From Granulosicoccus sp. (GTDB taxonomy: Bacteria > Pseudomonadota > Gammaproteobacteria > Granulosicoccales > Granulosicoccaceae): a stretch of DNA of 64,000 nucleotides. This document shows positions 1 through 64,000 of this stretch, one piece after another; position 1 is the first letter of the stretch, and the number at the start of each line of letters is the position of its first letter. The DNA lies in contig JAHDGK010000008.1 in NCBI GenBank assembly GCA_020627685.1, positions 1 through 64,000 on the forward strand, in the 5' to 3' direction. The translations under genes were made by a program, and so were the position numbers. The notes below the pieces were generated by a model. The model worked only from the letters and a program-made list of their open reading frames with translations, had not been told where the DNA came from and made no database searches.

Positions 1-935
1 GCGACGGCGACACGGTTGCTGATGCTGATGATAATTGCCCGGCGGATGCTAATACTGCACAGACCGACACAGACGGTGACGGCGCTGGGGATGCCTGTGA
101 CACTATCAATGATCTGGATTTAGACGGCGATGGTGTTCTGAATGCGGCAGACAATTGCCCTAACGATATGAATGCCGCACAGACCGACACAGACGGCGAT
201 GGAGTAGGTGATGCTTGTGATGCGGTCAATGACGATCCAGATGCTGATGGTGTCCTGACAGCGGTAGACAACTGCCCAACAGATGCTAATGCTGATCAAG
301 CGGATGTGGACGGTGACGGAGCTGGCGATGCCTGTGACACTATTAATGACCTGGATTTAGACGGCGATGGAGTGTTGAATGCGGCAGACAATTGCCCTAA
401 CGATATGAATGCTGCACAGACCGATACAGATGGCGATGGAGTGGGTGATGTTTGCGATGCGGTCAATGATGATCCAGATGCTGATGGTGTCCTGACAGCG
501 GTAGACAACTGCCCAACAGATGCTAATGCTGATCAAGCGGATGTGGACGGTGACGGAGCTGGCGATGCCTGTGACACTATTAATGACCTGGATTTAGACG
601 GCGATGGAGTGTTGAATGCGGCAGACAATTGCCCTAACGATATGAATGCTGCACAGACCGATACAGATGGCGATGGAGTGGGTGATGTTTGCGATGCGGT
701 CAATGATGATCCAGATGCTGATGGTGTCCTGACAGCGGTAGACAACTGCCCGATAGATGCTAATGCGGATCAAGCAGATGCAGACGGTGATGGAATCGGC
801 GATGCGTGCGACACAGTCGACGATGATCCGGATGCTGATGGAGTTCTGACAGCCGTAGATAATTGCCCAGTTGATGCCAATCCTGATCAGCTAGATAGCG
901 ACAACGATGGTGTCGGCGACGTCTGCCAGGTCTAG
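1..935 (+). CDS. Thrombospondin type 3 repeat protein, C-terminal part (5' end outside window)
   Basis: The reading frame is open from the first full codon at position 3 and stops with TAG at 933-935, so only the C-terminal ~310 residues are visible. They consist almost entirely of Asp-rich calcium-binding repeats with the signature DxDxDGxxD followed by DNCP. Eight NCP motifs can be counted, each with a downstream Cys (GDAC or GDVC), as in thrombospondin type 3 arrays that pair cysteines and bind Ca2+ along a rod. Such arrays occur in secreted or surface proteins of marine and environmental bacteria. The array runs to the C-terminus (ends GDVCQV) with no visible anchor or sorting domain, so any catalytic or adhesive domain must lie upstream. 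Repeat family assignment is firm; function is unknown. Confidence 0.85.
   Translation, partial: DGDTVADADDNCPADANTAQTDTDGDGAGDACDTINDLDLDGDGVLNAADNCPNDMNAAQTDTDGDGVGDACDAVNDDPDADGVLTAVDNCPTDANADQADVDGDGAGDACDTINDLDLDGDGVLNAADNCPNDMNAAQTDTDGDGVGDVCDAVNDDPDADGVLTAVDNCPTDANADQADVDGDGAGDACDTINDLDLDGDGVLNAADNCPNDMNAAQTDTDGDGVGDVCDAVNDDPDADGVLTAVDNCPIDANADQADADGDGIGDACDTVDDDPDADGVLTAVDNCPVDANPDQLDSDNDGVGDVCQV
234..751 (+). repeat. 237-bp tandem repeat within the TSP3 array
   Basis: Bases 234-514 and 471-751 appear identical by eye, a 281-bp direct repeat with a 237-bp period (79 codons). An older, diverged unit with mostly silent changes lies upstream (about 44-280). The identity is at nucleotide level including third positions, which indicates recent duplication or gene conversion rather than protein-level selection alone. 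Copy number may vary between strains and the region is prone to assembly collapse. Confidence 0.9.
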
Positions 936-950
936 CGTAATTGAGACGTC

Positions 951-968
951 GCTCACCCTTGGGTGAGC
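951..968 (+). terminator. Hairpin after the TSP3 gene
   Basis: GCTCACC-CTTG-GGTGAGC forms a perfect 7-bp stem 16 bases after the stop codon. No T-run follows, so it is a weak intrinsic terminator at best and may be an RNA-stabilising 3' hairpin. Confidence 0.4.
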
Positions 969-1041
969 AGGCGTATTACAGATCGGTGGCGATATAACCG
1001 TTCTGAGTCACCGCTCTCGGAATCGTGCACCTATAGTCGGC

Positions 1042-1659
1042 ATGCTTGACTGCATGAGACCCGTACTTCTTCTGCCACTGATCTTAGGCTTTTGCACTTC
1101 AGCATTAGTGACGACCTATCCGTTTCCTGCGAAAACGGCAAAAGCTGAGAGTAGTCGTGTGGCAGTGGAGTCTTCGGTTGAACTCCTCATGGATATCGAA
1201 TACTACGAGGATGACGACTACGGTTTTAGCGTAGCCATTCCTGCAGGCTGGAATAAAATCGTAGCGGTTCCGTCAAATGATTTCAGCGTTCTTGAGCCTG
1301 GATATACGGTTGGCTTTGAAGCCCCCAAGAGTGGCGATTACGACCTCTTTGCCGATTACATCATGATCGAGATACTACCGGGTAGTGATTCAGGTGCTTT
1401 TGAAACTGATGGTAGTAACCGCATAGATGTTTCGATAGATGGGCGTCCCGCATGGATAGATATGCTGGATATAAAAGCCACGGAGACCGGGCTTCAAGAC
1501 GTTGACCTGACTATCTACCAAGCTCAGATAAGCGGTTTAGGATATACGGTGGGTCTCTACGCCATTGGAGAGCCGGACAGAGAAGAGCTCATGTCAGCGG
1601 CGTTTGAAATATTAGTGAGAACGTTTGGATTCTATTTAGAACCCTTTGAGACTGCATAA
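1042..1659 (+). CDS. Exported protein of unknown function (PsbP/DcrB-like look)
   Basis: This 205-residue protein starts with a hydrophobic segment (about residues 6-24) typical of a signal peptide; Met5 (1054) is an equally possible start and neither has a clear ribosome binding site. The mature part opens with an acidic stretch and a YGFSVAIPAGW motif, the pattern seen at the start of PsbP/DcrB/DUF1795-type small exported domains, which are usually periplasmic or lipid-attached. No lipobox or catalytic motif is seen. It stands alone between the TSP3 gene and the convergent GH16 gene. The fold resemblance is an inference from one motif, and I cannot name a function. Confidence 0.55.
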   Translation: MLDCMRPVLLLPLILGFCTSALVTTYPFPAKTAKAESSRVAVESSVELLMDIEYYEDDDYGFSVAIPAGWNKIVAVPSNDFSVLEPGYTVGFEAPKSGDYDLFADYIMIEILPGSDSGAFETDGSNRIDVSIDGRPAWIDMLDIKATETGLQDVDLTIYQAQISGLGYTVGLYAIGEPDREELMSAAFEILVRTFGFYLEPFETA

Positions 1660-1682
1660 ACTGCAGCCTCCTAGTTCATTCT

Positions 1683-3425
1683 TTATAAACCGTCAGGGTA
1701 GCCTTCGGGCCAATCTTCGATAGAAGGGCGATGACTTGGAGACGCTCTTCCAATGATATCGTCTGCATAAGGTACTTGAGTTAAGCCATCATCAAGCAGA
1801 ACGTCGTCATAGGGCGTTGTCTTTTGATAGACCCTAATGTAGTCCAGTGTGTACTTCCCCGGAAAAGGTGTAGTCGCATCTGGCGATCCCGCCCACCATC
1901 CGCCTAAGGCGGTGTTGGCGATGACATACATTTCTTGTTGAGATACCTTCGCATCCGTTACTCGATGTACTTCCACATTGTTGATATAAAAAATCAGGGT
2001 ACCCGGTTTCCACTCTACTGCGTAAGTATGAAAGTCAGAGGTATAGTCGACGCCAGGTGTCGGCTTTGATTCGGTGGAGCGTAGCTGCCCTTCGGAATCG
2101 TAGTAGTGGTACGTATGGTAAACAACATCCTGGTCGTGTCCGATAAATTCCATGATATCAATCTCGGGTTTATCGTCTACATAGTAGGCATTTAGCAGCC
2201 AGAACGCGGGCCAATACCCTCTGCCGAAAGTGACTTTTGCACGAGTTTCAACATAACCGTAAGTGAACTTAAAAGCGTCATAGCTTGTAATTACGCCGGA
2301 TAAATAAGGTTGATTCAACGATTTGCTGGCAAGCTCAGGCGGTGTTTCAATGGAATTAATAGTCAGGTTATTGCCATCGAATGTGAACGGATTGAAGCCG
2401 AAGTCGGGCTCGTTCGCAATATCGACGTAGTATTGTTCCTCGCTATTAATAACAAGATCGGTTCCCCACAGATACGCTGTATTCCATTTACTGGTGTCGA
2501 GAGAATCGCCGTTAAACTCATCAGAGAAAACAAGTTCGTAGTCATCTAACAAGTTGTTGTTCGGCACTGGTGCATCAGGGTCCGTTCGTCCGAAAGTGCG
2601 AGCTTTCACTGTAAGGCCCGTTGCCACATAGTAGAGGGTATCTGAATTGTCGAACGCCTGAATCTCATAATAGTAATCGCGGTCGAAGACATCCTCATCA
2701 ATGTATTCTTCAGTGAATACCGAGGTCACGAACTGGGCTTGTCTGTAAACATTATATCCGCGAGCATTCGGATCTACAGGCCAGGTAACGCGAATAGAAT
2801 CATCCAATACTTCGCCATTAAAGCCTGGTGTTGTAGCGGAGAAAAATTCCGTTGCGGGTGGTTCTTCCTCGCTGGCACCGGCATCCGGCTCTGTGCTTGT
2901 GTCCTCACCGGCGCCACTGGGTTCTTCAGGCAATTGCAGTGCATCCGGGTTGGATTCAGTTGTTGAGCTAGTGTCAGTTTCTGAATCAGTATTCGAGTTG
3001 GTCTCCGTGTCCGGCTGCGATGTTTGCGAATCAGTGTCGGTTTCTGAAGAGGATTCGCCTTGAGCTGAATTTTCACCGCCAGGAACCAGGGCAGAATTGT
3101 CTGTATTACTCGTAGGCACTGTCGTATCGGGGGTCGCAGCGCCAATATCGGGGGCAGACCCAGCTGGTTGGAGTGGATCTGGCGCTTCTATATCGCCGGC
3201 AGCGACGGCTTGTGCAAACGCCACTGAGTAGCTTGCGTCGTTGGATAGCTGAGCTGCGCTCACCGAAGGACCGGCAACGGCTGTGGAGTCAGTCGTGTTT
3301 GAGCTCGTCGTATCGCTACTAGTGCCGCCACCGCAGGCACTCAAAACAGACAGCAAAACAACAGATGCGGGAACAGGCCATAGGCAAGTAACCCGACCTT
3401 TCTCTGTGGATTTAGCGTGATTCAT
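1683..3425 (-). CDS. GH16 family glycoside hydrolase lipoprotein with Fn3-like domain
   Basis: Predicted surface or periplasmic beta-glucan/galactan hydrolase of family 16. Starting from the ATG at 3425 the protein has a 31-residue lipoprotein signal ending in LSAC; upstream in-frame ATGs at 3443 and 3467 would give an over-long leader. A Ser/Thr/Asp/Glu-rich linker of about 150 residues follows, then a fibronectin type III-like domain with WPVDPNARGYNVYR (about 190-275), then the GH16 domain (about 290-540). The catalytic signature EIDIMEF is intact, with nucleophile Glu421, Asp423 and acid/base Glu426. The short C-terminal tail is Asp/Pro-rich. It is transcribed away from the OMP-GH16 pair and is clearly paralogous to the GH16 protein at 5448. 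Family is certain; substrate (laminarin, mixed-linkage glucan, galactan or own exopolysaccharide) is not. Confidence 0.9.
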   Translation of the reverse strand: MNHAKSTEKGRVTCLWPVPASVVLLSVLSACGGGTSSDTTSSNTTDSTAVAGPSVSAAQLSNDASYSVAFAQAVAAGDIEAPDPLQPAGSAPDIGAATPDTTVPTSNTDNSALVPGGENSAQGESSSETDTDSQTSQPDTETNSNTDSETDTSSTTESNPDALQLPEEPSGAGEDTSTEPDAGASEEEPPATEFFSATTPGFNGEVLDDSIRVTWPVDPNARGYNVYRQAQFVTSVFTEEYIDEDVFDRDYYYEIQAFDNSDTLYYVATGLTVKARTFGRTDPDAPVPNNNLLDDYELVFSDEFNGDSLDTSKWNTAYLWGTDLVINSEEQYYVDIANEPDFGFNPFTFDGNNLTINSIETPPELASKSLNQPYLSGVITSYDAFKFTYGYVETRAKVTFGRGYWPAFWLLNAYYVDDKPEIDIMEFIGHDQDVVYHTYHYYDSEGQLRSTESKPTPGVDYTSDFHTYAVEWKPGTLIFYINNVEVHRVTDAKVSQQEMYVIANTALGGWWAGSPDATTPFPGKYTLDYIRVYQKTTPYDDVLLDDGLTQVPYADDIIGRASPSHRPSIEDWPEGYPDGL

Positions 3426-3460
3426 TGTTGATACCGAAGGCATTCCGTTGTGTGAGTTAC

Positions 3461-3476
3461 CGCACATAAATGTGCG
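3461..3476. repeat. Perfect palindrome upstream of the GH16 gene
   Basis: CGCACAT-AA-ATGTGCG is a perfect 7-bp inverted repeat. It covers the most upstream ATG of the GH16 reading frame, which argues against use of that ATG. It sits in the divergent intergenic region shared with the OMP gene, so it could be an operator controlling both directions; no regulator gene is adjacent. Confidence 0.4.
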
Positions 3477-3663
3477 TTACTCGGCGTGTTATCGAGGCCG
3501 TAAACCCCGGGTTCAACCACTATTAAGTAGTTATCGGAACGTCGGTTAAAGCCTTGACGACTTCGTATCGGAATTCGAATCCGGTCATGCTTTAATGCGT
3601 TGGCAATGTGATGGCATGTTTTCTGTTTTGCTTTACAGAGAACTTACGTCCTTGGAATCGCAA

Positions 3664-5433
3664 ATGCGGCCGCACACAGTCAAATCTTCGTTAGCGTTGT
3701 TTATCGGCGCTCATCTTTTGTTGTCCTCATCGCATGCGTCGGAATGGAGTGGTAGCTACTCTACCGGTAGCCAATGCCACTGCGTCGGGGAGCTTGGCGC
3801 TGATATCAAGAACACGATTGTACCAACGCCCATCGGCGGACAAACCGTCGCGCAGGTGTGTAAACGTATTGGCGCGGGGCCGGGGTTAACTGAGGAGAAT
3901 GGTGAGTTTAATCACCCGGTTTACAAAGATCCTCAATGTGGACACGGTCCATTTAATGGTGAAATAACCCTTGGCAATACTTCAGATAACCCCCCGGGAG
4001 CTAAGTGGGATCTAAAAGCGGCGTTTGCTAAGAAACCGAAAGCTGAAAAGTCCACTGTTGCTAAATCAGATAATGATTCTGGTGCGAGTGCCGCAGATAA
4101 GCAGCTTGCAAAAACTGAGCTTCAGGGTGCAGCCAAAGTTGCAGCTGAGATTGCTGCAGCGAAGAGTAACATTGGCCAAGACAAACCCGTCGTCACATCG
4201 GTAACCGTACAAAAACCTTCCGATACTGCGAAAGTTCAGAAACCTGTAAAAACCACTGTTGTCAGCACGGCCTCAACCACCGAGCCTCAATTAGCAAAGA
4301 AGGAAACGCTTCCACCGTTCACGGGCAAAGTGATCACCATTGAAGGTAAACGTTACATGCAGGCCAGAGACGATATTCCGGCCAAAGGCGGTAAGCCCGG
4401 GTCTAGGATTATTCTCGATGGAAAAGTCTACTTGCTTGATGACGGTAGTATCCCGCCAAAGGATCTTTACAGACGTCAATTCGGCAATACGAAGAAAACA
4501 ACGAGCAAAGCGGTAAGCCGAGTTAACAACGGTGTTAAACCTAACAAGGTTGCCGTTGTGAAACAGCCGAGCACTAAAAGTTTTAGCGTCGCCAAACCTG
4601 TTGCTTCAACATCGTCGACAGCTAACTTGCCAGATCGTGATGGCCGCAATCAGATACCCCGTAAACCTGTGGTGCCGGAGTCTGTAACAACAACGGCTGC
4701 GGAATTGTCTGCCATTGAGAAATCAGAATCGTTACCAACAACAGTCGCAAGGCCTGAGACTATTGTTGTTAAACCCGAATTGGAAAAAGAGGCGTCTGTT
4801 GCTGAGGCTGAGTTGCCTGTGAAAAACACCCAGGAGCAAGTCTCAGCAGCGAATGAAGAATTGCAAAATTCAGCGACTGAAAACAGTGTGGCTCAGGTAG
4901 GTATTTTATCTGCTTTGAAGCTTCCGGCCAGTGTTAGAAGCAGAGAAGACAATTTTTCTTACGTTGAAGCTATGCCCGCGAATTTTGATGTGGGCGGGAA
5001 TGGTGTCGTTCTCAAGGGGAGTACCGAGAGTCACTCCCGGTTCCACTATGTGGGAAGCGTAGCCGTCACTAACACCTATCAGGAAGTGATGATTGGTGGA
5101 GGCTTGTACTTGACCCCGCGCGTTGCAGACCGTTTTACTATGGTGCTGCAGGCAGGCGTTGAGCACGGATCGTTTCAACTAGAAGACGATCAAGATTCCA
5201 GTATTTCCGTGAACTACGGAAGCTCGGGCTTGTACTTTGGCGCAGCCACTCGAATGGTTGTCAATCGCCAGATGGAATTACGAGGTGGCTTAGGCTACAG
5301 CACCTTCTTCAAGGGGGATTTAAAAGCCTTTGGTGGTGCCTACTGGCATCTGACTCCACACCTAGATGTTGTATCACGCTTTGAACTCGGCGATAACGAT
5401 TTGCTTGGTCTGGGCATTCGTTATTACTATTAA
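3664..5433 (+). CDS. Outer-membrane beta-barrel protein with Cys-rich N-terminal domain and long flexible linker
   Basis: The ATG at 3664 gives a normal signal peptide (hydrophobic about 12-26, cleavage near SSSHASEW); the open frame extends upstream to 3595 without a better start. The mature N-terminus carries four cysteines (CHC at 38-40 plus two more) in a small domain I do not recognise. A long Lys/Val/Thr/Ala-rich, low-complexity linker follows, interrupted by a repeated-looking segment around GKRYMQARDDIPAKGG and GKVYLLDDGSIPPKD. The last ~150 residues alternate hydrophobic and polar residues and end in RYYY, as in outer-membrane beta-barrels. The stop codon overlaps the strong ribosome binding site of the next gene, so the pair is co-translated. 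It may be a porin-like or polysaccharide-handling partner of the GH16 enzymes. Function is inferred from context only. Confidence 0.65.
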   Translation: MRPHTVKSSLALFIGAHLLLSSSHASEWSGSYSTGSQCHCVGELGADIKNTIVPTPIGGQTVAQVCKRIGAGPGLTEENGEFNHPVYKDPQCGHGPFNGEITLGNTSDNPPGAKWDLKAAFAKKPKAEKSTVAKSDNDSGASAADKQLAKTELQGAAKVAAEIAAAKSNIGQDKPVVTSVTVQKPSDTAKVQKPVKTTVVSTASTTEPQLAKKETLPPFTGKVITIEGKRYMQARDDIPAKGGKPGSRIILDGKVYLLDDGSIPPKDLYRRQFGNTKKTTSKAVSRVNNGVKPNKVAVVKQPSTKSFSVAKPVASTSSTANLPDRDGRNQIPRKPVVPESVTTTAAELSAIEKSESLPTTVARPETIVVKPELEKEASVAEAELPVKNTQEQVSAANEELQNSATENSVAQVGILSALKLPASVRSREDNFSYVEAMPANFDVGGNGVVLKGSTESHSRFHYVGSVAVTNTYQEVMIGGGLYLTPRVADRFTMVLQAGVEHGSFQLEDDQDSSISVNYGSSGLYFGAATRMVVNRQMELRGGLGYSTFFKGDLKAFGGAYWHLTPHLDVVSRFELGDNDLLGLGIRYYY

Positions 5434-5439
5434 GGAGGA
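5432..5439 (+). promoter_or_regulatory. Strong Shine-Dalgarno site for the second GH16 gene
   Basis: AAGGAGGA overlaps the stop codon of the OMP gene and lies 8 bases before the ATG at 5448. It is the best-matching ribosome binding site noticed in the window and supports translational coupling and high expression. Confidence 0.8.
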
Positions 5440-5447
5440 TACACATA

Positions 5448-6383
5448 ATGAATAATCAAAAAAACGTCGTGTCGTGGTTGCCTGTTTTACTTGGCGCATC
5501 TTTATTGTTAAGCGCATGTGGTGAAAGCGATCTTGTCGAACAGCACGAAAGGCAACTTGCAGCCGCACGTTTTGCTGCTGCGTTGCCGGCACCTGGTGGT
5601 GAAGAGCCGACTCCTGATCCCGATCGGCCGTCAACAGCATTCGATCTATCTGACTATAACCTCGTGTTCAGTGACGAGTTTCAAGGCGAAAGTCTTGATG
5701 CGTCAAAGTGGAATACTGCTTTGACGTGGGGGCCGGACTTGGTTGTTTATAATCAGCTGCAGTACTACGTTGATACGCAAAACAACGCAGACTTTGGCTA
5801 TAACCCGTTCAGTCTAGATGGTGAGTACTTAACGATCACCGCAACCGAAACCCCTGAAGCACTTAGAAGTGCGGCGAACGAACAAGCCTGGTTATCCGGA
5901 GCACTGACTACTGCTGGGAAATTTGATTTTACCTACGGGTATGCAGAAGCCTCGATAGAGCTGCAAGAGGGCAGAGGACTATGGCCGGCGTTTTGGATGC
6001 TGAGCACCGACTTTGATAACTTAAAGCCGGAGTTGTTCATCATGGAATATGATGGAGCAAAGCCTAATAGTCTGTTCCACAACTATAACTACACAGATAC
6101 TGATGGAAATCTGCGCTCACCGGGACAATGGGAGGTTTCATCGACAGCCTTTTCAGAAGGCTTTCAAAAAGTGGGTGTAGCATGGTCGCCGCAGGAACTG
6201 CTGTTTTATATCAATGATGTCCCTAGGTATCGCATTGTCGGGGAGAACGTCAGCAGTCAAAACATGTACTTGATTATGAGTTTGGCAGTTGGTGGCATTT
6301 GGCCTGGCGCACCTGATGGGACAACGCCTAGTCCGGCATCTACACGTGTTGACTATATACGGGTTTATCAGGCCGCGCAGTAG
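5448..6383 (+). CDS. GH16 family glycoside hydrolase lipoprotein with altered catalytic motif
   Basis: A 311-residue lipoprotein: signal peptide with lipobox LLSAC (Cys about residue 24), a short linker, then a complete GH16 domain from about residue 65. It shares long stretches with the larger GH16 protein nearby (YNLVFSDEF, SLDASKWNTA, LQYYVDT), so the two are paralogues. The catalytic signature reads ELFIMEY: both glutamates (195 and 200) are kept but the central aspartate is Phe197. In the family this Asp tunes the catalytic pair and its loss usually lowers activity. The protein may therefore be a weak enzyme, have shifted specificity, or act as a glycan-binding component. It forms an operon with the upstream OMP gene. 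Confidence 0.88.
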   Translation: MNNQKNVVSWLPVLLGASLLLSACGESDLVEQHERQLAAARFAAALPAPGGEEPTPDPDRPSTAFDLSDYNLVFSDEFQGESLDASKWNTALTWGPDLVVYNQLQYYVDTQNNADFGYNPFSLDGEYLTITATETPEALRSAANEQAWLSGALTTAGKFDFTYGYAEASIELQEGRGLWPAFWMLSTDFDNLKPELFIMEYDGAKPNSLFHNYNYTDTDGNLRSPGQWEVSSTAFSEGFQKVGVAWSPQELLFYINDVPRYRIVGENVSSQNMYLIMSLAVGGIWPGAPDGTTPSPASTRVDYIRVYQAAQ

Positions 6384-6387
6384 CTCT

Positions 6388-6768
6388 TTAACCCAGTTCT
6401 AACACGACGAAGGCGGCCACTGTGTCGCCTTCGTCGGTTATGCTCACCCAGAAATGTTTAATGCCTTGTTGTTCGCAGCGATTTTTCGCTTCGCCGGAAA
6501 CTTGGAGGATAGGTTTTCCAAGACTATCGTGTTCAAGGTAAAAGTCTTTAAGTAGAACACCCGCTCGTTCACCGGTACCCAGGGCTTTGACTGAGGCTTC
6601 TTTTACTGCGAAACGCTTCGCCAGAAAGCGGATAGGGGTTTGATGGTTTAAGTACTCATCCCATTCTAGAGGGTTTAATATACGCTTGGCGAACCGCTCG
6701 CCGAAACGGGCATGGGCTTGCTCGATTCTGCTGATAGTTGCTAGGTCAACACCAATTCCTGCAATCAT
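6388..6768 (-). CDS. acpS: Holo-[acyl-carrier-protein] synthase
   Basis: Transfers 4'-phosphopantetheine from CoA to the serine of acyl carrier protein, making it active for fatty acid synthesis in the cytoplasm. At 126 residues it has the normal family length. The N-terminal GIGVDLATISRIE motif with Mg-binding Asp8, and the FAVKEASVKALG motif with Glu57, are both present. It follows pdxJ with a 43-base gap, the usual pdxJ-acpS order in proteobacteria, and is the last gene of the long minus-strand run beginning with the sdh genes. It ends 4 bases from the convergent GH16 stop. Confidence 0.97.
   Translation of the reverse strand: MIAGIGVDLATISRIEQAHARFGERFAKRILNPLEWDEYLNHQTPIRFLAKRFAVKEASVKALGTGERAGVLLKDFYLEHDSLGKPILQVSGEAKNRCEQQGIKHFWVSITDEGDTVAAFVVLELG
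6405..6436. terminator. Convergent hairpin inside the 3' end of acpS
   Basis: CGACGAAGGCG (6405-6415) and CGCCTTCGTCG (6426-6436) form an 11-bp perfect stem with a 10-base loop. It lies 22 bases after the GH16 stop and inside the last codons of convergent acpS, so it could end the GH16 transcript. No T-run follows on the plus strand. Confidence 0.4.
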
Positions 6769-6811
6769 AGAGTGAGTCTCTTAGATAAGAAAAAACAGAG
6801 GTGTTCTTCTG

Positions 6812-7552
6812 TTAGGAACGATGCCGGGCTTCGACCATCAGTCGTTTCATTTTGCTGGTTGCTGTGGGAAGGCCCCAGTACAGTGCCCTGGTGATTAAAC
6901 TATGTCCTACTCGCAGTTCGTTGATAGTTTCAATTTCTGCAATGGCTTGAACATTGTCATAGTGCAAGCCATGCCCCGCATTAACCATTAAGCCTAAGCT
7001 GAACGCATACTCGCTTGATGACACGATTCTCGATAGTTCAGTGCTGAGCTCTATATGCGTTTGCCCGTCAGAATAATATCCTGTGTGTAGTTGGACACAG
7101 GGAGCCCCAATACGTGCAGCAGCCTCCACCTGTGATTCATCAGGATCTATAAAAATTGAACTTTGAATGCCTGCAGACTGCAATGCATCAATAAAGTCTG
7201 CGAGTTCATCTTTTTCAGCTGTGACGTCTACCCCGCGAATGGTATTTATTTCTTGACGGTTCTCAGGGACGATACAGACAGTGTGCGGTTTAATTCTTTG
7301 TGCTATTTCAAGCATTTCGGCTGTTGCGGCCATTTCAATGTTGAGCTTTGTTTGGCCGCTTGCTGCGAATCTCTCAACGTCATGCGTTTGGATATGTCGT
7401 CTATCCGCCCGAAGATGCATGGTGATGCTGTCGGCACCGGCAAGTTCTGCTTGCAGGGCAGCATGGACAGGATCGGGGTAGGTTAGCCCTCTCGCTTGTC
7501 TTACCGCTGCTACATGGTCAACGTTTACGCCCAAATAGATTGGTTGTTTCAC
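6812..7552 (-). CDS. pdxJ: Pyridoxine 5'-phosphate synthase
   Basis: Condenses 1-deoxyxylulose 5-phosphate with 3-amino-2-oxopropyl phosphate to pyridoxine 5'-phosphate, the last ring-forming step of DXP-dependent vitamin B6 synthesis. The 246-residue TIM-barrel protein shows the conserved GVNVDHVAAVRQARG start, the HLRADRRHI segment with family active-site residues, and LMVNAGHGLHYDNV near the C-terminus. The ATG at 7552 is preceded by a purine-rich AAAGGAAAAGACAGG stretch. In many gammaproteobacteria recO precedes pdxJ; here ygfX does. Confidence 0.97.
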   Translation of the reverse strand: MKQPIYLGVNVDHVAAVRQARGLTYPDPVHAALQAELAGADSITMHLRADRRHIQTHDVERFAASGQTKLNIEMAATAEMLEIAQRIKPHTVCIVPENRQEINTIRGVDVTAEKDELADFIDALQSAGIQSSIFIDPDESQVEAAARIGAPCVQLHTGYYSDGQTHIELSTELSRIVSSSEYAFSLGLMVNAGHGLHYDNVQAIAEIETINELRVGHSLITRALYWGLPTATSKMKRLMVEARHRS

Positions 7553-7610
7553 CTGTCTTTTCCTTTAGTCGGATCGAGACAGTTTACCCGCAATATAAAC
7601 ATAAAAAAAA

Positions 7611-8132
7611 TTATTGGTCGGGCTGACGTTGTTGCTTTGCGCGTTTAGAAAAGACCGCGGTCCATTTTGACCTGCGATTAACCGTGTTATAGAGAAGTTG
7701 GTAGTGTAGGTAGCTGAATTCCAAATCGCTGATTTGATCTTGCCATACCGGCACGTAGTGGCAGTTATTGTTGTCGGATTGAATAACCAGAATAACGAGA
7801 AAACTACAACGGTATCCCGCACTGACTAAATGGCCCATACGGGGAGAGCTTGCCTTGGTAGTGATAACCCAGATGTTTTTTTCAACATCATGTTTGATTG
7901 AGGTGAGGCGTCTGGCTTGGGCAATTTGCGAAGCTACAGAGACGAGTAAGCCTGCAATGAGCAAACAATGAAATACTGGATGCAACGGGCTGATTGATAT
8001 TGCCCACAGTGAGCAGGTGGCGCCTGCTACTAAAACGGCACAGTAAAGCCTGCTAAATTTAAGTGCGGCTAGCCATGGTGGCCGACATTTTGTCGAGAAT
8101 GTTTTGATAACGGGCCTCCTTGGCCTTACCAC
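7611..8132 (-). CDS. ygfX: YgfX/CptA-family membrane protein (partner of SdhE)
   Basis: A small membrane protein directly after sdhE, the conserved place of ygfX (cptA). Two hydrophobic segments follow the start region (around LYCAVLVAGATCSLWAI and PVFHCLLIAGLLVSVA), then a soluble tail with a second hydrophobic strand and a basic C-terminus (KRAKQQRQPDQ). In Escherichia coli the family member was described as a toxin acting on cytoskeletal proteins with SdhE as antitoxin, though a role linked to flavinylation is also discussed. No ATG lies near the proper N-terminus; the GTG at 8132, inside sdhE, is the only plausible start, giving a 74-base overlap. The exact start is uncertain. Confidence 0.7.
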   Translation of the reverse strand: MVRPRRPVIKTFSTKCRPPWLAALKFSRLYCAVLVAGATCSLWAISISPLHPVFHCLLIAGLLVSVASQIAQARRLTSIKHDVEKNIWVITTKASSPRMGHLVSAGYRCSFLVILVIQSDNNNCHYVPVWQDQISDLEFSYLHYQLLYNTVNRRSKWTAVFSKRAKQQRQPDQ

Positions 8133-8313
8133 TGACGAGCTGGAATAGCTCCGGGTCTTGCATCTCCTGCAATTCTTCAAACAACAGGCGCTCTTTTGTT
8201 GAAGCGCCTTCGTAATGATTATCCAGATAAGCACGCATAGCTTCATCCAGCTCGCGCATACCTCTACGGCATCTCCACCGTAGTTTCGCGATATTAGCGG
8301 TCTCTGTGCTCAT
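8059..8313 (-). CDS. sdhE: FAD assembly factor SdhE (SDHAF2 homologue)
   Basis: Promotes covalent attachment of FAD to the SdhA flavoprotein. The 84-residue protein carries the diagnostic RRGMRELD segment (RGxxE, residues 17-21) that contacts the flavoprotein, and the acidic FEELQEMQDPELF helix typical of the family. It starts 16 bases after the sdhB stop, so it belongs to the sdh operon. A second assembly factor of the SDHAF4 type heads the same gene cluster. Confidence 0.95.
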   Translation of the reverse strand: MSTETANIAKLRWRCRRGMRELDEAMRAYLDNHYEGASTKERLLFEELQEMQDPELFQLVSGKAKEARYQNILDKMSATMASRT

Positions 8314-8329
8314 CTGGATATCGTTAAGC

Positions 8330-9115
8330 CTACAGACGTCGTTTAACGAGCATCTTTTTAGTCTCTGCTATTGCCTTGGCCGGGTTAAGGCCTTTTGGGC
8401 ACACCTGAGCGCAGTTCATGATGGTATGACAACGATAGAGCTTGAATGGATCTTCTAGGTCGTCTAGACGCTCGCCTGTTGAATCATCGCGACTATCGAC
8501 AAGCCAACGGTAAGAGGCTAACAATGCAGCAGGTCCCAGGTAACGATCCGGATTCCACCAGTAACTTGGGCAGCTGGTTGAACAGCAAGCGCAGAGAATA
8601 CATTCGTAAGCACCGTCGATCTTTTCACGATCTTCGGGTGATTGCAGGCGTTCACGATCAGGTGGCGCAGGAGTATCTGATTTCAACCAAGGCTCTATGG
8701 ATGCATATTGCGCATAGAAATTAGTGAGATCGGAGACCAGATCTTTGATGATTGGCTGATGCGGAAGAGGGTAGATGGTGATATCACCTTCGATATCAGC
8801 GATAGCTGTGGTGCATGCCAGACCATTGGTTCCACCAATGTTCATGGCACATGAACCACAAATACCTTCTCGGCAAGAACGCCTGAACGTCAGGGTGGAG
8901 TCCATTTCACTTTTGATCTTGATGATGGCATCGAGGATCATCGGGCCGCAGTTATCAACGTCAACATCAAACGAATCGACGCGTGGGTTCTCACCGCTAT
9001 CTGGGTCGTATCGATAAACCTTAAAACGCCGGGTGTTTGTGGCGCCCTCTGGGGCCGCAAAGTGTTTGCCGTTTTGCTTAACGATGGAATTTGCTGGGAG
9101 CTTAAATTCTGCCAT
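8330..9115 (-). CDS. sdhB: Succinate dehydrogenase iron-sulfur subunit
   Basis: Carries electrons from the SdhA flavin to ubiquinone through three Fe-S clusters on the inner face of the cytoplasmic membrane. All ligands are visible: Cys81, Cys86, Cys89 and Cys101 for [2Fe-2S]; [12 protein letters not shown] (from Cys172) and [14 protein letters not shown] (from Cys229) for [4Fe-4S] and [3Fe-4S]. At 261 residues it is slightly longer than the Escherichia coli protein, mainly through an N-terminal extension. The fifth gene of the sdh cluster, 44 bases after sdhA. Confidence 0.97.
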
Positions 9116-9159
9116 GGTTCTATTTCGTATCCGTTGCTGTCCGTTTACCTTGGAGTTGT

Positions 9160-10947
9160 TTAGTAGACACGCTTTTTAGGCGGTATCACTTCGCAATCGT
9201 CCGTCAAGGTGTACATATGAACGGGACGGTAATCGATGGTGACGTTGGCCCGATCGTCGGTCCAAGTCAGTGTGTGCTTCATCCAGTTCTCATCATCGCG
9301 CTCTTCAAAGTCATCGCGGGCGTGCGCGCCACGACTTTCAGGACGGTTATGAGCACCATGAATAATGGTTTGCGCCTGAGCCAATAAATTTTCAAGCTCA
9401 AGAGTTTCAACTAAGTCAGTGTTCCAGATTAGATTTTTATCATCGACCTTAACGTCGTCAAATTCGTCGACGATACCGCGCATCTTGTCGATGCCTTCAG
9501 CCAGGCTTTCACCTGTACGAAATACTGCGGCGTGTTTCTGCATAGTGCGTTGCATGCGGTCTCTGACATCGGCTGTGCCGGTGCTGCCTTTGTTAAATCG
9601 AACTCTATCTAGATGATCGAGTGCCGGTGCAGTGGCCTCTTCAGAAAGCGGCTTGTGAGGCGTGCCGGGTTTAACCAGTTCAGCGGCGCGGATGGCGGCT
9701 GCACGGCCAAACACTACGATATCCAACAAGGAGTTACTACCCAAACGGTTTGCGCCGTGTACCGATACACAAGCTGCTTCACCTATAGCCATAAGACCGG
9801 GTACGACTTCGTCGGGGTTTCCGTCTTTTAGCGTGACGACTTCACCGTGATAATTGGTGGGTATGCCGCCCATGTTGTAGTGAACCGTTGGAATGACCGG
9901 AATTGGATTCTTAGTAACATCTACACCTGCAAAGATCTGCGCAGATTCAGAAATGCCCGGTAGTCGTTTTTCGATAACATCGCTTCCCAAGTGCTGCAGA
10001 TTGAGGAAGATATGATCGTTGTCAGTTCCCACGCCACGACCTGCATTGATTTCCATGGTCATTGAGCGGCTGACGACATCGCGAGAGGCCAGATCTTTAG
10101 CGTTGGGTGCATAGCGCTCCATGAAGCGCTCACCCTCATTATTGGTGAGGTAGCCGCCTTCGCCACGCACGCCTTCTGTGATCAACACGCCGGCTCCGTA
10201 GATACCAGTCGGGTGGAATTGAACAAACTCCATATCTTGCAAAGGAAGCCCGGCTCGCAGAACCATCGCGTTACCATCACCCGTGCACGTGTGTGCTGAC
10301 GTTGCTGAAAAGTAAGTACGACCGCAGCCACCAGTTGCCAGAACCACTTGATGGGCTCTGAAACGGTGTAACTCGCCAGTAGCGAGATCCAGTGAAATAA
10401 CCCCTCTGCACACGCCGTCATCCATGATGAGGTCGGTAGCGAAGTGCTCAATGTAAAATTCGGCATTGTGTTTCAGCGATTGCTGATACAGCGTATGTAA
10501 GATTGCATGTCCGGTTCTATCGGCTGCAGCGCAGGTTCTCTGTGCAGTTCCCTCACCGAAATGTGTAGTCATGCCGCCAAACGGACGCTGGTAGATTTTC
10601 CCTTCGTCCGTACGCGAGAAAGGAACGCCAAAGTGTTCAAGCTCGATAACCGCAGGCATGGCTTCGCGACACATATATTCAATGGAGTCCTGATCACCCA
10701 ACCAGTCAGAACCTTTGATGGTGTCGTACATATGCCACGTCCAGTGGTCTTCACCCATGTTACCCAGAGCTGCACTCATGCCGCCTTGCGCCGCGACGGT
10801 GTGTGAGCGGGTAGGGAATACTTTGGTCACACATGCGGTAGATAACCCCTGAGCAGCCATACCTAACGTAGCTCGAAGCCCAGCACCGCCTGCACCAACG
10901 ACGATTACGTCGTAGGAATGATCGATAATTTTGTATGCGTTCGTCAT
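9160..10947 (-). CDS. sdhA: Succinate dehydrogenase flavoprotein subunit
   Basis: Oxidises succinate to fumarate in the TCA cycle and respiratory complex II. The 595-residue protein has the N-terminal FAD-binding [11 protein letters not shown] motif, the SHTVAAQGG segment in which His49 should bind FAD covalently, and the conserved [13 protein letters not shown] and [11 protein letters not shown] motifs. The C-terminus ends in the usual PPKKRVY-like basic tail. It lies between sdhD and sdhB with short gaps. Confidence 0.98.
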
Positions 10948-10985
10948 AGTCGATATTCAGTCTTGTCGTCGATAAGGGATACGAG

Positions 10986-11369
10986 TCAGCCTGCGAATGC
11001 GATTCGCAAAACTGAGAAGACACCCGTTACGCCGAGTGCGGCGGCAATGAAGGTCACAGCAATAATCGCTGCTGTGCGAGGCCCATGCGACCCGACGTAG
11101 TCCTCTATGACTACTTGCAGTCCCAGGCGCGCGTGGTAGAACCCCGCAATGATGAACAGAATCATCACAATGGCATTGAACGGCTGCGATAACCATTCAC
11201 GAATGGCCAGGTAATCCATGTTGGGCAAAGAGGCTACGGAAAACGCAAGCCATATCACCATGGGGATTAAGGCAATAGCGGTGAGGCGCTGCGACCAAAA
11301 GTGGCTCGTGCCTTCTTTGGCTGAACCCAGACCTTTAACATTTGATAGGGGAGTTCTGAAATTGCTCAT
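10986..11369 (-). CDS. sdhD: Succinate dehydrogenase membrane anchor subunit
   Basis: One of two membrane anchors of complex II that bind heme b and ubiquinone. The ATG at 11369 overlaps the sdhC stop as ATGA, which fixes the start; the open frame continues upstream to 11423 but that part lies in sdhC. From this start the protein has 127 residues and three transmembrane helices. FYHARLGLQVVIEDYV holds the family's heme-ligand histidine and the conserved acidic residues facing the quinone site. Confidence 0.93.
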   Translation of the reverse strand: MSNFRTPLSNVKGLGSAKEGTSHFWSQRLTAIALIPMVIWLAFSVASLPNMDYLAIREWLSQPFNAIVMILFIIAGFYHARLGLQVVIEDYVGSHGPRTAAIIAVTFIAAALGVTGVFSVLRIAFAG

Positions 11370-11749
11370 GCTAATGCCACCAACCAAGTAATTACCGAGA
11401 GGACTCCAGCCGCGATCAAGCAAACATTGCCAGACTTTTTAGCGGTTTCAACATCAAGCCCTAAGCCGACGTCCCAGAACAAATGGCGAATGCCATTAGC
11501 CATGTGGTAGTAGAGGGTTACCGTAAAGCCGAACAAGGCCAATTTGCCGAACCATGAGTTGGCGATGGCAGACATAAATGCGTAGCTTTCCGGTGAGCCG
11601 GATGCGCTGGCAATTAACAACACCAGCAATACAATTGCGACGCTGTTGACGATACCACTGGCTCTGTGGGCAACAGATAGGTAAGCCGTCAGCGGCAGTT
11701 TGTAGTGCTGCAAGTGTGGCGATAAGGGTCGCTTGTCATTCCAGGCCAT
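11366..11749 (-). CDS. sdhC: Succinate dehydrogenase cytochrome b556 subunit
   Basis: Membrane anchor of complex II. The 127-residue protein begins with the typical RPLSPHLQHYKLPLTA motif, followed by SVAHRASGIV (His28, Ser31 near the quinone site) and YYHMANGIRHLFWD, in which His82 is the expected axial ligand of heme b. Three transmembrane helices are visible. First of the four structural genes, with sdhD overlapping by 4 bases. Confidence 0.97.
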   Translation of the reverse strand: MAWNDKRPLSPHLQHYKLPLTAYLSVAHRASGIVNSVAIVLLVLLIASASGSPESYAFMSAIANSWFGKLALFGFTVTLYYHMANGIRHLFWDVGLGLDVETAKKSGNVCLIAAGVLSVITWLVALA

Positions 11750-11841
11750 GATGATCAGATTTTCCGAATTAGTTGCTCAACGAGTCCCTGCCGAGCGGAT
11801 GAAGTGGTATTTTCGCTGTACTTGTTTATGTTACGTAAGAA

Positions 11842-12066
11842 CTAAAAATCGGTGCACCTGCCTTTCTTTTCCCAATCCCCGTATCTTGTGGGTTCCAGAC
11901 CGGCTTGCCCACCGCTCTCTGCAGGTCGAATTGCAGGCAGGTCGTGTTCAGGGGCAACAGCATCTTGTGCCACATGAGCGGCGATGTTGTCAGATTGTCG
12001 TGATTTCTGTGCCGAATCAGCAGGAATCTCGTCCGCTTGGGAATTTGCAGATGTCTTTGAATTCAT
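11842..12066 (-). CDS. DUF1674 / SDHAF4-type succinate dehydrogenase assembly factor
   Basis: A 74-residue protein with a disordered, Ala/Asp/Ser-rich first half and a conserved C-terminus GLEPTRYGDWEKKGRCTDF. That end matches the signature of DUF1674, the family of the eukaryotic assembly factor SDHAF4, which binds the flavinated SdhA and protects it before it meets SdhB. It lies 92 bases upstream of sdhC on the same strand, so genomic context supports the role. The family is best known from mitochondria and alphaproteobacteria. Family call is strong; function in this organism is inferred. Confidence 0.85.
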   Translation of the reverse strand: MNSKTSANSQADEIPADSAQKSRQSDNIAAHVAQDAVAPEHDLPAIRPAESGGQAGLEPTRYGDWEKKGRCTDF

Positions 12067-12195
12067 AAGTAAGGAAGAAAACCTTCAATTATGATGTTGA
12101 TACGAGAATAGTAGCAATTAGGCACAATTCATATTCTCTGGAGTGCGAAGAATGTGCCGGTTTAATGATGAATCCGAGGATAAGGACCCCGTCTT

Positions 12196-13272
12196 ATGAG
12201 TAATGAATGGGCAGAAATGCTTAAAAATTTGGGTGTTGAGCCTGATGTCAGCGAATTGCCGGAAGTAACAGAGGCACAGCACGGCTCTGATGTGTCGGTG
12301 CAGTTGCACGATTTGTCTGATTGGAGAGTCGTCGATGTAACCGGCGCGGATGCTGCCAGTTTCCTTCAGGGTCAGTTCTGTAACGATCTTCAGCAAGTTT
12401 CAGTAACTCGAGCTCAGATAACTGGGTATTGTACTCCTAAGGGAAGGTTGCTTGCTCTACCTACCATTGTGGGGATTGAAGGCGGGTTTCGTCTCCTGAT
12501 TAAAAGCGCAGTTAAGGACGCTTTTATCAAACGTTTAAGCATGTTTATTATGCGATCCGATGTCACGCTAAGTGATCGTGATGATCTCATTTGTAGTGGA
12601 GTTGTTGCGGACAGTGCTAATTCAGTAGGGGATCTTCAAGGCGCGCTAGGTACGCTTCCTTTTGCGCCTCTGGATGTCGCTACATCAGAATCCTCTCAAT
12701 TGATCCGTTGGCATGACGATCACGTGAGCCAGACTCGTCATCGCTTTGTGCACATAGCTAACCAAGCTGATTCAACGGCTATGTGGAACTCCACCGGCAG
12801 TGAAAGACAGTCTTTCGCTCGTTGGAGGGCCGGTGACATCAGTGCGGGAATTCCCTCCATCACTGAGGGCACATCTGAGTCGTTTGTACCGCAAATGATT
12901 AATCTGCAGCTGATTGATGCGCTAAGTTTTACGAAGGGGTGCTACCCGGGCCAGGAAATCGTGGCTCGTATGCAGTATCTGGGCAAGTTGAAGCGTCACA
13001 TGCGATTGTTCAAATTGCCGGACGGTGATGCGCCAATGGTTCCCGGTGCAAAGCTGAGTGCGGGTGAAGATGCGGATGCGGGCACCGTGATTGATGCCGT
13101 AACCATTAACCATACCGGTGAGGGCGAGGAGTCGCGGCATACACTGTTGATAGCGGTGGTCAAGGTTTCGTCGGATGCTTCCACCTTGTTATTTGAAGGT
13201 CGCGAATTAGAAGCGTTGGATCTGCCTTATGACTTACCGTCGTTGGAGGATGGCTCAAACGAGTCTACCTAG
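12196..13272 (+). CDS. ygfZ: tRNA-modifying protein YgfZ (folate-binding, GcvT-like)
   Basis: Folate-dependent protein involved in maintenance or repair of certain Fe-S enzymes, including the tRNA methylthiotransferase MiaB. The 358-residue protein has the GcvT-like fold and the family signature KGCYPGQEIVAR, with the conserved Cys249. The N-terminal segment GADAASFLQGQFCNDL is also typical. AAGGAC lies about 9 bases before the ATG. It is transcribed divergently from the sdh cluster, whose products are Fe-S dependent. Confidence 0.93.
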   Translation: MSNEWAEMLKNLGVEPDVSELPEVTEAQHGSDVSVQLHDLSDWRVVDVTGADAASFLQGQFCNDLQQVSVTRAQITGYCTPKGRLLALPTIVGIEGGFRLLIKSAVKDAFIKRLSMFIMRSDVTLSDRDDLICSGVVADSANSVGDLQGALGTLPFAPLDVATSESSQLIRWHDDHVSQTRHRFVHIANQADSTAMWNSTGSERQSFARWRAGDISAGIPSITEGTSESFVPQMINLQLIDALSFTKGCYPGQEIVARMQYLGKLKRHMRLFKLPDGDAPMVPGAKLSAGEDADAGTVIDAVTINHTGEGEESRHTLLIAVVKVSSDASTLLFEGRELEALDLPYDLPSLEDGSNEST

Positions 13273-13277
13273 CCGAT

Positions 13278-13598
13278 ATGCCTTTAATATACCGGGCGGC
13301 TAACGTCGTTGAAGCGCAGCTTATTGTTGATGAGCTTCAAGCAGGCGGCATGCAGGCTCACGTCACGGGTTCCTACTTAAGCGGTGCTATCGGTGAGCTT
13401 CCACCTTCGGAGGTTATTGGTGTCTGGCTTCTGGAGTCCCAGCACGAGCAGAGGGCCCGAGACATTATTGATGCTTTTGAAGCTGGCCGACGAAAACCCG
13501 AACAGGAGTGGCAATGCACTCGCTGTGCAGAATGGCTGGGGCGCGAATTTGGGGCTTGTTGGCAATGCGGTCTTACACGGCCGCTCAGCGACTCGTAA
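13278..13598 (+). CDS. DUF2007 domain protein with C-terminal zinc ribbon
   Basis: The 106-residue protein starts 5 bases after ygfZ, so it is co-transcribed. Residues 1-70 match the DUF2007 pattern (YRAANVVEAQLIVDELQAGG, then WLLESQHEQRARDII), a small ferredoxin-like fold sometimes called putative signal transducing protein. Residues 78-100 add a zinc-ribbon-like module with CTRCAEW and CWQCG, two CxxC pairs. DUF2007 proteins are uncharacterised; the ribbon suggests binding to nucleic acid or protein. Function unknown. Confidence 0.75.
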   Translation: MPLIYRAANVVEAQLIVDELQAGGMQAHVTGSYLSGAIGELPPSEVIGVWLLESQHEQRARDIIDAFEAGRRKPEQEWQCTRCAEWLGREFGACWQCGLTRPLSDS

Positions 13599-13615
13599 AG
13601 CCGCCGAGTATTTTT
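13591..13615 (+). terminator. Possible intrinsic terminator of the ygfZ operon
   Basis: ACTCG (13591-13595) pairs with CGAGT (13605-13609), followed by ATTTTT. The stem is short, but this is one of the few hairpins in the window followed by a T-run. It overlaps the stop of the DUF2007 gene. Confidence 0.4.
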
Positions 13616-13626
13616 AACGCTAGTGG

Positions 13627-14520
13627 CTAGTGCAACGTGGCGAATAGCTTGCGACGATACTGCCCAACCAATGGATCGTCACCGAGTACCTTAAACAGCG
13701 CTAACAGTTTTTCCCTCGGTGCGCCATTGTTGTATCCAGGGTCTGTCTGCACCAGTTTTAACAGATGGTCCATGCCAGTTTGGACATTTCCAGCCAGTGC
13801 TTCGGCGATAGCAAGCTTGTATCGAATCTCGCTACTACCGGGCTCCTGATCAAGTTGCGCTTGAAGTTCTGTCGGGCTCGCGCTGGCATCACTTTCCCGG
13901 GCCAGCTCTAAAGTGCCCGAAAGACGCATGCCCTGAGCGCCGTCTCTATCTGCTTCGGGCAGAGCTTTCAAACAACTTTCAGCGGTCTCTAAATCACCGG
14001 TGCTGATGCAAATCTGTCCTAAGGCCAATAAAATTTCGGGGTTGGCCGGATCGTCAGCCTGCGCAGCCTGAAGCATTTCTCTTGCCTCATCTGCACGCCC
14101 TTGCGAAAACAGAGCCATAGCGTTGCTAACTCGTGAATCGCCAGCGTCTTCATCTTCTACTTCTTCGCCGGCAAGGGGTTGGCCCACATGTGTTTCTAGA
14201 AATGTCCGGACTTCGCTTTCCGGTAGTGCCCCCATGAATTCATTAACCAGCTGACGGTCTTTGAACAATTTGACCGTGGGAAGACTTCTGATGCCCAGTT
14301 GCTGAGCGATACCCGGGTGGGCCTCGGTGTCTAATTTAGCCAAAATAAAAGCGCCGTTGAATTCGACTGCCAGCTTTTCCAAAATGGGCATCAGATTTTT
14401 ACACGGACCACACCAATCAGCCCAAAAATCCACCAGTACCGGAGTGTTGTCTGAGCCTTCAACGACGACTTCCATGAAGTTTTGTTCGTCGAGTTGAACG
14501 ATATAAGGTGAGTCGGTCAT
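13627..14520 (-). CDS. cnoX: Thioredoxin-TPR co-chaperone of the CnoX/YbbN type
   Basis: Cytoplasmic protein with an N-terminal thioredoxin domain (about 1-105) and C-terminal tetratricopeptide helices (about 135-295). In Escherichia coli the homologue holds unfolding proteins under oxidative stress and hands them to GroEL. The ATG at 14520 (MTDSPYIVQL) is preferred over the longer frame to 14559 because family members start near this point. The active site reads FWADWCGPCKNL (Cys37 and Cys40), a classical redox-active thioredoxin motif, unlike the SQHC of the E. coli protein. It may therefore reduce disulfides as well. Confidence 0.9.
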   Translation of the reverse strand: MTDSPYIVQLDEQNFMEVVVEGSDNTPVLVDFWADWCGPCKNLMPILEKLAVEFNGAFILAKLDTEAHPGIAQQLGIRSLPTVKLFKDRQLVNEFMGALPESEVRTFLETHVGQPLAGEEVEDEDAGDSRVSNAMALFSQGRADEAREMLQAAQADDPANPEILLALGQICISTGDLETAESCLKALPEADRDGAQGMRLSGTLELARESDASASPTELQAQLDQEPGSSEIRYKLAIAEALAGNVQTGMDHLLKLVQTDPGYNNGAPREKLLALFKVLGDDPLVGQYRRKLFATLH

Positions 14521-14623
14521 GGATATGCGGGAAATTTTATGTTCTAAGAGATGTGACAAGTGTGTCGTCTGCTCATGTTTAATTCAAGAGCGCCGTCATA
14601 CGCTACACTTCACGCGATCGGAA

Positions 14624-14648
14624 GTGAGAAGATTCTCACGTCTTTTTT
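14624..14648 (+). terminator. Hairpin plus T-run upstream of parE
   Basis: GTGAGA-AGAT-TCTCAC (14624-14639) is followed by GTCTTTTTTGG. In the plus direction it has the form of an intrinsic terminator, yet no plus-strand gene ends here: the upstream plus gene stops at 13598 and the thioredoxin gene runs the other way. It could attenuate a parE leader transcript or stop read-through. Confidence 0.4.
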
Positions 14649-14721
14649 GGTGTTAGCCCACAGTATAGTGTGGCAATGACCCAACACCATCAGCTGCAAC
14701 CACTAGATATATATAGCCATC

Positions 14722-16614
14722 GTGAGTGATCAATACAATGCCTCGTCCATTGAAGTCCTTAGCGGATTGGACCCGGTGCGCAAGCGTCCTGGTATGTACA
14801 CCGATACACAGCGCCCAAATCATCTGGCGCAGGAAGTTATCGACAACAGTGTTGATGAAGCGCTGGCGGGGCATGCCTCTGATATTCGGGTAACGCTTTT
14901 CAAGGATGGTTCGCTTGAGGTTATTGATGACGGGCGAGGCATGCCTGTTGATAAACACCCTAAGTTAAAAAAGCCCGGTGTAGAAGTCATCTTGACCACG
15001 TTGCATGCCGGCGGCAAGTTTTCCAATGATAACTATCGTTTTTCCGGTGGGCTTCACGGTGTGGGTGTCTCGGTGGTCAACGCTCTTTCTAAAAAGCTGG
15101 AAGTGTCCATCCGTCGAACAGGTCAGGAATTTTTAGCCACGTTCAAGAACGGGAACGTTGATCAAAAACTAAAAAAGGTCGGCAAAGTAGGGCAGAGAAA
15201 TACGGGTACGAGCATCCGGTTTTGGCCGGATAAAAAGTACTTTGATACCGATAAAATCTCGGTAACGCGGCTGCGTCATCTGCTGCGCGCCAAGGCAGTC
15301 TTGTGCCCGCGCTTGCGAGTCAGGCTGCATGACGAAGCCTCAGGCGAGAAAGACGAATGGTTTTACGAAGATGGATTGGTTGATTATCTAACCAGTGCTG
15401 TCGAGGGTTTCGAACGCCTTCCTGATGCGCCATTGTCAGCCAGTATGGCGTCGAGCACTGAAACGGCAGATTGGGCGGTGGTTTGGTTGCCCGACGGTGG
15501 CGAAGGAGTTCATGAAAGCTATGTCAATCTGGTACCTACGGCGCAAGGCGGTACGCATGTAAACGGCTTACGAACAGGTTTAACCGATGCCATTCGTGAT
15601 TTTGCTGATCTTCGAAACTTGTTACCTCGAGGGGTAAAAATAGCTCCTGAAGATGTGTGGGATAAAGTCAACTACGTGCTTTCTGTAAAGCTTGAAGACC
15701 CTCAATTTTCCGGTCAGACGAAAGAGCGCTTGTCATCGCGTGAATGTGTCGTGTTTATCTCGGGTGTGGTCAAAGATCATACGGCCCAATGGTTAAACCA
15801 GCACCCGGAAACTGGCGATCAAATTGCCGCCTTGGCCATTGCCAGTGCGCAGGCACGAGCGCGTTCAGGCAAGAAGGTTGTCAGGAAAAAACTCACCAGT
15901 GGTCCTGCATTGCCAGGCAAGCTTGCCGACTGTAGCTCCACTGATTTAAGTCTGACAGAACTGTTTTTGGTCGAGGGTGATTCAGCCGGCGGTTCTGCAA
16001 AGCAAGCACGAGACAGAACGTTTCAGGCCATCATGCCGCTCCGTGGAAAAATCCTGAACACCTGGGAAGCTGACATCGATCAGATACTTGGTTCGCAAGA
16101 GGTACACGATATATCGGTGGCCATTGGAATTGACCCAGGGTCGATGAATTTGGACAAGCTCCGATACGGCAAAATTTGTATTTTGGCCGATGCTGATTCT
16201 GATGGCGCGCACATAGCCACCTTATTGTGCGCGCTGTTTGTCAGGCATTTTAAAGCGCTGGTTCAGGCCGGACATGTCTATGTCGCGATGCCGCCTTTGT
16301 ATCGCATTGATGTCGGGAAGGCTGTCTTCTATGCAGTAGATGAGGCTGAACGAACCGGCATCATGGCCCGCATTGAAGCTGAAAAACTCAAAGGGAAAGT
16401 CTCAGTCACACGATTTAAAGGGCTGGGCGAAATGAATCCCATGCAGCTGCGCGAGACGTCTGTGGCGCCTGATACTCGGCGACTCATTCGTCTGACCATT
16501 GCGGACGGAGACGACACCAACAAGACCATGGATATGATGCTTGCGAAAAAACGGGCGGGTGATCGAAAACGATGGCTCGAAAATAAAGGGGACTTGGCGG
16601 ATGTGCAGTTGTGA
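14722..16614 (+). CDS. parE: DNA topoisomerase IV subunit B
   Basis: ATPase subunit of topoisomerase IV, which decatenates daughter chromosomes. The 630-residue protein has the GHKL ATPase start VRKRPGMYTDT, the PNHLAQEVIDNSVDEAL segment that separates ParE from GyrB, the GGLHGVGVSVVNALS motif and the TOPRIM motif VEGDSAGGSAKQARDR (Glu418). The length matches ParE, without the GyrB insertion. The start is a GTG at 14722; an in-frame stop lies six codons upstream, and no clear ribosome binding site is seen. parC is not next to it. Confidence 0.95.
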   Translation: MSDQYNASSIEVLSGLDPVRKRPGMYTDTQRPNHLAQEVIDNSVDEALAGHASDIRVTLFKDGSLEVIDDGRGMPVDKHPKLKKPGVEVILTTLHAGGKFSNDNYRFSGGLHGVGVSVVNALSKKLEVSIRRTGQEFLATFKNGNVDQKLKKVGKVGQRNTGTSIRFWPDKKYFDTDKISVTRLRHLLRAKAVLCPRLRVRLHDEASGEKDEWFYEDGLVDYLTSAVEGFERLPDAPLSASMASSTETADWAVVWLPDGGEGVHESYVNLVPTAQGGTHVNGLRTGLTDAIRDFADLRNLLPRGVKIAPEDVWDKVNYVLSVKLEDPQFSGQTKERLSSRECVVFISGVVKDHTAQWLNQHPETGDQIAALAIASAQARARSGKKVVRKKLTSGPALPGKLADCSSTDLSLTELFLVEGDSAGGSAKQARDRTFQAIMPLRGKILNTWEADIDQILGSQEVHDISVAIGIDPGSMNLDKLRYGKICILADADSDGAHIATLLCALFVRHFKALVQAGHVYVAMPPLYRIDVGKAVFYAVDEAERTGIMARIEAEKLKGKVSVTRFKGLGEMNPMQLRETSVAPDTRRLIRLTIADGDDTNKTMDMMLAKKRAGDRKRWLENKGDLADVQL

Positions 16615-17675
16615 GCACCCATCCAGATAAGCACGCTGGCCTTGAATTCCCCTTCGGTGCAACCCGCGGTGTAGGCGGTGCTGACGGGCAGCCGATTCAG
16701 GTTGCGGACCACATTCTAGGTGTTAAGCAGGCTCTGCCTTTTGCGCTTGATCATGTTAACTGCTGGTTATTAGGCGAGCCAGGAGATCAGGTGCTTGTTG
16801 ACACGGGCGTTGACGTGCGCAATACGCGTGACAGTTGGTCAGAGCATCTCAGTCATACAACTTCAGGTGACTCACAGGCAAGGCCAGAGCGTGTTTTGAT
16901 TACGCATTTTCATCCGGATCATATGGGATTGGCGGGATGGTTTGCTTCAGCAGGGTCTAAGCTGATCGGTACCCAAATCGAAACCGATTTTTCGAGGCAG
17001 CTTTGGGACATCGAAGATCAGACTTACGCTGAGTTTTATGCTGATTGGTATCAGAGCCATGGGCTGCCACAGAAAACAGTGTCCACGGTCCGTGAAAACG
17101 CTAATACCTACAAGAAACTGGTTCATAGGCCACCTCCGAAAGACTCTTGGAGCTATGTTGATCAAGGCGATACCATTGAGCTGGCTGGGCAGGCGTATGA
17201 GGTCTTGATTGGAAAGGGACATGCGCCGCATATGTTGATGCTCTATCGTCCGGCTGACAAGGTGCTTATCGCCGCCGACCAGGTGCTTCCGAGCATCACG
17301 CCGAACGTCAGTGTGATGCCCCGTATTAAAGATCCGAACCCGCTCAAGAGCTTCCTTGACACCTTGGCTAGTTTGCGACAATTACCCGAAGACACACTTG
17401 TGCTTCCGTCTCATGGAGCGCCGTTTCGGGGGCTTTGGGCCAAACTGGAAGCATTGGAGCATCATCATGAGCAGAGATTGGATGAAGTGCTGCAGGCATG
17501 CACCGCTGAAAAATCGGCCTTCGATCTCTTTGATGTGCTGTTTGGTCGTGAACTGGATGCGCAACAAACTTCATTTGCACTCGGCGAAAGTCTCGCCCAC
17601 CTGCATTATCTGGAAGCCAAAGGGCTGTTGTGTCGATCTGAGTCTGACGGTGTGGTTAGATTTGTTCGAGCCTGA
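16611..17675 (+). CDS. Metallo-beta-lactamase-fold hydrolase with C-terminal helical domain
   Basis: The GTG start overlaps the parE stop as GTGA, so the gene is translationally coupled to parE. The 354-residue protein has the binuclear zinc motif THFHPDHMGLAGW (His99, His101, Asp103, His104), further ligands in GKGHAPHM and DQVLPSI, and PSHGAPFRG. The last ~90 residues look helical and may form a winged helix, as in LACTB2-like members. These enzymes hydrolyse thioesters, nucleotides or RNA; the true substrate is unknown. The link to topoisomerase IV may only be shared transcription. Confidence 0.85.
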   Translation: MSTHPDKHAGLEFPFGATRGVGGADGQPIQVADHILGVKQALPFALDHVNCWLLGEPGDQVLVDTGVDVRNTRDSWSEHLSHTTSGDSQARPERVLITHFHPDHMGLAGWFASAGSKLIGTQIETDFSRQLWDIEDQTYAEFYADWYQSHGLPQKTVSTVRENANTYKKLVHRPPPKDSWSYVDQGDTIELAGQAYEVLIGKGHAPHMLMLYRPADKVLIAADQVLPSITPNVSVMPRIKDPNPLKSFLDTLASLRQLPEDTLVLPSHGAPFRGLWAKLEALEHHHEQRLDEVLQACTAEKSAFDLFDVLFGRELDAQQTSFALGESLAHLHYLEAKGLLCRSESDGVVRFVRA

Positions 17676-17681
17676 CGTTCA

Positions 17682-17713
17682 CTAAATCTATCCCCGTGAG
17701 AGGGGGAGTTTAG
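17682..17713 (+). terminator. Hairpin after the parE-MBL operon
   Basis: CTAAA and TTTAG enclose TCCCC and GGGGA with a GTGAGAG loop, giving a two-part stem just after the hydrolase stop codon. No clear T-run follows. Confidence 0.4.
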
Positions 17714-17725
17714 GACGGCTCAAGG

Positions 17726-17755
17726 TGGACAAACTTGCTGTTGCCCTAGTACTAT
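17726..17755 (+). promoter_or_regulatory. Candidate sigma70 promoter of carAB-greA
   Basis: TGGACA (17726-17731) and TACTAT (17750-17755) are spaced by 18 bases, a reasonable -35/-10 pair just upstream of the carA leader hairpin. The predicted start point near 17762 would leave a leader of about 80 bases. This is pattern matching only. Confidence 0.3.
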
Positions 17756-17770
17756 AGATGAAATTTGGTT

Positions 17771-17810
17771 ACGGAGAAATTCGGCTATTTCAGCGACTTT
17801 CTCCGTTTTT
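17771..17810 (+). terminator. Terminator-like hairpin in the carA leader (possible attenuator)
   Basis: ACGGAGAAA (17771-17779) pairs perfectly with TTTCTCCGT (17798-17806) and is followed by four more T residues, a complete intrinsic terminator in the plus direction. The preceding gene already has its own hairpin at 17682. Lying between a candidate promoter and the carA start, it has the layout of a transcription attenuator, a common mode of control for pyrimidine and arginine genes. Whether it responds to a leader peptide, a protein or nucleotides is not visible. Confidence 0.5.
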
Positions 17811-17840
17811 GTGTGTGCAACGCTGGAATCTCTCACGCCT

Positions 17841-18971
17841 GTGTCTCGACCTGCCATCCTAGTACTTGCTGACGGCACCTGTTTTGACGGAACAGCCATT
17901 GGAATTGATGGCCAATCTGTCGGTGAAGTTGTCTTCAATACCGCCATGACGGGATACCAGGAAATCCTCAGTGATCCTTCCTATTCCCAACAGATTGTCA
18001 CTCTGACTTATCCGCACATCGGCAATACGGGTGCGAATACCGAGGATATGGAATCGAATTCGGTTTTTTGTACCGGGCTTGTTATTCGTGACTTGCCTCG
18101 GCTTCACAGTAATTTCCGTGCTGAGCAATCGCTGGACGAATTTCTCGTTGCCAACAACGTCGTGGCCATCGCCGATATCGATACACGCGCCTTAACTCGG
18201 CATCTCAGGGAGCATGGTGCGCAGAACGGCTGCATTATGGCTGGCCCAGATCTCAACGTCGACGCAGCGCTAGCAGCGGCAAAAGGTTTCCCGGGCTTAT
18301 CAGGTATGGATCTGGCGAAGGAAGTGACTTGTGCCGCGCCTTATGAATGGACGAAAGGTAGTTGGTCTTTGACGCCTAAAGCACCCGATCACAGCAATAC
18401 TTCAGCGGCTCAGCATATTGTGGCTATGGATTTCGGTGTAAAGCACAATATTCTTCGTTTATTTGTCGACCGAGGATGCAAGGTCACAGTTGTCCCGGCC
18501 ACCTACACAGCTGAACAAATCCTAGAACTAAAACCAGACGGTTTGTTTTTGTCGAATGGTCCCGGTGATCCAGAGCCTTGCGACTACGCTATTGAAACCA
18601 TCGCCAAACTGCTCAATGAGCGTATTCCCACGTTTGGTATCTGCCTCGGGCACCAGCTCCTTGCATTGGCTTCCGGTGCTAAAACCATGAAGATGAAGTT
18701 TGGCCATCATGGTGCAAACCATCCTGTGCTTGATACTGCGAGCGGTAAAGTCATGATAAGCAGTCAGAATCACGGCTTTGCTGTCGATGCTGATTCACTG
18801 AACGAATCCTTGGCCATAACGCATGTGTCGCTTTTCGATCAAACCCTGCAAGGGCTTCGACGACTGGATGTACCGGCGATGGGATTTCAAGGACACCCGG
18901 AAGCAAGCCCGGGGCCTCACGATGTTGAGGAGTTGTTCGATCAATTTATGGCACTTTTGCAAGCTGCCTAA
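17841..18971 (+). CDS. carA: Carbamoyl-phosphate synthase small subunit
   Basis: Glutamine amidotransferase subunit that feeds ammonia to CarB for carbamoyl phosphate, the shared precursor of pyrimidines and arginine. The GTG at 17841 (then [14 protein letters not shown]) aligns with the usual family start; an in-frame GTG at 17811 would add ten residues and sits next to the leader hairpin. The amidotransferase domain shows [13 protein letters not shown] (nucleophile Cys268) and the GHPEASPGP His/Glu pair. The N-terminal domain carries the typical [16 protein letters not shown] segment. carB follows after 32 bases. Confidence 0.96.
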
Positions 18972-19003
18972 AGCAACAGTTTGATAACCGGTGTTTCTCT
19001 AAC

Positions 19004-22000
19004 ATGCCAAAACGCGCTGACATAAAAAGCGTCCTGATTATCGGTGCTGGTCCCATAGTCATCGGGCAAGCCTGCGAATTTGATTATTCAGGCGCACAAG
19101 CTTGTAAAGCTCTTCGCGAAGAAGGGTACCGGGTCATCCTGGTTAATTCGAATCCAGCGACCATCATGACCGATCCGGACATGGCTGACGCTATCTATAT
19201 TGAACCGATCGATTGGCGGGTGGTTCGCAACATCATTGAGCGTGAAAAGCCGGATGCTCTGCTTCCCACAATGGGTGGCCAGACCGCGTTGAACTGCGCA
19301 TTGGATTTAGCCCGTGAAGGCGTGCTTGAAGAATTTGGCGTTGAGATGATCGGTGCACGGCCTGAAGCTATCGACATGGCAGAGGATCGCGACAAATTTC
19401 GTAAGGCGATGACAGAGATCGGTCTCGATACTCCGAAGGCTGCCATTGCTCACACTATGGAAGAAGCCTGGGAAGGACAGGAAACTATCGGTTTCCCATG
19501 CATCATTCGACCGTCATTCACGATGGGTGGCAGCGGTGGTGGAATTGCGTACAACCGCGAAGAATTCGAGGCGATTGTAGGGCGTGGTCTGGACCTGTCG
19601 CGCACCACAGAAGTTCTCCTTGAAGAATCAGTGTTGGGCTGGAAAGAGTACGAGATGGAAGTGGTTCGCGATAACGCGGATAACGTCATCATCGTGTGTT
19701 CTATCGAAAACTTAGACCCAATGGGAGTCCATACAGGCGATTCCATTACTGTTGCGCCTTCACAAACCTTGACTGATAAGGAGTATCAGATCATGCGTGA
19801 TGCGTCGTGTGCTGTACTTCGAAAAATAGGGGTGGACACCGGCGGATCGAACGTGCAGTTTGCGATTAATCCGGTTAATGGTGCGATGATCATCATCGAG
19901 ATGAATCCTCGTGTGTCCCGTTCTTCAGCATTAGCGTCCAAAGCTACTGGCTTTCCGATCGCAAGAGTCGCTGCAAAACTCGCGGTGGGTTACACACTCA
20001 ACGAACTTCGTAACGAAATCACTGGCGGTACAACACCTGCCTCGTTCGAGCCCAGCATCGATTACGTTGTGACTAAGGTGCCACGGTTTACGTTCGAAAA
20101 ATTCCCGACAGCTGATAGCTTACTGACCACGCAGATGAAATCTGTTGGCGAAGTTATGGCCATTGGTCGCACGTTTAAGGAGTCGATGCAAAAAGCATTA
20201 AGAGGCCTTGAAATTGGTGTTAGCGGCTTTGATGAAATCGTACCTGCAACGATGTCTGAAGAGGACAGTCTTGCGCTTATCGATCGCGAAATTCGCCAGG
20301 TTCGTGATCACAGACTTTGGTTTGTGGCAGAAGCATTCCGCAGAGGTAAAAGTGTCGACGATGTATTCAGTGCGACCGCAATAGATCCTTGGTTTCTGTG
20401 CCAGATAAAAGAGATCATCGATGCAGAGTTAACGGTTGCTAACTCGGATATGAAGTCTCTGGATGCGCGCGCTGTAAAACAACTTAAACGCGACGGTTTC
20501 AGCGATTCGCGCCTGTCTCATTTGCTGAATGTTAAAGAGCAAGAGTTTCGAGATTATCGTAAAAGCCTGGGTGTTAATCCTGTGTATAAGCGAGTGGATT
20601 CCTGCGCTGCAGAGTTCGCTAGCGATACAGCGTACATGTATTCAACGTACGAGCAATTTTGCGAATCAAACCCGAGCGATAAGAAAAAAATTATGGTGTT
20701 GGGCGGAGGCCCGAACCGAATTGGCCAGGGCATCGAGTTTGATTACTGCTGCGTGCATGCCGCCTTAGCGCTTCGCGATGATGGTTATGAAACCATTATG
20801 GTTAACTGCAACCCTGAGACGGTATCTACAGACTTCGACACATCAGATCGTCTGTATTTCGAACCGCTGACATTAGAAGACGTGTTGGCCATCATTGATG
20901 TTGAAAAGCCGTTTGGTGTCATCGTCCAATATGGCGGACAGACCCCTTTAAAACTGGCTAGGGATCTTCTCGCAGCCGGCGCACCTATCATCGGTACATC
21001 TCCTGATTCAATCGATTTGGCAGAAGACCGTGAGCGTTTCCAGCAACTGATACAAGACCTTGGTCTCTTACAGCCGCCTAACAGAACAGCGCGAACACCT
21101 GAAGAGGCGCTTAAGCTTGCAGAAGAAATCGGTTATCCGCTTGTCGTTCGACCCAGTTACGTCTTGGGTGGCAGAGCTATGGAGATCGTGCACGAAGCTT
21201 CTGAGTTATCACGCTATATGACCGAAGCGGTCACGGTATCCAACGATTCGCCCGTCCTTCTCGATCGCTTTCTTAATGATGCAGTTGAAGTCGATGTCGA
21301 TGCGATTTGTGACGGTACCGATGTTGTTATCGGTGGAATCATGGAGCATATCGAAGAGGCTGGTATTCACTCCGGAGATTCTGCGTGCTCGCTGCCGCCA
21401 TTTTCACTTTCTGAAGAGCTCTGCGAAGAGTTGTCTCGACAAGTTGCACAGATGGCAAAAGGGCTGGGCGTTGTTGGTTTGATGAACACTCAGTTTGCAA
21501 TACAGGGTGATAACGTTTACGTCTTGGAAGTCAATCCACGTGCATCGCGGACTGTCCCATTTGTATCTAAGGCAACTGGCGTACAGCTGGCCAAGGTCGC
21601 AGCTCGTTGTATGGCAGGGCAAAGTCTTGCATCACAAGGGTTTTTAGAGATGCCAACGCCGAGTTATTACAGCGTTAAAGAGTCTGTGTTTCCATTTGCG
21701 AAATTCCCTGGAGTCGATACTCTTCTAGGCCCCGAGATGAAATCAACCGGTGAAGTTATGGGAACCGGTAAGACATTCGGTGAGGCTTTTTATAAGGCAT
21801 CACTGGGCGCATCTTCAGAACTACCGCAGTCCGGTATGGCCTTTATTAGTGTTAGAGAGCAAGATAAAGATAAAGTGGTTGATGTTGCACGAAGTCTGGT
21901 AGCGGCTGGTTTCACGCTTATAGCCACAGACGGCACGCAAGCGGCAATAGCTGCGGCGGGTATTGACTGTGAGCGCGTTAATAAACTCAGCCAAGGTCAA

Positions 22001-22228
22001 CCACACATTCTCGATCAAATCAAAAATGATGCTGTCAGCCTTATTATCAACACCACTGACGGACGACAAGCTATTTCTGATTCGTCCTATATCCGGCAGC
22101 AAGCGTTACGGCGTAAAATACCGTATTCAACAACCATCTCGGGTGCAACTGCAATTTGTGCAGCGCTTTCGCATTCGGTAACCGATCCTGTGTACAGACT
22201 TAGCGATATACATTCGGAGACAGCATGA
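19004..22228 (+). CDS. carB: Carbamoyl-phosphate synthase large subunit
   Basis: The 1074-residue subunit has two homologous ATP-grasp halves, the first phosphorylating bicarbonate and the second carbamate. Both nucleotide-binding halves are visible, each opening with a glycine-rich loop ([38 protein letters not shown]). The final ~130 residues are the MGS-like allosteric domain, where UMP and ornithine act in E. coli. Full length, with no missing section. The stop overlaps the greA start as ATGA. Confidence 0.98.
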
Positions 22229-22701
22229 ATAAAGTTCCAATGACAAAGCGCGGCGAAACTAAGTTGCGCGAAGAGTTAGCTGATCTGAAAGGTAATCAGA
22301 GACCTGTGGTAATCCAGGCTATTGCCGATGCGCGTGAACATGGCGATCTAAAAGAAAACGCTGAATACCATGCGGCTCGTGAACAACAGAGTTTTATAGA
22401 AGGTCGGATCAAGGAAATTGAGGCGAAGCTGTCTACGGCTCAGGTCATTGATGTCACGACACTTCAAAACAATGGAAAGGTTGTGTTCGGCGCAACTGTA
22501 AAGTTGCTTGATATGGATTCGGAAGATGAAATCACCTATCAAATCGTGGGTGATGACGAATCAGATTTAAAAGCGCGCCGTATCAGCTTCGGGTCTCCGG
22601 TTGCCAAAGCACTAATCGGCAAGATGGAAGGAGATGAAGTCGGGGTGAACACGCCGAATGGTATCCGTGAGTATGAAATTCTGGAAGTAAATTACATCTG
22701 A
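22225..22701 (+). CDS. greA: Transcription elongation factor GreA
   Basis: Rescues backtracked RNA polymerase by stimulating cleavage of the nascent transcript. The 158-residue protein has the N-terminal coiled coil with the conserved acidic tip [20 protein letters not shown] and the C-terminal FKBP-like domain ([19 protein letters not shown]). It overlaps carB by 4 bases, a carAB-greA arrangement common in gammaproteobacteria. Confidence 0.97.
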
Positions 22702-22781
22702 TAATTCGTTGGCAGTTTCGCCTGTGAACGCGAATTGCCACAACCTTTGCGCGCATGTTTAACTTTGCTTGAGAGTCGTTC

Positions 22782-22800
22782 TGTGGCATGCTGTGCCACA
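22782..22800. repeat. Inverted repeat between greA and the M15 peptidase gene
   Basis: TGTGGCA-TGCTG-TGCCACA, a perfect 7-bp stem with a 5-base loop, 76 bases upstream of the next gene. No T-run follows. It could be the end of the greA transcript or an operator. Confidence 0.35.
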
Positions 22801-22875
22801 TAATTGACGAGCAATGCGCAGCGGTCTCAACACCTGTAGATTTGCCCGAAAACCTGCACTATACGTGGTAATTCG

Positions 22876-23532
22876 ATGAGCCAAAGTACTACCCCAAATA
22901 CCGATATCCCATCAAGAAGACGTTTTTTACTGCGTTCCTCTATCGGTGCTGCTGCACTACTTAATTCGACTGGCGCGAGAGTCATTGCTGGTGCTGCAAC
23001 CTCAGTGGCCGCTACGGCTGCGCATTCGGCCAATGAAGCAGACGCTGAGTTGCCAGCTGCATTAGCGGCCTTGGATAACAAGGCTCCTCGTCGGCTGGAT
23101 CTGTACAGTTTGCACACCAAAGAGGAATTAAGCGTTGTCTACTTTACGCACGGAATGTATATCGATGAAAACATTCAGGCGCTCAATCATTTAATGCGAG
23201 ATCGTCGTGCAAACGTAGCCACTTCCATGGATATCAAGCTCTACGATCAGCTCTTTCTGGTGCAAAGTAAATTCGAAGGGAAAGGGCCATTACACATTTT
23301 GTCGGGATACCGAACGCCTGAAACGAATGCAAAATTACGCCGTCGGTCCAACGGTGTTGCTAAGAACAGCCTCCACATTGAAGGCCGCGCTGTCGATTTC
23401 TATCTCCCCGGAGTTCCCGTTAAAACACTGCGCTCCGCTGCAGTTGATCTCGATGCGGGTGGCGTTGGTATCTACAGCCGATCCGGTTTTATCCATATCG
23501 ACACGGGTGCTATACGTCGTTGGGGTAAGTAG
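22876..23532 (+). CDS. Tat-exported M15-family murein peptidase (DUF882/MepK-like)
   Basis: A 218-residue protein with an N-terminal twin-arginine signal (RRRFLLRSS, residues 14-22, then a hydrophobic stretch). The mature domain matches the DUF882/YcbK group of M15 peptidases: LSGYRTPETNAKLRR, SLHIEGRAVDFYLPG with the zinc-binding His and Asp, and GFIHIDTGAIRRWGK with the final His. In E. coli the homologue MepK (YcbK) cleaves mDAP-mDAP (3-3) cross-links in peptidoglycan. Monocistronic in appearance. Expected location is the periplasm. Confidence 0.9.
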   Translation: MSQSTTPNTDIPSRRRFLLRSSIGAAALLNSTGARVIAGAATSVAATAAHSANEADAELPAALAALDNKAPRRLDLYSLHTKEELSVVYFTHGMYIDENIQALNHLMRDRRANVATSMDIKLYDQLFLVQSKFEGKGPLHILSGYRTPETNAKLRRRSNGVAKNSLHIEGRAVDFYLPGVPVKTLRSAAVDLDAGGVGIYSRSGFIHIDTGAIRRWGK

Positions 23533-23536
23533 CCAC

Positions 23537-23555
23537 CGCTAATTATCCATTAGCG
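23537..23555 (+). terminator. Hairpin after the M15 peptidase gene
   Basis: CGCTAAT-TATCC-ATTAGCG, a perfect 7-bp stem starting 4 bases after the stop codon, with no T-run. Confidence 0.4.
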
Positions 23556-23757
23556 AGATAGTTAGAGGCCCGCCAGATACTCAGGTGTGGCCAAAGTGTA
23601 TAACGACTTCCATTTTTAAACTTCTCTCTGTGAAGCGATCCGCAAGGATTCATCGTAATCCTAACGCGTGCACTGTCGCTGTCATATTATCGCCGTTCGG
23701 ATGTGAATCGCCAAAGTACTGACGATTTGCGGGTAAGACTGGTTGAGGAGAAGTAAA

Positions 23758-24429
23758 TTGTCGCTATTAAAATTACATGCGCTGCGCTCTGGAAGAGCCT
23801 TGGTATTCGGATCTTTGTCATTGCTTGGTACGATTGTGACAATGTCAGCCAACGCCGCGACATTCGGTGTAAAGGTGGTAGATGATCGGGGTCAACCGAT
23901 TCCCGGTGCTGCTGTTTGTATTGGCCTACCAGGCAATTACAAACAGTTCGGTGCAAAAATCACGGACGAAAGTGGTGTCGCGATGGTTGACGTGCCTAAT
24001 GTTCCACTGGTGGTAACGATCTCAAAGACGCGTTTTAGTGCAATGCGTGTGAACGAGCCAGCTCGCGGCTTCAATATGCTCAAAGAGATGACGCTAAGCG
24101 AAGGTAATCCGGGCCCACGTTGTAATGCCGGCCAAACTATTGCCGACAATTCATCCATTAAGATCGGTAACGTTGAAGTCACTGAAAGTGCTTACAGCAC
24201 AACATTAACGCCGTCTGTTGAAGGGGACGCAACTCAGTACCGAGTCAGTAGAACACCTTCATTTACAGGTGCAAAATGGCAACGATTTCAATCGTCAATT
24301 GCGTTGACATCGAGCCTGTCCGATGAAGATGAAGTTTACCTTCAGCTACGACGGTACAGCGGTTCGAGCAAAGCATGGATAGAGGCTCGCTCTGCAGTGG
24401 TAACCGTCAAACTGCCTGCTTATCAGTAA
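23758..24429 (+). CDS. Exported protein with carboxypeptidase-regulatory-like (Ig-fold) domain
   Basis: The TTG at 23758 is chosen as start because GAGGAG lies 7 bases upstream; the longer frame from 23743 would include that site. A signal peptide runs to about ANA in MSANAATFG. Next comes FGVKVVDDRGQPIPGAAVCIG, the opening pattern of carboxypeptidase regulatory-like or CNA-B-type Ig folds, ending near residue 100. The remaining ~120 residues look beta-rich (YRVSRTPSFTGAKWQRFQSS) and may form a second Ig-like domain. Two cysteines (VCIG and PRCNAG) could pair. No enzymatic motif. Role unknown, probably periplasmic or surface. Confidence 0.6.
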   Translation: MSLLKLHALRSGRALVFGSLSLLGTIVTMSANAATFGVKVVDDRGQPIPGAAVCIGLPGNYKQFGAKITDESGVAMVDVPNVPLVVTISKTRFSAMRVNEPARGFNMLKEMTLSEGNPGPRCNAGQTIADNSSIKIGNVEVTESAYSTTLTPSVEGDATQYRVSRTPSFTGAKWQRFQSSIALTSSLSDEDEVYLQLRRYSGSSKAWIEARSAVVTVKLPAYQ

Positions 24430-24435
24430 GCAGGC
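24414..24435. terminator. Hairpin spanning the stop codon between convergent genes
   Basis: GCCTGCTTA-TCAG-TAAGCAGGC, a perfect 9-bp stem that includes the stop codon of the upstream gene and lies 7 bases before the end of the convergent Trm112-family gene. It may serve both transcripts. Only GGTGCTTT follows. Confidence 0.5.
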
Positions 24436-24441
24436 GGTGCT

Positions 24442-24636
24442 TTAAGAGGGTTTATTATCCAGTTCAGAGATCTCTTCATTACTCAACGTTCTGGCTTCTT
24501 CCTCTAGCATCACCGGAATACCATCTCTAATAGGGAAGGCGAGAGCAGCCTGTCGAGACCAGAGTTCATCATTTTTATGTATTAATTTGCCCTTAGTTAC
24601 AGGGCACACCAATATATCGAGCAGTCTTTTATCCAT
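24442..24636 (-). CDS. Trm112-family protein (YcaR/UPF0434)
   Basis: A 64-residue protein with the family start [18 protein letters not shown] and the conserved [18 protein letters not shown]. In eukaryotes and archaea Trm112 activates methyltransferases; in bacteria its partners are poorly known. Only one Cys of the usual zinc knuckle remains (CPVTKG in place of CPxCKG), as in many gammaproteobacterial members, so zinc binding is unlikely. Confidence 0.9.
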
Positions 24637-24686
24637 GGGCTGAGTCTAGCTCAGACTCAGACCCAATGGGTTTCAAACAGGCGAAA

Positions 24687-25169
24687 TTAACCCGCTATTG
24701 GCAGAGAATAGCTGGGTTGATAGTTGGCTTTAAATCTTGTCAGGATTTGTTGAACGACTTGCTCGTTCGGTTGAGTCTCAAATTGAAAACTCGTGATACC
24801 TGCTCTCATCATAAATAAAATCTGATCCGGTCTGACATCACCAATCGCTCGTATTTCCCCTGGGAAATTTAGCTGGGTTCTTAGAATCCTCGCTTGGCTA
24901 TACCCTCGGCCATCGGTGTATTTAGGGAAATTTATGGCGATGAGCTGCAGTGTGGACAAGTGCTCTTTGAGTACTTGCACGTCATCTTCCGGATTCAACA
25001 TGACTCCGGGTGCACGTGTTTTCTCCTCCAAACTCAAGCTTTGAAACTGATCGATATTCAACAAATGATGTGCTTGCAGATCGGTTTTAAGTGATTCATT
25101 TTCATCGTGGCTTTCAACGGGTGTCCAAGCATCGTTGTCCGTCCAAACCCCATTACGCAGCAGTGTCAT
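24687..25169 (-). CDS. DUF934 protein, sulfite-reductase accessory
   Basis: A 160-residue protein of the DUF934 family, recognised from the INFPKYTDGRGYSQARILR motif and the GDVRPDQILFMMRAGITSFQ segment. DUF934 genes regularly follow cysI-type hemoproteins, as here where the start overlaps the cysI stop by 17 bases. The molecular role is unknown; an electron-transfer or assembly role in sulfite reduction is an inference from linkage. Confidence 0.85.
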   Translation of the reverse strand: MTLLRNGVWTDNDAWTPVESHDENESLKTDLQAHHLLNIDQFQSLSLEEKTRAPGVMLNPEDDVQVLKEHLSTLQLIAINFPKYTDGRGYSQARILRTQLNFPGEIRAIGDVRPDQILFMMRAGITSFQFETQPNEQVVQQILTRFKANYQPSYSLPIAG

Positions 25170-26802
25170 AGACTCTCTCCTTAAAAGGTTCTGTACCTAG
25201 GCGATTAACCGCCTCGTGAAAACTTTCATTGTCATTACGGTTGGCGATGTATGCGCTAAGCAGGCGCTCGATGGCATCTGCAACCTCTGATTTCGCAATC
25301 GCTTTCCCTAAGCGTTTACCGATAGCGGCTGAATTTCCTGAATGGCCTCCAATAGTGAGTTGATACCATTCCACACCTCCTTTATCGACACCAAGAATGC
25401 CGATGTCTCCGATGTGGTGGTGGCCGCAGGCATTCATACAACCGGATATTTTTATGCTGATATCGCCTAACTCGTGTAAGTAGTCGAGGTTGTCAAAGCG
25501 TTGATATATCTGATCGTAGATGGCCAAGGTTCCCGCATTTGCTAGCGAGCAATAATCAAGGCCCGGGCATACAATCATATCGGTCAGTTTGCCTAAGTTA
25601 GGCGTTGCCAATTTGTGCTGTTTTAATGCGCTCCAAAGTGAAAACAGTTGGTCCGCAGGCACGTGGGCGAGCACCAAATTCTGTTCATGAGTACTGCGAA
25701 TTTCACCCAGACTGAATTCATCTGCCAGATCGGCAACTGCTTCCATTTGTTCAGCGGTGATGTCACCGGCAGGCGTTCCTGGAGCTTTTAATGATATGTA
25801 CACAATACGCCGGCCAGAGTCGCGGTGCGCTTTTGTGTTTGCCAGGTACCACTGATTAAACAAAGGATTGCTGAATACTTGATCAGGTTGTTGCAGTTCT
25901 CCACCGAGGTGGGGGGCGAGTGGGAATTGTTTTTTCAATGACTCTATTTCGTCTTCGGTAAACGTGTCATCGCTGTTTGATGCGTGTTGCCACTCGTCTT
26001 CTACTCGCTCGCGAAAGCGGTCTATGCCCATAGCATTAACCAATATCTTTATTCGGGCTTTGTATAAATTATCGCGACGACCTTCGAGGTTGTATACCCG
26101 TAAAATCGCAGCTAGGTAGGTGAGTAAATGTTGGCTGGGTAAAAAGGAGTTAATGACTTGACCGATGTAGGGTGTTCGTCCCAGTCCGCCTCCAACAAAA
26201 ACTTCGAAGCCCGTGTCGCCACTGTTATTTTTCTTTAGACGAAGCCCTATGTCGTGCACCTGTACCGCGGCTCTGTCGCTAAGCGCTCCAGTTACTGCAA
26301 TTTTAAATTTCCGCGGTAACCAATTAAACTCCGGGTGTAGTGTGGACCATTGTCTGATCAATTCGCACCAAGGTCTTGGATCTTCTATTTCGTCCTCAAT
26401 TGCGCCAGCGAGAGGGTCCGTAGTTGTATTTCTAATGCAGTTTCCACTGGTTTGAATAGCGTGCATATCGACATCGGCAAGCTCGCTAAGAAGATCGGGT
26501 ACTTGCTCTAGTTGCGGCCAGTTGTACTGGATGTTCTGCCTTGTCGTCATGTGCCCATAGCCTTTGTCATAGACTCTTGCGACATGGCCCAGCTTGCGCA
26601 TTTGCACGCTTGACAGTAATCCATAGGGAATAGCCACGCGCAGCATATAGGCGTGGGTTTGAAGATATAAACCGTTTCTCAAACGTAGTTGTTTGTATTC
26701 ATCGTCATCGATTTGTCCAGCGATGTATCGATCGGTTTGATCCCGGAACTCGTCTACGCGTGCGTGTAAAAACTCTCGGTCGTATTCGGTGTATTGATAC
26801 AT
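25153..26802 (-). CDS. cysI: Assimilatory nitrite/sulfite reductase hemoprotein (CysI type)
   Basis: Reduces sulfite to sulfide for cysteine synthesis with siroheme and [4Fe-4S]. The 549-residue protein holds the two ferredoxin-like halves of the family (GYGHMTTRQNIQYNW near the N-terminus, RSTHEQNLVLAHV in the second half). The metal-binding motifs CPGLDYC and SGCMNACG supply the four cysteines that bridge cluster and siroheme. No flavoprotein CysJ is present; the FNR gene immediately upstream (2-base gap) is the likely electron source, probably through ferredoxin. Nitrite reduction cannot be excluded from sequence. Confidence 0.9.
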   Translation of the reverse strand: MYQYTEYDREFLHARVDEFRDQTDRYIAGQIDDDEYKQLRLRNGLYLQTHAYMLRVAIPYGLLSSVQMRKLGHVARVYDKGYGHMTTRQNIQYNWPQLEQVPDLLSELADVDMHAIQTSGNCIRNTTTDPLAGAIEDEIEDPRPWCELIRQWSTLHPEFNWLPRKFKIAVTGALSDRAAVQVHDIGLRLKKNNSGDTGFEVFVGGGLGRTPYIGQVINSFLPSQHLLTYLAAILRVYNLEGRRDNLYKARIKILVNAMGIDRFRERVEDEWQHASNSDDTFTEDEIESLKKQFPLAPHLGGELQQPDQVFSNPLFNQWYLANTKAHRDSGRRIVYISLKAPGTPAGDITAEQMEAVADLADEFSLGEIRSTHEQNLVLAHVPADQLFSLWSALKQHKLATPNLGKLTDMIVCPGLDYCSLANAGTLAIYDQIYQRFDNLDYLHELGDISIKISGCMNACGHHHIGDIGILGVDKGGVEWYQLTIGGHSGNSAAIGKRLGKAIAKSEVADAIERLLSAYIANRNDNESFHEAVNRLGTEPFKERVYDTAA

Positions 26803-26804
26803 GA

Positions 26805-27881
26805 CTAAGCGGCCTCTATCTCATCGGCAAACGGATCATCGACACCCAGCCTTTCATGCATTACCGGGCTGGTTGTTGTGTACTGCAGGTGAACTTTCTG
26901 ACCTGGATTCAACTGTTCTTTTATTGCGAAAGCGGCCAAAGCAGCTTCGTGAAATCCCGATAAAATCAGCTTCTTCTTACCGGGGTACCAATTGATGTCG
27001 CCGACCGCGTAAAGACCAGGCTCGCTGGATTGGAATTTTTCTGTGTCAACGCGGATTTGATTCTTTTGTAAATCAAGACCCCAGTTAGCGATGGGTCCTA
27101 ATTTAGGAGAGAGACCGAAAAAGACGAGTAAATGGTCGAGTTCAACTTTGCGTGCGACGCCATCACCGCCAGTCACCTCAATAGCTTGAAGTTTTGTTTT
27201 TAACGAGTCATTACTGGAGGCATCATCTGTCATTAGACGTGTGACATTGCCAGTTAGGAACTGCATTTCATAATCGTCGCAAAGCTTGCGCATTTGCGAG
27301 ACTGAAGCAGGGGAGGCTTTAAATTTTTCGGATCGATGAATCAGCAGAACACTATTTGCACGCGGTTGCATGTCCAGTGCCCAGTCAAGCGCAGAGTCGC
27401 CTCCACCCAGAATGACGATATCTTTACCTGCGTGTATTTCAGGGTCTTTGATTGAGTAGAAAATGTCGTTTCCTACCCGTTCTTCTACGCCCGGAATCTT
27501 CAGTTTAACCGGTGCAAAAGAGCCGACACCTCCAGCTACGATGACACTTCGTACCAGAAATTCCTGACCGGCAGTGGTGTGTAGATAAAAGCGTCCGTCC
27601 GGTTGCTTTTCCAGTACATCAACTTGCTGATCGAAATGGAAGGTAGGGTTGAATGGAGCGATTTGCTCCATCAAGCGATCAATTAATTCCTGAGCCCCGA
27701 TGGTTGGGTAGGCAGGGATGTCGTAAATGGGTTTGCTGGGATAAAGCTCAGCGCACTGTCCGCCGGGCTTGGGCAAAGTCTCGATGACATGTGCATGAAT
27801 ATCGAGTAACCCGAGTTCGAAAACCTGAAAAAGACCGCAAGGTCCTGCGCCGATGATGACTACATCAGTTTCAATCGTCAT
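26805..27881 (-). CDS. Ferredoxin--NADP reductase, thioredoxin-reductase-like type
   Basis: The 358-residue flavoprotein has the N-terminal FAD motif VIIGAGPCGLFQVFELG, the diagnostic KPGGQCAELYPSKPIYDIPAYP segment of TrxR-like FNRs (no CxxC redox pair), the NADPH-binding VILGGGDSALDWALD motif and the C-terminal GLYAVGDINWYPGKKKLI motif. Such enzymes pass electrons from NADPH to ferredoxin. It is followed 2 bases later by cysI and then DUF934, suggesting a dedicated sulfite-reduction operon. Confidence 0.88.
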   Translation of the reverse strand: MTIETDVVIIGAGPCGLFQVFELGLLDIHAHVIETLPKPGGQCAELYPSKPIYDIPAYPTIGAQELIDRLMEQIAPFNPTFHFDQQVDVLEKQPDGRFYLHTTAGQEFLVRSVIVAGGVGSFAPVKLKIPGVEERVGNDIFYSIKDPEIHAGKDIVILGGGDSALDWALDMQPRANSVLLIHRSEKFKASPASVSQMRKLCDDYEMQFLTGNVTRLMTDDASSNDSLKTKLQAIEVTGGDGVARKVELDHLLVFFGLSPKLGPIANWGLDLQKNQIRVDTEKFQSSEPGLYAVGDINWYPGKKKLILSGFHEAALAAFAIKEQLNPGQKVHLQYTTTSPVMHERLGVDDPFADEIEAA

Positions 27882-27959
27882 GTCCTGTACAAATTCGCAT
27901 CAATTAGGAGATGCGCTATTTGAGCAGGACTAGACGAGTTTGTTTAAGGCTTTTTTGCT

Positions 27960-27990
27960 ATCAGCTTATAAGGGGAGGGCATAAGCTGAT
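27960..27990 (-). terminator. Hairpin after the second pilY1 gene
   Basis: ATCAGCTTAT (27960-27969) and ATAAGCTGAT (27981-27990) form a perfect 10-bp stem with an 11-base loop, 10 bases after the pilY1 stop. On the minus strand it is followed by AGCAAAAAAGC, an A-tract rather than a T-tract, so it is not a classical intrinsic terminator. Confidence 0.5.
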
Positions 27991-28000
27991 GACAAGGGCC

Positions 28001-30979
28001 TTATCGGCATATGGCAGCCCGGTTGGAGTCCTGTCGGCATGTGGCAGGCGTCATAGAACCGCGTTTATTATCTTGCCAGTATGTGCGTTTAGTCAAATCT
28101 GAAAACGGGAGGTTATTTATCGGTGTTTCAGTGCCCGCAATAACACCGGTATAAATTTGACCACCGACTTCCACTATGGCACCGGAAGGCGCCGGTGGGA
28201 TGTTTTCTGTCGACATTGAACGGCGCCTATCGGATGGATCTGTGCCCACTCCAGAGCCACCGGATGACAACGCTAGGGCTGGATCGCCAGTCACGGCATT
28301 GAGTGCGTAGATATGCGTGCGTCCTGATGGAGGAGAGCACGGGTCAGGTGCAGCAATAGGGGTGTAAGTAGTAAACAGTACCTGGTTGTTAATGGTCGTG
28401 CTACGGCTTAGACTTTTTTCACCGTTGTCTTTCAAGTCAATCATCCAGCCATCGGGATCGGGGTCATTTCCGCTTGATGTGCTAACCGAGTTTGTTACGT
28501 TCGGCAGGTCAGATTCTGTAATCGGATCCCAGACATTGCCATTCTGTTTGCCATAGCCATCGGGAACATTCAAAGGGTTGTTATCCCTCACCATGTAGAA
28601 TCTATTCGCTGTGCCGGTATGAGTGGGGTTAGCTCTCCACCCTGAGCCGATACTGATAGACATAAAGCGTTGCCCTTTGTCGGACATCAACGCAACATCA
28701 GGCTCATTGTAAAAGCGTCGCGAGCCTAGTGTTGCCATGATTCCACCCTTGACCAGTGAGCTTGCGCCACCGGATTGATGATATCCCATAATGTCGAAGC
28801 GCCAAACCTGGCCACCCATATCGCCCACGTAAATCCGATCGGCGTAGGAGTCTCCATTAACATCGATAACTCTAAGATCCGCGGGGATGCTGAAGTTCAT
28901 TCCAGAAACCCCAAGGTTCTGATCAGCGCTCCAAATGTGGGCCCCGGTCAATGCATCAACGATGTAGAGAGAGTTGCCCATTGAATCTGTTGAGGATCGA
29001 GGACTGTCATTGCGTCGATCTACAGGGTCTTGATTGATGTCATACCCACCACCGAAAATCACGACATCTCTCTCATTGCCTTGAAACATAATTTTTGTTG
29101 GAACAGGCTTTGACCAAGTCTGTCCTAGTCTTGAGAATGCACCGCTGCCACCTTCGACTTTCCAGAGTAATCGTGGGTTGCTTCTGCTAGTCACATCGAT
29201 GGCGTAGTAGTTTCTTCCACCTCGACGCATGCCCACGTAAATAATGGCTCGTTCTGAGCCGTCAACAACACCATTGCTGTTAATGTCGTCGTGCTTTAAT
29301 GAGATTTCGCCGTCCAAACCAAACGGTCTTAAGTAGGCTCCTACACTGTTATAGAATTTTCCAAGGTTGGGCAATAATTCCTCGGGTATGTAGGCAAACA
29401 ACTCGTTGCCAGACCCCATGTCAAAACCATGCAGAAAACCTTCATTAGTGCCTACAAATACTGTGGATTGTCCACCCATATAGTTAACGCTAACGGGAGT
29501 TGAATGAATGATGTCGCCGAGGTGTTGTCGCCCTTCAGTTCTATTTTCGTCGTCATCTTCGTCTTTGATATCGCGTCCGTCGATCCAACTTAGGAGGTCG
29601 GTCCGGGTGTTATTATCCACTCCCAGCATGGCGGAACTCACTGCGCCCGAGTTGAGTTGTGTGGAAAGGGTTTGGCCGCCGTTGGGTATACCGCCGATGT
29701 GTGTGTAAATGTTTCGTCCCAGTTGCATTCGACTGGCTACACCACCTAGCTCGACATTGTTCCCGTCATTCATATTGCCAAAGCCATCCCGGGCAGAGTC
29801 AGCAAAGCCACCGGTACTAGCGTCGAAAGCAGGGGAGCCTGACGCGTCGAGTACCGTGATATTTCCATTGTGCAAACCCAATTGATATTTTTTCAGGTTG
29901 CCATTCCATGTTGCGTTGGGTTGCGGTTTAAACAACGCGAAAATCAGGTCTGAGCTTTGCGACAAGCGATTCGCCTGATCAATCGATGTTGAGGGTTGTG
30001 TAAACGCAGCGTCACTGTCCTTCACCGTTGTCAATATTGCTTGAAAAGCATCGACAAGTTCCTGACCATTGTCAGCCGAGTAATGATCACCGCCGCCAAC
30101 GTTGGAGAGGCTAGGTAAGAAGGTATTGTCAGTACGAAAACCAACGGTATGAACCGTTACGTTTTTCGGTGTGACAAAGCCTGGGGCATGATTGGTATTT
30201 TGGAGCCATGAGGCCAATTCGGTACCGCATGCTCTAGCACCACCTTCCGAGCAACTTAAACCGAGTTCATCGGGAATTAGTTGAGTGACGTTTGTTTTAG
30301 TGGCATCACCATCTGACAATAGAATGATGTGGTTTGGTTGACACTCACCGAGCATTGGATCCGGGTAGTTTACTAAAGGAGTTGGGCCAAAAACCTCTTG
30401 TGTTTCAATTGCGCCGGTTATGGGGTTCGTTGTGGTGTTGGTGCTTATTACCTGAGTGCCACCTTCTGAATTTCTTACTGTCCCTCCGGTAATCATCATG
30501 CCTGCTTCCCAAAGGCCGTCAACCAGCGGTGTCCCACCACTGGCAGGTAGTGCATTAACAGTACCGATAAGCGAGTCTCTAACACCTGCGCCGTTTATAG
30601 AAGAAATTGGGGCTATCTGGTATGCCATAGGCATATGATGATCAGACTGCGGCAGATTATTAAGATTGGTTATACCGAATCGGATCATGCCTACGTTGAC
30701 ATCAGTCGTCCCTTGTAGAACCGTTGTCATCGCCGCCTTAAGCTTTGTCATTCTGGATGTGGATGTACCATCCATTGCATTCATAGAGCCTGACGTATCG
30801 AGCACGAATACAACGTTCGGGTGATTTACCGGATTGCCTTCTTCGGCAGAATAGTAAATGTCTGTGTCGTACGCGTTAGCCGTAGACAGGGTAAATACTG
30901 TTGCGAGTGTGAGTACTGCTACGGAGCCTGATAGAGCTGCCTTGCTCACAAAACGACTTAAAGAATTACCCTTTTTCAT
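28001..30979 (-). CDS. pilY1: PilY1-type pilus tip protein, copy 2
   Basis: Tip-associated adhesin and assembly factor of type IV pili. The 992-residue protein has a signal peptide ending near STANA (residue 36), a von Willebrand A domain with MIDAS start VLDTSGSM (Asp61), and a C-terminal PilC/PilY1 beta-propeller (about 490-930). Two EF-hand-like calcium loops are visible: DINSNGVVDGSE and DVNGDSYAD. The C-terminus reads LTKRTYWQDNKRGS. It is the last gene of the minor-pilin operon and a diverged tandem paralogue of the gene at 31249. In Pseudomonas the protein also acts in surface sensing. Confidence 0.93.
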   Translation of the reverse strand: MKKGNSLSRFVSKAALSGSVAVLTLATVFTLSTANAYDTDIYYSAEEGNPVNHPNVVFVLDTSGSMNAMDGTSTSRMTKLKAAMTTVLQGTTDVNVGMIRFGITNLNNLPQSDHHMPMAYQIAPISSINGAGVRDSLIGTVNALPASGGTPLVDGLWEAGMMITGGTVRNSEGGTQVISTNTTTNPITGAIETQEVFGPTPLVNYPDPMLGECQPNHIILLSDGDATKTNVTQLIPDELGLSCSEGGARACGTELASWLQNTNHAPGFVTPKNVTVHTVGFRTDNTFLPSLSNVGGGDHYSADNGQELVDAFQAILTTVKDSDAAFTQPSTSIDQANRLSQSSDLIFALFKPQPNATWNGNLKKYQLGLHNGNITVLDASGSPAFDASTGGFADSARDGFGNMNDGNNVELGGVASRMQLGRNIYTHIGGIPNGGQTLSTQLNSGAVSSAMLGVDNNTRTDLLSWIDGRDIKDEDDDENRTEGRQHLGDIIHSTPVSVNYMGGQSTVFVGTNEGFLHGFDMGSGNELFAYIPEELLPNLGKFYNSVGAYLRPFGLDGEISLKHDDINSNGVVDGSERAIIYVGMRRGGRNYYAIDVTSRSNPRLLWKVEGGSGAFSRLGQTWSKPVPTKIMFQGNERDVVIFGGGYDINQDPVDRRNDSPRSSTDSMGNSLYIVDALTGAHIWSADQNLGVSGMNFSIPADLRVIDVNGDSYADRIYVGDMGGQVWRFDIMGYHQSGGASSLVKGGIMATLGSRRFYNEPDVALMSDKGQRFMSISIGSGWRANPTHTGTANRFYMVRDNNPLNVPDGYGKQNGNVWDPITESDLPNVTNSVSTSSGNDPDPDGWMIDLKDNGEKSLSRSTTINNQVLFTTYTPIAAPDPCSPPSGRTHIYALNAVTGDPALALSSGGSGVGTDPSDRRRSMSTENIPPAPSGAIVEVGGQIYTGVIAGTETPINNLPFSDLTKRTYWQDNKRGSMTPATCRQDSNRAAICR

Positions 30980-31200
30980 ATTGACCTACAGCTGCCTTAA
31001 TAAGTGGTTCTTAGAACGTTTCGATCATAAATTGGTACTGGAAACCGTAAGCAATGTGTTTAAAATTACTTGCGTATAACGGTTAACTGCTGAGGTCTCA
31101 CGAGGGAGCCCTAGGTAGATCTGATTCAAATTTCCTGCCAATAAGTGCTGAGAATCAGTACCGTATTCGATTGGCGAGTACTGTCAGGAGGCTTTGAAAT

Positions 31201-31229
31201 GGCTGGCTTTGAATCGTGCAAAGCCAGCC
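31201..31229 (-). terminator. Hairpin between the two pilY1 genes
   Basis: GGCTGGCTTTG-AATCGTG-CAAAGCCAGCC, an 11-bp perfect stem 19 bases after the first pilY1 stop. On the minus strand ATTTCAAAG follows, so termination would be weak; partial termination or RNA processing could set the ratio of the two PilY1 proteins. Confidence 0.5.
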
Positions 31230-31248
31230 TGTTACTCGTTTTGATGGG

Positions 31249-34101
31249 TTAACAGCTACCCGCCCTGCAAGCTGCCGGCGTAGAACTTCCGCGTCTTCTA
31301 TCTTGCCAATAGGTGCGTTTAGTTAGATCAGAAAATGACAGATTTTGTAAGGGCGTTTCTGTCCCTACCATGACGCTGGTTCTGATTTCTCCGCCAACAT
31401 CTGCTATTGCCGCTGTGGGGCCGGGTGGAATGCTTTCAGTCGCTAAGATTTTTTTACGATCGCTTACTGAGAGACCTCCCCCGCCTGAGCCCGATCCACC
31501 GGATGCTAGTGGAAGAACCGGATCACCGTGTATAACATCGACTGCGTATACGAACCCTTGCCCAGATGGCGGTGAGCAGGCATCAGGTGCTGCGATGGGT
31601 GCATAGCTGGAAAACAGAATTTGGTCGTTGATAGTGATACTACGGCTTAGATTTTTTTCACCGTTTGTGGTTAAACGCAATTTCCATCCTTCCGGATCGG
31701 CTTCACCGTTGCGCCCCCCGTCTGTGCTCAGACTGTTAGTGACATCCTGCAGCTGATTAAGCCTTACCGGCGTCCAGGCAGTAGGGGTCGTCAGTGGGTT
31801 GGTATCACGTACCATGTAAAAATAATCGTTTTCACCCGTAGAGAGTGGGTGAGCGCGCCAGCCTGTTCCTATGCCGACAGACATAAAGCGTTCACCCTCG
31901 TGTGAAATGAAAGCAACGTCCGGTTCGTTGAAGAAACGGTTACGACCGCCACCTGCAGGTCGCAGGTCTGCTAACAGAATACCTTGCGCAAGATTCGATA
32001 CGCCATCACTGCTCTGGTGGTACGACTTGATGTCAAAGCGCCACACTCGGCCGCCCAAATCACCGACATAAATCCTATCAGCTAGTGCGTCACCGTTGAT
32101 ATCAATAATACGCAGATCGGCAGGTATGCTGTGTTGCATACTGCTGCTGACACCCGATGCATTGTCATAAGCGCTCCATAGTCTTGCGCCGGTACGTGCA
32201 TTTGCTATGAATACCGTGTTCCCGACACTGTCGGTGCCATTAGGATTGTTTTCAGGGTCTTGATTGGTGTCGTAGCCACCACCAAAGATCACAACAGGTG
32301 TTTTGGCACCGTTATAAAATATGTTGGTTGGTATCGGCTTGGACCATGTTTGTCCCAATCTTGCGTAGTCTCCGGCACCGCCATCAATTTTCCACAATAG
32401 GCGAGGGTTGGCGGGGCTGGTTACATCAAGGGCATAGTAATCGTTACCACCACGTCGCATACCAATGTACAAGTAAGCCTTGTCAGAACCATTGACGATG
32501 TTGTCGCCGTTGATGTCGTCGTGCTCTAAGGTGATGCTGCCGTCCAGTCCATAAGGCCGATTTGTTGCACCGGTGTTTGAGTAGAAGTCAATCAGGTTGG
32601 ATACGAGTTCTTCCGGTATGAACGAAAACTCTTCCCTTCCATCGTTTTCTCGAATCGCGTGAAGAAAACCTTCGTTAGTACCTACGTAGACTAGCGACTG
32701 CCCGGGGTAGTTTACGGTAACTGGAGAGGAGTGCAGGACGTCACCCATGTGGCGGCGTTCCAGACCTACGACTTCATCCAATACATCTTCACCTTTGACC
32801 CATCTAACAACCAGATCGCGAATAGAGGCAGGCAGAGAACCCATGTAGGCGTTAACTACCGGGCTATTGGGAGCCAATACGTTGCTCAGGTTGACACCAC
32901 CGTTTGGAATTGCTCCCAGGTGCGTGTAGATTCTTCTTTGTGTGGAAACTAGTTCACCGGCAGCGCCACCGAGTTTGACATCGCCGCCATCTTGAACGTC
33001 ACTCCAGAAACTTTTCGCTGTGTCTTTGAATAGCCCTGTCGCTGGGTCGACAGCCGGGTTGCCATTAGCGTCGGCAATAATGACGTTACCCGACTGATAG
33101 GATAATTGATAGCGTTTCAGATTACCCGGCCACATCGTGCTCGACTCAGGTTTGAACATTGAAAAGTATAAGTTGTTGCTTTGAGTCAATCGATTGAACT
33201 GATTGATAGATGTGGCTGGTGCAACAAACGTCGTGTCAATATCTTTAACGGAGGTGATGATTTCATTAAATACACTAACAAGCTCTTCGGAGCGGCTGGC
33301 TTCATAATAATCACCACCACCGGCTGTCGCTACGCGATCTAAAAACGTACTGCGTATGTTGAATCCAATGGTGGAAATCGTGATGTTTTGATCGCCTGGA
33401 ATTGAAGAGGAGTTGTCGGTTCCGGCTAACCATCCAGCCAACTCCACACCACAAGTCTCTGAGCCCCACGCACCCGATGTGGCGCAATTTCCGCCGATTA
33501 GATTTCGGGTCTTGGTGACTGCATTGTTTCCCCATGCTTGTCCATCTGAGAGCATAACAATGTGGTTCTTCTGACATTCACCTGCCATTGGGCTGGTGTA
33601 CGTGGCTGTGGTCTCTTCGATATTGCCACCGCGCATTATCATGGCGGACTCGTAGAGTGCGCCGACGAGTGGCGTTGCGGTGCGAGGGCGCATAGCATTA
33701 ACAACGTTTTTCATTGCTTGTCTAGCGCCTGGAGCATCTATGTTCGTAACCGGGTACACCATAGTGGAGCCGCGCTGCGGATCACCGACCTTAAAGTTAA
33801 CCAACCCAAGATTAATATTATCGACGGAATCGATAATGCTGTTCATGGCTTGCTGCATGGCCTCCATCTTGGATTGACTTGTGCCGGGCACCCGCCCACG
33901 CATAGAGCCAGAGTTGTCCAAGACGAAAACGATATTAGGATATGTGCTTGGATCGCCCTCAGAGGCTGAGAAGAAAATCTCAGTATCATCAGCACTGGCC
34001 ACTGAAAAAGCCTGCGCTGCAATCAGGGCAGAAATTGATAGCGCTCGTTTACTAATGCGAGCATTGGAGCCCGCACGGAATAGCCGTTGGATAAATTCCA
34101 T
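31249..34101 (-). CDS. pilY1: PilY1-type pilus tip protein, copy 1
   Basis: A 950-residue paralogue of the downstream pilY1. It has a signal peptide (cleavage near SVASA, residue 37), a vWA domain with VLDNSGSM (Asp62), and the C-terminal beta-propeller with calcium loops DINGDNIVNGSD and DINGDALAD. The end reads LTKRTYWQDRRRGSSTPAACRAGSC. Long stretches match copy 2 (LGQTWSKPIPT, YIGMRRGG, FDIKSYHQSS), but the vWA domains differ more. A 314-base gap separates it from pilX, so it may have its own promoter. Confidence 0.93.
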   Translation of the reverse strand: MEFIQRLFRAGSNARISKRALSISALIAAQAFSVASADDTEIFFSASEGDPSTYPNIVFVLDNSGSMRGRVPGTSQSKMEAMQQAMNSIIDSVDNINLGLVNFKVGDPQRGSTMVYPVTNIDAPGARQAMKNVVNAMRPRTATPLVGALYESAMIMRGGNIEETTATYTSPMAGECQKNHIVMLSDGQAWGNNAVTKTRNLIGGNCATSGAWGSETCGVELAGWLAGTDNSSSIPGDQNITISTIGFNIRSTFLDRVATAGGGDYYEASRSEELVSVFNEIITSVKDIDTTFVAPATSINQFNRLTQSNNLYFSMFKPESSTMWPGNLKRYQLSYQSGNVIIADANGNPAVDPATGLFKDTAKSFWSDVQDGGDVKLGGAAGELVSTQRRIYTHLGAIPNGGVNLSNVLAPNSPVVNAYMGSLPASIRDLVVRWVKGEDVLDEVVGLERRHMGDVLHSSPVTVNYPGQSLVYVGTNEGFLHAIRENDGREEFSFIPEELVSNLIDFYSNTGATNRPYGLDGSITLEHDDINGDNIVNGSDKAYLYIGMRRGGNDYYALDVTSPANPRLLWKIDGGAGDYARLGQTWSKPIPTNIFYNGAKTPVVIFGGGYDTNQDPENNPNGTDSVGNTVFIANARTGARLWSAYDNASGVSSSMQHSIPADLRIIDINGDALADRIYVGDLGGRVWRFDIKSYHQSSDGVSNLAQGILLADLRPAGGGRNRFFNEPDVAFISHEGERFMSVGIGTGWRAHPLSTGENDYFYMVRDTNPLTTPTAWTPVRLNQLQDVTNSLSTDGGRNGEADPEGWKLRLTTNGEKNLSRSITINDQILFSSYAPIAAPDACSPPSGQGFVYAVDVIHGDPVLPLASGGSGSGGGGLSVSDRKKILATESIPPGPTAAIADVGGEIRTSVMVGTETPLQNLSFSDLTKRTYWQDRRRGSSTPAACRAGSC

Positions 34102-34415
34102 AACCAGTGGTGGTTCTCATTGCCTAACTATAGTGGCAATATCGGCCAAGAGGGTGGTGCTCTTTAATCTGCCTATAAATAATATTACTTGGCGGATTTA
34201 TGCTGTTGCTTTGGCAGTGTGTTGTTGAGTCGATCACATAAAAATGTGATAACGGGCACACGTTAATCCGGTGAATAACACCGGTTTAGTGGAGATAGAT
34301 CAACAGGTGGTGTCTATATTACACAATCAGTGAGAGACGGATGCTCAAGGTATGAGCACGGGCAACAAGAGGCAAATAGTGTCTAGACTTTAAATAATCA
34401 AAGCCCTTGATCGTT
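34102..34415. promoter_or_regulatory. 314-base non-coding region upstream of pilY1 copy 1, rich in palindromes
   Basis: No supported gene is seen here, although neighbouring pilin genes overlap or nearly touch. It contains three inverted repeats: ATCACAT-AAAA-ATGTGAT (34233-34250), CCGGTG-AATAA-CACCGG (34268-34284) and TGCTCA-AGGTA-TGAGCA (34342-34358). The first resembles a regulator half-site pair but in the reverse order to a CRP/Vfr site. It may hold an operon-internal promoter or a long structured leader. Confidence 0.5.
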
Positions 34416-34889
34416 CTAGTCAGCAGGCACTATTCGGTAAGCACCCTGCTCAACAGTTGATTGTGTACCGGCGTTATCCATAGTGCTTATACCGGTCGCC
34501 ACATACACGAGTGCTTCAAAGTTATTACCTATTCCAGCGGAAAACCCTTCAATAGGGACTTCGCCTGTAAAGGATAAGCTAGAAACTGAATCCAGTCCTA
34601 TAGTGGTATCTACGGGCGGGGCGATAACGATGAAGCTATTGTTAAGTCCCTGTGCAAATGCAGCCTGTAGATTCGCAGCATCATTGAGCGCTAAGTTGGA
34701 AGCGGATTCTGCAGCCTGGAACGTTGCCGCTGTTCTAATGGCATTGACTGCCATACGATGTTCAAGTGTTGAACTGCGCATGACGGATATACCCATGATT
34801 GACAGCATGAATATCATCACCATCGCTACCAGGAGAGCACCGCCGCGCTGAGATTTGTCGTATTTCATTGAATTCATCCTATTTCTCAT
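34416..34889 (-). CDS. pilX: Type IV pilus minor pilin PilX
   Basis: A 157-residue minor pilin. The N-terminus has a short basic leader and the hydrophobic pilin helix RGGALLVAMVMIFMLSIMGI, lacking the F/E signature of major pilins, as is normal for PilX. LEHRMAVN and QAAESASNLAL are typical of the family. The ATG overlaps the pilW stop as ATGA. In the pilus-initiation complex PilX cooperates with PilV, PilW, FimT/FimU and PilY1. Confidence 0.88.
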   Translation of the reverse strand: MRNRMNSMKYDKSQRGGALLVAMVMIFMLSIMGISVMRSSTLEHRMAVNAIRTAATFQAAESASNLALNDAANLQAAFAQGLNNSFIVIAPPVDTTIGLDSVSSLSFTGEVPIEGFSAGIGNNFEALVYVATGISTMDNAGTQSTVEQGAYRIVPAD

Positions 34890-36007
34890 TCAATGCGGCG
34901 ATTACGTATCTTTACCGTCGTATTGAAGGCAAGGCGAAATCGATTGTCTCGAGGATGTGTATCTGCACCAGCACCGCCACCACCTGCGGCGACTATTTGC
35001 TGACCGGCTAAGTTGTATGTCTTGTCGTCTTCGTTTTCGGCGATTTCTTCTTCGGAAGCCATCAGTAAGCCAATACGAACGCTCTCAATATTTTCAGGAT
35101 CGATACCCGCGCCATTCGGGGTAACGAAACGTATCATGTTTGCGCCTGTCCTAACACCGAAAAGAATTCTCATATTCTCGACACCGGGTACCATCAGAAT
35201 AGGGGGGTTGGCGGCGGTATAAGGTAGTGTTTGTTTGTATAGGCCCGTCAGCTGTGTTCCATCTGCTGCAGTAACTCCGGTTGTTCCAACATAGTAAACG
35301 TTAGAGTTGAATCGCATAAACTTGGTACTGGGAGTATTCAAATAGTCAATCGAAAGCAGATTAGAGGAATTTCCAGAATTAGCATGGGCAATATCTGCAA
35401 CGGTTCCACTATTACTAACAGATGTCATTTGTATTAAGTCCGCACCCAGACAATTACTGATGATGGCGAATTCACCTGCCTGCATGTTAAACGGTTCACT
35501 GGATACACCATCGGATGTATCGACGCGAATATTTGCTGATCTATTGGGGACACCGCCGTTTCCGACGTGTTGTGTCAAAGGGTAGGTCGCGGCTGATCCA
35601 AACTGTAAACTGAGTGCATGTGTGCCTCCAACCGCATTTTGGTTTTGTACAGGTACCGCCGCTCCAAGTGCAGATTCAGGCGTCCAACTTGATGCTGAGT
35701 TCACCACCGAGCCTGTGGTTGCAGAGAGTGTCAGATTATTTGTAGGGGCGTTGTTTGCAAGGATATTAGGGCCGCCTCGACCGATATCGTTGCATCCTTG
35801 AAAACCTGCCATACGGATATCACCGGATAACTGGTTGAGTGCAAATCGGGCGTTCTCCTGCATATCTGCCATGGTAGTGGTCAGATCGGTGCTTTGTTTG
35901 TTTCCAGAGAAGACCGTAAAAATGCCAGCCGACAGCATTAATCCGAGAACCATCGCAACCATTAACTCGATTAGCGAGAATCCTTTGTTGTACTTTGAAG
36001 TCATCAT
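34886..36007 (-). CDS. pilW: Type IV pilus minor pilin PilW
   Basis: The ATG at 36007 overlaps the pilV stop as ATGA and gives a short leader ending KGFSLIELMVAMVLG, the prepilin peptidase site (Gly before Phe, Glu at position 5). The frame continues upstream to 36082 but that part lies in pilV. The 373-residue product has the large C-terminal domain of PilW with NARFALNQLSGDIRMAGFQGC. Part of the minor-pilin operon. Confidence 0.92.
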   Translation of the reverse strand: MMTSKYNKGFSLIELMVAMVLGLMLSAGIFTVFSGNKQSTDLTTTMADMQENARFALNQLSGDIRMAGFQGCNDIGRGGPNILANNAPTNNLTLSATTGSVVNSASSWTPESALGAAVPVQNQNAVGGTHALSLQFGSAATYPLTQHVGNGGVPNRSANIRVDTSDGVSSEPFNMQAGEFAIISNCLGADLIQMTSVSNSGTVADIAHANSGNSSNLLSIDYLNTPSTKFMRFNSNVYYVGTTGVTAADGTQLTGLYKQTLPYTAANPPILMVPGVENMRILFGVRTGANMIRFVTPNGAGIDPENIESVRIGLLMASEEEIAENEDDKTYNLAGQQIVAAGGGGAGADTHPRDNRFRLAFNTTVKIRNRRIE

Positions 36008-36591
36008 ATTCCACGTGTCTCCAATTCGAATTGAATCCGGAGACGTTGGGTTGTATCTGCGCCGGCTATGACCTCGGTCCAAGTCATCTCAATGGCGAAC
36101 TGTTCGCCGCCCATCGCTATTATTCGTCCTTGCGCAGGGCTAGTACCGCCTTGTAATGCTGGAATAAATCCGGCTGTACCGGCGATGGGATGCAGACTTG
36201 CGCTCCAATCAAACAAATCTAAAAGGGCAACTTCCGCCGGTGTGCAGTCAACGCACCCCGGTTTAACCGCACTCGATGAGGTGGACTTGTTATTGTACTC
36301 ACCATCCAGGACTCCCTGAATATTACTGCGCATTCTATCGATCATATCGTTGGCGAGAAAATGCGCCTGCGATTGATAGTATGCGCTCTGACTAAATCGC
36401 ATCCCTTCTACTTGCATTCTTGCGGCGGCCAGAAAACCTACGGACATAACCACGACCGCGATCAATACTTCGATCAGTCCTACGCCGCTTTGAGATTTCC
36501 GAGATGCGTGAGAATCCATAGACTTTTTATTTGTCTGGTTCACGGTTGGACCTGTAAAAATTGTTGGTTTTTTCATGGCAGGTGACGTCAT
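36004..36591 (-). CDS. pilV: Type IV pilus minor pilin PilV
   Basis: Minor pilin with class III-type signal SGVGLIEVLIAVVVMSVGFLAAARMQ split around Gly-Val; the following MQVEGMRFSQSAYYQSQAH segment is typical of PilV. The ATG at 36591 is just after the fimT stop and gives a leader of 36 residues; the internal ATG at 36519 gives a more usual 12-residue leader and may be the true start. A CVDCTP motif in the C-terminal domain could form a disulfide. Overlaps pilW by 4 bases. Confidence 0.9.
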   Translation of the reverse strand: MTSPAMKKPTIFTGPTVNQTNKKSMDSHASRKSQSGVGLIEVLIAVVVMSVGFLAAARMQVEGMRFSQSAYYQSQAHFLANDMIDRMRSNIQGVLDGEYNNKSTSSSAVKPGCVDCTPAEVALLDLFDWSASLHPIAGTAGFIPALQGGTSPAQGRIIAMGGEQFAIEMTWTEVIAGADTTQRLRIQFELETRGI

Positions 36592-36594
36592 GAA

Positions 36595-37221
36595 TCAAGG
36601 GCAAACAATGGGGCGGTTGAAGGCATCAAGCGGTGCCGGGTTCGCGCTGGTAATAGCACCCCTTCGAATATCACCGGTTTGCACAATATTTAAAGCGCGT
36701 GAGTCAGCAGAGCCTCGAGTCTCATCGCAAATAATAATTGAACCGGTGGAGAGGGACGAAGCTCCGTTCTGCAAGTACCTGACGTAGCTGACGGTCTGCA
36801 CATTCGTGACTGTGTTAGTTGTCGAGCCTATGGCGCTTATCGTGTTACCGCCTTTAAGTTGAGGCTTTACAGATATAATTTCATCGCTTCCGTTGATGGC
36901 GGCGTTTGCCTCATTAGCTGAGTTGTTACGATCAAGGAAAACTATCCAGCCGTTTTCCCAGTCGTTGGCGCCACCGCAGCTGTTAGCTCCCGGAGACGAT
37001 TTTGGACAAACGGTGACATCAGCTGCACCTTTAATAGCCTCCGAGCGTGCCTGGTAAAGCGACCCCACCAAGGAGTTATATTGCGAGCTTATTCTGCTCT
37101 CCTTGATAAGGTTTCCGAACCCCGGAACACCAATACCCAGCAAAATGCCAGCGATTGCCACGGTTATCAGAAGCTCTAAAAGCGAGAAACCTTTTGCAGA
37201 TTTTCTTTCCATAAGTGGCAT
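36595..37221 (-). CDS. fimT: Type IV pilus minor pilin FimT/FimU (GspH family)
   Basis: A 208-residue pseudopilin of the GspH/FimT family: leader ending KGFSLLELLITVAIAGILLG, then the conserved RISSQYNSLVGSLYQARSEA helix and ENGWIVFLDRN. Cysteine pairs (VCPKSS, NSCGG) may form disulfides. The C-terminal PIVCP ends 3 bases before pilV. It may bind DNA, as shown for some FimT proteins; that role here is not testable by sequence. Confidence 0.9.
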   Translation of the reverse strand: MPLMERKSAKGFSLLELLITVAIAGILLGIGVPGFGNLIKESRISSQYNSLVGSLYQARSEAIKGAADVTVCPKSSPGANSCGGANDWENGWIVFLDRNNSANEANAAINGSDEIISVKPQLKGGNTISAIGSTTNTVTNVQTVSYVRYLQNGASSLSTGSIIICDETRGSADSRALNIVQTGDIRRGAITSANPAPLDAFNRPIVCP

Positions 37222-37262
37222 AGCGGCGATATACAGTGAAAGTTAACGAAGCGAAGGGAACG

Positions 37263-37316
37263 GCTAACACTATCCTCACAGCCTGGGCTGCCGGTTACTT
37301 ATTGATGGGTGTTAGC
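37263..37316 (-). terminator. Two-tier hairpin between the pilin gene and fimT
   Basis: GCTAACAC (37263-37270) pairs with GTGTTAGC (37309-37316), with an inner CAGCC-TG-GGCTG hairpin. It lies directly after the pilin stop and could lower read-through into fimT, keeping pilin above minor-pilin levels. Confidence 0.4.
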
Positions 37317-37333
37317 TTGCCAATAGCTGCGTA

Positions 37334-37777
37334 TTAATCAGGCCAGCATTCTGAGGTGTCCGGGTCGGGGGTGCGGATGCCTTGCGAGGTGATTCGCATC
37401 GTTACGCAAGGGGTATCGTTTGCTTGTGAACCCTTGGCTGTGGCTGTCAGTGTATAAGCTGTGGCTGTAGTGCCCGAGAGTGAAATCGTATAGTAAGACT
37501 CGGGCGAATCAGTCGAAACAACACTACAACCGACATAGGTGTAACTTGTCGTTTTACATCTTTCCAGCGCCTGCACTTCGTTCATTAAAGCAACCTGTCC
37601 ATCTGCCCGACGGGTTTTTTTCGTATAACTCGAGTAATTCGGAATCGCAATTGCTGTCAAAATGCCTAGAATTGCAACAACGATAAGTATCTCTATTAGT
37701 GTGAATCCGCTGAATCGCTGCTTCAGCGTCAGTGTTGATGATTTTGCTGTCGAAGGAAACTGCATAGTGGAGGCCAT
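37334..37777 (-). CDS. PilE/PilA-like type IV pilin
   Basis: A type IVa pilin-like protein of about 147 residues from the ATG at 37777; the ATG at 37765 is also possible, and the frame is open to 37894. The prepilin site is SGFTLIEILIVVAILGILTAIAIPNY, with Gly before Phe and the conserved Glu5. The C-terminal domain has cysteines in ERCKTTSYTYVGCS and a Cys near the end (SECWPD) that may form the pilin D-loop. It heads the minor-pilin cluster, so it resembles PilE of Pseudomonas rather than the main PilA, but a major-pilin role cannot be excluded. Confidence 0.85.
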   Translation of the reverse strand: MASTMQFPSTAKSSTLTLKQRFSGFTLIEILIVVAILGILTAIAIPNYSSYTKKTRRADGQVALMNEVQALERCKTTSYTYVGCSVVSTDSPESYYTISLSGTTATAYTLTATAKGSQANDTPCVTMRITSQGIRTPDPDTSECWPD

Positions 37778-38032
37778 TGCGCAATAAGAGTTCTGAATTG
37801 CATGCAATGGCAGTGCCTTAGCGTTAGGAATTTGGTAGCGCGATACCTCTACAGATGTGAAGTCGGTCAAATGTTTGCTATCTGCTAGCTCCAATAGGCG
37901 GCCTGATTTACGGGGGTTACTTAGTGGACTTCCAGACGGGCGACATTTGATATCTCATTCTCAACTTTGTACCTTTACAACGGCTACGGGTTGATGAATA
38001 GTCACGCAATATTTTAAAGGTCTTGGAAAAAA

Positions 38033-40012
38033 GTGAGTTTTCAGCTTGGTCTTGATACCGGTGGTACCTACACCGATGCCGTAATCGTTGACGACACTCT
38101 CAATGTTCTCGCTAGCGCAAAATCTCTGACGACTCACGATGATCTCATTCAAGGGTTGAGAGGGGCGGTGGAGGGGTTAACCGACAAACCTCTAATGTCC
38201 GATATCTCCCTCGTGTCACTATCGACCACACTTGCCACCAATGCGTTGGTGGAAGGAAGAGGACGCTCGGTTGCATTGGTATTGGTCGGTTTTACGCCAT
38301 CTCAAATGAAGCGAGCCAATCTGGGCGAAGCCTTAGCCGGCGATCCTCATGTTTTTATCAATGGCGGGCACAACGCCAGTGGACATGCCCTGTGTGACCC
38401 CGATTTGAAAACATGCGAGGAATTTGTTTCACGCGTTGATGCTCAGGTTGATGCTTATGCCGTATCCAGTGTTTTTGCTGTTAGGAATCCTGAGCACGAA
38501 ATGCAAGTTCAGGAGCTGATAACGTCTCTCACCGGCAAGCCTGTTACCTGCGGCCACCATTTAAGCTCGGGCTTAGATGCACCCAGACGAGCGTTAACCG
38601 CCTTACTCAACGCGCGTCTTATACCCATGATTGGCTCTTTGCTGGAAGCTGCTAGAAAGCTACTGACAGAACATGGTATCCAAGCCCCCTTAATGGTGGT
38701 GAAAGGTGACGGGTCTTTAATTAGCGATGAGATGGCGATTAAGTATCCGGTTGAAACCATCTTAAGTGGGCCTGCAGCAAGTGTTGTTGGGGCTCAATTT
38801 CTCTGCAAGCAGAGCACGTTGCTGGTCTCTGATATGGGGGGGACTACCACCGACGTTGCGTTAATTCGTGACTCCCAGCCAAGGTTGAATCCCAATGGAG
38901 CGACTGTTGGCGGCTGGCGAACCATGGTGCAGGCCGTCGATGTTAGAACTTACGGATTGGGCGGGGACAGCGCAATTCGCTTTAATCGAGATTCGCATTC
39001 GTTTACGGCCGGTCCAAACCGCGTCATGCCCTTAAGCTTATTAACGAAGAAATACCCTGAACTAGTTTCTGAGCTGGAGGCGCAACTTGCTCTTCCATTT
39101 AGTACAACGCATAGCGCACAGTTTGTCATGACCCATGGTGCGGAACCCAGCGATCTGTCTTTGCAACAGCGTGAGTTGTATGAGCGGATAGCAGAGGGTC
39201 CCATATCGGTACAAACGCTTTTTAGTGACCAAACACTTGAGCGTGCGTTGAATAAGCTTGAACAACGAGGGGTTGTTCTACGCTCAGGGTTTACCCCCAG
39301 TGATGCCTGCCATATTCTGGGAATTCAAACCGACTGGGAGGCACGGGGAGCAAGCCTGGGTGCTTCGCTGCTGATGCGGTATTCGGTCGATAATCTCGGC
39401 CAGGAGTTTGCTGATACAGAAGCCTTTGCCGCATCTGTGATGCAGCTAATATCTGAAGAGACTGCAATGGTCTTGCTGGATACTGTCGCGTCCTGTGATG
39501 ATCAAACGGCTCCTCTAACTGATTCTCAACTATCACTTATAAGAAAAACAATCAGTGGTAATGCCGATAGTTTGATATCGCTCAATGCGAAGTTAGATGT
39601 ACCGGTGGTTGGACTGGGCGCTCCTGCTGCCAGTTACTACTCGTGTGCTGCGACGTTGTTGGATACAGATGTAGTTTTACCTGAATACGCGCACGTGGCG
39701 AATGCGCTGGGTGCCGTTGTAGGGACTGTCAGGCAGGAGCAGGTTATTTCAATTGCACCTGCTGGCGGCAAGCGCGTCAGCGTATTGTTTCCAGATGGGC
39801 CAGTTGAGTTTGAAGATCTGGAAGAGGGGGTGCAAGCGGCCAAAGACAAATGCGAGCAATTAGCGAGAGAGAAGGCCACGGCTGCTGGAGCGAGTTCATT
39901 AACGATATCGTTTGATCGTAAAGACACCAGTGTCAAAGACGGTGATCAAACAGTGTTTTTCGAAAGCCGCATATCAGCCTTAGCTACGGGTAGGCCTGCT
40001 AGTTCGATTTAG
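38033..40012 (+). CDS. Hydantoinase/oxoprolinase family protein (HyuA-like), orphan
   Basis: A 659-residue member of the HyuA/oxoprolinase superfamily, ATP-dependent enzymes that open cyclic amides such as hydantoins or 5-oxoproline. The start MSFQLGLDTGGTYTDAVIVDD (GTG at 38033) and the second phosphate-binding motif LLVSDMGGTTTDVALI are intact, as in the ASKHA fold. A segment around QTLFSDQTLERALNKLEQRG resembles a winged helix and separates the two conserved halves. No HyuB partner or transport gene lies next to it. Substrate unknown. Confidence 0.85.
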   Translation: MSFQLGLDTGGTYTDAVIVDDTLNVLASAKSLTTHDDLIQGLRGAVEGLTDKPLMSDISLVSLSTTLATNALVEGRGRSVALVLVGFTPSQMKRANLGEALAGDPHVFINGGHNASGHALCDPDLKTCEEFVSRVDAQVDAYAVSSVFAVRNPEHEMQVQELITSLTGKPVTCGHHLSSGLDAPRRALTALLNARLIPMIGSLLEAARKLLTEHGIQAPLMVVKGDGSLISDEMAIKYPVETILSGPAASVVGAQFLCKQSTLLVSDMGGTTTDVALIRDSQPRLNPNGATVGGWRTMVQAVDVRTYGLGGDSAIRFNRDSHSFTAGPNRVMPLSLLTKKYPELVSELEAQLALPFSTTHSAQFVMTHGAEPSDLSLQQRELYERIAEGPISVQTLFSDQTLERALNKLEQRGVVLRSGFTPSDACHILGIQTDWEARGASLGASLLMRYSVDNLGQEFADTEAFAASVMQLISEETAMVLLDTVASCDDQTAPLTDSQLSLIRKTISGNADSLISLNAKLDVPVVGLGAPAASYYSCAATLLDTDVVLPEYAHVANALGAVVGTVRQEQVISIAPAGGKRVSVLFPDGPVEFEDLEEGVQAAKDKCEQLAREKATAAGASSLTISFDRKDTSVKDGDQTVFFESRISALATGRPASSI

Positions 40013-40043
40013 AAATTGTCTATGTGTTCGTCACGTTGCTAGA

Positions 40044-40070
40044 GCGATGGTAAGCATGGCTTACCATCGC
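40044..40070. terminator. Perfect 12-bp hairpin between convergent hyuA-like gene and lpd
   Basis: GCGATGGTAAGC-ATG-GCTTACCATCGC. It sits in the 76-base convergent gap, so it may block read-through both ways. No T-run on either side. Confidence 0.55.
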
Positions 40071-40088
40071 TTGCAAAGTACGCTGTGT

Positions 40089-41885
40089 CTATTTTTTTGG
40101 TGCGTAAATATCGGTAACTGTGCCTTCAGCCACCTCAGCCGCAAAATTAAACGTTTCTGATAGTGTCGGATGCGGGTGGACTGTCAGTGCGATATCTTCA
40201 ATATCTGCACCCATCTCTAAGGCGAGCACAGCCTCTGAGATAAGTTCTCCGGCATTCGGTCCAACCATACCCGCACCCAGCACTTGCTTGGTTTCCGGGT
40301 CATAGATGACTTTGGTCATACCTTCGCTTCGTCCCATGCTCAATGAGCGTCCGCTGGCAGCCCATGGGAAAGCTCCCTTAGCCACTGGAATGCCCTCAGC
40401 TTTCGCTGCTGTTTCTGTGAGTCCCATCCAAGCAACTTCAGGGTCAGTGTAGGCAACGGATGGAATAGTCTTGGCATCGAAGTAAGATTTTTGTCCAGCT
40501 GCAACCTCTGCCGCCACTTTGCCTTCATGTGTTGCTTTGTGTGCAAGCATGGGTTGCCCGACAATATCGCCGATAGCAAAGATGTGGTCGACGTTGGTAC
40601 GTTGCTGAGAATCAACTGGGATAAACCCACGTTCATCAACGTGAACACCAGCAACATCTGCGGCAATTTCTTTTCCGTTAGGGCTGCGTCCAACAGCTAG
40701 GAGTACACGATCAAAAGTATCGCTCTCTGGCGCTTTCCCACCTTCGAAGGTGACGGTTAGTCCTGCATCAGCTGATGTCATACCCGTGACCTTAGACCCT
40801 AAGAATATATTCTCAAAATCAGCGCGCAAACGTTTCTCAAGAGGACGTACCAGGTCTCTATCACAACCCGGCATCAAGCCTTCAGAGAGTTCAACGACAG
40901 TCACTTTAGAACCTAAGCCTGCGTACACGCAGCCCATCTCTAACCCGATAATGCCGCCTCCAATGACTAACAGTCGCTTGGGAATATCGGCAAGCTCCAG
41001 AGCGCCGGTCGAGTCCATTAACCGAGGGTCGTCGTAAGGAAAACCGGGAATACGAATGCTTTTCGAACCTGCTGCAATAACAGCGTGGGTGAACCCGACT
41101 GTTTTTACATCATCGCCATCGGTGATGCTCAATGTATGAGTAGAGGTGAAAGCCGCGTTACCGTGGGCAACGGCTACTTTTCGTTGTTTGGCTAACCCTG
41201 CTAGCCCACCGGTTAGTTTGCCGATAACATCGTTTTTAAATCCGCGCAGCTTATCGATATCGATACTAGGTTCGCCAAACGTGACGCCATGAGCGGCCAT
41301 GTCACGAGTTTCCTGGATGATTGCTGAGGTGTGTAAGAGGGCTTTGGACGGGATACACCCGACGTTTAAGCAAACGCCACCTAGAATGGGGTAGCGTTCA
41401 ACCAACAACACCTTAAGCCCTAGATCTGAGGCTCTGAATGCGGACGTGTACCCTCCGGGTCCTGCGCCGAGGACAACCAGATCGTAGTTTTCATCTGCGG
41501 CGGGCGAGTTGCTTGGAGAGACTGCTGTAGCCGATGCTGTCGCGGCCTTGGGAACTTCCGCTGGCGATTCACTCGCTGTGGATACTTCTGTTTCGTCAGT
41601 TTGTCCGGAAGCGGGCGCAGGCGCGGGCTCAGCTGCATCTGCAGCAGCAACATCAATCACTAATATGTCATTGCCTTCTGCGACTCTATCACCTGTCTTC
41701 ACAATGAGTGATGTAACGACACCGGCGGCTGGAGCAGGAATCTCCATGCTGGCTTTGTCACTTTCGACGGTAATTAAAGAATCTTCTAATGCAACTGTGT
41801 CACCAACAGACACCAACACTTCAATCACTTCGACGTCATCGACATCGCCGATATCAGGTACTTTGATCGTTTGTAATTCACTCAT
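40089..41885 (-). CDS. lpdA: Dihydrolipoamide dehydrogenase with N-terminal lipoyl domain (E3)
   Basis: Reoxidises dihydrolipoamide of the pyruvate dehydrogenase complex with NAD+. The 598-residue protein begins with a lipoyl domain ([10 protein letters not shown], lipoyl Lys44), then an Ala/Pro linker (about 82-130), then the flavoprotein. The redox disulfide is [17 protein letters not shown] (Cys172, Cys177), and the C-terminal VHPHPTLSE holds the catalytic His. Fusion of a lipoyl domain to E3 is known in several proteobacteria. It follows aceF by 3 bases. Confidence 0.96.
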
Positions 41886-41888
41886 GAT

Positions 41889-43280
41889 CTATAGACTCAA
41901 TCGACGAATATCACTGATTTCTTTGATGTACTGCGCCATAAATCTTGCTGCATCTGCACCATCGACCACGCGGTGATCGTAGGTTAGATCCAGCGGGCAC
42001 ATCAGTCGTGGAATAAACTCGCTTCCATTCCAAACCGGTTGCATGCTGGCGCGGGTTATTCCCAGTATGGCTACTTCAGGAGGGTTAACAATCGGTGTAA
42101 AAGCCGTGCCACCGATTCCACCTAAACTGGAGATCGTCATGCTTGCGCCTTGCATTTCATCAGGCTTAAGTTTCTTTGCTCGTGCCCTCGTGCTCATGTC
42201 TGCCATCTCTTCGGCAAGCTCAGTGATGCTTTTCTTATCAACATCTCTGAAGACGGGTACGACCAGACCATTCGGCGTGTCTACAGCAATACCAATATGA
42301 AAATACTTTTTGTAAAACAAAGCTTCTCCATCTGCTGACAAAGAACTGTTCAGCTTGGGGAATACCTTTAGTGTTTTAGCGAGGGCTTTCATGTGGAACG
42401 CCAGACCCGTGATTTTGGCGTCTCCTTCTTTAGCCTCACCTTTTAACTGTTTACGAAATGCTTCCATTTCAGTGATGTCAGCGGAGTCATGGTGAGTCAC
42501 CATGGGAAGGTTGAGCCAGGCACGGTGAAGATTGGCTGCACTGAGTTTGTTGATTCGTCCTAACTCAACACGTTCAACTTCACCAAACTTGGAGAAATCC
42601 ACTTCAGGGATAGGGGGTATGCCCGATCCGCCACCGGCAAAGCCGCTTCCACTCGCTCCGTAGTTAGAGCTCATTCCTTCCATGGCTTGTTTAATAAACG
42701 CCATGACATCGGTTTTTAAAATACGGTTCTTAGGGCCGGTTCCCTGAACGAGAGCGAGGTCGGCACCGTGTTCCCGTGCATAGCGTCGAACACCGGGGCT
42801 CGCATGGGCCTTACGTATGTTGTCATCTTTGATATGCGCTGTGGGGGATCCGGTTTTACCGGCCGAGCTGCTACCCACATTTTTAGGTGTTCCACCTGGA
42901 GCCACCGCGGGCGCAGGTGCGGGCGCAGGCGCAACTTCTTTAGCCGGTTCTTCTTTAACAGGCTCTTCTTTAGCTTCTGGCGCAGTTTCGACGGTGCTCT
43001 CAGCTTCAGCGATCGCTGATGAGCCTATGAGGCTCATTTTTCCAATAACATCGCCTGAATTAACGGTGTCGCCGATGGAGATGGACAAGGACTCTATAAC
43101 TCCAGCATCACTGGCTGGGATTTCCATACTGGCCTTGTCGCTTTCAAGCGTTACCATTGAATCATCGACGCTGACGCTATCGCCCACCGAGACAAGAATC
43201 TCGATGACCTCAACGTTTTCAGAGTCACCAATATCTGGGACTACGATATCAATGCTTGGGGTGTTTTCCTCATTGCTCAT
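41889..43280 (-). CDS. aceF: Dihydrolipoyllysine acetyltransferase (PDH E2)
   Basis: Core subunit of pyruvate dehydrogenase, passing the acetyl group from lipoate to CoA. The 463-residue protein has one lipoyl domain ([11 protein letters not shown], Lys49), an Ala/Pro/Glu linker, a peripheral-subunit-binding domain (HASPGVRRYAREHG) and the catalytic domain with YDHRVVDGADAARF. Escherichia coli has three lipoyl domains; here there is one, with a further one on E3. Confidence 0.96.
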   Translation of the reverse strand: MSNEENTPSIDIVVPDIGDSENVEVIEILVSVGDSVSVDDSMVTLESDKASMEIPASDAGVIESLSISIGDTVNSGDVIGKMSLIGSSAIAEAESTVETAPEAKEEPVKEEPAKEVAPAPAPAPAVAPGGTPKNVGSSSAGKTGSPTAHIKDDNIRKAHASPGVRRYAREHGADLALVQGTGPKNRILKTDVMAFIKQAMEGMSSNYGASGSGFAGGGSGIPPIPEVDFSKFGEVERVELGRINKLSAANLHRAWLNLPMVTHHDSADITEMEAFRKQLKGEAKEGDAKITGLAFHMKALAKTLKVFPKLNSSLSADGEALFYKKYFHIGIAVDTPNGLVVPVFRDVDKKSITELAEEMADMSTRARAKKLKPDEMQGASMTISSLGGIGGTAFTPIVNPPEVAILGITRASMQPVWNGSEFIPRLMCPLDLTYDHRVVDGADAARFMAQYIKEISDIRRLSL

Positions 43281-43291
43281 AGTATCGCCCC

Positions 43292-45976
43292 CTAAACCGT
43301 TGCCGGGTTTGGCTTGTCCGGATCAATGGCATATTGCTGGACAGCTTTGGCAACGCTCACCTTGTCCATTTTTCCATCCTTTGCCAAAGAGTGCAGCGCA
43401 GCCACAGTGACGTATCGTCTATCGACTTCAAAGAACTCACGCAGTTTTTCGCGTGTGTCGGATCTGCCGAAACCGTCTGTTCCTAATGCTGTGAATGTTG
43501 CAGGAACATATTCGCGTACTTGGTCCGAATAGGTTTTCATGTAATCCGTTGAGCTGACAACCGGTGAGTCATCATCGCCTAGAATCTGGGTGATGTAAGG
43601 GATTCGTGGCTCGTCATTCGGATGCAGCATGTTCCAACGTTCAACGTCCAGACCGTCTCGAGCTAACTCATTAAAACTCGTGACACTGTAAATTTCAGCG
43701 CCAATATTCCATTCCTTTTCAAGCATGGTTGCGGCTTCGATAACCTCACGCAGAATGGTTCCACCACCTAACAATCGAACCTTGTGGTCAAACTTAGCGG
43801 CAGCTTTAGCATCGCCGTCGGCGACTTCTCTGAACTTGTAAATACCTTTGATGATGCCTTCTTCAGCGCCTTTAGGCATAGCCGGATGAATATAGTTTTC
43901 GTTCATCGCGGTGATGTAGAAGTACACGCTCTCGTTATTAGTGAACATGCGTGTCATACCGTTATGAATAATGACAGCCATTTCATAACCAAAACACGGG
44001 TCGTAACTGACACAGTTGGGGATAGTGTTAGACAAAACCAATGAATGACCGTCTTCATGTTGAAGGCCTTCGCCATTCAACGTTGTACGCCCAGCGGTAC
44101 CACCAATCATAAATCCACAGGCACGCATATCACCGGCTAACCAGGCGAGATCGCCGATACGCTGAAAACCGAACATGGAGTAGTAGATATAGAAAGGCAA
44201 CATGTTTACGCCGTGTGTTGAGTACGACGTAGCAGCGGCAAGCCAACTGGCCATAGCACCCGCTTCGGTAATACCTTCTTCTAAGATCTGACCGGACTTA
44301 TCTTCTTTGTAGTACATGATCTGGTCGCGATCTTGTGGTTCGTATAACTGTCCCACTGAGGAGTAGATACCCAGTTGTCTAAACATGCCTTCCATACCGA
44401 ATGTTCTGGCTTCATCAGGCACGATTGGAACAATGTTTTTACCAATCTTCTTATCACGAGTGAGTATGGTGAGCATGCGTACAAATGCCATCGTTGTGGA
44501 CATTTCACGATCGCCCGAACCATCAAGCACCGGTTGGAAAACATTTAATGGGGGGACTTCTAAAGGTGCTGCAAATTTCTTTCTTTGAGGCAGGTAACCA
44601 CCCAGCGCTTTGCGGCGCTCTTGCATGTACTTGATCTCAGCACTTTCAGGATCAGGCTTAATGTATTCATAGTTCTTAACCTGTTCATCGGTTAAATCCA
44701 AGCCAAAGCGATCGCGCATTTTCAGCAGCGATTCCAGATCCATTTTCTTTTGTTGGTGAGTTGCGTTGGTACCTTCACCAGATTCACCCAGTCCATAACC
44801 TTTAACGGTCTTTACCAATATGACGGTGGGTTGTCCCTTGTGCTCTACCGCTTGTGTATAAGCTGCATAAAGCTTATGGGGGTCATGACCACCTCGATTG
44901 AGTCGCCAGATATCTTCATCTGAGAGGTTGGCTACCAGTGCTTTTGTTTCAGGGTATTTTCCAAAGAAGTGTTCACGGGTGTAAGCGCCGCCTTTGGCTT
45001 TACAGTTCTGGTATTCACCGTCCACCGTTTCCATCATGAGTTGCATCAACTTGCCAGACTTATCTCGGGCGAGCAGGGGATCCCAGTAAGAACCCCAGAT
45101 AACTTTGATAACGTTCCAGCCGGCACCCCGGAAAACACCTTCGAGTTCCTGAATAATTTTACTGTTGCCGCGAACGGGCCCGTCCAGGCGCTGCAGATTA
45201 CAGTTGATGACGAAATTAAGGTTGTCCAGTTTTTCGCGACCTGCCAGTGAGATAGCGCCCAGTGACTCTGGCTCGTCCATTTCGCCATCACCCAGGTAGG
45301 CCCAAATTTGGCGATTGTCTGTTCGCGCAAGGCTGCGATCCTGGAGGTACTTCATAAACCTCGCTTGGTAGATCGACGTTAGCGAGCACCAGCCCATAGA
45401 AACCGTTGGGAACTGCCAGTAGTCGGGCATCAACCAGGGATGCGGGTATGAAGAGAGCCCATCGCCATCGACCTCACGTCGGAATTTATCGAGATCATCG
45501 GTTGTTAGCCTGCCTTCCATGAATGAGCGTGCGTAGATACCTGGCGCACAATGGCCCTGCATCATGACAACATCTCCACCGTGATCCGGTGTGGGCGCAT
45601 GGAAAAAGTGATTAAAGCCGACGTCGTATAGCGTGGCTGCTGAAGCGAAACTCGCCAAGTGACCACCCAGACCTGAGTCATTGCGTTGAGCGCGCAGAAC
45701 CATGACGGTTGCATTCCAGCGGATCATTGATCGGAGGCGATGTTCTATCTCCGAGTCACCGGGGCTCTTGGCCTCCAGATGCAAGGGGATGGTATTCACA
45801 TAGGCTGTGCTTGAATCGTAGGGAAGGTTTGCACCCGAGCGCCTGGCCTTGTCTATGAGCCTTTCAAGAAGGTAGTGGGCGCGCTCAGGGCCTTCGTGTT
45901 CTATTACCGCTTCCAGGGCATCTAGCCACTCCTGGGTTTCGATTTCATCAGCGTCAAGCATCGGGTTTGTAGCCAT
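43292..45976 (-). CDS. aceE: Pyruvate dehydrogenase E1 component, homodimeric
   Basis: Thiamine diphosphate enzyme that decarboxylates pyruvate and acetylates lipoate. The 894-residue length matches the AceE family. The ThDP/Mg motif GDGEMDEPESLGA, the HQGHCAPGIYARSF-like QGHCAPGIYARSFMEGR segment, and the C-terminal GTDGFGRSDTREKLREFF are all present. First gene of the aceE-aceF-lpd operon; no pdhR-like regulator gene lies upstream. Confidence 0.97.
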   Translation of the reverse strand: MATNPMLDADEIETQEWLDALEAVIEHEGPERAHYLLERLIDKARRSGANLPYDSSTAYVNTIPLHLEAKSPGDSEIEHRLRSMIRWNATVMVLRAQRNDSGLGGHLASFASAATLYDVGFNHFFHAPTPDHGGDVVMMQGHCAPGIYARSFMEGRLTTDDLDKFRREVDGDGLSSYPHPWLMPDYWQFPTVSMGWCSLTSIYQARFMKYLQDRSLARTDNRQIWAYLGDGEMDEPESLGAISLAGREKLDNLNFVINCNLQRLDGPVRGNSKIIQELEGVFRGAGWNVIKVIWGSYWDPLLARDKSGKLMQLMMETVDGEYQNCKAKGGAYTREHFFGKYPETKALVANLSDEDIWRLNRGGHDPHKLYAAYTQAVEHKGQPTVILVKTVKGYGLGESGEGTNATHQQKKMDLESLLKMRDRFGLDLTDEQVKNYEYIKPDPESAEIKYMQERRKALGGYLPQRKKFAAPLEVPPLNVFQPVLDGSGDREMSTTMAFVRMLTILTRDKKIGKNIVPIVPDEARTFGMEGMFRQLGIYSSVGQLYEPQDRDQIMYYKEDKSGQILEEGITEAGAMASWLAAATSYSTHGVNMLPFYIYYSMFGFQRIGDLAWLAGDMRACGFMIGGTAGRTTLNGEGLQHEDGHSLVLSNTIPNCVSYDPCFGYEMAVIIHNGMTRMFTNNESVYFYITAMNENYIHPAMPKGAEEGIIKGIYKFREVADGDAKAAAKFDHKVRLLGGGTILREVIEAATMLEKEWNIGAEIYSVTSFNELARDGLDVERWNMLHPNDEPRIPYITQILGDDDSPVVSSTDYMKTYSDQVREYVPATFTALGTDGFGRSDTREKLREFFEVDRRYVTVAALHSLAKDGKMDKVSVAKAVQQYAIDPDKPNPATV

Positions 45977-46113
45977 GTCGTCGTATTGTCTTCCCTTAAA
46001 GGTTAGGTCGAATGAACTATGGTACTAGTTTCTCTATAACCTACACAGCTCGTGCCAAGGCACAAGTGTATAGCTCGACCCGCTAGGGCCAAGGTGCGCA
46101 TTTCTGAACTAAA

Positions 46114-47337
46114 TCATTGGTTTTCGGCAGATTTCGCTGAAAACCAATTTGCGATTAACTGACGTTCTTCGTCAGTCATACCGGTTAAATTGCCGATGGG
46201 CATGGCTCGTGTAACTGCACTTTGCTGGTAAATAGCGCGAGCCTGTGCCGATACCGATTCGGCGTCGTTAAATTGGATTCCTGCAGGAGCTGTAGCAAAG
46301 CCCGGGTGTGTTGGCGCCTCGTGGTGACACGAAGCACAGCGTTGCTGAACGATGCCATGAACTTCATCTAACGTAGGTATCACGGTAGTCTCAGCGATTT
46401 CTATGCCCGCCGACGATCCCACTTTAGCAGGTGCCAGTGCTGCAATAAGAGCTGCCAGAAGTAACCCCGCTGCAATCAGCGGAAACGGAGAAGGTTTTCC
46501 AAAATGAGCTTTGACAAAGTGCACTCTAATTAGCGCGCCTATGAGCGTCATGACAATAAGAATGAGCCAGTTGTACTCATGGCCGTACGTCATGCTGTAG
46601 TGATTACTAATCATGACGAACAGTACGGGCAGCGTGAAATACGTGTTGTGCACGGACCGTTGTTTGGCTTTGACCCCATGAGAGGGGTCTGGTGCTCTTC
46701 CTTGTTCCTTCGCGGCGACGAGATCGCGCTGTCCCGGCATGATGATGAAAAACACGTTGGCGACCATGATCGTGCCTAACATCGCCCCAAAGTGCATATA
46801 TGCACCCCGACCACCGAAAACGTTACACAAAGCCCAGGCCGCAAAACTCAACACTACAAACAAGATGAGAGTCATCGTGTTTTCATTTTGACCGAGGCGG
46901 GATTTACATAACGTGTCGTAGATTATCCAGCCGCCAGCAATAGTAAACATGCCTATGGCGATGGCTACCGGCTTCGATAAATCCATAACGCCTGGATCAA
47001 TAAGATAGATTTCTGCTTGATACCAGTAGATGAGCGCAAGCAAAAATGCGCCAGTGATGAACGTTGTGTAGGCTTCCCACTTAAACCAGTGAAGTTTTTC
47101 AGGAAGCTCAGGTGGAGCAACTTTGTACTTCTGCGAATGGTAAAACCCACCGCCATGAACAGCCCAAAGCTCGCCTCCAACGCCTTTGTCGGCGTCATCA
47201 GTTTGTTTCGGCGGCTTGAGATTGTTGTCCAACCAAATAAAGTAGAAAGATGCTCCGATCCAGGCAATGCCGGTCACTAGATGAGCCCACCGGCCCAGCA
47301 AATTCAGCCAATCAAGAATATATGCTTCCATCAACAC
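46114..47337 (-). CDS. puuD: Membrane urate hydroxylase PuuD with cytochrome c domain
   Basis: Oxidises urate to 5-hydroxyisourate at the membrane, passing electrons toward the respiratory chain rather than to O2 directly. About eight transmembrane helices follow the typical LLGRWAHLVTGIAWIGASFYF start, with the conserved GGELWAVHGGGFYHSQKY segment. The C-terminal ~75 residues are a cytochrome c domain, CASCHH (Cys334, Cys337, His338), with AMPIGN as the likely Met ligand region. Start at 47337; Met3 is also possible. It is divergent from a ureidoglycine aminohydrolase gene of the same catabolic route. Confidence 0.93.
   Translation of the reverse strand: MLMEAYILDWLNLLGRWAHLVTGIAWIGASFYFIWLDNNLKPPKQTDDADKGVGGELWAVHGGGFYHSQKYKVAPPELPEKLHWFKWEAYTTFITGAFLLALIYWYQAEIYLIDPGVMDLSKPVAIAIGMFTIAGGWIIYDTLCKSRLGQNENTMTLILFVVLSFAAWALCNVFGGRGAYMHFGAMLGTIMVANVFFIIMPGQRDLVAAKEQGRAPDPSHGVKAKQRSVHNTYFTLPVLFVMISNHYSMTYGHEYNWLILIVMTLIGALIRVHFVKAHFGKPSPFPLIAAGLLLAALIAALAPAKVGSSAGIEIAETTVIPTLDEVHGIVQQRCASCHHEAPTHPGFATAPAGIQFNDAESVSAQARAIYQQSAVTRAMPIGNLTGMTDEERQLIANWFSAKSAENQ
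46116..46148 (-). terminator. Hairpin spanning the puuD stop codon
   Basis: ATTGGTTTTC (46116-46125) pairs with GAAAACCAAT (46139-46148), a 10-bp perfect stem within the last puuD codons and its stop. GATTTAG follows on the minus strand. Confidence 0.45.
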
Positions 47338-47650
47338 GATATCTGGTTAAAGGCAATTACCGGGTGGTTCATCACGTACAAGGAGACTCAACCGGCACAA
47401 GGTAGATCCCCATTATACGGTTTGGTTCTCTCGTCTGCTCATACAAAGTCTGTGATCATTTCAACCGCAAAGGCTTGCGGTGTGAACATGACTACTCCGA
47501 GTATGGGCGGCAGCTAAGCTAGCTGCTATCGTATTGGGGTATACGTACGTGATTGTGGTGGTAACAACGGTTACGCTGCGATTAACCATTTACCCAGGAA
47601 AACCACCTTAACTGGCCGGTTTTCTGTCATTTTTGCTGAGTTATGCTGCT
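47338..47650. promoter_or_regulatory. Divergent puuD / ureidoglycine aminohydrolase intergenic region
   Basis: A 313-base gap that must hold the promoters of both genes. Two perfect inverted repeats are seen: CCGCAA-AGGC-TTGCGG (47465-47480) and GCAGCTA-AGC-TAGCTGC (47510-47526). Either could be an operator for shared control by purine catabolites. No gene is supported here. Confidence 0.45.
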
Positions 47651-48484
47651 ATGAGTCAATATCATGTCCCTGCGGGAGGATTACCCGCACAGACTGCGCT
47701 GATGAGCGAGCGTGCGGTATTTACTGAGGCCTATGCAGTAATTCCACGTAGTGTGTTCACCGACATTGTCACAAGTTATCTTCCACACTGGAATGAGACT
47801 CGGCTATGGGTTATTGCAAAGCCCTTGTCAGGGTTTGCCACAACATTCTCGCAGTATTTGGTTGAGGTACAACCCGGTGGTGGATCGGTCAATCCGGAAC
47901 CCAATCCAGAGGCTCAGAGTGTTTTATTCGTGGTGTCCGGGTCCTTGTCGCTGACACTTTACGATGCCTCAGGCAAGCCTGCGTCCCATGATTTGAAGGC
48001 GGGCGGCTATGTTTACATTCCCTGCGGTACGCGTTGGGAATTGTTAAATACAGGAAGCACGCCTGCGTCTTTCCACTGGTTACGCAAAAAGTACGAATCG
48101 GTAGAAGGCATTGAAAAACCCACGGCATTTGTTACCAGCGATCAGGATGTCAAACCGATTCCTATGCCGGATACTGATGGCGCTTGGGCAACAACGCGAT
48201 TTGTCGATCCGACAGACCTTCGCCATGACATGCACGTAAATATCGTGACGTTTCAACCGGGCGGGGTCATCCCGTTTCCAGAGACGCATGTCATGGAGCA
48301 CGGTCTTTTTATCCTTGAGGGTAAAGCGGTGTATCGGCTTAATCAGGATTGGGTCGAAGTCGAAGCAGGGGACTTTTTATGGCTGCGGGCCTTTTGCCCT
48401 CAGGCTTGTTACGCCGGCGGTCCCGACAAATTCCGTTACTTGCTATACAAAGACGTCAACCGGCATATGCCGCTGGAGTTGTAG
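47651..48484 (+). CDS. allE: (S)-ureidoglycine aminohydrolase
   Basis: Bicupin enzyme that releases ammonia from (S)-ureidoglycine to give ureidoglycolate, a late step of allantoin breakdown. The ATG at 47651 (MSQYHVPAGGLP) is preferred over an in-frame TTG at 47633. The protein has about 278 residues and two cupin halves; the second carries the metal motif around FPETHVMEHGLFILEG and the conserved KDVNRHMPLEL end. Paired with divergent puuD, it points to a urate-to-glyoxylate pathway whose other genes are not in the window. Confidence 0.92.
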   Translation: MSQYHVPAGGLPAQTALMSERAVFTEAYAVIPRSVFTDIVTSYLPHWNETRLWVIAKPLSGFATTFSQYLVEVQPGGGSVNPEPNPEAQSVLFVVSGSLSLTLYDASGKPASHDLKAGGYVYIPCGTRWELLNTGSTPASFHWLRKKYESVEGIEKPTAFVTSDQDVKPIPMPDTDGAWATTRFVDPTDLRHDMHVNIVTFQPGGVIPFPETHVMEHGLFILEGKAVYRLNQDWVEVEAGDFLWLRAFCPQACYAGGPDKFRYLLYKDVNRHMPLEL

Positions 48485-48498
48485 ATCCTACTGACGTC

Positions 48499-49788
48499 CT
48501 AGGCCACGTCCCCCAGTAATTTGCCGTTCTCTACCGCACGCATTTTTACGGGCAAAATCTGATTGGCAAGATTGCGCTTACTAACGGTCATCACCCTTTG
48601 GTAGTTTGGCGTGTATCCCTGATGCCGCCAGACGGTCGAGCCATCTTCTTCGGTCATTTCACGTCCGCGCTCCCACAATACGTCGGCAGTTTCTCCGACT
48701 GAGCGTTCGAGCTGTGCTTGCTTCAAGCGTTCCGCCAGTTGGTGGAGCTCCCGGCTGCGTTCCTGACGAACCGCCATGGGAACCGAGTCGGGTAGTGAGG
48801 CTGCCTTGGTGCCTTCTCGCTCAGAATAAGTGAAAGCGTGGATATGACCGAAACGTTGGGTTTCGATAAACGCCAGAGACTCACGCCATTCCTCGTCTGT
48901 TTCACCCGGGAAGCCTGCGATGATATCGGTGGTGATATTGAAATTGGGCACGGCCCTGACCAGCGCTGTTGTCAGTTCGTCAAACGCCTGCGTTTTGCAG
49001 CGACGAGCCATTCGTCTTAAGACGGTATCGCTGCCACTTTGAAGTGGCAGATGCATGTGGGGTTGCACTCGTGGGTTCTCGAACAGGTCGAGAAAAGACT
49101 CCGACAGATCCCAAGGCTCCACCGACGCGAACCTTATCCTGGGTATGTCGGTATCCTCAATCAGCGCCTTGACTAGCGATGCCAAGTCCGTATCTAGGTC
49201 GGATCCGTAGCCACCGACGTGAACGCCGGTTAAAACAACTTCCTTAACGTCTTCTGATTGAAGCGCGCGAACCTCTTCGACGATTTCGCTGATTGTGCGA
49301 CTGCGCTCGGCTCCGCGGGCAACAGTCACGATGCAAAAAGTGCATCGGTATCGGCATCCGTCCTGTATTTTGATGAACGCGCGGTGTCTATTCCGGTTAA
49401 ATAGTGCAGTAGTGGCTGGTATTGTTGCTGCCTGCGGCATATCGGGTTGTACAAATGCCTCACGCGTCAGAGCAACCAAATTATCTTTCTTGGTATTGGG
49501 AACGACGAGGTCTACACCGAGCTCTGCCATGTCGGATGCCGGTGCCAGTTCGCTGTAGCAGCCACTAACCACAAGCTTTGCAGCAGGATTGTCCCGTTGT
49601 AGGCGCTGTAATTTTTGTCGTGATTTTCGAACCGCCTCACGCGTTACCGCACAAGTGTTCATCACCATGACATCCGCATCGTCCGGGGTTGTGGTGATTT
49701 GGTCGCCGGCGCCCTTGAAAGCGGTTGCCCATTGCTCTAATTCGGCTTCGTTTAGCCGACAACCTAGAGCGCTAAGATGAATACGCAC
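48499..49788 (-). CDS. mtaB: tRNA t6A37 methylthiotransferase MtaB-like
   Basis: Radical-SAM enzyme that adds a methylthio group to N6-threonylcarbamoyladenosine 37 of tRNA. The 429-residue protein has the N-terminal UPF0004 domain with ALGCRLNEAE, NTCAVT and VSGCYSELAP (three cluster cysteines), the radical SAM motif CRYRCTFC, and a C-terminal TRAM-like region. The CRLN motif and short length favour MtaB over MiaB or RimO. Convergent with allE. Confidence 0.93.
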   Translation of the reverse strand: MRIHLSALGCRLNEAELEQWATAFKGAGDQITTTPDDADVMVMNTCAVTREAVRKSRQKLQRLQRDNPAAKLVVSGCYSELAPASDMAELGVDLVVPNTKKDNLVALTREAFVQPDMPQAATIPATTALFNRNRHRAFIKIQDGCRYRCTFCIVTVARGAERSRTISEIVEEVRALQSEDVKEVVLTGVHVGGYGSDLDTDLASLVKALIEDTDIPRIRFASVEPWDLSESFLDLFENPRVQPHMHLPLQSGSDTVLRRMARRCKTQAFDELTTALVRAVPNFNITTDIIAGFPGETDEEWRESLAFIETQRFGHIHAFTYSEREGTKAASLPDSVPMAVRQERSRELHQLAERLKQAQLERSVGETADVLWERGREMTEEDGSTVWRHQGYTPNYQRVMTVSKRNLANQILPVKMRAVENGKLLGDVA

Positions 49789-49957
49789 TGTTTTACAGTT
49801 CCGTCAGGAATAGGATGGAATAATGGGTAGTGTACTGAAAGGATCGAGTAAAAACTGTTTTTCATGGCTGTCGAGATTGTGGCGCGTTTCTCTTTTCGCT
49901 ACGATGGCCGTGTTCGAATAAATTCGTTGTACGACCCCTGTCACCGGAATAGACCTC

Positions 49958-52900
49958 ATGTTTAGAGATTTTGAGAAGGCTCCTAGCCGATCTTCGTATC
50001 AATTGAAATTCGTCCTTGCTGCATTAGCCCTGTTGGGGCTGTTGGGAGCATGGATTGCGCAGTCCAGTACCAAAAGCGACTTAAGAAGCACACAGGAAGA
50101 CAGGGCTAAAGTTAGTGCTCTTCTCGACCAAAAAACCGCTGAATTGGGCGATGCTGAAAAAGACATCGAAAATTTAAGAAGCGAGCAAGCCTCTCTGGAA
50201 GAGGCCATAAGCGCGCGAGAAGCTGAATTGGCGGCGTTGCAAACTCAAGTATCCGAGTTAGACCAAGGCCGTTCTGAAGTCCAAGGGTTGTTGGCTAACG
50301 TTACGGAATCAAAAACTGGCCTGGAGGGTACGATTGCCGATTTAGAAGCCCAGCTTCAGGCATCTTCCGAACAATTCCAAGCCTTGGAAGCAGAGCGAGC
50401 TGCGGCTTCTGCCGAACTCGAACAGGCAGTTGCCTCATTTGACTTACAGACCAACGAACGTGTTGCAGCTCTGGAAGCTGAGCTAAGCGCCTCATTGGCA
50501 GCGGCTGACGAGAAACTGGCCGGAGCCAACCAAGCGGCATCAGAGGCCCTCGCAGCGGCACAGCAAGAAGCTAGCGACACCGTGGCAGCTGCAGAACAAC
50601 GAATTGGTGAGCTGGAAGCTGAGTTAGCATCCACTGCCACCAGCAATGAAGAGAAAACGATTGCCCTGGAGGCAGAAATCGCAGCCTTGCAAGGTGAGAT
50701 CGAGGCGTTCACGGCAAGTTCCGAAACGCGCGTTGCCGCTCTTCAGGCAGAAATTGCTGACCTGAACGAGCAAATGGGTAGCCAGACAGCTGCTCTGCAA
50801 TCTCGGGAAATCAACATGGGCTCATTCGATGCTCAGATTCAGTCGCTTCAAGCATCAAGCGATTCGGTCAGTGTCGAGCTTGCTGATGCGCAAGCCAGTT
50901 ACAACACTCTGCTGAGCTTATACGACACAGATGTTGCGCTAATGAACGCAGAGATTGGCGAACTCGAGGCTAAGAAAGCACTGTTGGACGGTGAGCTAGG
51001 CGGCCTGCGTACTAAGGTTGGCTCGTTAGAAGACAGCTTGGAATTTGCCCGCACCAATCTTGCGAAAACTGAAACCGCATTGGTTGAAACTCAGATGGCG
51101 CTGGAAGATACAGAAGCGGAGTTGGCAACCTCTCGCACCATGCTGGCAAGCACACAAGACGAACTGGGTGCGCAAGGACAAGCCTTGGCTGATGTCGAAA
51201 CCAATCTTGCCAACACGGCAGCTGATCTAGAATCGCAAATTGCTGAGAAAGTTGCTGCTTTGGCTGATCTGGAATCACAATTTTCTGCTTTGAATGATCA
51301 GTACGCTGCTGCTCAAAGTGAAATCGAACAACGCGACTCGAAAATGGGTGAACTGAGCACAGAAGTGCAGTCGTTGTTGTTTAGTGCGGGTGAGAAAGAC
51401 ACCGCACTTGAAACCACAGAACAAAACTTGGCCACGCTTCAAGCTGACTTCGATAACCAGGTCGTCGAATTGAACGCCGAAATTGGAGAACTCGAAGCTC
51501 AGAAACAGGCCCTTCAGCTAGAAGTCGATGATCTCACCGCTCAAACGGTGGTGCTCAGCGATTCAAAAGCGCAGCTGCAATTGGCGATGGGTGGATTGCA
51601 AACACGTCTTGAAGCAGTAGAGGCTGAGAGTGCAGAAGTTGCTGAATCAAGCAACGCACAAATCCAGAGCTTACAAAGTGAATTTGGTCTTCAGAGTCAA
51701 ACCTTGAACAGTAACTTGGCTGAGCTGCAATCGCAGACATCTGCATTGTCTGAAGAGAGAGACGCATTACTCGCCGAAAAAGAGGCTCTACTTGCGCAAG
51801 TGGTGCAGCTTGAAACCGATCGCGACACTCTGTCCAGTGCACAGGTGGCTTTGGAGTCAGAGAAAGAAGCGGCGACTGGCGAAATTGTAGAGCTGCAAGC
51901 TGAGGCAGGAGAGCTTCAAGCTATCGTTGATTTACAGAAGCCTGCTATCAGCGAACTTCGCGCAAGAAGTGCGTCGTTAGAGCAAGAACTGGCAGATGCA
52001 AAAGCGGCTGCTGCAGAAGAGCAAGCTGCCTATGACGCAGAACTAGCAGAACTCCAGGCAACGATTGATTTGCAGGTTCCCGCATTGGCAGAGCTACGTT
52101 CGCGCAGTAACGAGCTAGACACCCAAAGAGCCGAACTGGCGACTCGAGTTACTGAGTTAGAAGGTCTGCTTGAGGATACCAAAGGGACGCAGAGCGAACA
52201 GGTTGCAGCGGCACAGGCAATATCTGAAGAATTGCAAGCCACTATCGATTTGCAGGTACCGGCCATCTCTGAGTTGAGAAGCCGGGCAACATCGTTAGAA
52301 GGTGAATTGTCTGCCAGCCAGGCTGAGCGTCAGTCACTTATGGCAACCGTTGCAGAACAGGAATCGTCATTGGCAGAACTGCGTGAGCGCAGCGCCTCTT
52401 TGCAAAGCGAGATTGAAGGAAAGAATGTAGAAATCGCTGAGCTTCAGGCAACCGTTGACGAGCAAGTCCCGGCTATTTCTCTCTTACGCAGTCAGATCGG
52501 TGATGTTGATGCACAACGTGCGGGCATGGTCGCTCAAATAAGTGATCTGGAAGCGCAGTTGGCCGTTGCAACAGAAGCTGCTGAGCAAGCGTCAGCGGTT
52601 GAAGGCCTCGAAGCTGAGAAGGCTGCTTTACAAATGCAGATAGGCACCATGCAGACTCGTATTGAGTCAATCATGGCAGACGCTGAAGCGAACAACTCCG
52701 GTTTCGCTGAGTTGCAAGCTCAGAAAGCTGCACTTCAAGCAACAATAGGTGAACTGCAGGGTAATTTGGAAGCTGCTGCAGAAGCTAAAGGGTCCGCCGA
52801 TGCGGACATGGCAGCGTTAGAAACGCAGAAGTCTGCATTGCAATTACAAGTGGGTGACATGCAGACTCAACTCGAATCCATGTCAGCTGACGCTGAGACC

Positions 52901-54532
52901 AATGGTTCTGCTATGGCCGAATTGCAAAGCCAAACCGTTGAATTACAGGCGCGTGTTGGTGAACTTGAAGCCGAGTTAGCTGCAGCAGCTGAAGTCAAAG
53001 CCACTGCAGAATCTCAAGTGGGTGAACTCTCAACTCAAAAATCTGCTTTGTTCATGAAGATTGGTGAGATGCAGAACTTGTTGGAAGAGAGTGATGCTGA
53101 GGCCAGCGCTGATGTCGCAAAGCTAGAGTCGCATAAGACGGCTTTGTTCGACCGTGTTGTTCAGTTACAAAATTCGATCAACGAAAAAGACGCTCAGTTG
53201 GGTGAAGGTGCAACGGCTGCAGAATCTTTGGAAGCCAGCAATGCTGAGCTAAATACCCAGGTCGCAGACTTAACCGCAGCCCGCGATGCTTCACTTGAGC
53301 AGTTAAGTGCTCTGGAGACTGAACAAGCTGCGCTTAATAAAGCATTGGCTGGTTTAGAGTCTGTCAATGCTGAGCTCACTGAAAAGGTTGCAGGCTTAGA
53401 GGCAGACAAAGCAACGCTCGAAGGAGATTTAAGTTCTGCAAACGAGTCTGCTGAAGCCTTGGCAGCCGCAAGTGCTGCAGATAAAGAGGGTTTGTCTGCA
53501 CAGCTCATCGGGGTCGTTGGTGAGCGAGATGGCCTCCTGTCTGAAGTGGTAGAACTGGGGGTTATGGTTGGCGATTTAGAAGGCCAGCTTTCAGTGGCAA
53601 CGGACAAAGCTGCGGCTAATGAGACACGGGTCGGTGAGCTGGAAACTGAGTTAGCGACAACCGTTGAATCGGCAGATGCAAGTAGTGCTGCTGCTGCTGA
53701 CGCACAGAAGAATCTCGAGCAGCAAGTTGCTGATACCGTAGCGGCTAAAGATGCTCTGGAAGCAGAGCTTGCTGAAGCTGAGAAGAGTGTTCTTGATCTG
53801 CAAGCTCGCAAGGAAGCTCTAGAAGCTGAGAAGCTTGCGTTAGAGACGCAGGTGGGCGAGATGGATAAGGCAGCGACCGAACTCGAATCGCAACTTGCCG
53901 ATGCTAACGCTAGCAATGAAACTCTCACTTCTGCACTGGCTGACGCTGATGCTTTCGCGGTAGGTTTACGTGATGAGATTCGTAATGAACGAGCGAATCT
54001 GACACAGGCGCGTGCTGAAAATACTGATTTATCAGGTCAGCTCACGGCGATCACGGAACAAAGCGCAGAAGAGTCAAACCGTGCTGCTGCGTTGAGAGAT
54101 ACCATTGATGAGCGTTTGAAGGCGAATGGCGTTGAAAATGTTGAAGTGACTATTCGTGATGACAACGGCGTTGTAATCAACCTACCCAGTCAGGCGCTGT
54201 TCAACTCGGGGCGTGCCCGATTGAGTGCCCCGGGTCGTAGACTAATGGCAAGTGTTGCTGCATCGGTTAAAGACTTGGACAACGACATTGTCGTCGAAGG
54301 TCACACCGATAGCGTTCCTGTTACCGGTGACTTGCAAGCTATCTTTCCAAGCAATTGGGAGCTATCGGTAGCCCGTGCTGCGAATACAGTTAACTACCTC
54401 GAGTCGGTTGGTGGGGTTGATTCACGCCGTTTAGGTGCGCTGGGTTATGGCCAGCAACGCCCCGTGGCAGGTAATGACACACGAGAAGGCCGAGCGCTCA
54501 ATCGTCGAGTGGAGTTGGTTGTAAAACCTTGA
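49958..54532 (+). CDS. Giant coiled-coil protein with C-terminal OmpA/MotB-like domain
   Basis: A 1524-residue protein: a short basic N-terminus, one transmembrane helix (about 16-34, LKFVLAALALLGLLGAWIA), about 1,340 residues of Ala/Glu/Leu/Gln-rich coiled coil without proline breaks except in repeated motifs, and a C-terminal OmpA-like peptidoglycan-binding domain (about 1390-1524). The last domain has VVEGHTDSVPV, SNWELSVARAANTV and GYGQQRPVAGNDTREGRALNRR, closest to the MotB type. Recurrent units are seen, for example ELQATIDLQVPAL near residues 697 and 757 with relatives near 651 and 827. An inner-membrane anchor plus a wall-binding end implies a periplasmic link, but a straight coil of this size (~200 nm) far exceeds the periplasm. 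Function unknown; motor-related, envelope scaffold or cell-shape roles are possible. Confidence 0.8.
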   Translation: MFRDFEKAPSRSSYQLKFVLAALALLGLLGAWIAQSSTKSDLRSTQEDRAKVSALLDQKTAELGDAEKDIENLRSEQASLEEAISAREAELAALQTQVSELDQGRSEVQGLLANVTESKTGLEGTIADLEAQLQASSEQFQALEAERAAASAELEQAVASFDLQTNERVAALEAELSASLAAADEKLAGANQAASEALAAAQQEASDTVAAAEQRIGELEAELASTATSNEEKTIALEAEIAALQGEIEAFTASSETRVAALQAEIADLNEQMGSQTAALQSREINMGSFDAQIQSLQASSDSVSVELADAQASYNTLLSLYDTDVALMNAEIGELEAKKALLDGELGGLRTKVGSLEDSLEFARTNLAKTETALVETQMALEDTEAELATSRTMLASTQDELGAQGQALADVETNLANTAADLESQIAEKVAALADLESQFSALNDQYAAAQSEIEQRDSKMGELSTEVQSLLFSAGEKDTALETTEQNLATLQADFDNQVVELNAEIGELEAQKQALQLEVDDLTAQTVVLSDSKAQLQLAMGGLQTRLEAVEAESAEVAESSNAQIQSLQSEFGLQSQTLNSNLAELQSQTSALSEERDALLAEKEALLAQVVQLETDRDTLSSAQVALESEKEAATGEIVELQAEAGELQAIVDLQKPAISELRARSASLEQELADAKAAAAEEQAAYDAELAELQATIDLQVPALAELRSRSNELDTQRAELATRVTELEGLLEDTKGTQSEQVAAAQAISEELQATIDLQVPAISELRSRATSLEGELSASQAERQSLMATVAEQESSLAELRERSASLQSEIEGKNVEIAELQATVDEQVPAISLLRSQIGDVDAQRAGMVAQISDLEAQLAVATEAAEQASAVEGLEAEKAALQMQIGTMQTRIESIMADAEANNSGFAELQAQKAALQATIGELQGNLEAAAEAKGSADADMAALETQKSALQLQVGDMQTQLESMSADAETNGSAMAELQSQTVELQARVGELEAELAAAAEVKATAESQVGELSTQKSALFMKIGEMQNLLEESDAEASADVAKLESHKTALFDRVVQLQNSINEKDAQLGEGATAAESLEASNAELNTQVADLTAARDASLEQLSALETEQAALNKALAGLESVNAELTEKVAGLEADKATLEGDLSSANESAEALAAASAADKEGLSAQLIGVVGERDGLLSEVVELGVMVGDLEGQLSVATDKAAANETRVGELETELATTVESADASSAAAADAQKNLEQQVADTVAAKDALEAELAEAEKSVLDLQARKEALEAEKLALETQVGEMDKAATELESQLADANASNETLTSALADADAFAVGLRDEIRNERANLTQARAENTDLSGQLTAITEQSAEESNRAAALRDTIDERLKANGVENVEVTIRDDNGVVINLPSQALFNSGRARLSAPGRRLMASVAASVKDLDNDIVVEGHTDSVPVTGDLQAIFPSNWELSVARAANTVNYLESVGGVDSRRLGALGYGQQRPVAGNDTREGRALNRRVELVVKP

Positions 54533-54590
54533 TCAATTTAGTCAGTAATGAAGTACCCGGTTCGCTGAGTCTCTCGCAAGAGGGGCTACA

Positions 54591-55214
54591 GTGAGCCGGG
54601 AATTCGACAAGACGATATGCGTCGCAATGACCGGCGCATCGGGTATTCAATACGCACTGAGGCTTATTGAGTGTCTGATTAAGGCCAACTGTGAGGTGTA
54701 TGTACTCATGTCGAAGCCGGCGCGCATCGTCATGGGAATGGACACCGATCTCAATGTTCCTTCCAGAACAGCTCAGGTTCAATCCCAGTTTTCAGAAAGC
54801 TATGGCGCGCGCGAAGGCCAGCTTAAGGCGTTTGGACAGGAAGAATGGACAGCCCCTGTAGCTAGCGGTTCAGGTGCGCCTGACGCCATGGTTATTTGCC
54901 CTTGTACGACAGGCACCTTGGCTTCCGTGGCTGCCGGTACTTGTAATAATTTACTCGAGCGGGCAGCCGATGTCGTTATTAAAGAAGGCCGAAAGCTGAT
55001 CGTAATGCCTCGTGAAATGCCGTTTTCTCTTATTCATCTGGAAAACATGACCCGTTTAGCTCGCGCTGGAGTCGTCATAATGCCGCCAAATCCAGCCTTT
55101 TATAACCTGCCGGAGACCGTCGACGATCTTGTCGATTTCGTGGTTGCGCGTGTTCTTGACCAGCTAGATGTCAAGCAGGCACTGATGCCGCGTTGGGGCA
55201 TCGACGAAAGCTAA
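54591..55214 (+). CDS. ubiX: Flavin prenyltransferase UbiX
   Basis: Makes prenylated FMN, the cofactor of the UbiD decarboxylase in ubiquinone synthesis. The 207-residue protein has MTGASGIQYALRLIECL, the CPCTTGTLASVAAGTCNNLLERAADV segment and MPREMPFSLIHLENM, all family hallmarks. The start is a GTG at 54591 with GAGGGG about 7 bases upstream. ubiD is not in the window. Confidence 0.95.
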   Translation: MSREFDKTICVAMTGASGIQYALRLIECLIKANCEVYVLMSKPARIVMGMDTDLNVPSRTAQVQSQFSESYGAREGQLKAFGQEEWTAPVASGSGAPDAMVICPCTTGTLASVAAGTCNNLLERAADVVIKEGRKLIVMPREMPFSLIHLENMTRLARAGVVIMPPNPAFYNLPETVDDLVDFVVARVLDQLDVKQALMPRWGIDES

Positions 55215-55221
55215 AGCCTCT

Positions 55222-55800
55222 ATGCAACTTCCGCTGTTTCCGCTCTCCAGTATTGTTATGCCAGACGGCTTAATGCCGTTACGCATCTTTGAGCGTCGAT
55301 ACATCGACATGGTCAAAGAGTGTTTTAAAAACGATTCGGGCTTTGGTATTTGCCTTATTAAACAAGGAAAAGAGGCGGGGGATGTCTCAGAACCTTATCC
55401 TTTGGGTACGCGTGTTTCAATCGTAGATTTTGATCAGGGTGCCGATGGATTGCTGCATATCACTGCCCGAGGTATCGAAGAATTTACACTTCTTACGTAT
55501 AGCTCTAATGACTCAGGTCTTCTAATAGGCGAGGTATCACCGATACCTAAAAAGCCTGCGACCGCAATGGATCCGGAGTTTGAACTGTTAGCGAAGAAAC
55601 TGGACCTCATCCTCGATTATCTTGATACCGAATCGCGCTATGAGGAGAAGAAGCTAGATGATGCGGATTGGGTTATTCACCGATTGTTAGAAGTACTACC
55701 ACTGGCGAATGAAGCTAAATTCGAGTTGTTGCAGATGGACAGCAATAGAGAGCGGTTGGAAGCTTTGGCCAACTTGCAAATAGAAATTGCAGAGCGATAA
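55222..55800 (+). CDS. Stand-alone Lon N-terminal (substrate-binding) domain protein
   Basis: A 192-residue protein consisting only of the LON N domain: PLFPLSSIVMPDGLMPLRIFERRYIDMV, then FGICLIKQG and DFDQGADGLLHITARG. No ATPase or protease part. Such proteins are common but not well understood; a substrate-recruiting role is an inference. It starts 7 bases after ubiX, so the two are probably co-transcribed. Confidence 0.9.
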   Translation: MQLPLFPLSSIVMPDGLMPLRIFERRYIDMVKECFKNDSGFGICLIKQGKEAGDVSEPYPLGTRVSIVDFDQGADGLLHITARGIEEFTLLTYSSNDSGLLIGEVSPIPKKPATAMDPEFELLAKKLDLILDYLDTESRYEEKKLDDADWVIHRLLEVLPLANEAKFELLQMDSNRERLEALANLQIEIAER

Positions 55801-55830
55801 ACACACTAACTGCTTAATCGTTCAAGGCTG

Positions 55831-57180
55831 CTATTTCAAATCAAGACGCTTTGAGTAAATCTTAGAATTCCTTTGCTCGTTGTAGCTCACACGTCGAACC
55901 GGTGGTAAATCCTGTCGAGGTGTCTCGGAATATCCTCGGGCAACAAACCAATGGCCAGTGTGTGTACTGAGAATCCGGGCGCTAACGCAATTTAATTCTC
56001 TGGCGCGTTCTTCAAGATGCATCAGCAATTGATCGGCACGTCCTTCACCCTGATAATCGGGGTGTGTCACGATGCAGGCAAATTCAGCAGTTGCTGTTTC
56101 TGGTTCTAGGTAAATTGCAGCGCACGCCACAACCATTCCGTCTCGTTCGCTGACAACAAAATTTTCGATGTCTAACTCCAAGTCTTCTCTGGAGCGTGTC
56201 ACCAATGTACCGTTGGTTTGTAATGGCGCGATAAGTTGGATAATGCCGCCGACATCAGCAATGGTGGCCGGGCGAATATGCTCCCAACGGTCCATGGTGA
56301 TTAATGTGCCGCTGCCGTCACGTGTGAAAAGTTCACGCAGCAAGGCGGTGGGGTCATCACTTTCCAAAAGATGCACTCGTTCTACATCTCCTTGGCAGGC
56401 TTTGACGGCATGATTCAATATCGTATTGAGCGTCATGTTTGAAGAATCGGCCTTGTCAGTTTGAGACGGGTTATTTAAAACCCGTTCAATTCTGCGACTA
56501 CTGGCTTGTCGCAGCGGTGAGCCGTCTTCATCAATGGGCAGTGAGTCGACGAAGAATGCCAGCTTGTCGGCCTTAAGAGCGATTGCACATTCGGTTGCAA
56601 CCTCAGAGACAGTCACATTGAATACTTCGCCTGTGAGTGAGTAGCCTAATGGAGGCAGTAGCACCATATGTCCGGCATCAAGTATTGCGTTGATAGCGGA
56701 GCTATGGACTTCCCTAACGGAGCCTGTGTGCTGAAAATCGATACCGTCCCGAATGCCGAAGGGCTGTGCGGTTACGTAGTTGCCCGATGTCACCGCGAGT
56801 CGTGCACCGGCCATGGGGGTATTGGGTAATCCCATAGACAGTCGAGATTCGAGATCGTTTCTAGCGACGCCTGCTGCGCTAATGATGGTCTCTAAGGCAT
56901 GAGAATCAGTGACTCTGCGACCGTCTACGATGTCGCTTTGTTCCTGATCTTGAGCAAGTTGGTCTTCCATCTGAGCTCTCAATCCGAAACACAGGACGAG
57001 ACGTAAGCCTAAATGACTGAGTAGGGTGAGATCGTGTGTTAGCGTTGGGAGTAGTTCGCTTCGCAGCCAACTGCCGGGCATGGCAATCACCAGCGTTTTA
57101 CCGCGGTGAGCATTGATGTACGGCGAAGCCGCACGGAACCAGTTGATGTCCCCGTCGTCTTCACGAATTGTCTTTTTCAT
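55831..57180 (-). CDS. argA: N-acetylglutamate synthase
   Basis: First step of arginine synthesis: acetylates glutamate with acetyl-CoA. The 449-residue protein has the amino acid kinase-like domain (about 1-290; GKTLVIAMPGSWLRS, SLRQ-type allosteric region) and the C-terminal GNAT domain (about 300-440; ACIVTHPDYQGEGRADQLL, the acetyl-CoA motif). Length and order match classical ArgA with expected arginine feedback inhibition. CarAB in this window supplies the carbamoyl phosphate used later in the pathway. Confidence 0.95.
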   Translation of the reverse strand: MKKTIREDDGDINWFRAASPYINAHRGKTLVIAMPGSWLRSELLPTLTHDLTLLSHLGLRLVLCFGLRAQMEDQLAQDQEQSDIVDGRRVTDSHALETIISAAGVARNDLESRLSMGLPNTPMAGARLAVTSGNYVTAQPFGIRDGIDFQHTGSVREVHSSAINAILDAGHMVLLPPLGYSLTGEVFNVTVSEVATECAIALKADKLAFFVDSLPIDEDGSPLRQASSRRIERVLNNPSQTDKADSSNMTLNTILNHAVKACQGDVERVHLLESDDPTALLRELFTRDGSGTLITMDRWEHIRPATIADVGGIIQLIAPLQTNGTLVTRSREDLELDIENFVVSERDGMVVACAAIYLEPETATAEFACIVTHPDYQGEGRADQLLMHLEERARELNCVSARILSTHTGHWFVARGYSETPRQDLPPVRRVSYNEQRNSKIYSKRLDLK

Positions 57181-57371
57181 GAAAAGTTGTCGAAATAATT
57201 GGGCGTTGAATCTCTCAGAAGAGACCTATAGTAAACCCCTTAGAGTATTTAGTGCGTAAGCAAAATTAGCAATATTCGGGCACGAATTGGTCAAGGTGGA
57301 GTCTGCTTATACAGTCTTCCACAGTTTCCGGGCAGAAACTCAACTATAAGTGGAACGTTTGTTGCGCCACA

Positions 57372-60260
57372 ATGATGAATTATCAGGAGTACGCTTTAGT
57401 GACAGAATTTGGGATGAGTAAACGGTGTGCATTGCGCAGCGAAAGGCGTGTTAGTCACCTATTCGGGCGTGTAACCTCCCTGATCTTGTTGGTATTGTTC
57501 CTATTGCCTATTCACAGGGTTGCCGCTTCGGAAGAGGCAGGCTGGGCCAACACGGTTTCCAAAGCTGCCAACTCAGTCGTGTCTTTGCAGTTGTCGCAAC
57601 TGCGTAACTTCGACGACTCCGAACAAGGAGGAAGCAACGCAACCGGCTTTGTGGTGGATGCTGAATTGGGCATTGTCCTGACAAACAGGCACGTTGTGGG
57701 TTCCGGACCCATTCGTTTAAATGCGACTTTTCAAAACCAGGAAAGGGTTGTCGCTGTACCTCTGTATCGAGATCCGATTCATGATTTTGCTTTCGTCCGC
57801 TATGATCCGGCAGCTCTGCAGTATGCTCAGCCCACTTCCTTGCAGCTAAGACCTGACAAAGTCAGCACGGGTATGAATATCCGCGTTATCGGCAGTGATG
57901 GTGGTGAGCAGCTCTCTATTCTGCCGGGCACCATAGCCAGGCTTGACCGCGAAGTTCCCTCGTATGGGCGCTATGGTTATAACGACTTTAATACGTTTTA
58001 TCTTCAAGCCGCTTCCGGCACCTCGGGTGGAAGTTCAGGTTCACCGGTTATAGATATTGACGGGGACGTAGTTGCGCTTAATGCAGCGGCTAATACGCAG
58101 ACTGCGAGTAGTTTCTTTTTACCCTTGCCCAGAATTCAATATGCATTGAAGCGATTGCAAGCCGGTGAAGCTATCGACAGAGGAGGTTTTCAAACTTTAT
58201 TCTCACAGCAGCCGTTTCGTGAGCTGCTGCGACTAGGGCTTAGCGAAGAGCTGGAAGCCCGGGTAAGAAGCGAAGACCCTCAAACCAATGGCATGCTGAC
58301 AGTGGGGCAGGTTATACCCGGAGGCGTCGCCGATACGATACTCGAGCCGGGAGATATCCTGGTCTCCATAGACGGGCAGTTGGTGACCAACTTCATAAAC
58401 CTGGAGGACAAACTTGATCGGTCGATCGGCCAGCAACTGGATGTCGAAATTATTCGGCTGGGGCAACAACAATCGGTCGTTATCGGTGTAACAGATTTAA
58501 ATGCGATCGCGCCGAGTAAATTATTTGAACTGGGTGATTCCATCATTCAGGACATGTCCATTCAGCATGCACGCGCTATGAACCTCCCACAGAAAGGGGT
58601 CGTCCTTATGCGTTCGGGCTTTGTATTCACCAAAGGTGGTGTGCCTCAGGGGGCATTGATCACTGAAGTCGATGGTCAATCGATGACCAACCTTGAGAGC
58701 TTTATTGATGCGATAGCAAGACCGAGCAAGGACAATAAAAAACGGATTCGATTTATTGTGCCTCGCCGGGAGTTTTCCTCGGAGGTTGCACAGATAGAAA
58801 TTGGCAATAACTGGTTCGACAATCGGCTGTGCGAACGTGTCGACGACGTGCGTTTCTGGAATTGTGAAAGTGTTGAGTTAAGCGTACAGCAGGATGTTCA
58901 GGGAAGCGGCTTACTCCGAGTACCGCGGTATGAAGACCCATTGCTTAATGCTGTCGCACCCGCCATGGTTCGAGTTGATTTCAGTATTCCGTACTCTATT
59001 GACAATGTCTATGCCCGTCATTTTAAAGGTGTAGGGCTGGTTATTGATAAGGAGGCTGGTCTTGTCGCTGTTGACAGGAATACCGTGCCCATCGGTTTGG
59101 GCGATGCAAAAATTACGTTTTTTGGTTCTCAAATTTTAGCGGGGAAAGTTGTTTTTCTACACCCCAGACACAACATCGCGTTTGTTCAATACGATGTTGA
59201 TAGCTTGGCTGGTGCCGAATTTGAAGCCTTGAAATTAACAGAGGGTGGCACGACGCTACCGGATGATCTGACAATGATTGGGTATCGTTCTGACGGGACT
59301 TTTAGAGCACATCCTATTGATGATATTAGTCGCTTGACGGTGGGTTTTAATCCACCGGGTTTACCTAGATTTCAGCAGGCATCTATCGATGTACTGGGTG
59401 TGCCGAATGTACCTCCCTCTTTGGGAGGGCCTCTTGTTGATGAATCGGGGCAAGTACATGCTGTCTACATGAGTTTTGCGTTTGAAGAGGATCGTGAAAT
59501 TCGTGAACGTGAATGGGCGATGCCTGCAGCCGTATTAGCCGAGTCATTGCGAATGTATCAGTCCGGCAGCCCTTACTATTCTCTGGATACGCGCTTGGAG
59601 TATCGACCTCTGGCCTTGGCTCGAGAGTATGGACTGCCAGATGAGTGGTTAATGCAGTACTTCGATTTGCCGGCAGATATTCGTAGGGTGCTTTATGTCG
59701 ATCAATTGATCCCCAATACAGATGCAGCCGATAAATTATCTTCGGGAGATGTCCTGATAGCTATAGACGGGAAAGTTGTGTCTGAGCTTTTCTTAGCTGA
59801 AACGTTATCCCAAAAACCGACCGTATCGCTAACTATTCTTCGTGATGGCGAAGTCCTGAATGTCTCTTTGAACCCTTCAACGGTTGAAGCCTTGGGAACA
59901 ACACGGCTTGTGAGTTGGGCAGGCGCTACATTTCAGGAATCGTTCAGTGACATTGGTTATCAAAAAGGAGTTGATTTCCCGGGTGTGTACATTGCCAGCA
60001 CCAGCGAAGGTTCACCGGCCTTGTGGGACCGCCTGTATAGGAATCGTTTCGTCGTTGCGGTGGAAGGGCAAACAGTCAACAACCTGGATGAATTTTTGTC
60101 GCAGGTTAAGGCACGTGCACAAGATGAGATTACTCGGCTCACAATAGTTTCCATGAGCGGACGAAAACGCATCGTTACTGTCAAGCCGGAGTATAATTTC
60201 TGGCCGACGTTCGAGATTACTCGCGAAGACGGCGATTGGCATCGAGTGAACCATCGATAA
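57372..60260 (+). CDS. Two-domain HtrA-like serine protease with several PDZ domains (Nma111-like)
   Basis: A 962-residue exported protein (signal or anchor helix about 35-50). First trypsin-like domain: TNRHVVG (His107), HDFAFVRYD (Asp138) and GTSGGSSGSPV (Ser222), an intact catalytic triad. Two PDZ-like segments follow (about 310-370 and 405-455). A second protease-like domain (about 530-740) has lost the triad: DRNTVP (Asn570 for His), HNIAFVQYD (Asn for Asp) and PSLGGPLVD (Leu684 for Ser). Two more PDZ-like segments close the protein (about 775-830 and 865-925). This active-plus-dead arrangement is that of the fungal HtrA protein Nma111p. Probably a periplasmic quality-control protease; start site uncertain (in-frame Met15 at 57414 possible). 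Confidence 0.85.
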   Translation: MMNYQEYALVTEFGMSKRCALRSERRVSHLFGRVTSLILLVLFLLPIHRVAASEEAGWANTVSKAANSVVSLQLSQLRNFDDSEQGGSNATGFVVDAELGIVLTNRHVVGSGPIRLNATFQNQERVVAVPLYRDPIHDFAFVRYDPAALQYAQPTSLQLRPDKVSTGMNIRVIGSDGGEQLSILPGTIARLDREVPSYGRYGYNDFNTFYLQAASGTSGGSSGSPVIDIDGDVVALNAAANTQTASSFFLPLPRIQYALKRLQAGEAIDRGGFQTLFSQQPFRELLRLGLSEELEARVRSEDPQTNGMLTVGQVIPGGVADTILEPGDILVSIDGQLVTNFINLEDKLDRSIGQQLDVEIIRLGQQQSVVIGVTDLNAIAPSKLFELGDSIIQDMSIQHARAMNLPQKGVVLMRSGFVFTKGGVPQGALITEVDGQSMTNLESFIDAIARPSKDNKKRIRFIVPRREFSSEVAQIEIGNNWFDNRLCERVDDVRFWNCESVELSVQQDVQGSGLLRVPRYEDPLLNAVAPAMVRVDFSIPYSIDNVYARHFKGVGLVIDKEAGLVAVDRNTVPIGLGDAKITFFGSQILAGKVVFLHPRHNIAFVQYDVDSLAGAEFEALKLTEGGTTLPDDLTMIGYRSDGTFRAHPIDDISRLTVGFNPPGLPRFQQASIDVLGVPNVPPSLGGPLVDESGQVHAVYMSFAFEEDREIREREWAMPAAVLAESLRMYQSGSPYYSLDTRLEYRPLALAREYGLPDEWLMQYFDLPADIRRVLYVDQLIPNTDAADKLSSGDVLIAIDGKVVSELFLAETLSQKPTVSLTILRDGEVLNVSLNPSTVEALGTTRLVSWAGATFQESFSDIGYQKGVDFPGVYIASTSEGSPALWDRLYRNRFVVAVEGQTVNNLDEFLSQVKARAQDEITRLTIVSMSGRKRIVTVKPEYNFWPTFEITREDGDWHRVNHR

Positions 60261-60285
60261 ACTTTAAGGTAGGAGTGCGGCTTTT

Positions 60286-61545
60286 TTGAACGACTATGAT
60301 GTCGTCATCGTAGGTGGGGGAATGGTGGGCAGTATGCTCGCTGCCGCATTGGCTACCCGGGATGGCCTTGGTGCTTCTCTAAAAATTGCGTTGCTCGAAA
60401 ATCGTGCGCCTGAACCGTTCGAGCCAGGCAGCGATCCGAAATACGATATACGAGTATCTGCATTAAGTGCCGCGACGCAGGCAATGTTTGAAAACGTTGG
60501 AGCCTGGCAGGGGATTGTTAATCGTCGGGCTTGTCCGTATCGCGAGATGTTGGTTTGGGACGGCGAAGCTCACGGCCGGACACACTTCAAATCATCTGAA
60601 GTCAATATGCCTGAATTGGGGCATATCGTTGAAAACCGAGTCATGCAGTTAGCGTTGCTGGATCGGCTGCTAACTCTAGACAATGTCGACTACCTTTGCC
60701 CCGTAAGCCTTCAGGGATATCAGTTGGTTGACCAAGGTGTTGTGTGCGATCTCAGCGATGGGCATAAATCCATAACCGCTAGTCTTCTGGTAGGGGCCGA
60801 TGGCGCACAATCCACTGTTCGATCTTTAGCCGGTATTGAGGTTGAGCGACAGGCTTATCCTCAGCATGCATTGGTGGCAACCATCCAAACTGTCCTTCCT
60901 CAGCAGGATATCACCTGGCAACGATTTCAGCCGACGGGTCCGGAAGCGTTTCTGCCGTTGTGTGGAAATTTCGCGTCTATGGTGTGGTACCACGATGAAG
61001 AGGAGGTCGACAGATTACGCAACCTAAGTGATGAAGACTTTATTGATGAGATGGAGCAGGCTTTTCCCGAGGAACTAGGCGGTATTCACAAACTGCTAGA
61101 GCGAGGTAGTTTTCCGATTGCAAAGGCGCATGCAGAGCACTACATCACTGATCGGGTAGCGTTAATCGGCGATGCAGCTCATACGGTCCACCCCTTGGCC
61201 GGGCAAGGCGTCAATCTGGGAATGCTTGATGCCGCTGCACTCACTGATGTGGTGGCGGACGCGCACAGTGCCGGACACGATATAGGTGGCCGACGTCAGT
61301 TAAGAAAATATGAACGATGGCGTCGCGGTGAAAACAGCATCATGATTTCCGTTCTGGATGGTTTTTATCACGCGTTTAAACCACAGGCGACAGCATTTCA
61401 GAAAGTAAGATCCGCAGCGTTGAATATTGCTGACAGTGCCGGCCCGCTAAAGCGATTTGTTATGCATTATGCGTTGGGGACATCGGGGCAGCTTCCTACG
61501 CTTGCGAAAAAATCGTTTAAGGGTATTCGCTCTAATCAGGAATAA
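60286..61545 (+). CDS. UbiH/UbiF-family FAD-dependent ubiquinone hydroxylase
   Basis: Flavin monooxygenase that hydroxylates the aromatic ring during ubiquinone synthesis. The 419-residue protein starts at a TTG (60286) with TAGGAG upstream and opens with YDVVIVGGGMVGSMLA (FAD site). LVGADGAQSTVRSLAG and IGDAAHTVHPLAGQGVNLG are family motifs. Which ring position (UbiH, UbiI, UbiF) cannot be told from sequence. Follows the protease gene by 25 bases and overlaps the convergent acetyltransferase by 14 bases. Confidence 0.9.
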   Translation: MNDYDVVIVGGGMVGSMLAAALATRDGLGASLKIALLENRAPEPFEPGSDPKYDIRVSALSAATQAMFENVGAWQGIVNRRACPYREMLVWDGEAHGRTHFKSSEVNMPELGHIVENRVMQLALLDRLLTLDNVDYLCPVSLQGYQLVDQGVVCDLSDGHKSITASLLVGADGAQSTVRSLAGIEVERQAYPQHALVATIQTVLPQQDITWQRFQPTGPEAFLPLCGNFASMVWYHDEEEVDRLRNLSDEDFIDEMEQAFPEELGGIHKLLERGSFPIAKAHAEHYITDRVALIGDAAHTVHPLAGQGVNLGMLDAAALTDVVADAHSAGHDIGGRRQLRKYERWRRGENSIMISVLDGFYHAFKPQATAFQKVRSAALNIADSAGPLKRFVMHYALGTSGQLPTLAKKSFKGIRSNQE

Positions 61546-61948
61546 GCCGCTTGCCGAAGCTGGTGCAGTTATCATCGGTAAAACCAATGGCCTCGTAGAA
61601 TGCGATGACGTCATCGTTACCGGTTCTGACTTGCAAGTTGATCTTAGGGCAGCCTTTTGACAGTAAACGGGATTCAACATCCAGCATGAGCTTTTTTCCG
61701 AGCCCTTGTTTACGTACAGTAGGGTCAACGGCTAAGTAGTTAATCCACCCCCGGTGTCCGTCATAGCCGCCCATAACGCTACCAACGATCCGCCCGTTGT
61801 CTTCAGCCACGAGAAAAAGGTCTGAGCCTACAGCCAGTTTTCTATTGATATCCAGGCCGGGGTTGTTCCAGGGGCGGGTTAACTCACATGCCTGCCAAAG
61901 AGCGATGACATTCTCTGTGTCGTCAGTATGAAAAATCCTTATATCCAT
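61532..61948 (-). CDS. GNAT acetyltransferase (YpeA-like)
   Basis: The ATG at 61948 (MDIRIFHTDDTENVIALW) is taken as start; the frame extends to 62005. The 138-residue protein is a single GNAT domain similar to YpeA: WQACELTRPWNNPGLDI, the acetyl-CoA loop VDPTVRKQGLGKKLM, and NLQVRTGNDDVIAFYEAIGF. Substrate unknown. Confidence 0.88.
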   Translation of the reverse strand: MDIRIFHTDDTENVIALWQACELTRPWNNPGLDINRKLAVGSDLFLVAEDNGRIVGSVMGGYDGHRGWINYLAVDPTVRKQGLGKKLMLDVESRLLSKGCPKINLQVRTGNDDVIAFYEAIGFTDDNCTSFGKRLIPD

Positions 61949-62237
61949 CCGTTGTAATTCTGAACGTTTTTCCAATGGGGTTATACGCTCTGGCGGAGAG
62001 CGCACAAATAGAGTCGTACAGTCAATTTAGCGTTATTCAGATGGCATAGTCAAACAACGGGTATTTGATTTTATCCACAGATTTTTGAGCCGCCTGCGAC
62101 CTTATCTATGAATTTGATCGGAATGTTAAAAGCTGAGTCTCAAGAATTTAAGGTGATGGCCGAGGATGCAAGGGAAGGGGAACGTTTGATGCTGGTTAAG
62201 CCTAAGCAGCGCTTACCATTGGATTCTAGTACAACGG

Positions 62238-64000
62238 ATGTCGGATATTCCTAACTCATTAACAGCTAGTAGACACAGTGAACCGCAGGATCGGCTGCGT
62301 TGGCTGGGTCTGTTTGTGCTGACCACAGGCTTACTGTTAGTGCTGCTGGTAGTCCTTACACCGTCGAGTAATATTACGCGCTCATCGCTGGCTGGCTTGT
62401 CCTATTTGGAAGATCCTGCTGGGACGCTGACTGTCTCAGAGGTCGTAGCGTCCAAAGACAAATTTACGATTGCCGAGTCAGATACGCTTAATTTCGGCTT
62501 AACGGCGTCAACTCATTGGGTTTGGATAAAGCTTAACCGCCCATTTGGTTCCGCATCCTCACAGCTATATGTAGAACTGGGTTATCCGCATTTGGATGTG
62601 CTTCAGACCTACTATAACGTTAATGGTCGGTTTGAAATGCAACATAACCTTGGCGACTTAGTGAGTTTCAATAATCGGCCAGTGAAGGACAGAACCTGGG
62701 TGCTTCCTGTTGAATTCACCATGCAAGATGCCAGTGTCGACGTATTAGTGCGAACACGATCCAAGGGGTCAGTACAATTACCGTTAATCATTCATACGGA
62801 AGAGAGCTATCGTTTAGCGGATAGAAACGAGCAGCTTGTGCTGGGCTTGTACTACGGAATACTGTTTGGTTTACTAGCGTACAACATCTTACTGGCAGTA
62901 GGAACTCGCGAGAATTTATATTTCGAGTACTGTGCTTATGTCGTATTTCAAGGCGTTTTTCAGTTTTCGCAAAACGGTCTTGCATTTGAATATTTCTGGC
63001 CAGAGGCGACCGGGTGGCATCAAGTTTCGATACCGATATTCGCTTGTTTTTCTCTGCTCTTCTGTACGCGTTTTACTCGCGTTTTCTTGAATGTTGACAG
63101 GCAACACTACTCAAAACTCTATGTCTTATTCCGTGTTGTGGAATGCGCTTTTATCTTACTGGCATTAGCATCCTTCTATTTCGACAAGTCTCTGGTCATC
63201 ATGTGTGTATCTATCGCCGTGACACTTGCAGGGATGTTCATGCTGGGTGTTGCCTCTTATATTTACCTCAGAGGTGACCCGAATGCTCGATTGTATCTGT
63301 TGGCTTGGGGAGTATTGCTCTTCGGCATAATAGTTTATGCCGCGAAAACATTGGGTTTCTTGCCAGAACTCTTCATTACAGAATATTCTGTTCAAATTGG
63401 ATCGGTCATTGAAATGGTGTTGCTCTCTTATGCATTGGCAGATCGCTTCAATCGCCTTAAGAACGAGAATATAAAAGTGCAGGAGGAAGCCTCAGCGACG
63501 CTAGAAATTAATGTGGCTCAGCGCACCCGGGAACTAGCAGACACTCTAGTGAAGTTAGAGAACGCAAATTCACAGTTGGAAGCCAGTGTTTTACGAGACC
63601 CTCTGACCAATATCTATAATCGTCGGCATTTTAATTTTGTGCTCGATGAAACCTTAGCTGAAGCCAAAGCATCTCAAACGCCTCTATCTTTGCTCATGAT
63701 TGACATTGATCACTTCAAAAACATCAACGATACACGAGGGCATTTGATGGGGGACGACGTTATTATCAGCGTCGCAAAAACGCTTGAAGCGTGTTGTGCC
63801 GGGTCGGCGTCAATCCCCGCACGATTCGGTGGTGAAGAATTCGTTATCCTACTTCCAGATTTTTCTCAACAAGAGGCCTATGAAGTTGCTGAGAAAATTC
63901 GTCTTTCAGTTCAGGGCCTTGATTTTAATGAAAATGCGGGTTCTCAATCTCTCAACGTTACTGTGAGCATTGGTGTGTCCAGTTTTGTCGGTGATAATAA
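62238..64000 (+). CDS. 7TM-DISM diguanylate cyclase (3' end outside window)
   Basis: Translated directly from the sequence: ATG at 62238, open to the window end (at least 587 residues). An N-terminal membrane helix (about 21-40), a periplasmic 7TMR-DISMED2-type beta domain (FGLTASTHWVWIKLNRPF), a seven-helix 7TMR-DISM region (about 195-410), a short coiled coil (about 415-450) and a GGDEF domain starting RDPLTNIYNRRHFNFVL. The active site is ARFGGEEF; IDIDHFKNINDTRGH binds metal and nucleotide. The usual RxxD inhibitory site before the active loop is missing (GSAS in its place), suggesting little product inhibition. Senses an unknown, perhaps carbohydrate, ligand and makes cyclic di-GMP. Confidence 0.92.
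   Translation, partial: MSDIPNSLTASRHSEPQDRLRWLGLFVLTTGLLLVLLVVLTPSSNITRSSLAGLSYLEDPAGTLTVSEVVASKDKFTIAESDTLNFGLTASTHWVWIKLNRPFGSASSQLYVELGYPHLDVLQTYYNVNGRFEMQHNLGDLVSFNNRPVKDRTWVLPVEFTMQDASVDVLVRTRSKGSVQLPLIIHTEESYRLADRNEQLVLGLYYGILFGLLAYNILLAVGTRENLYFEYCAYVVFQGVFQFSQNGLAFEYFWPEATGWHQVSIPIFACFSLLFCTRFTRVFLNVDRQHYSKLYVLFRVVECAFILLALASFYFDKSLVIMCVSIAVTLAGMFMLGVASYIYLRGDPNARLYLLAWGVLLFGIIVYAAKTLGFLPELFITEYSVQIGSVIEMVLLSYALADRFNRLKNENIKVQEEASATLEINVAQRTRELADTLVKLENANSQLEASVLRDPLTNIYNRRHFNFVLDETLAEAKASQTPLSLLMIDIDHFKNINDTRGHLMGDDVIISVAKTLEACCAGSASIPARFGGEEFVILLPDFSQQEAYEVAEKIRLSVQGLDFNENAGSQSLNVTVSIGVSSFVGDN

Follow-up and report, generated by a model that had tools for sequence, protein, structure and literature searches.

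A giant coiled-coil protein with a membrane helix and a MotB-like wall-binding domain in Granulosicoccus, a candidate tether of the cell envelope

We found that the window, that is, the whole 64,000-nucleotide stretch of Granulosicoccus DNA analyzed here, encodes a giant protein in which a short N-terminal tail is followed by one membrane helix, a very long heptad coiled coil and a MotB/OmpA-type domain. Granulosicoccus is a marine gammaproteobacterium. We judge it slightly better than an even bet that the protein tethers the inner membrane to the wall and runs along the envelope. The gene, its parts and its neighbours are laid out as follows (positions in the window, strand in brackets).

49958–54532 (+): gene of the giant coiled-coil protein, a candidate wall tether; open reading frame of 1524 aa with an ATG start
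49958–50002 (+): N-terminal tail, residues 1–15 (MFRDFEKAPSRSSYQ), presumed cytosolic; motif in 19/19 genus copies
50003–50059 (+): single membrane helix, residues 16–34, without Asp or Glu in 19/19 copies (hydropathy, ortholog comparison)
50063–53947 (+): heptad coiled coil, residues ~36–1330, with no Cys and 4 Pro (periodicity, heptad HMM)
50405–50737 (+): stutter-rich (hendecad-like) stretch, residues ~150–260, a possible hinge (phase shifts, low heptad score, AlphaFold2 break 183–193)
50885–50992 (+): conserved coil island, residues ~310–345, a possible partner site (genus alignment)
51911–52492 (+): four proline-bearing ELQAxxDxQxPA repeats, starting at residues 652, 698, 758 and 828 (repeat comparison)
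52604–53023 (+): tandem 70-residue units, residues 883–952 and 953–1022 (53% amino-acid and 59% nucleotide identity)
53948–54124 (+): C-terminal helix without clear heptads, residues ~1331–1389 (AlphaFold2, heptad HMM)
54197–54505 (+): predicted MotB/OmpA-type peptidoglycan-binding domain, residues 1414–1516, with the triad D1451, N1466 and R1473 (Pfam, solved relatives, PorE comparison)
48499–49788 (−): mtaB-like radical-SAM gene, upstream neighbour (Pfam Radical_SAM and UPF0004; 18/18 genus loci)
54591–55214 (+): ubiX-like flavoprotein gene, downstream neighbour (Pfam Flavoprotein; 18/18 genus loci)
55222–55800 (+): LON substrate-binding-domain gene, conserved downstream neighbour (Pfam; genus loci)

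The gene and its setting are conserved across the genus. Matches were present in 22 of 23 same-genus genomes, 18 of which yielded full-length copies, giving with the window a set of 19 copies of 1278–1723 aa; copies short of full length were cut by contig ends (G007, G010 and G016) or reduced to a diverged 410-aa frame (G005). The radical-SAM gene upstream and the flavoprotein gene downstream, which we take to be mtaB and ubiX, and the further neighbours to which we presumptively give the names LON and argA, were kept at 18/18 full-length loci besides the window. All of these look like housekeeping genes and carry no functional hint. In G005 and G011 neither the full coil gene nor ubiX was found, and the absence of the coil gene there may be only apparent. 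Outside the genus, 20 loci were taken from four further genera of the same family, and 9 of them adjoin the mtaB and/or LON gene; the corresponding locus in genus g17 (strain I2M11, L102; L178) holds a 518-aa ORF, of about 494 aa should MFDRF be its start.

Several further features of the surroundings were recorded. Two long antisense open frames lie within the coil gene (53194–53928 and 50356–50712, both on the − strand) and are probably shadows of codon usage. Downstream (57372–60260, +), a protein of 962 aa combines trypsin-like with PDZ domains; Trypsin_2 and PDZ_1 each match two stretches of it, which may reflect a DegP-like arrangement in duplicate, and the protein is found near the locus in other genera too. 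The window genome (4.93 Mb, with the window on contig G000:C62) contains 23 OmpA-domain matches, 3 of them in open frames of 3021–4410 aa (G000:C42:115849, G000:C88:59153 and G000:C82:53537). NCBI places the family of Granulosicoccus in Chromatiales.

At the N-terminus, the start motif MF[RK][DE]FE[KR]xPS[RK]SSYQ was present in 19/19 full-length genus copies, which had been excised at its first seven residues, the motif standing there at all 18 loci used. This conservation supports the ATG start. The best 19-residue hydropathy window spans residues 16–34, a segment with no acidic residue in any of the 19 copies, and Cys is absent from the whole protein in the same 19. An earlier note on this DNA had raised the possibility that the helix is a cleaved signal. 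The simple (−3,−1) rule does permit a cleavage site after residue 36 in 13/19 copies, but the genus-wide N-tail motif and the long N-tails of relatives (~40 residues ahead of the helix in genus g275 copies and about 200–245 in six paralogues) make a cleaved signal unlikely.

The coil is strongly periodic. Strong hydrophobic residues recur with a period of 3.512 residues (power 8.9), the next peak being about ninefold weaker (power 1.0). A heptad HMM with seven states was trained on 8 orthologs, the window copy included, and gained 0.42 bit per residue but only 0.012 when trained on shuffles; it gave z = 18–45 on 12 held-out proteins of other genera. For the controls, 5 further proteins encoded in the window, z was −0.8 to 2.6, and the window coil, itself part of the training set, reached 39. 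The trained model prefers L/V/I at position a, L at d and E/Q at e and g, which may be taken as the pattern typical of parallel dimers. Three-step stutters make up 18 of the 19 phase shifts in the window copy, and residues ~150–260 hold seven such shifts. In 70-residue scoring windows between residue 36 and about 1365, the heptad score was 0.28–0.62 bit, apart from a weak stretch at 141–245 (0.09–0.19 bit); it was about zero or negative in scoring windows starting at residue 1331 or later. The heptad coil runs from about residue 36 to 1330, or about 1295 residues, and AlphaFold2 extends the helix beyond the heptads to residue 1389. At the coil rise of 0.1485 nm per residue, the contour length would be about 192–201 nm if straight. 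Thus, the long coil that the earlier note had placed between a membrane helix and a MotB-like domain is borne out by the heptad HMM, hydropathy and Pfam OmpA analyses, as is its estimate that a straight coil would measure ~200 nm, far beyond the periplasm.

Within the coil, Y315, L318, L319, Y322, D325 and G334 of the island at ~310–345 were invariant in an alignment of 20 genus sequences; the island was rejected as a family-wide motif, its short pattern being matched only loosely, in L194 and L195, among 12 relatives. Pfam coil matches fell below their cut-offs except for two generic families, ATG16 and Pox_A_type_inc, and NCBIfam coil matches did likewise (best 25 of 48). We read the matches to known coil families (SMC, crescentin and others) as generic coil similarity.

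These data bear on whether the chain folds back on itself, forming antiparallel hairpins at hinge-like breaks and thereby a compact bundle of some tens of nm that spans or lines a periplasm of normal depth. We modelled residues 1090–1524 with AlphaFold2 (mean pLDDT 82, pTM 0.41) and obtained helices at 1091–1209 and 1217–1389 followed by the OmpA fold, with a low-confidence break at about 1210–1216. The model of residues 1–1000 was poor (mean pLDDT 65.5, pTM 0.24), with seven helices of 31–202 residues, four of 4–7, and breaks at 183–193, 297–306, 459–535, 738–746 and 873–881. Such low-confidence breaks in both halves favour fold-back, as do the clustering of phase shifts at about 150–260 and a one-residue phase shift near residue 872 that recurs in several other copies. 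However, the heptad score stays at 0.33–0.57 bit across the model breaks at 459–535 and 738–746 (70-residue scoring windows), and the near-continuous heptads speak against hairpins. Moreover, the CCfrag paper reports that AlphaFold bends and breaks long coils spuriously, the EEA1 and myosin stalks being interrupted in full-length models and continuous when modelled piecewise (PMC11676326), and we therefore gave most of the breaks low weight; the break at 183–193 still counts, because it lies within the weak, stutter-rich stretch. On balance we regard fold-back as unlikely, though not negligibly so. The compact bundle of a known family that the earlier note had also envisaged is met by no specific coil family above cut-off among the matches listed and by nearly unbroken heptads, while the AlphaFold2 breaks leave some room for the bundle itself.

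We further examined how the coil changes in length. The four ELQAxxDxQxPA copies and the tandem 70-residue pair agree with the growth by duplication that the earlier note had proposed from internal repeats, and a 70-residue gap separates the window copy from its nearest ortholog in the alignment. Across 14 close pairs, which are not independent, the 143 gaps were distributed as 65/14/4/20/34/2/4 over remainders 0–6 modulo 7. We then chose disjoint ortholog pairs by falling identity. Six such pairs (62–86% identity) had 23 of 46 gaps at multiples of 7 (binomial P = 1e-8) and 41 of 46 at remainders 0, 3 or 4 (P = 7e-11). With nine disjoint pairs, down to 37% identity, the counts were 37 of 98 and 80 of 98, respectively, the lowest-identity pair being weaker (15 of 24 gaps at 0, 3 or 4). 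Random gaps simulated in the same coils and passed through the same aligner returned their roughly even true remainders at 86, 75 and 63% identity, which rules out an alignment artefact for 63–86% identity, a range outside which the three lowest of the nine pairs lie (58, 56 and 37%). Selection for superhelix phase, recombination of in-register repeats, or both together may account for the register-keeping gaps. The coil dN/dS was 0.074, 0.066 and 0.106 in the 3 of 6 pairs where it could be estimated, values that are rough because coil dS is 1.3–2.9, and that of the OmpA domain in the same pairs was 0.020, 0.039 and 0.077, respectively. The survey of length variation that the earlier note had called for gives 1278–1723 aa in the 19 genus copies and ~494 aa in the sister genus, so the exact length is not needed.

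Two readings take this tolerance of length as their starting point. The coil may be a slack leash, bridging membrane and wall only where these have parted (plasmolysis bays, the septum or a widened periplasm) and otherwise bent or folded. A length far above the gap, the toleration of length change and the anchoring of both ends speak for it, but register is kept more strictly than a leash seems to require, and we hold the leash to be distinctly unlikely. Still less probable, in our assessment, is a near-neutral length, by which repeat recombination would have lengthened a short ancestral TM-coil-OmpA anchor of which only the ends matter. The large length variation, the tandem repeats, the ~494-aa copy at the corresponding locus in the sister genus and the short orphan proteins found elsewhere are all consistent with such a history; gaps that preserve register, the low coil dN/dS and the fact that none of the 18 other whole genus copies is shorter than 1278 aa count against it.

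The C-terminal domain was matched by Pfam OmpA (PF00691) at residues 1414–1516 (E = 3.5e-16; 59.8 bits against a cut-off of 27.2), and its top solved relatives are MotB, MotS and PomB. Among solved folds, the 1090–1524 model comes nearest to periplasmic domains from MotS, PA0833, a T6SS wall anchor and MotB. The triad D1451, N1466 and R1473 is invariant in 19/19 genus copies. In PorE, an Asp/Asn/Arg triad is described as the three side chains that contact peptidoglycan (PMC7192894), and by this correspondence the domain is predicted to bind the wall. Both envelope anchors that the earlier note had assigned are thus recovered, the membrane helix by hydropathy and the wall-binding domain by Pfam.

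A relationship to MotB raises the question of whether the protein is the B subunit of an ion-driven stator, either flagellar (MotB/MotD) or of the Zorya type (ZorB), whose linker has been enlarged. Its C-terminal domain is closest to MotD, MotS and MotB, and ZorB models match weakly (ZorB1, 66.3 bits, with the best stretch on the OmpA domain). A flagellar stator B subunit carries an acidic residue in its membrane helix; here this residue is missing in 19/19 copies. A Pfam scan of the 10 neighbouring proteins found no MotA-like gene, in line with the earlier note, and no ZorA/MotA-like partner. By eye, a MotA-like gene apparently precedes the MotB/MotD-type match in L060, L062, L063 and L065. 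The NCBIfam equivalog scores stayed far under their cut-offs (MotD 132.5 of 283, MotS 116.8 of 264), and the rows taken as flagellar B subunits lie outside the clade of the coil protein. With no channel acid in the helix and no MotA-like neighbour found, a stator role is unlikely, and these two points together with the low scores and the separate clade led us to reject it as the primary reading; we give it very little credence. The Zorya matches were set aside because they arise through the common OmpA domain and no ZorA-like gene was found among the 10 neighbours scanned. The PRK09039 equivalogs were not reached either: the whole protein scored 75.8 of 305, and its last 200 residues scored 87.5 of 388.

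Searches beyond the genus placed the protein in a wider family. In the class sample, 188 of 369 genomes matched the C-terminal profile at E ≤ 1e-25, and among the matches listed, frames above 880 aa occurred only in the window genus and one other family, f52. In the order sample (48 genomes, all of one family), 43 genomes matched at E ≤ 1e-40 with up to five matches per genome, and 38 of the 43 had at least one stop-to-stop frame of at least 800 aa (up to 1759). The four f52-order genomes carried frames of 1041–1237 aa. A phylum search at E ≤ 1e-36 returned only the window genome among 397, a strict threshold that remoter giants could escape. A 70-row tree grouped the giants in one clade of 47 rows (support 99/95) and separated 9 of the 10 rows taken as flagellar B subunits (100/99), which had been picked by eye, the tenth falling on a long branch with orphans; other orphan coil-OmpA rows also lay outside the giant clade. 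The tree rests on 137 columns and has several long branches. Within it, f52 is nested inside the family of the window, syntenic rows do not form one clade, and the giant clade includes short proteins (342-, 410- and 524-aa frames). The coil protein belongs to this supported clade of mostly giant coil proteins, from its own family and a second order, by its place in the tree, its long coil and its membrane helix. The earlier note had missed this wider setting, a family that spans the clade and includes paralogues.

Some members of the clade differ in their N-terminal parts. The non-syntenic paralogues fall into two forms when judged by eye. In six (L201, L202, L205, L206, L209 and L213), about 200–245 residues precede the membrane helix, which is followed by a giant coil and the OmpA domain; in L213 (4303–7224, −) the N-terminal region matches DUF937. 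We rejected DUF937 as a general paralogue trait, as of the three scanned (L213, L209 and L202) only L213 matched at E ≤ 1e-4. The other three non-syntenic members (L203, L210 and L211) have a signal-like N-terminus and look secreted rather than anchored. A ~335-aa relative in G017 (L190:1985–2992, +), with an N-terminal hydrophobic stretch and a short coil, forms a long branch in the giant clade.

We also compared the distribution of the giants with that of the rod-shape machinery. A search of the 48 order genomes with PF06723 put all 48 above Pfam's low cut-off of 27 bits, and full-scoring MreB (480+ bits) was confined to G168 and G412, both of genus g17; MreC was found in the same two (2/48). 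The best MreB score in the window genus (27/27 genomes) was 73 bits, mostly in frames whose sizes we take to be those of DnaK or FtsA, and we read this ceiling as the lack of an MreB. In genera g272 and g275, 15/15 genomes (G390 and 14 of g275) encode a divergent MreB/actin-like protein (130–188 bits, 351–418-aa frames; e.g., G398:C4:43459–44448), and MreC was not found in these genomes. MreB was likewise not found at E ≤ 1e-20 in the 4 f52-order genomes; it was present in 5 of 6 selected genomes with short orphan coils, the exception being G237. In the class, 339 of 370 genomes had MreB at E ≤ 1e-60. Among the matches listed, all genomes with giant frames were without full-scoring MreB, yet G090 and G237 have no MreB and no giant frame. 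Of the two genomes with full-scoring MreB, one carries the short form of ~494 aa at the locus, whereas G412, an 80% complete genome, gave no coil-protein match at E ≤ 1e-40, and the contrast of a short coil with MreB therefore comes down to one genome. The association is striking, but it is based on one or two lineages and may reflect shared ancestry. The giant coil-OmpA proteins might form a system of periplasmic fibres whose presence goes with loss of the rod-shape machinery. Lineages without MreB and MreC would then keep or enlarge a tether from cytosol through membrane to wall, which in some paralogues has an N-terminal region like DUF937, and this tether would assume the mechanical coupling or the control of shape in these cocci; we consider this a doubtful, speculative extension. 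Kelp Granulosicoccus is coccus-shaped according to a figure legend (PMC9238374).

For the favoured tether, the following arrangement can be proposed. The N-tail would stay cytosolic, with the one helix fixing the chain to the inner membrane. In the periplasm, at least two chains would coil around one another, in register and probably in parallel, over a contour of about 200 nm, with the MotB-like tip holding peptidoglycan. Because it is many times longer than the gap between membrane and wall, such a coil would have to lie along the envelope, perhaps bent near residues 150–250 and 1210. It could thereby link a point on the membrane to distant wall, or bundle into a fibre, and its part in organising the envelope would be mechanical, not that of a motor driven by ions. 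The protein may thus represent a type of fibre in the cell envelope that is as yet unstudied, and it raises the question of how membrane, cytosol and wall are coupled in cocci without MreB and MreC. Among the open-licence PubMed Central titles and abstracts listed, we found none on this protein, its family or such an inner-membrane-to-wall coil of ~200 nm. Two Granulosicoccus species held in a culture collection have been cultivated (PMC8944128), and the genus is described as the most abundant member of a kelp microbiome, with flagellar genes (PMC9238374), which makes the question of envelope coupling testable.

Among known systems, we did not class the protein as MotB, ZorB, PRK09039 or SlpA/Omp-alpha, because the features that define these were tested and found lacking. 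Like MotB, MotD and MotS, it has an N-terminal membrane helix and a C-terminal peptidoglycan-binding domain of one subfamily; unlike them, it has no channel acid, no MotA partner that was found, a ~1300-residue coil and a separate clade. PRK09039 and the orphan coil-OmpA proteins share a coil-like composition followed by an OmpA domain, and the sampled orphans have an N-terminal hydrophobic stretch as well, whereas their frames are about 240–580 aa, the PRK09039 models have 342–627 positions and the scores are sub-cut-off. Crescentin, which is cytosolic, gives a weak coil-to-coil match (Pfam Rod_CreS, 58 bits, cut-off 100). Among the long coiled-coil tethers of eukaryotes, EEA1 offers an analogy only: it is endosomal, and its ends carry different domains (zinc finger, FYVE; PMC11676326). 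Close parallels in design are Thermotoga Omp-alpha and Deinococcus SlpA/OmpM, connectors from deep-branching bacteria, described as combining a wall-binding domain, a long periplasmic coiled coil and an outer-membrane anchor, with SlpA trimeric and the Omp-alpha coil predicted at 45 nm (PMC9388160). The Granulosicoccus protein resembles them in joining a wall domain, a long coil and a membrane anchor, and in a likely role as spacer or connector. As described there, these proteins join the outer membrane to the wall via an SLH domain, which was not among the 14 Pfam matches of our protein at E ≤ 0.01; its anchor is N-terminal and presumably in the inner membrane, its wall domain is of the OmpA type, and its coil is about four times longer than that predicted for Omp-alpha.
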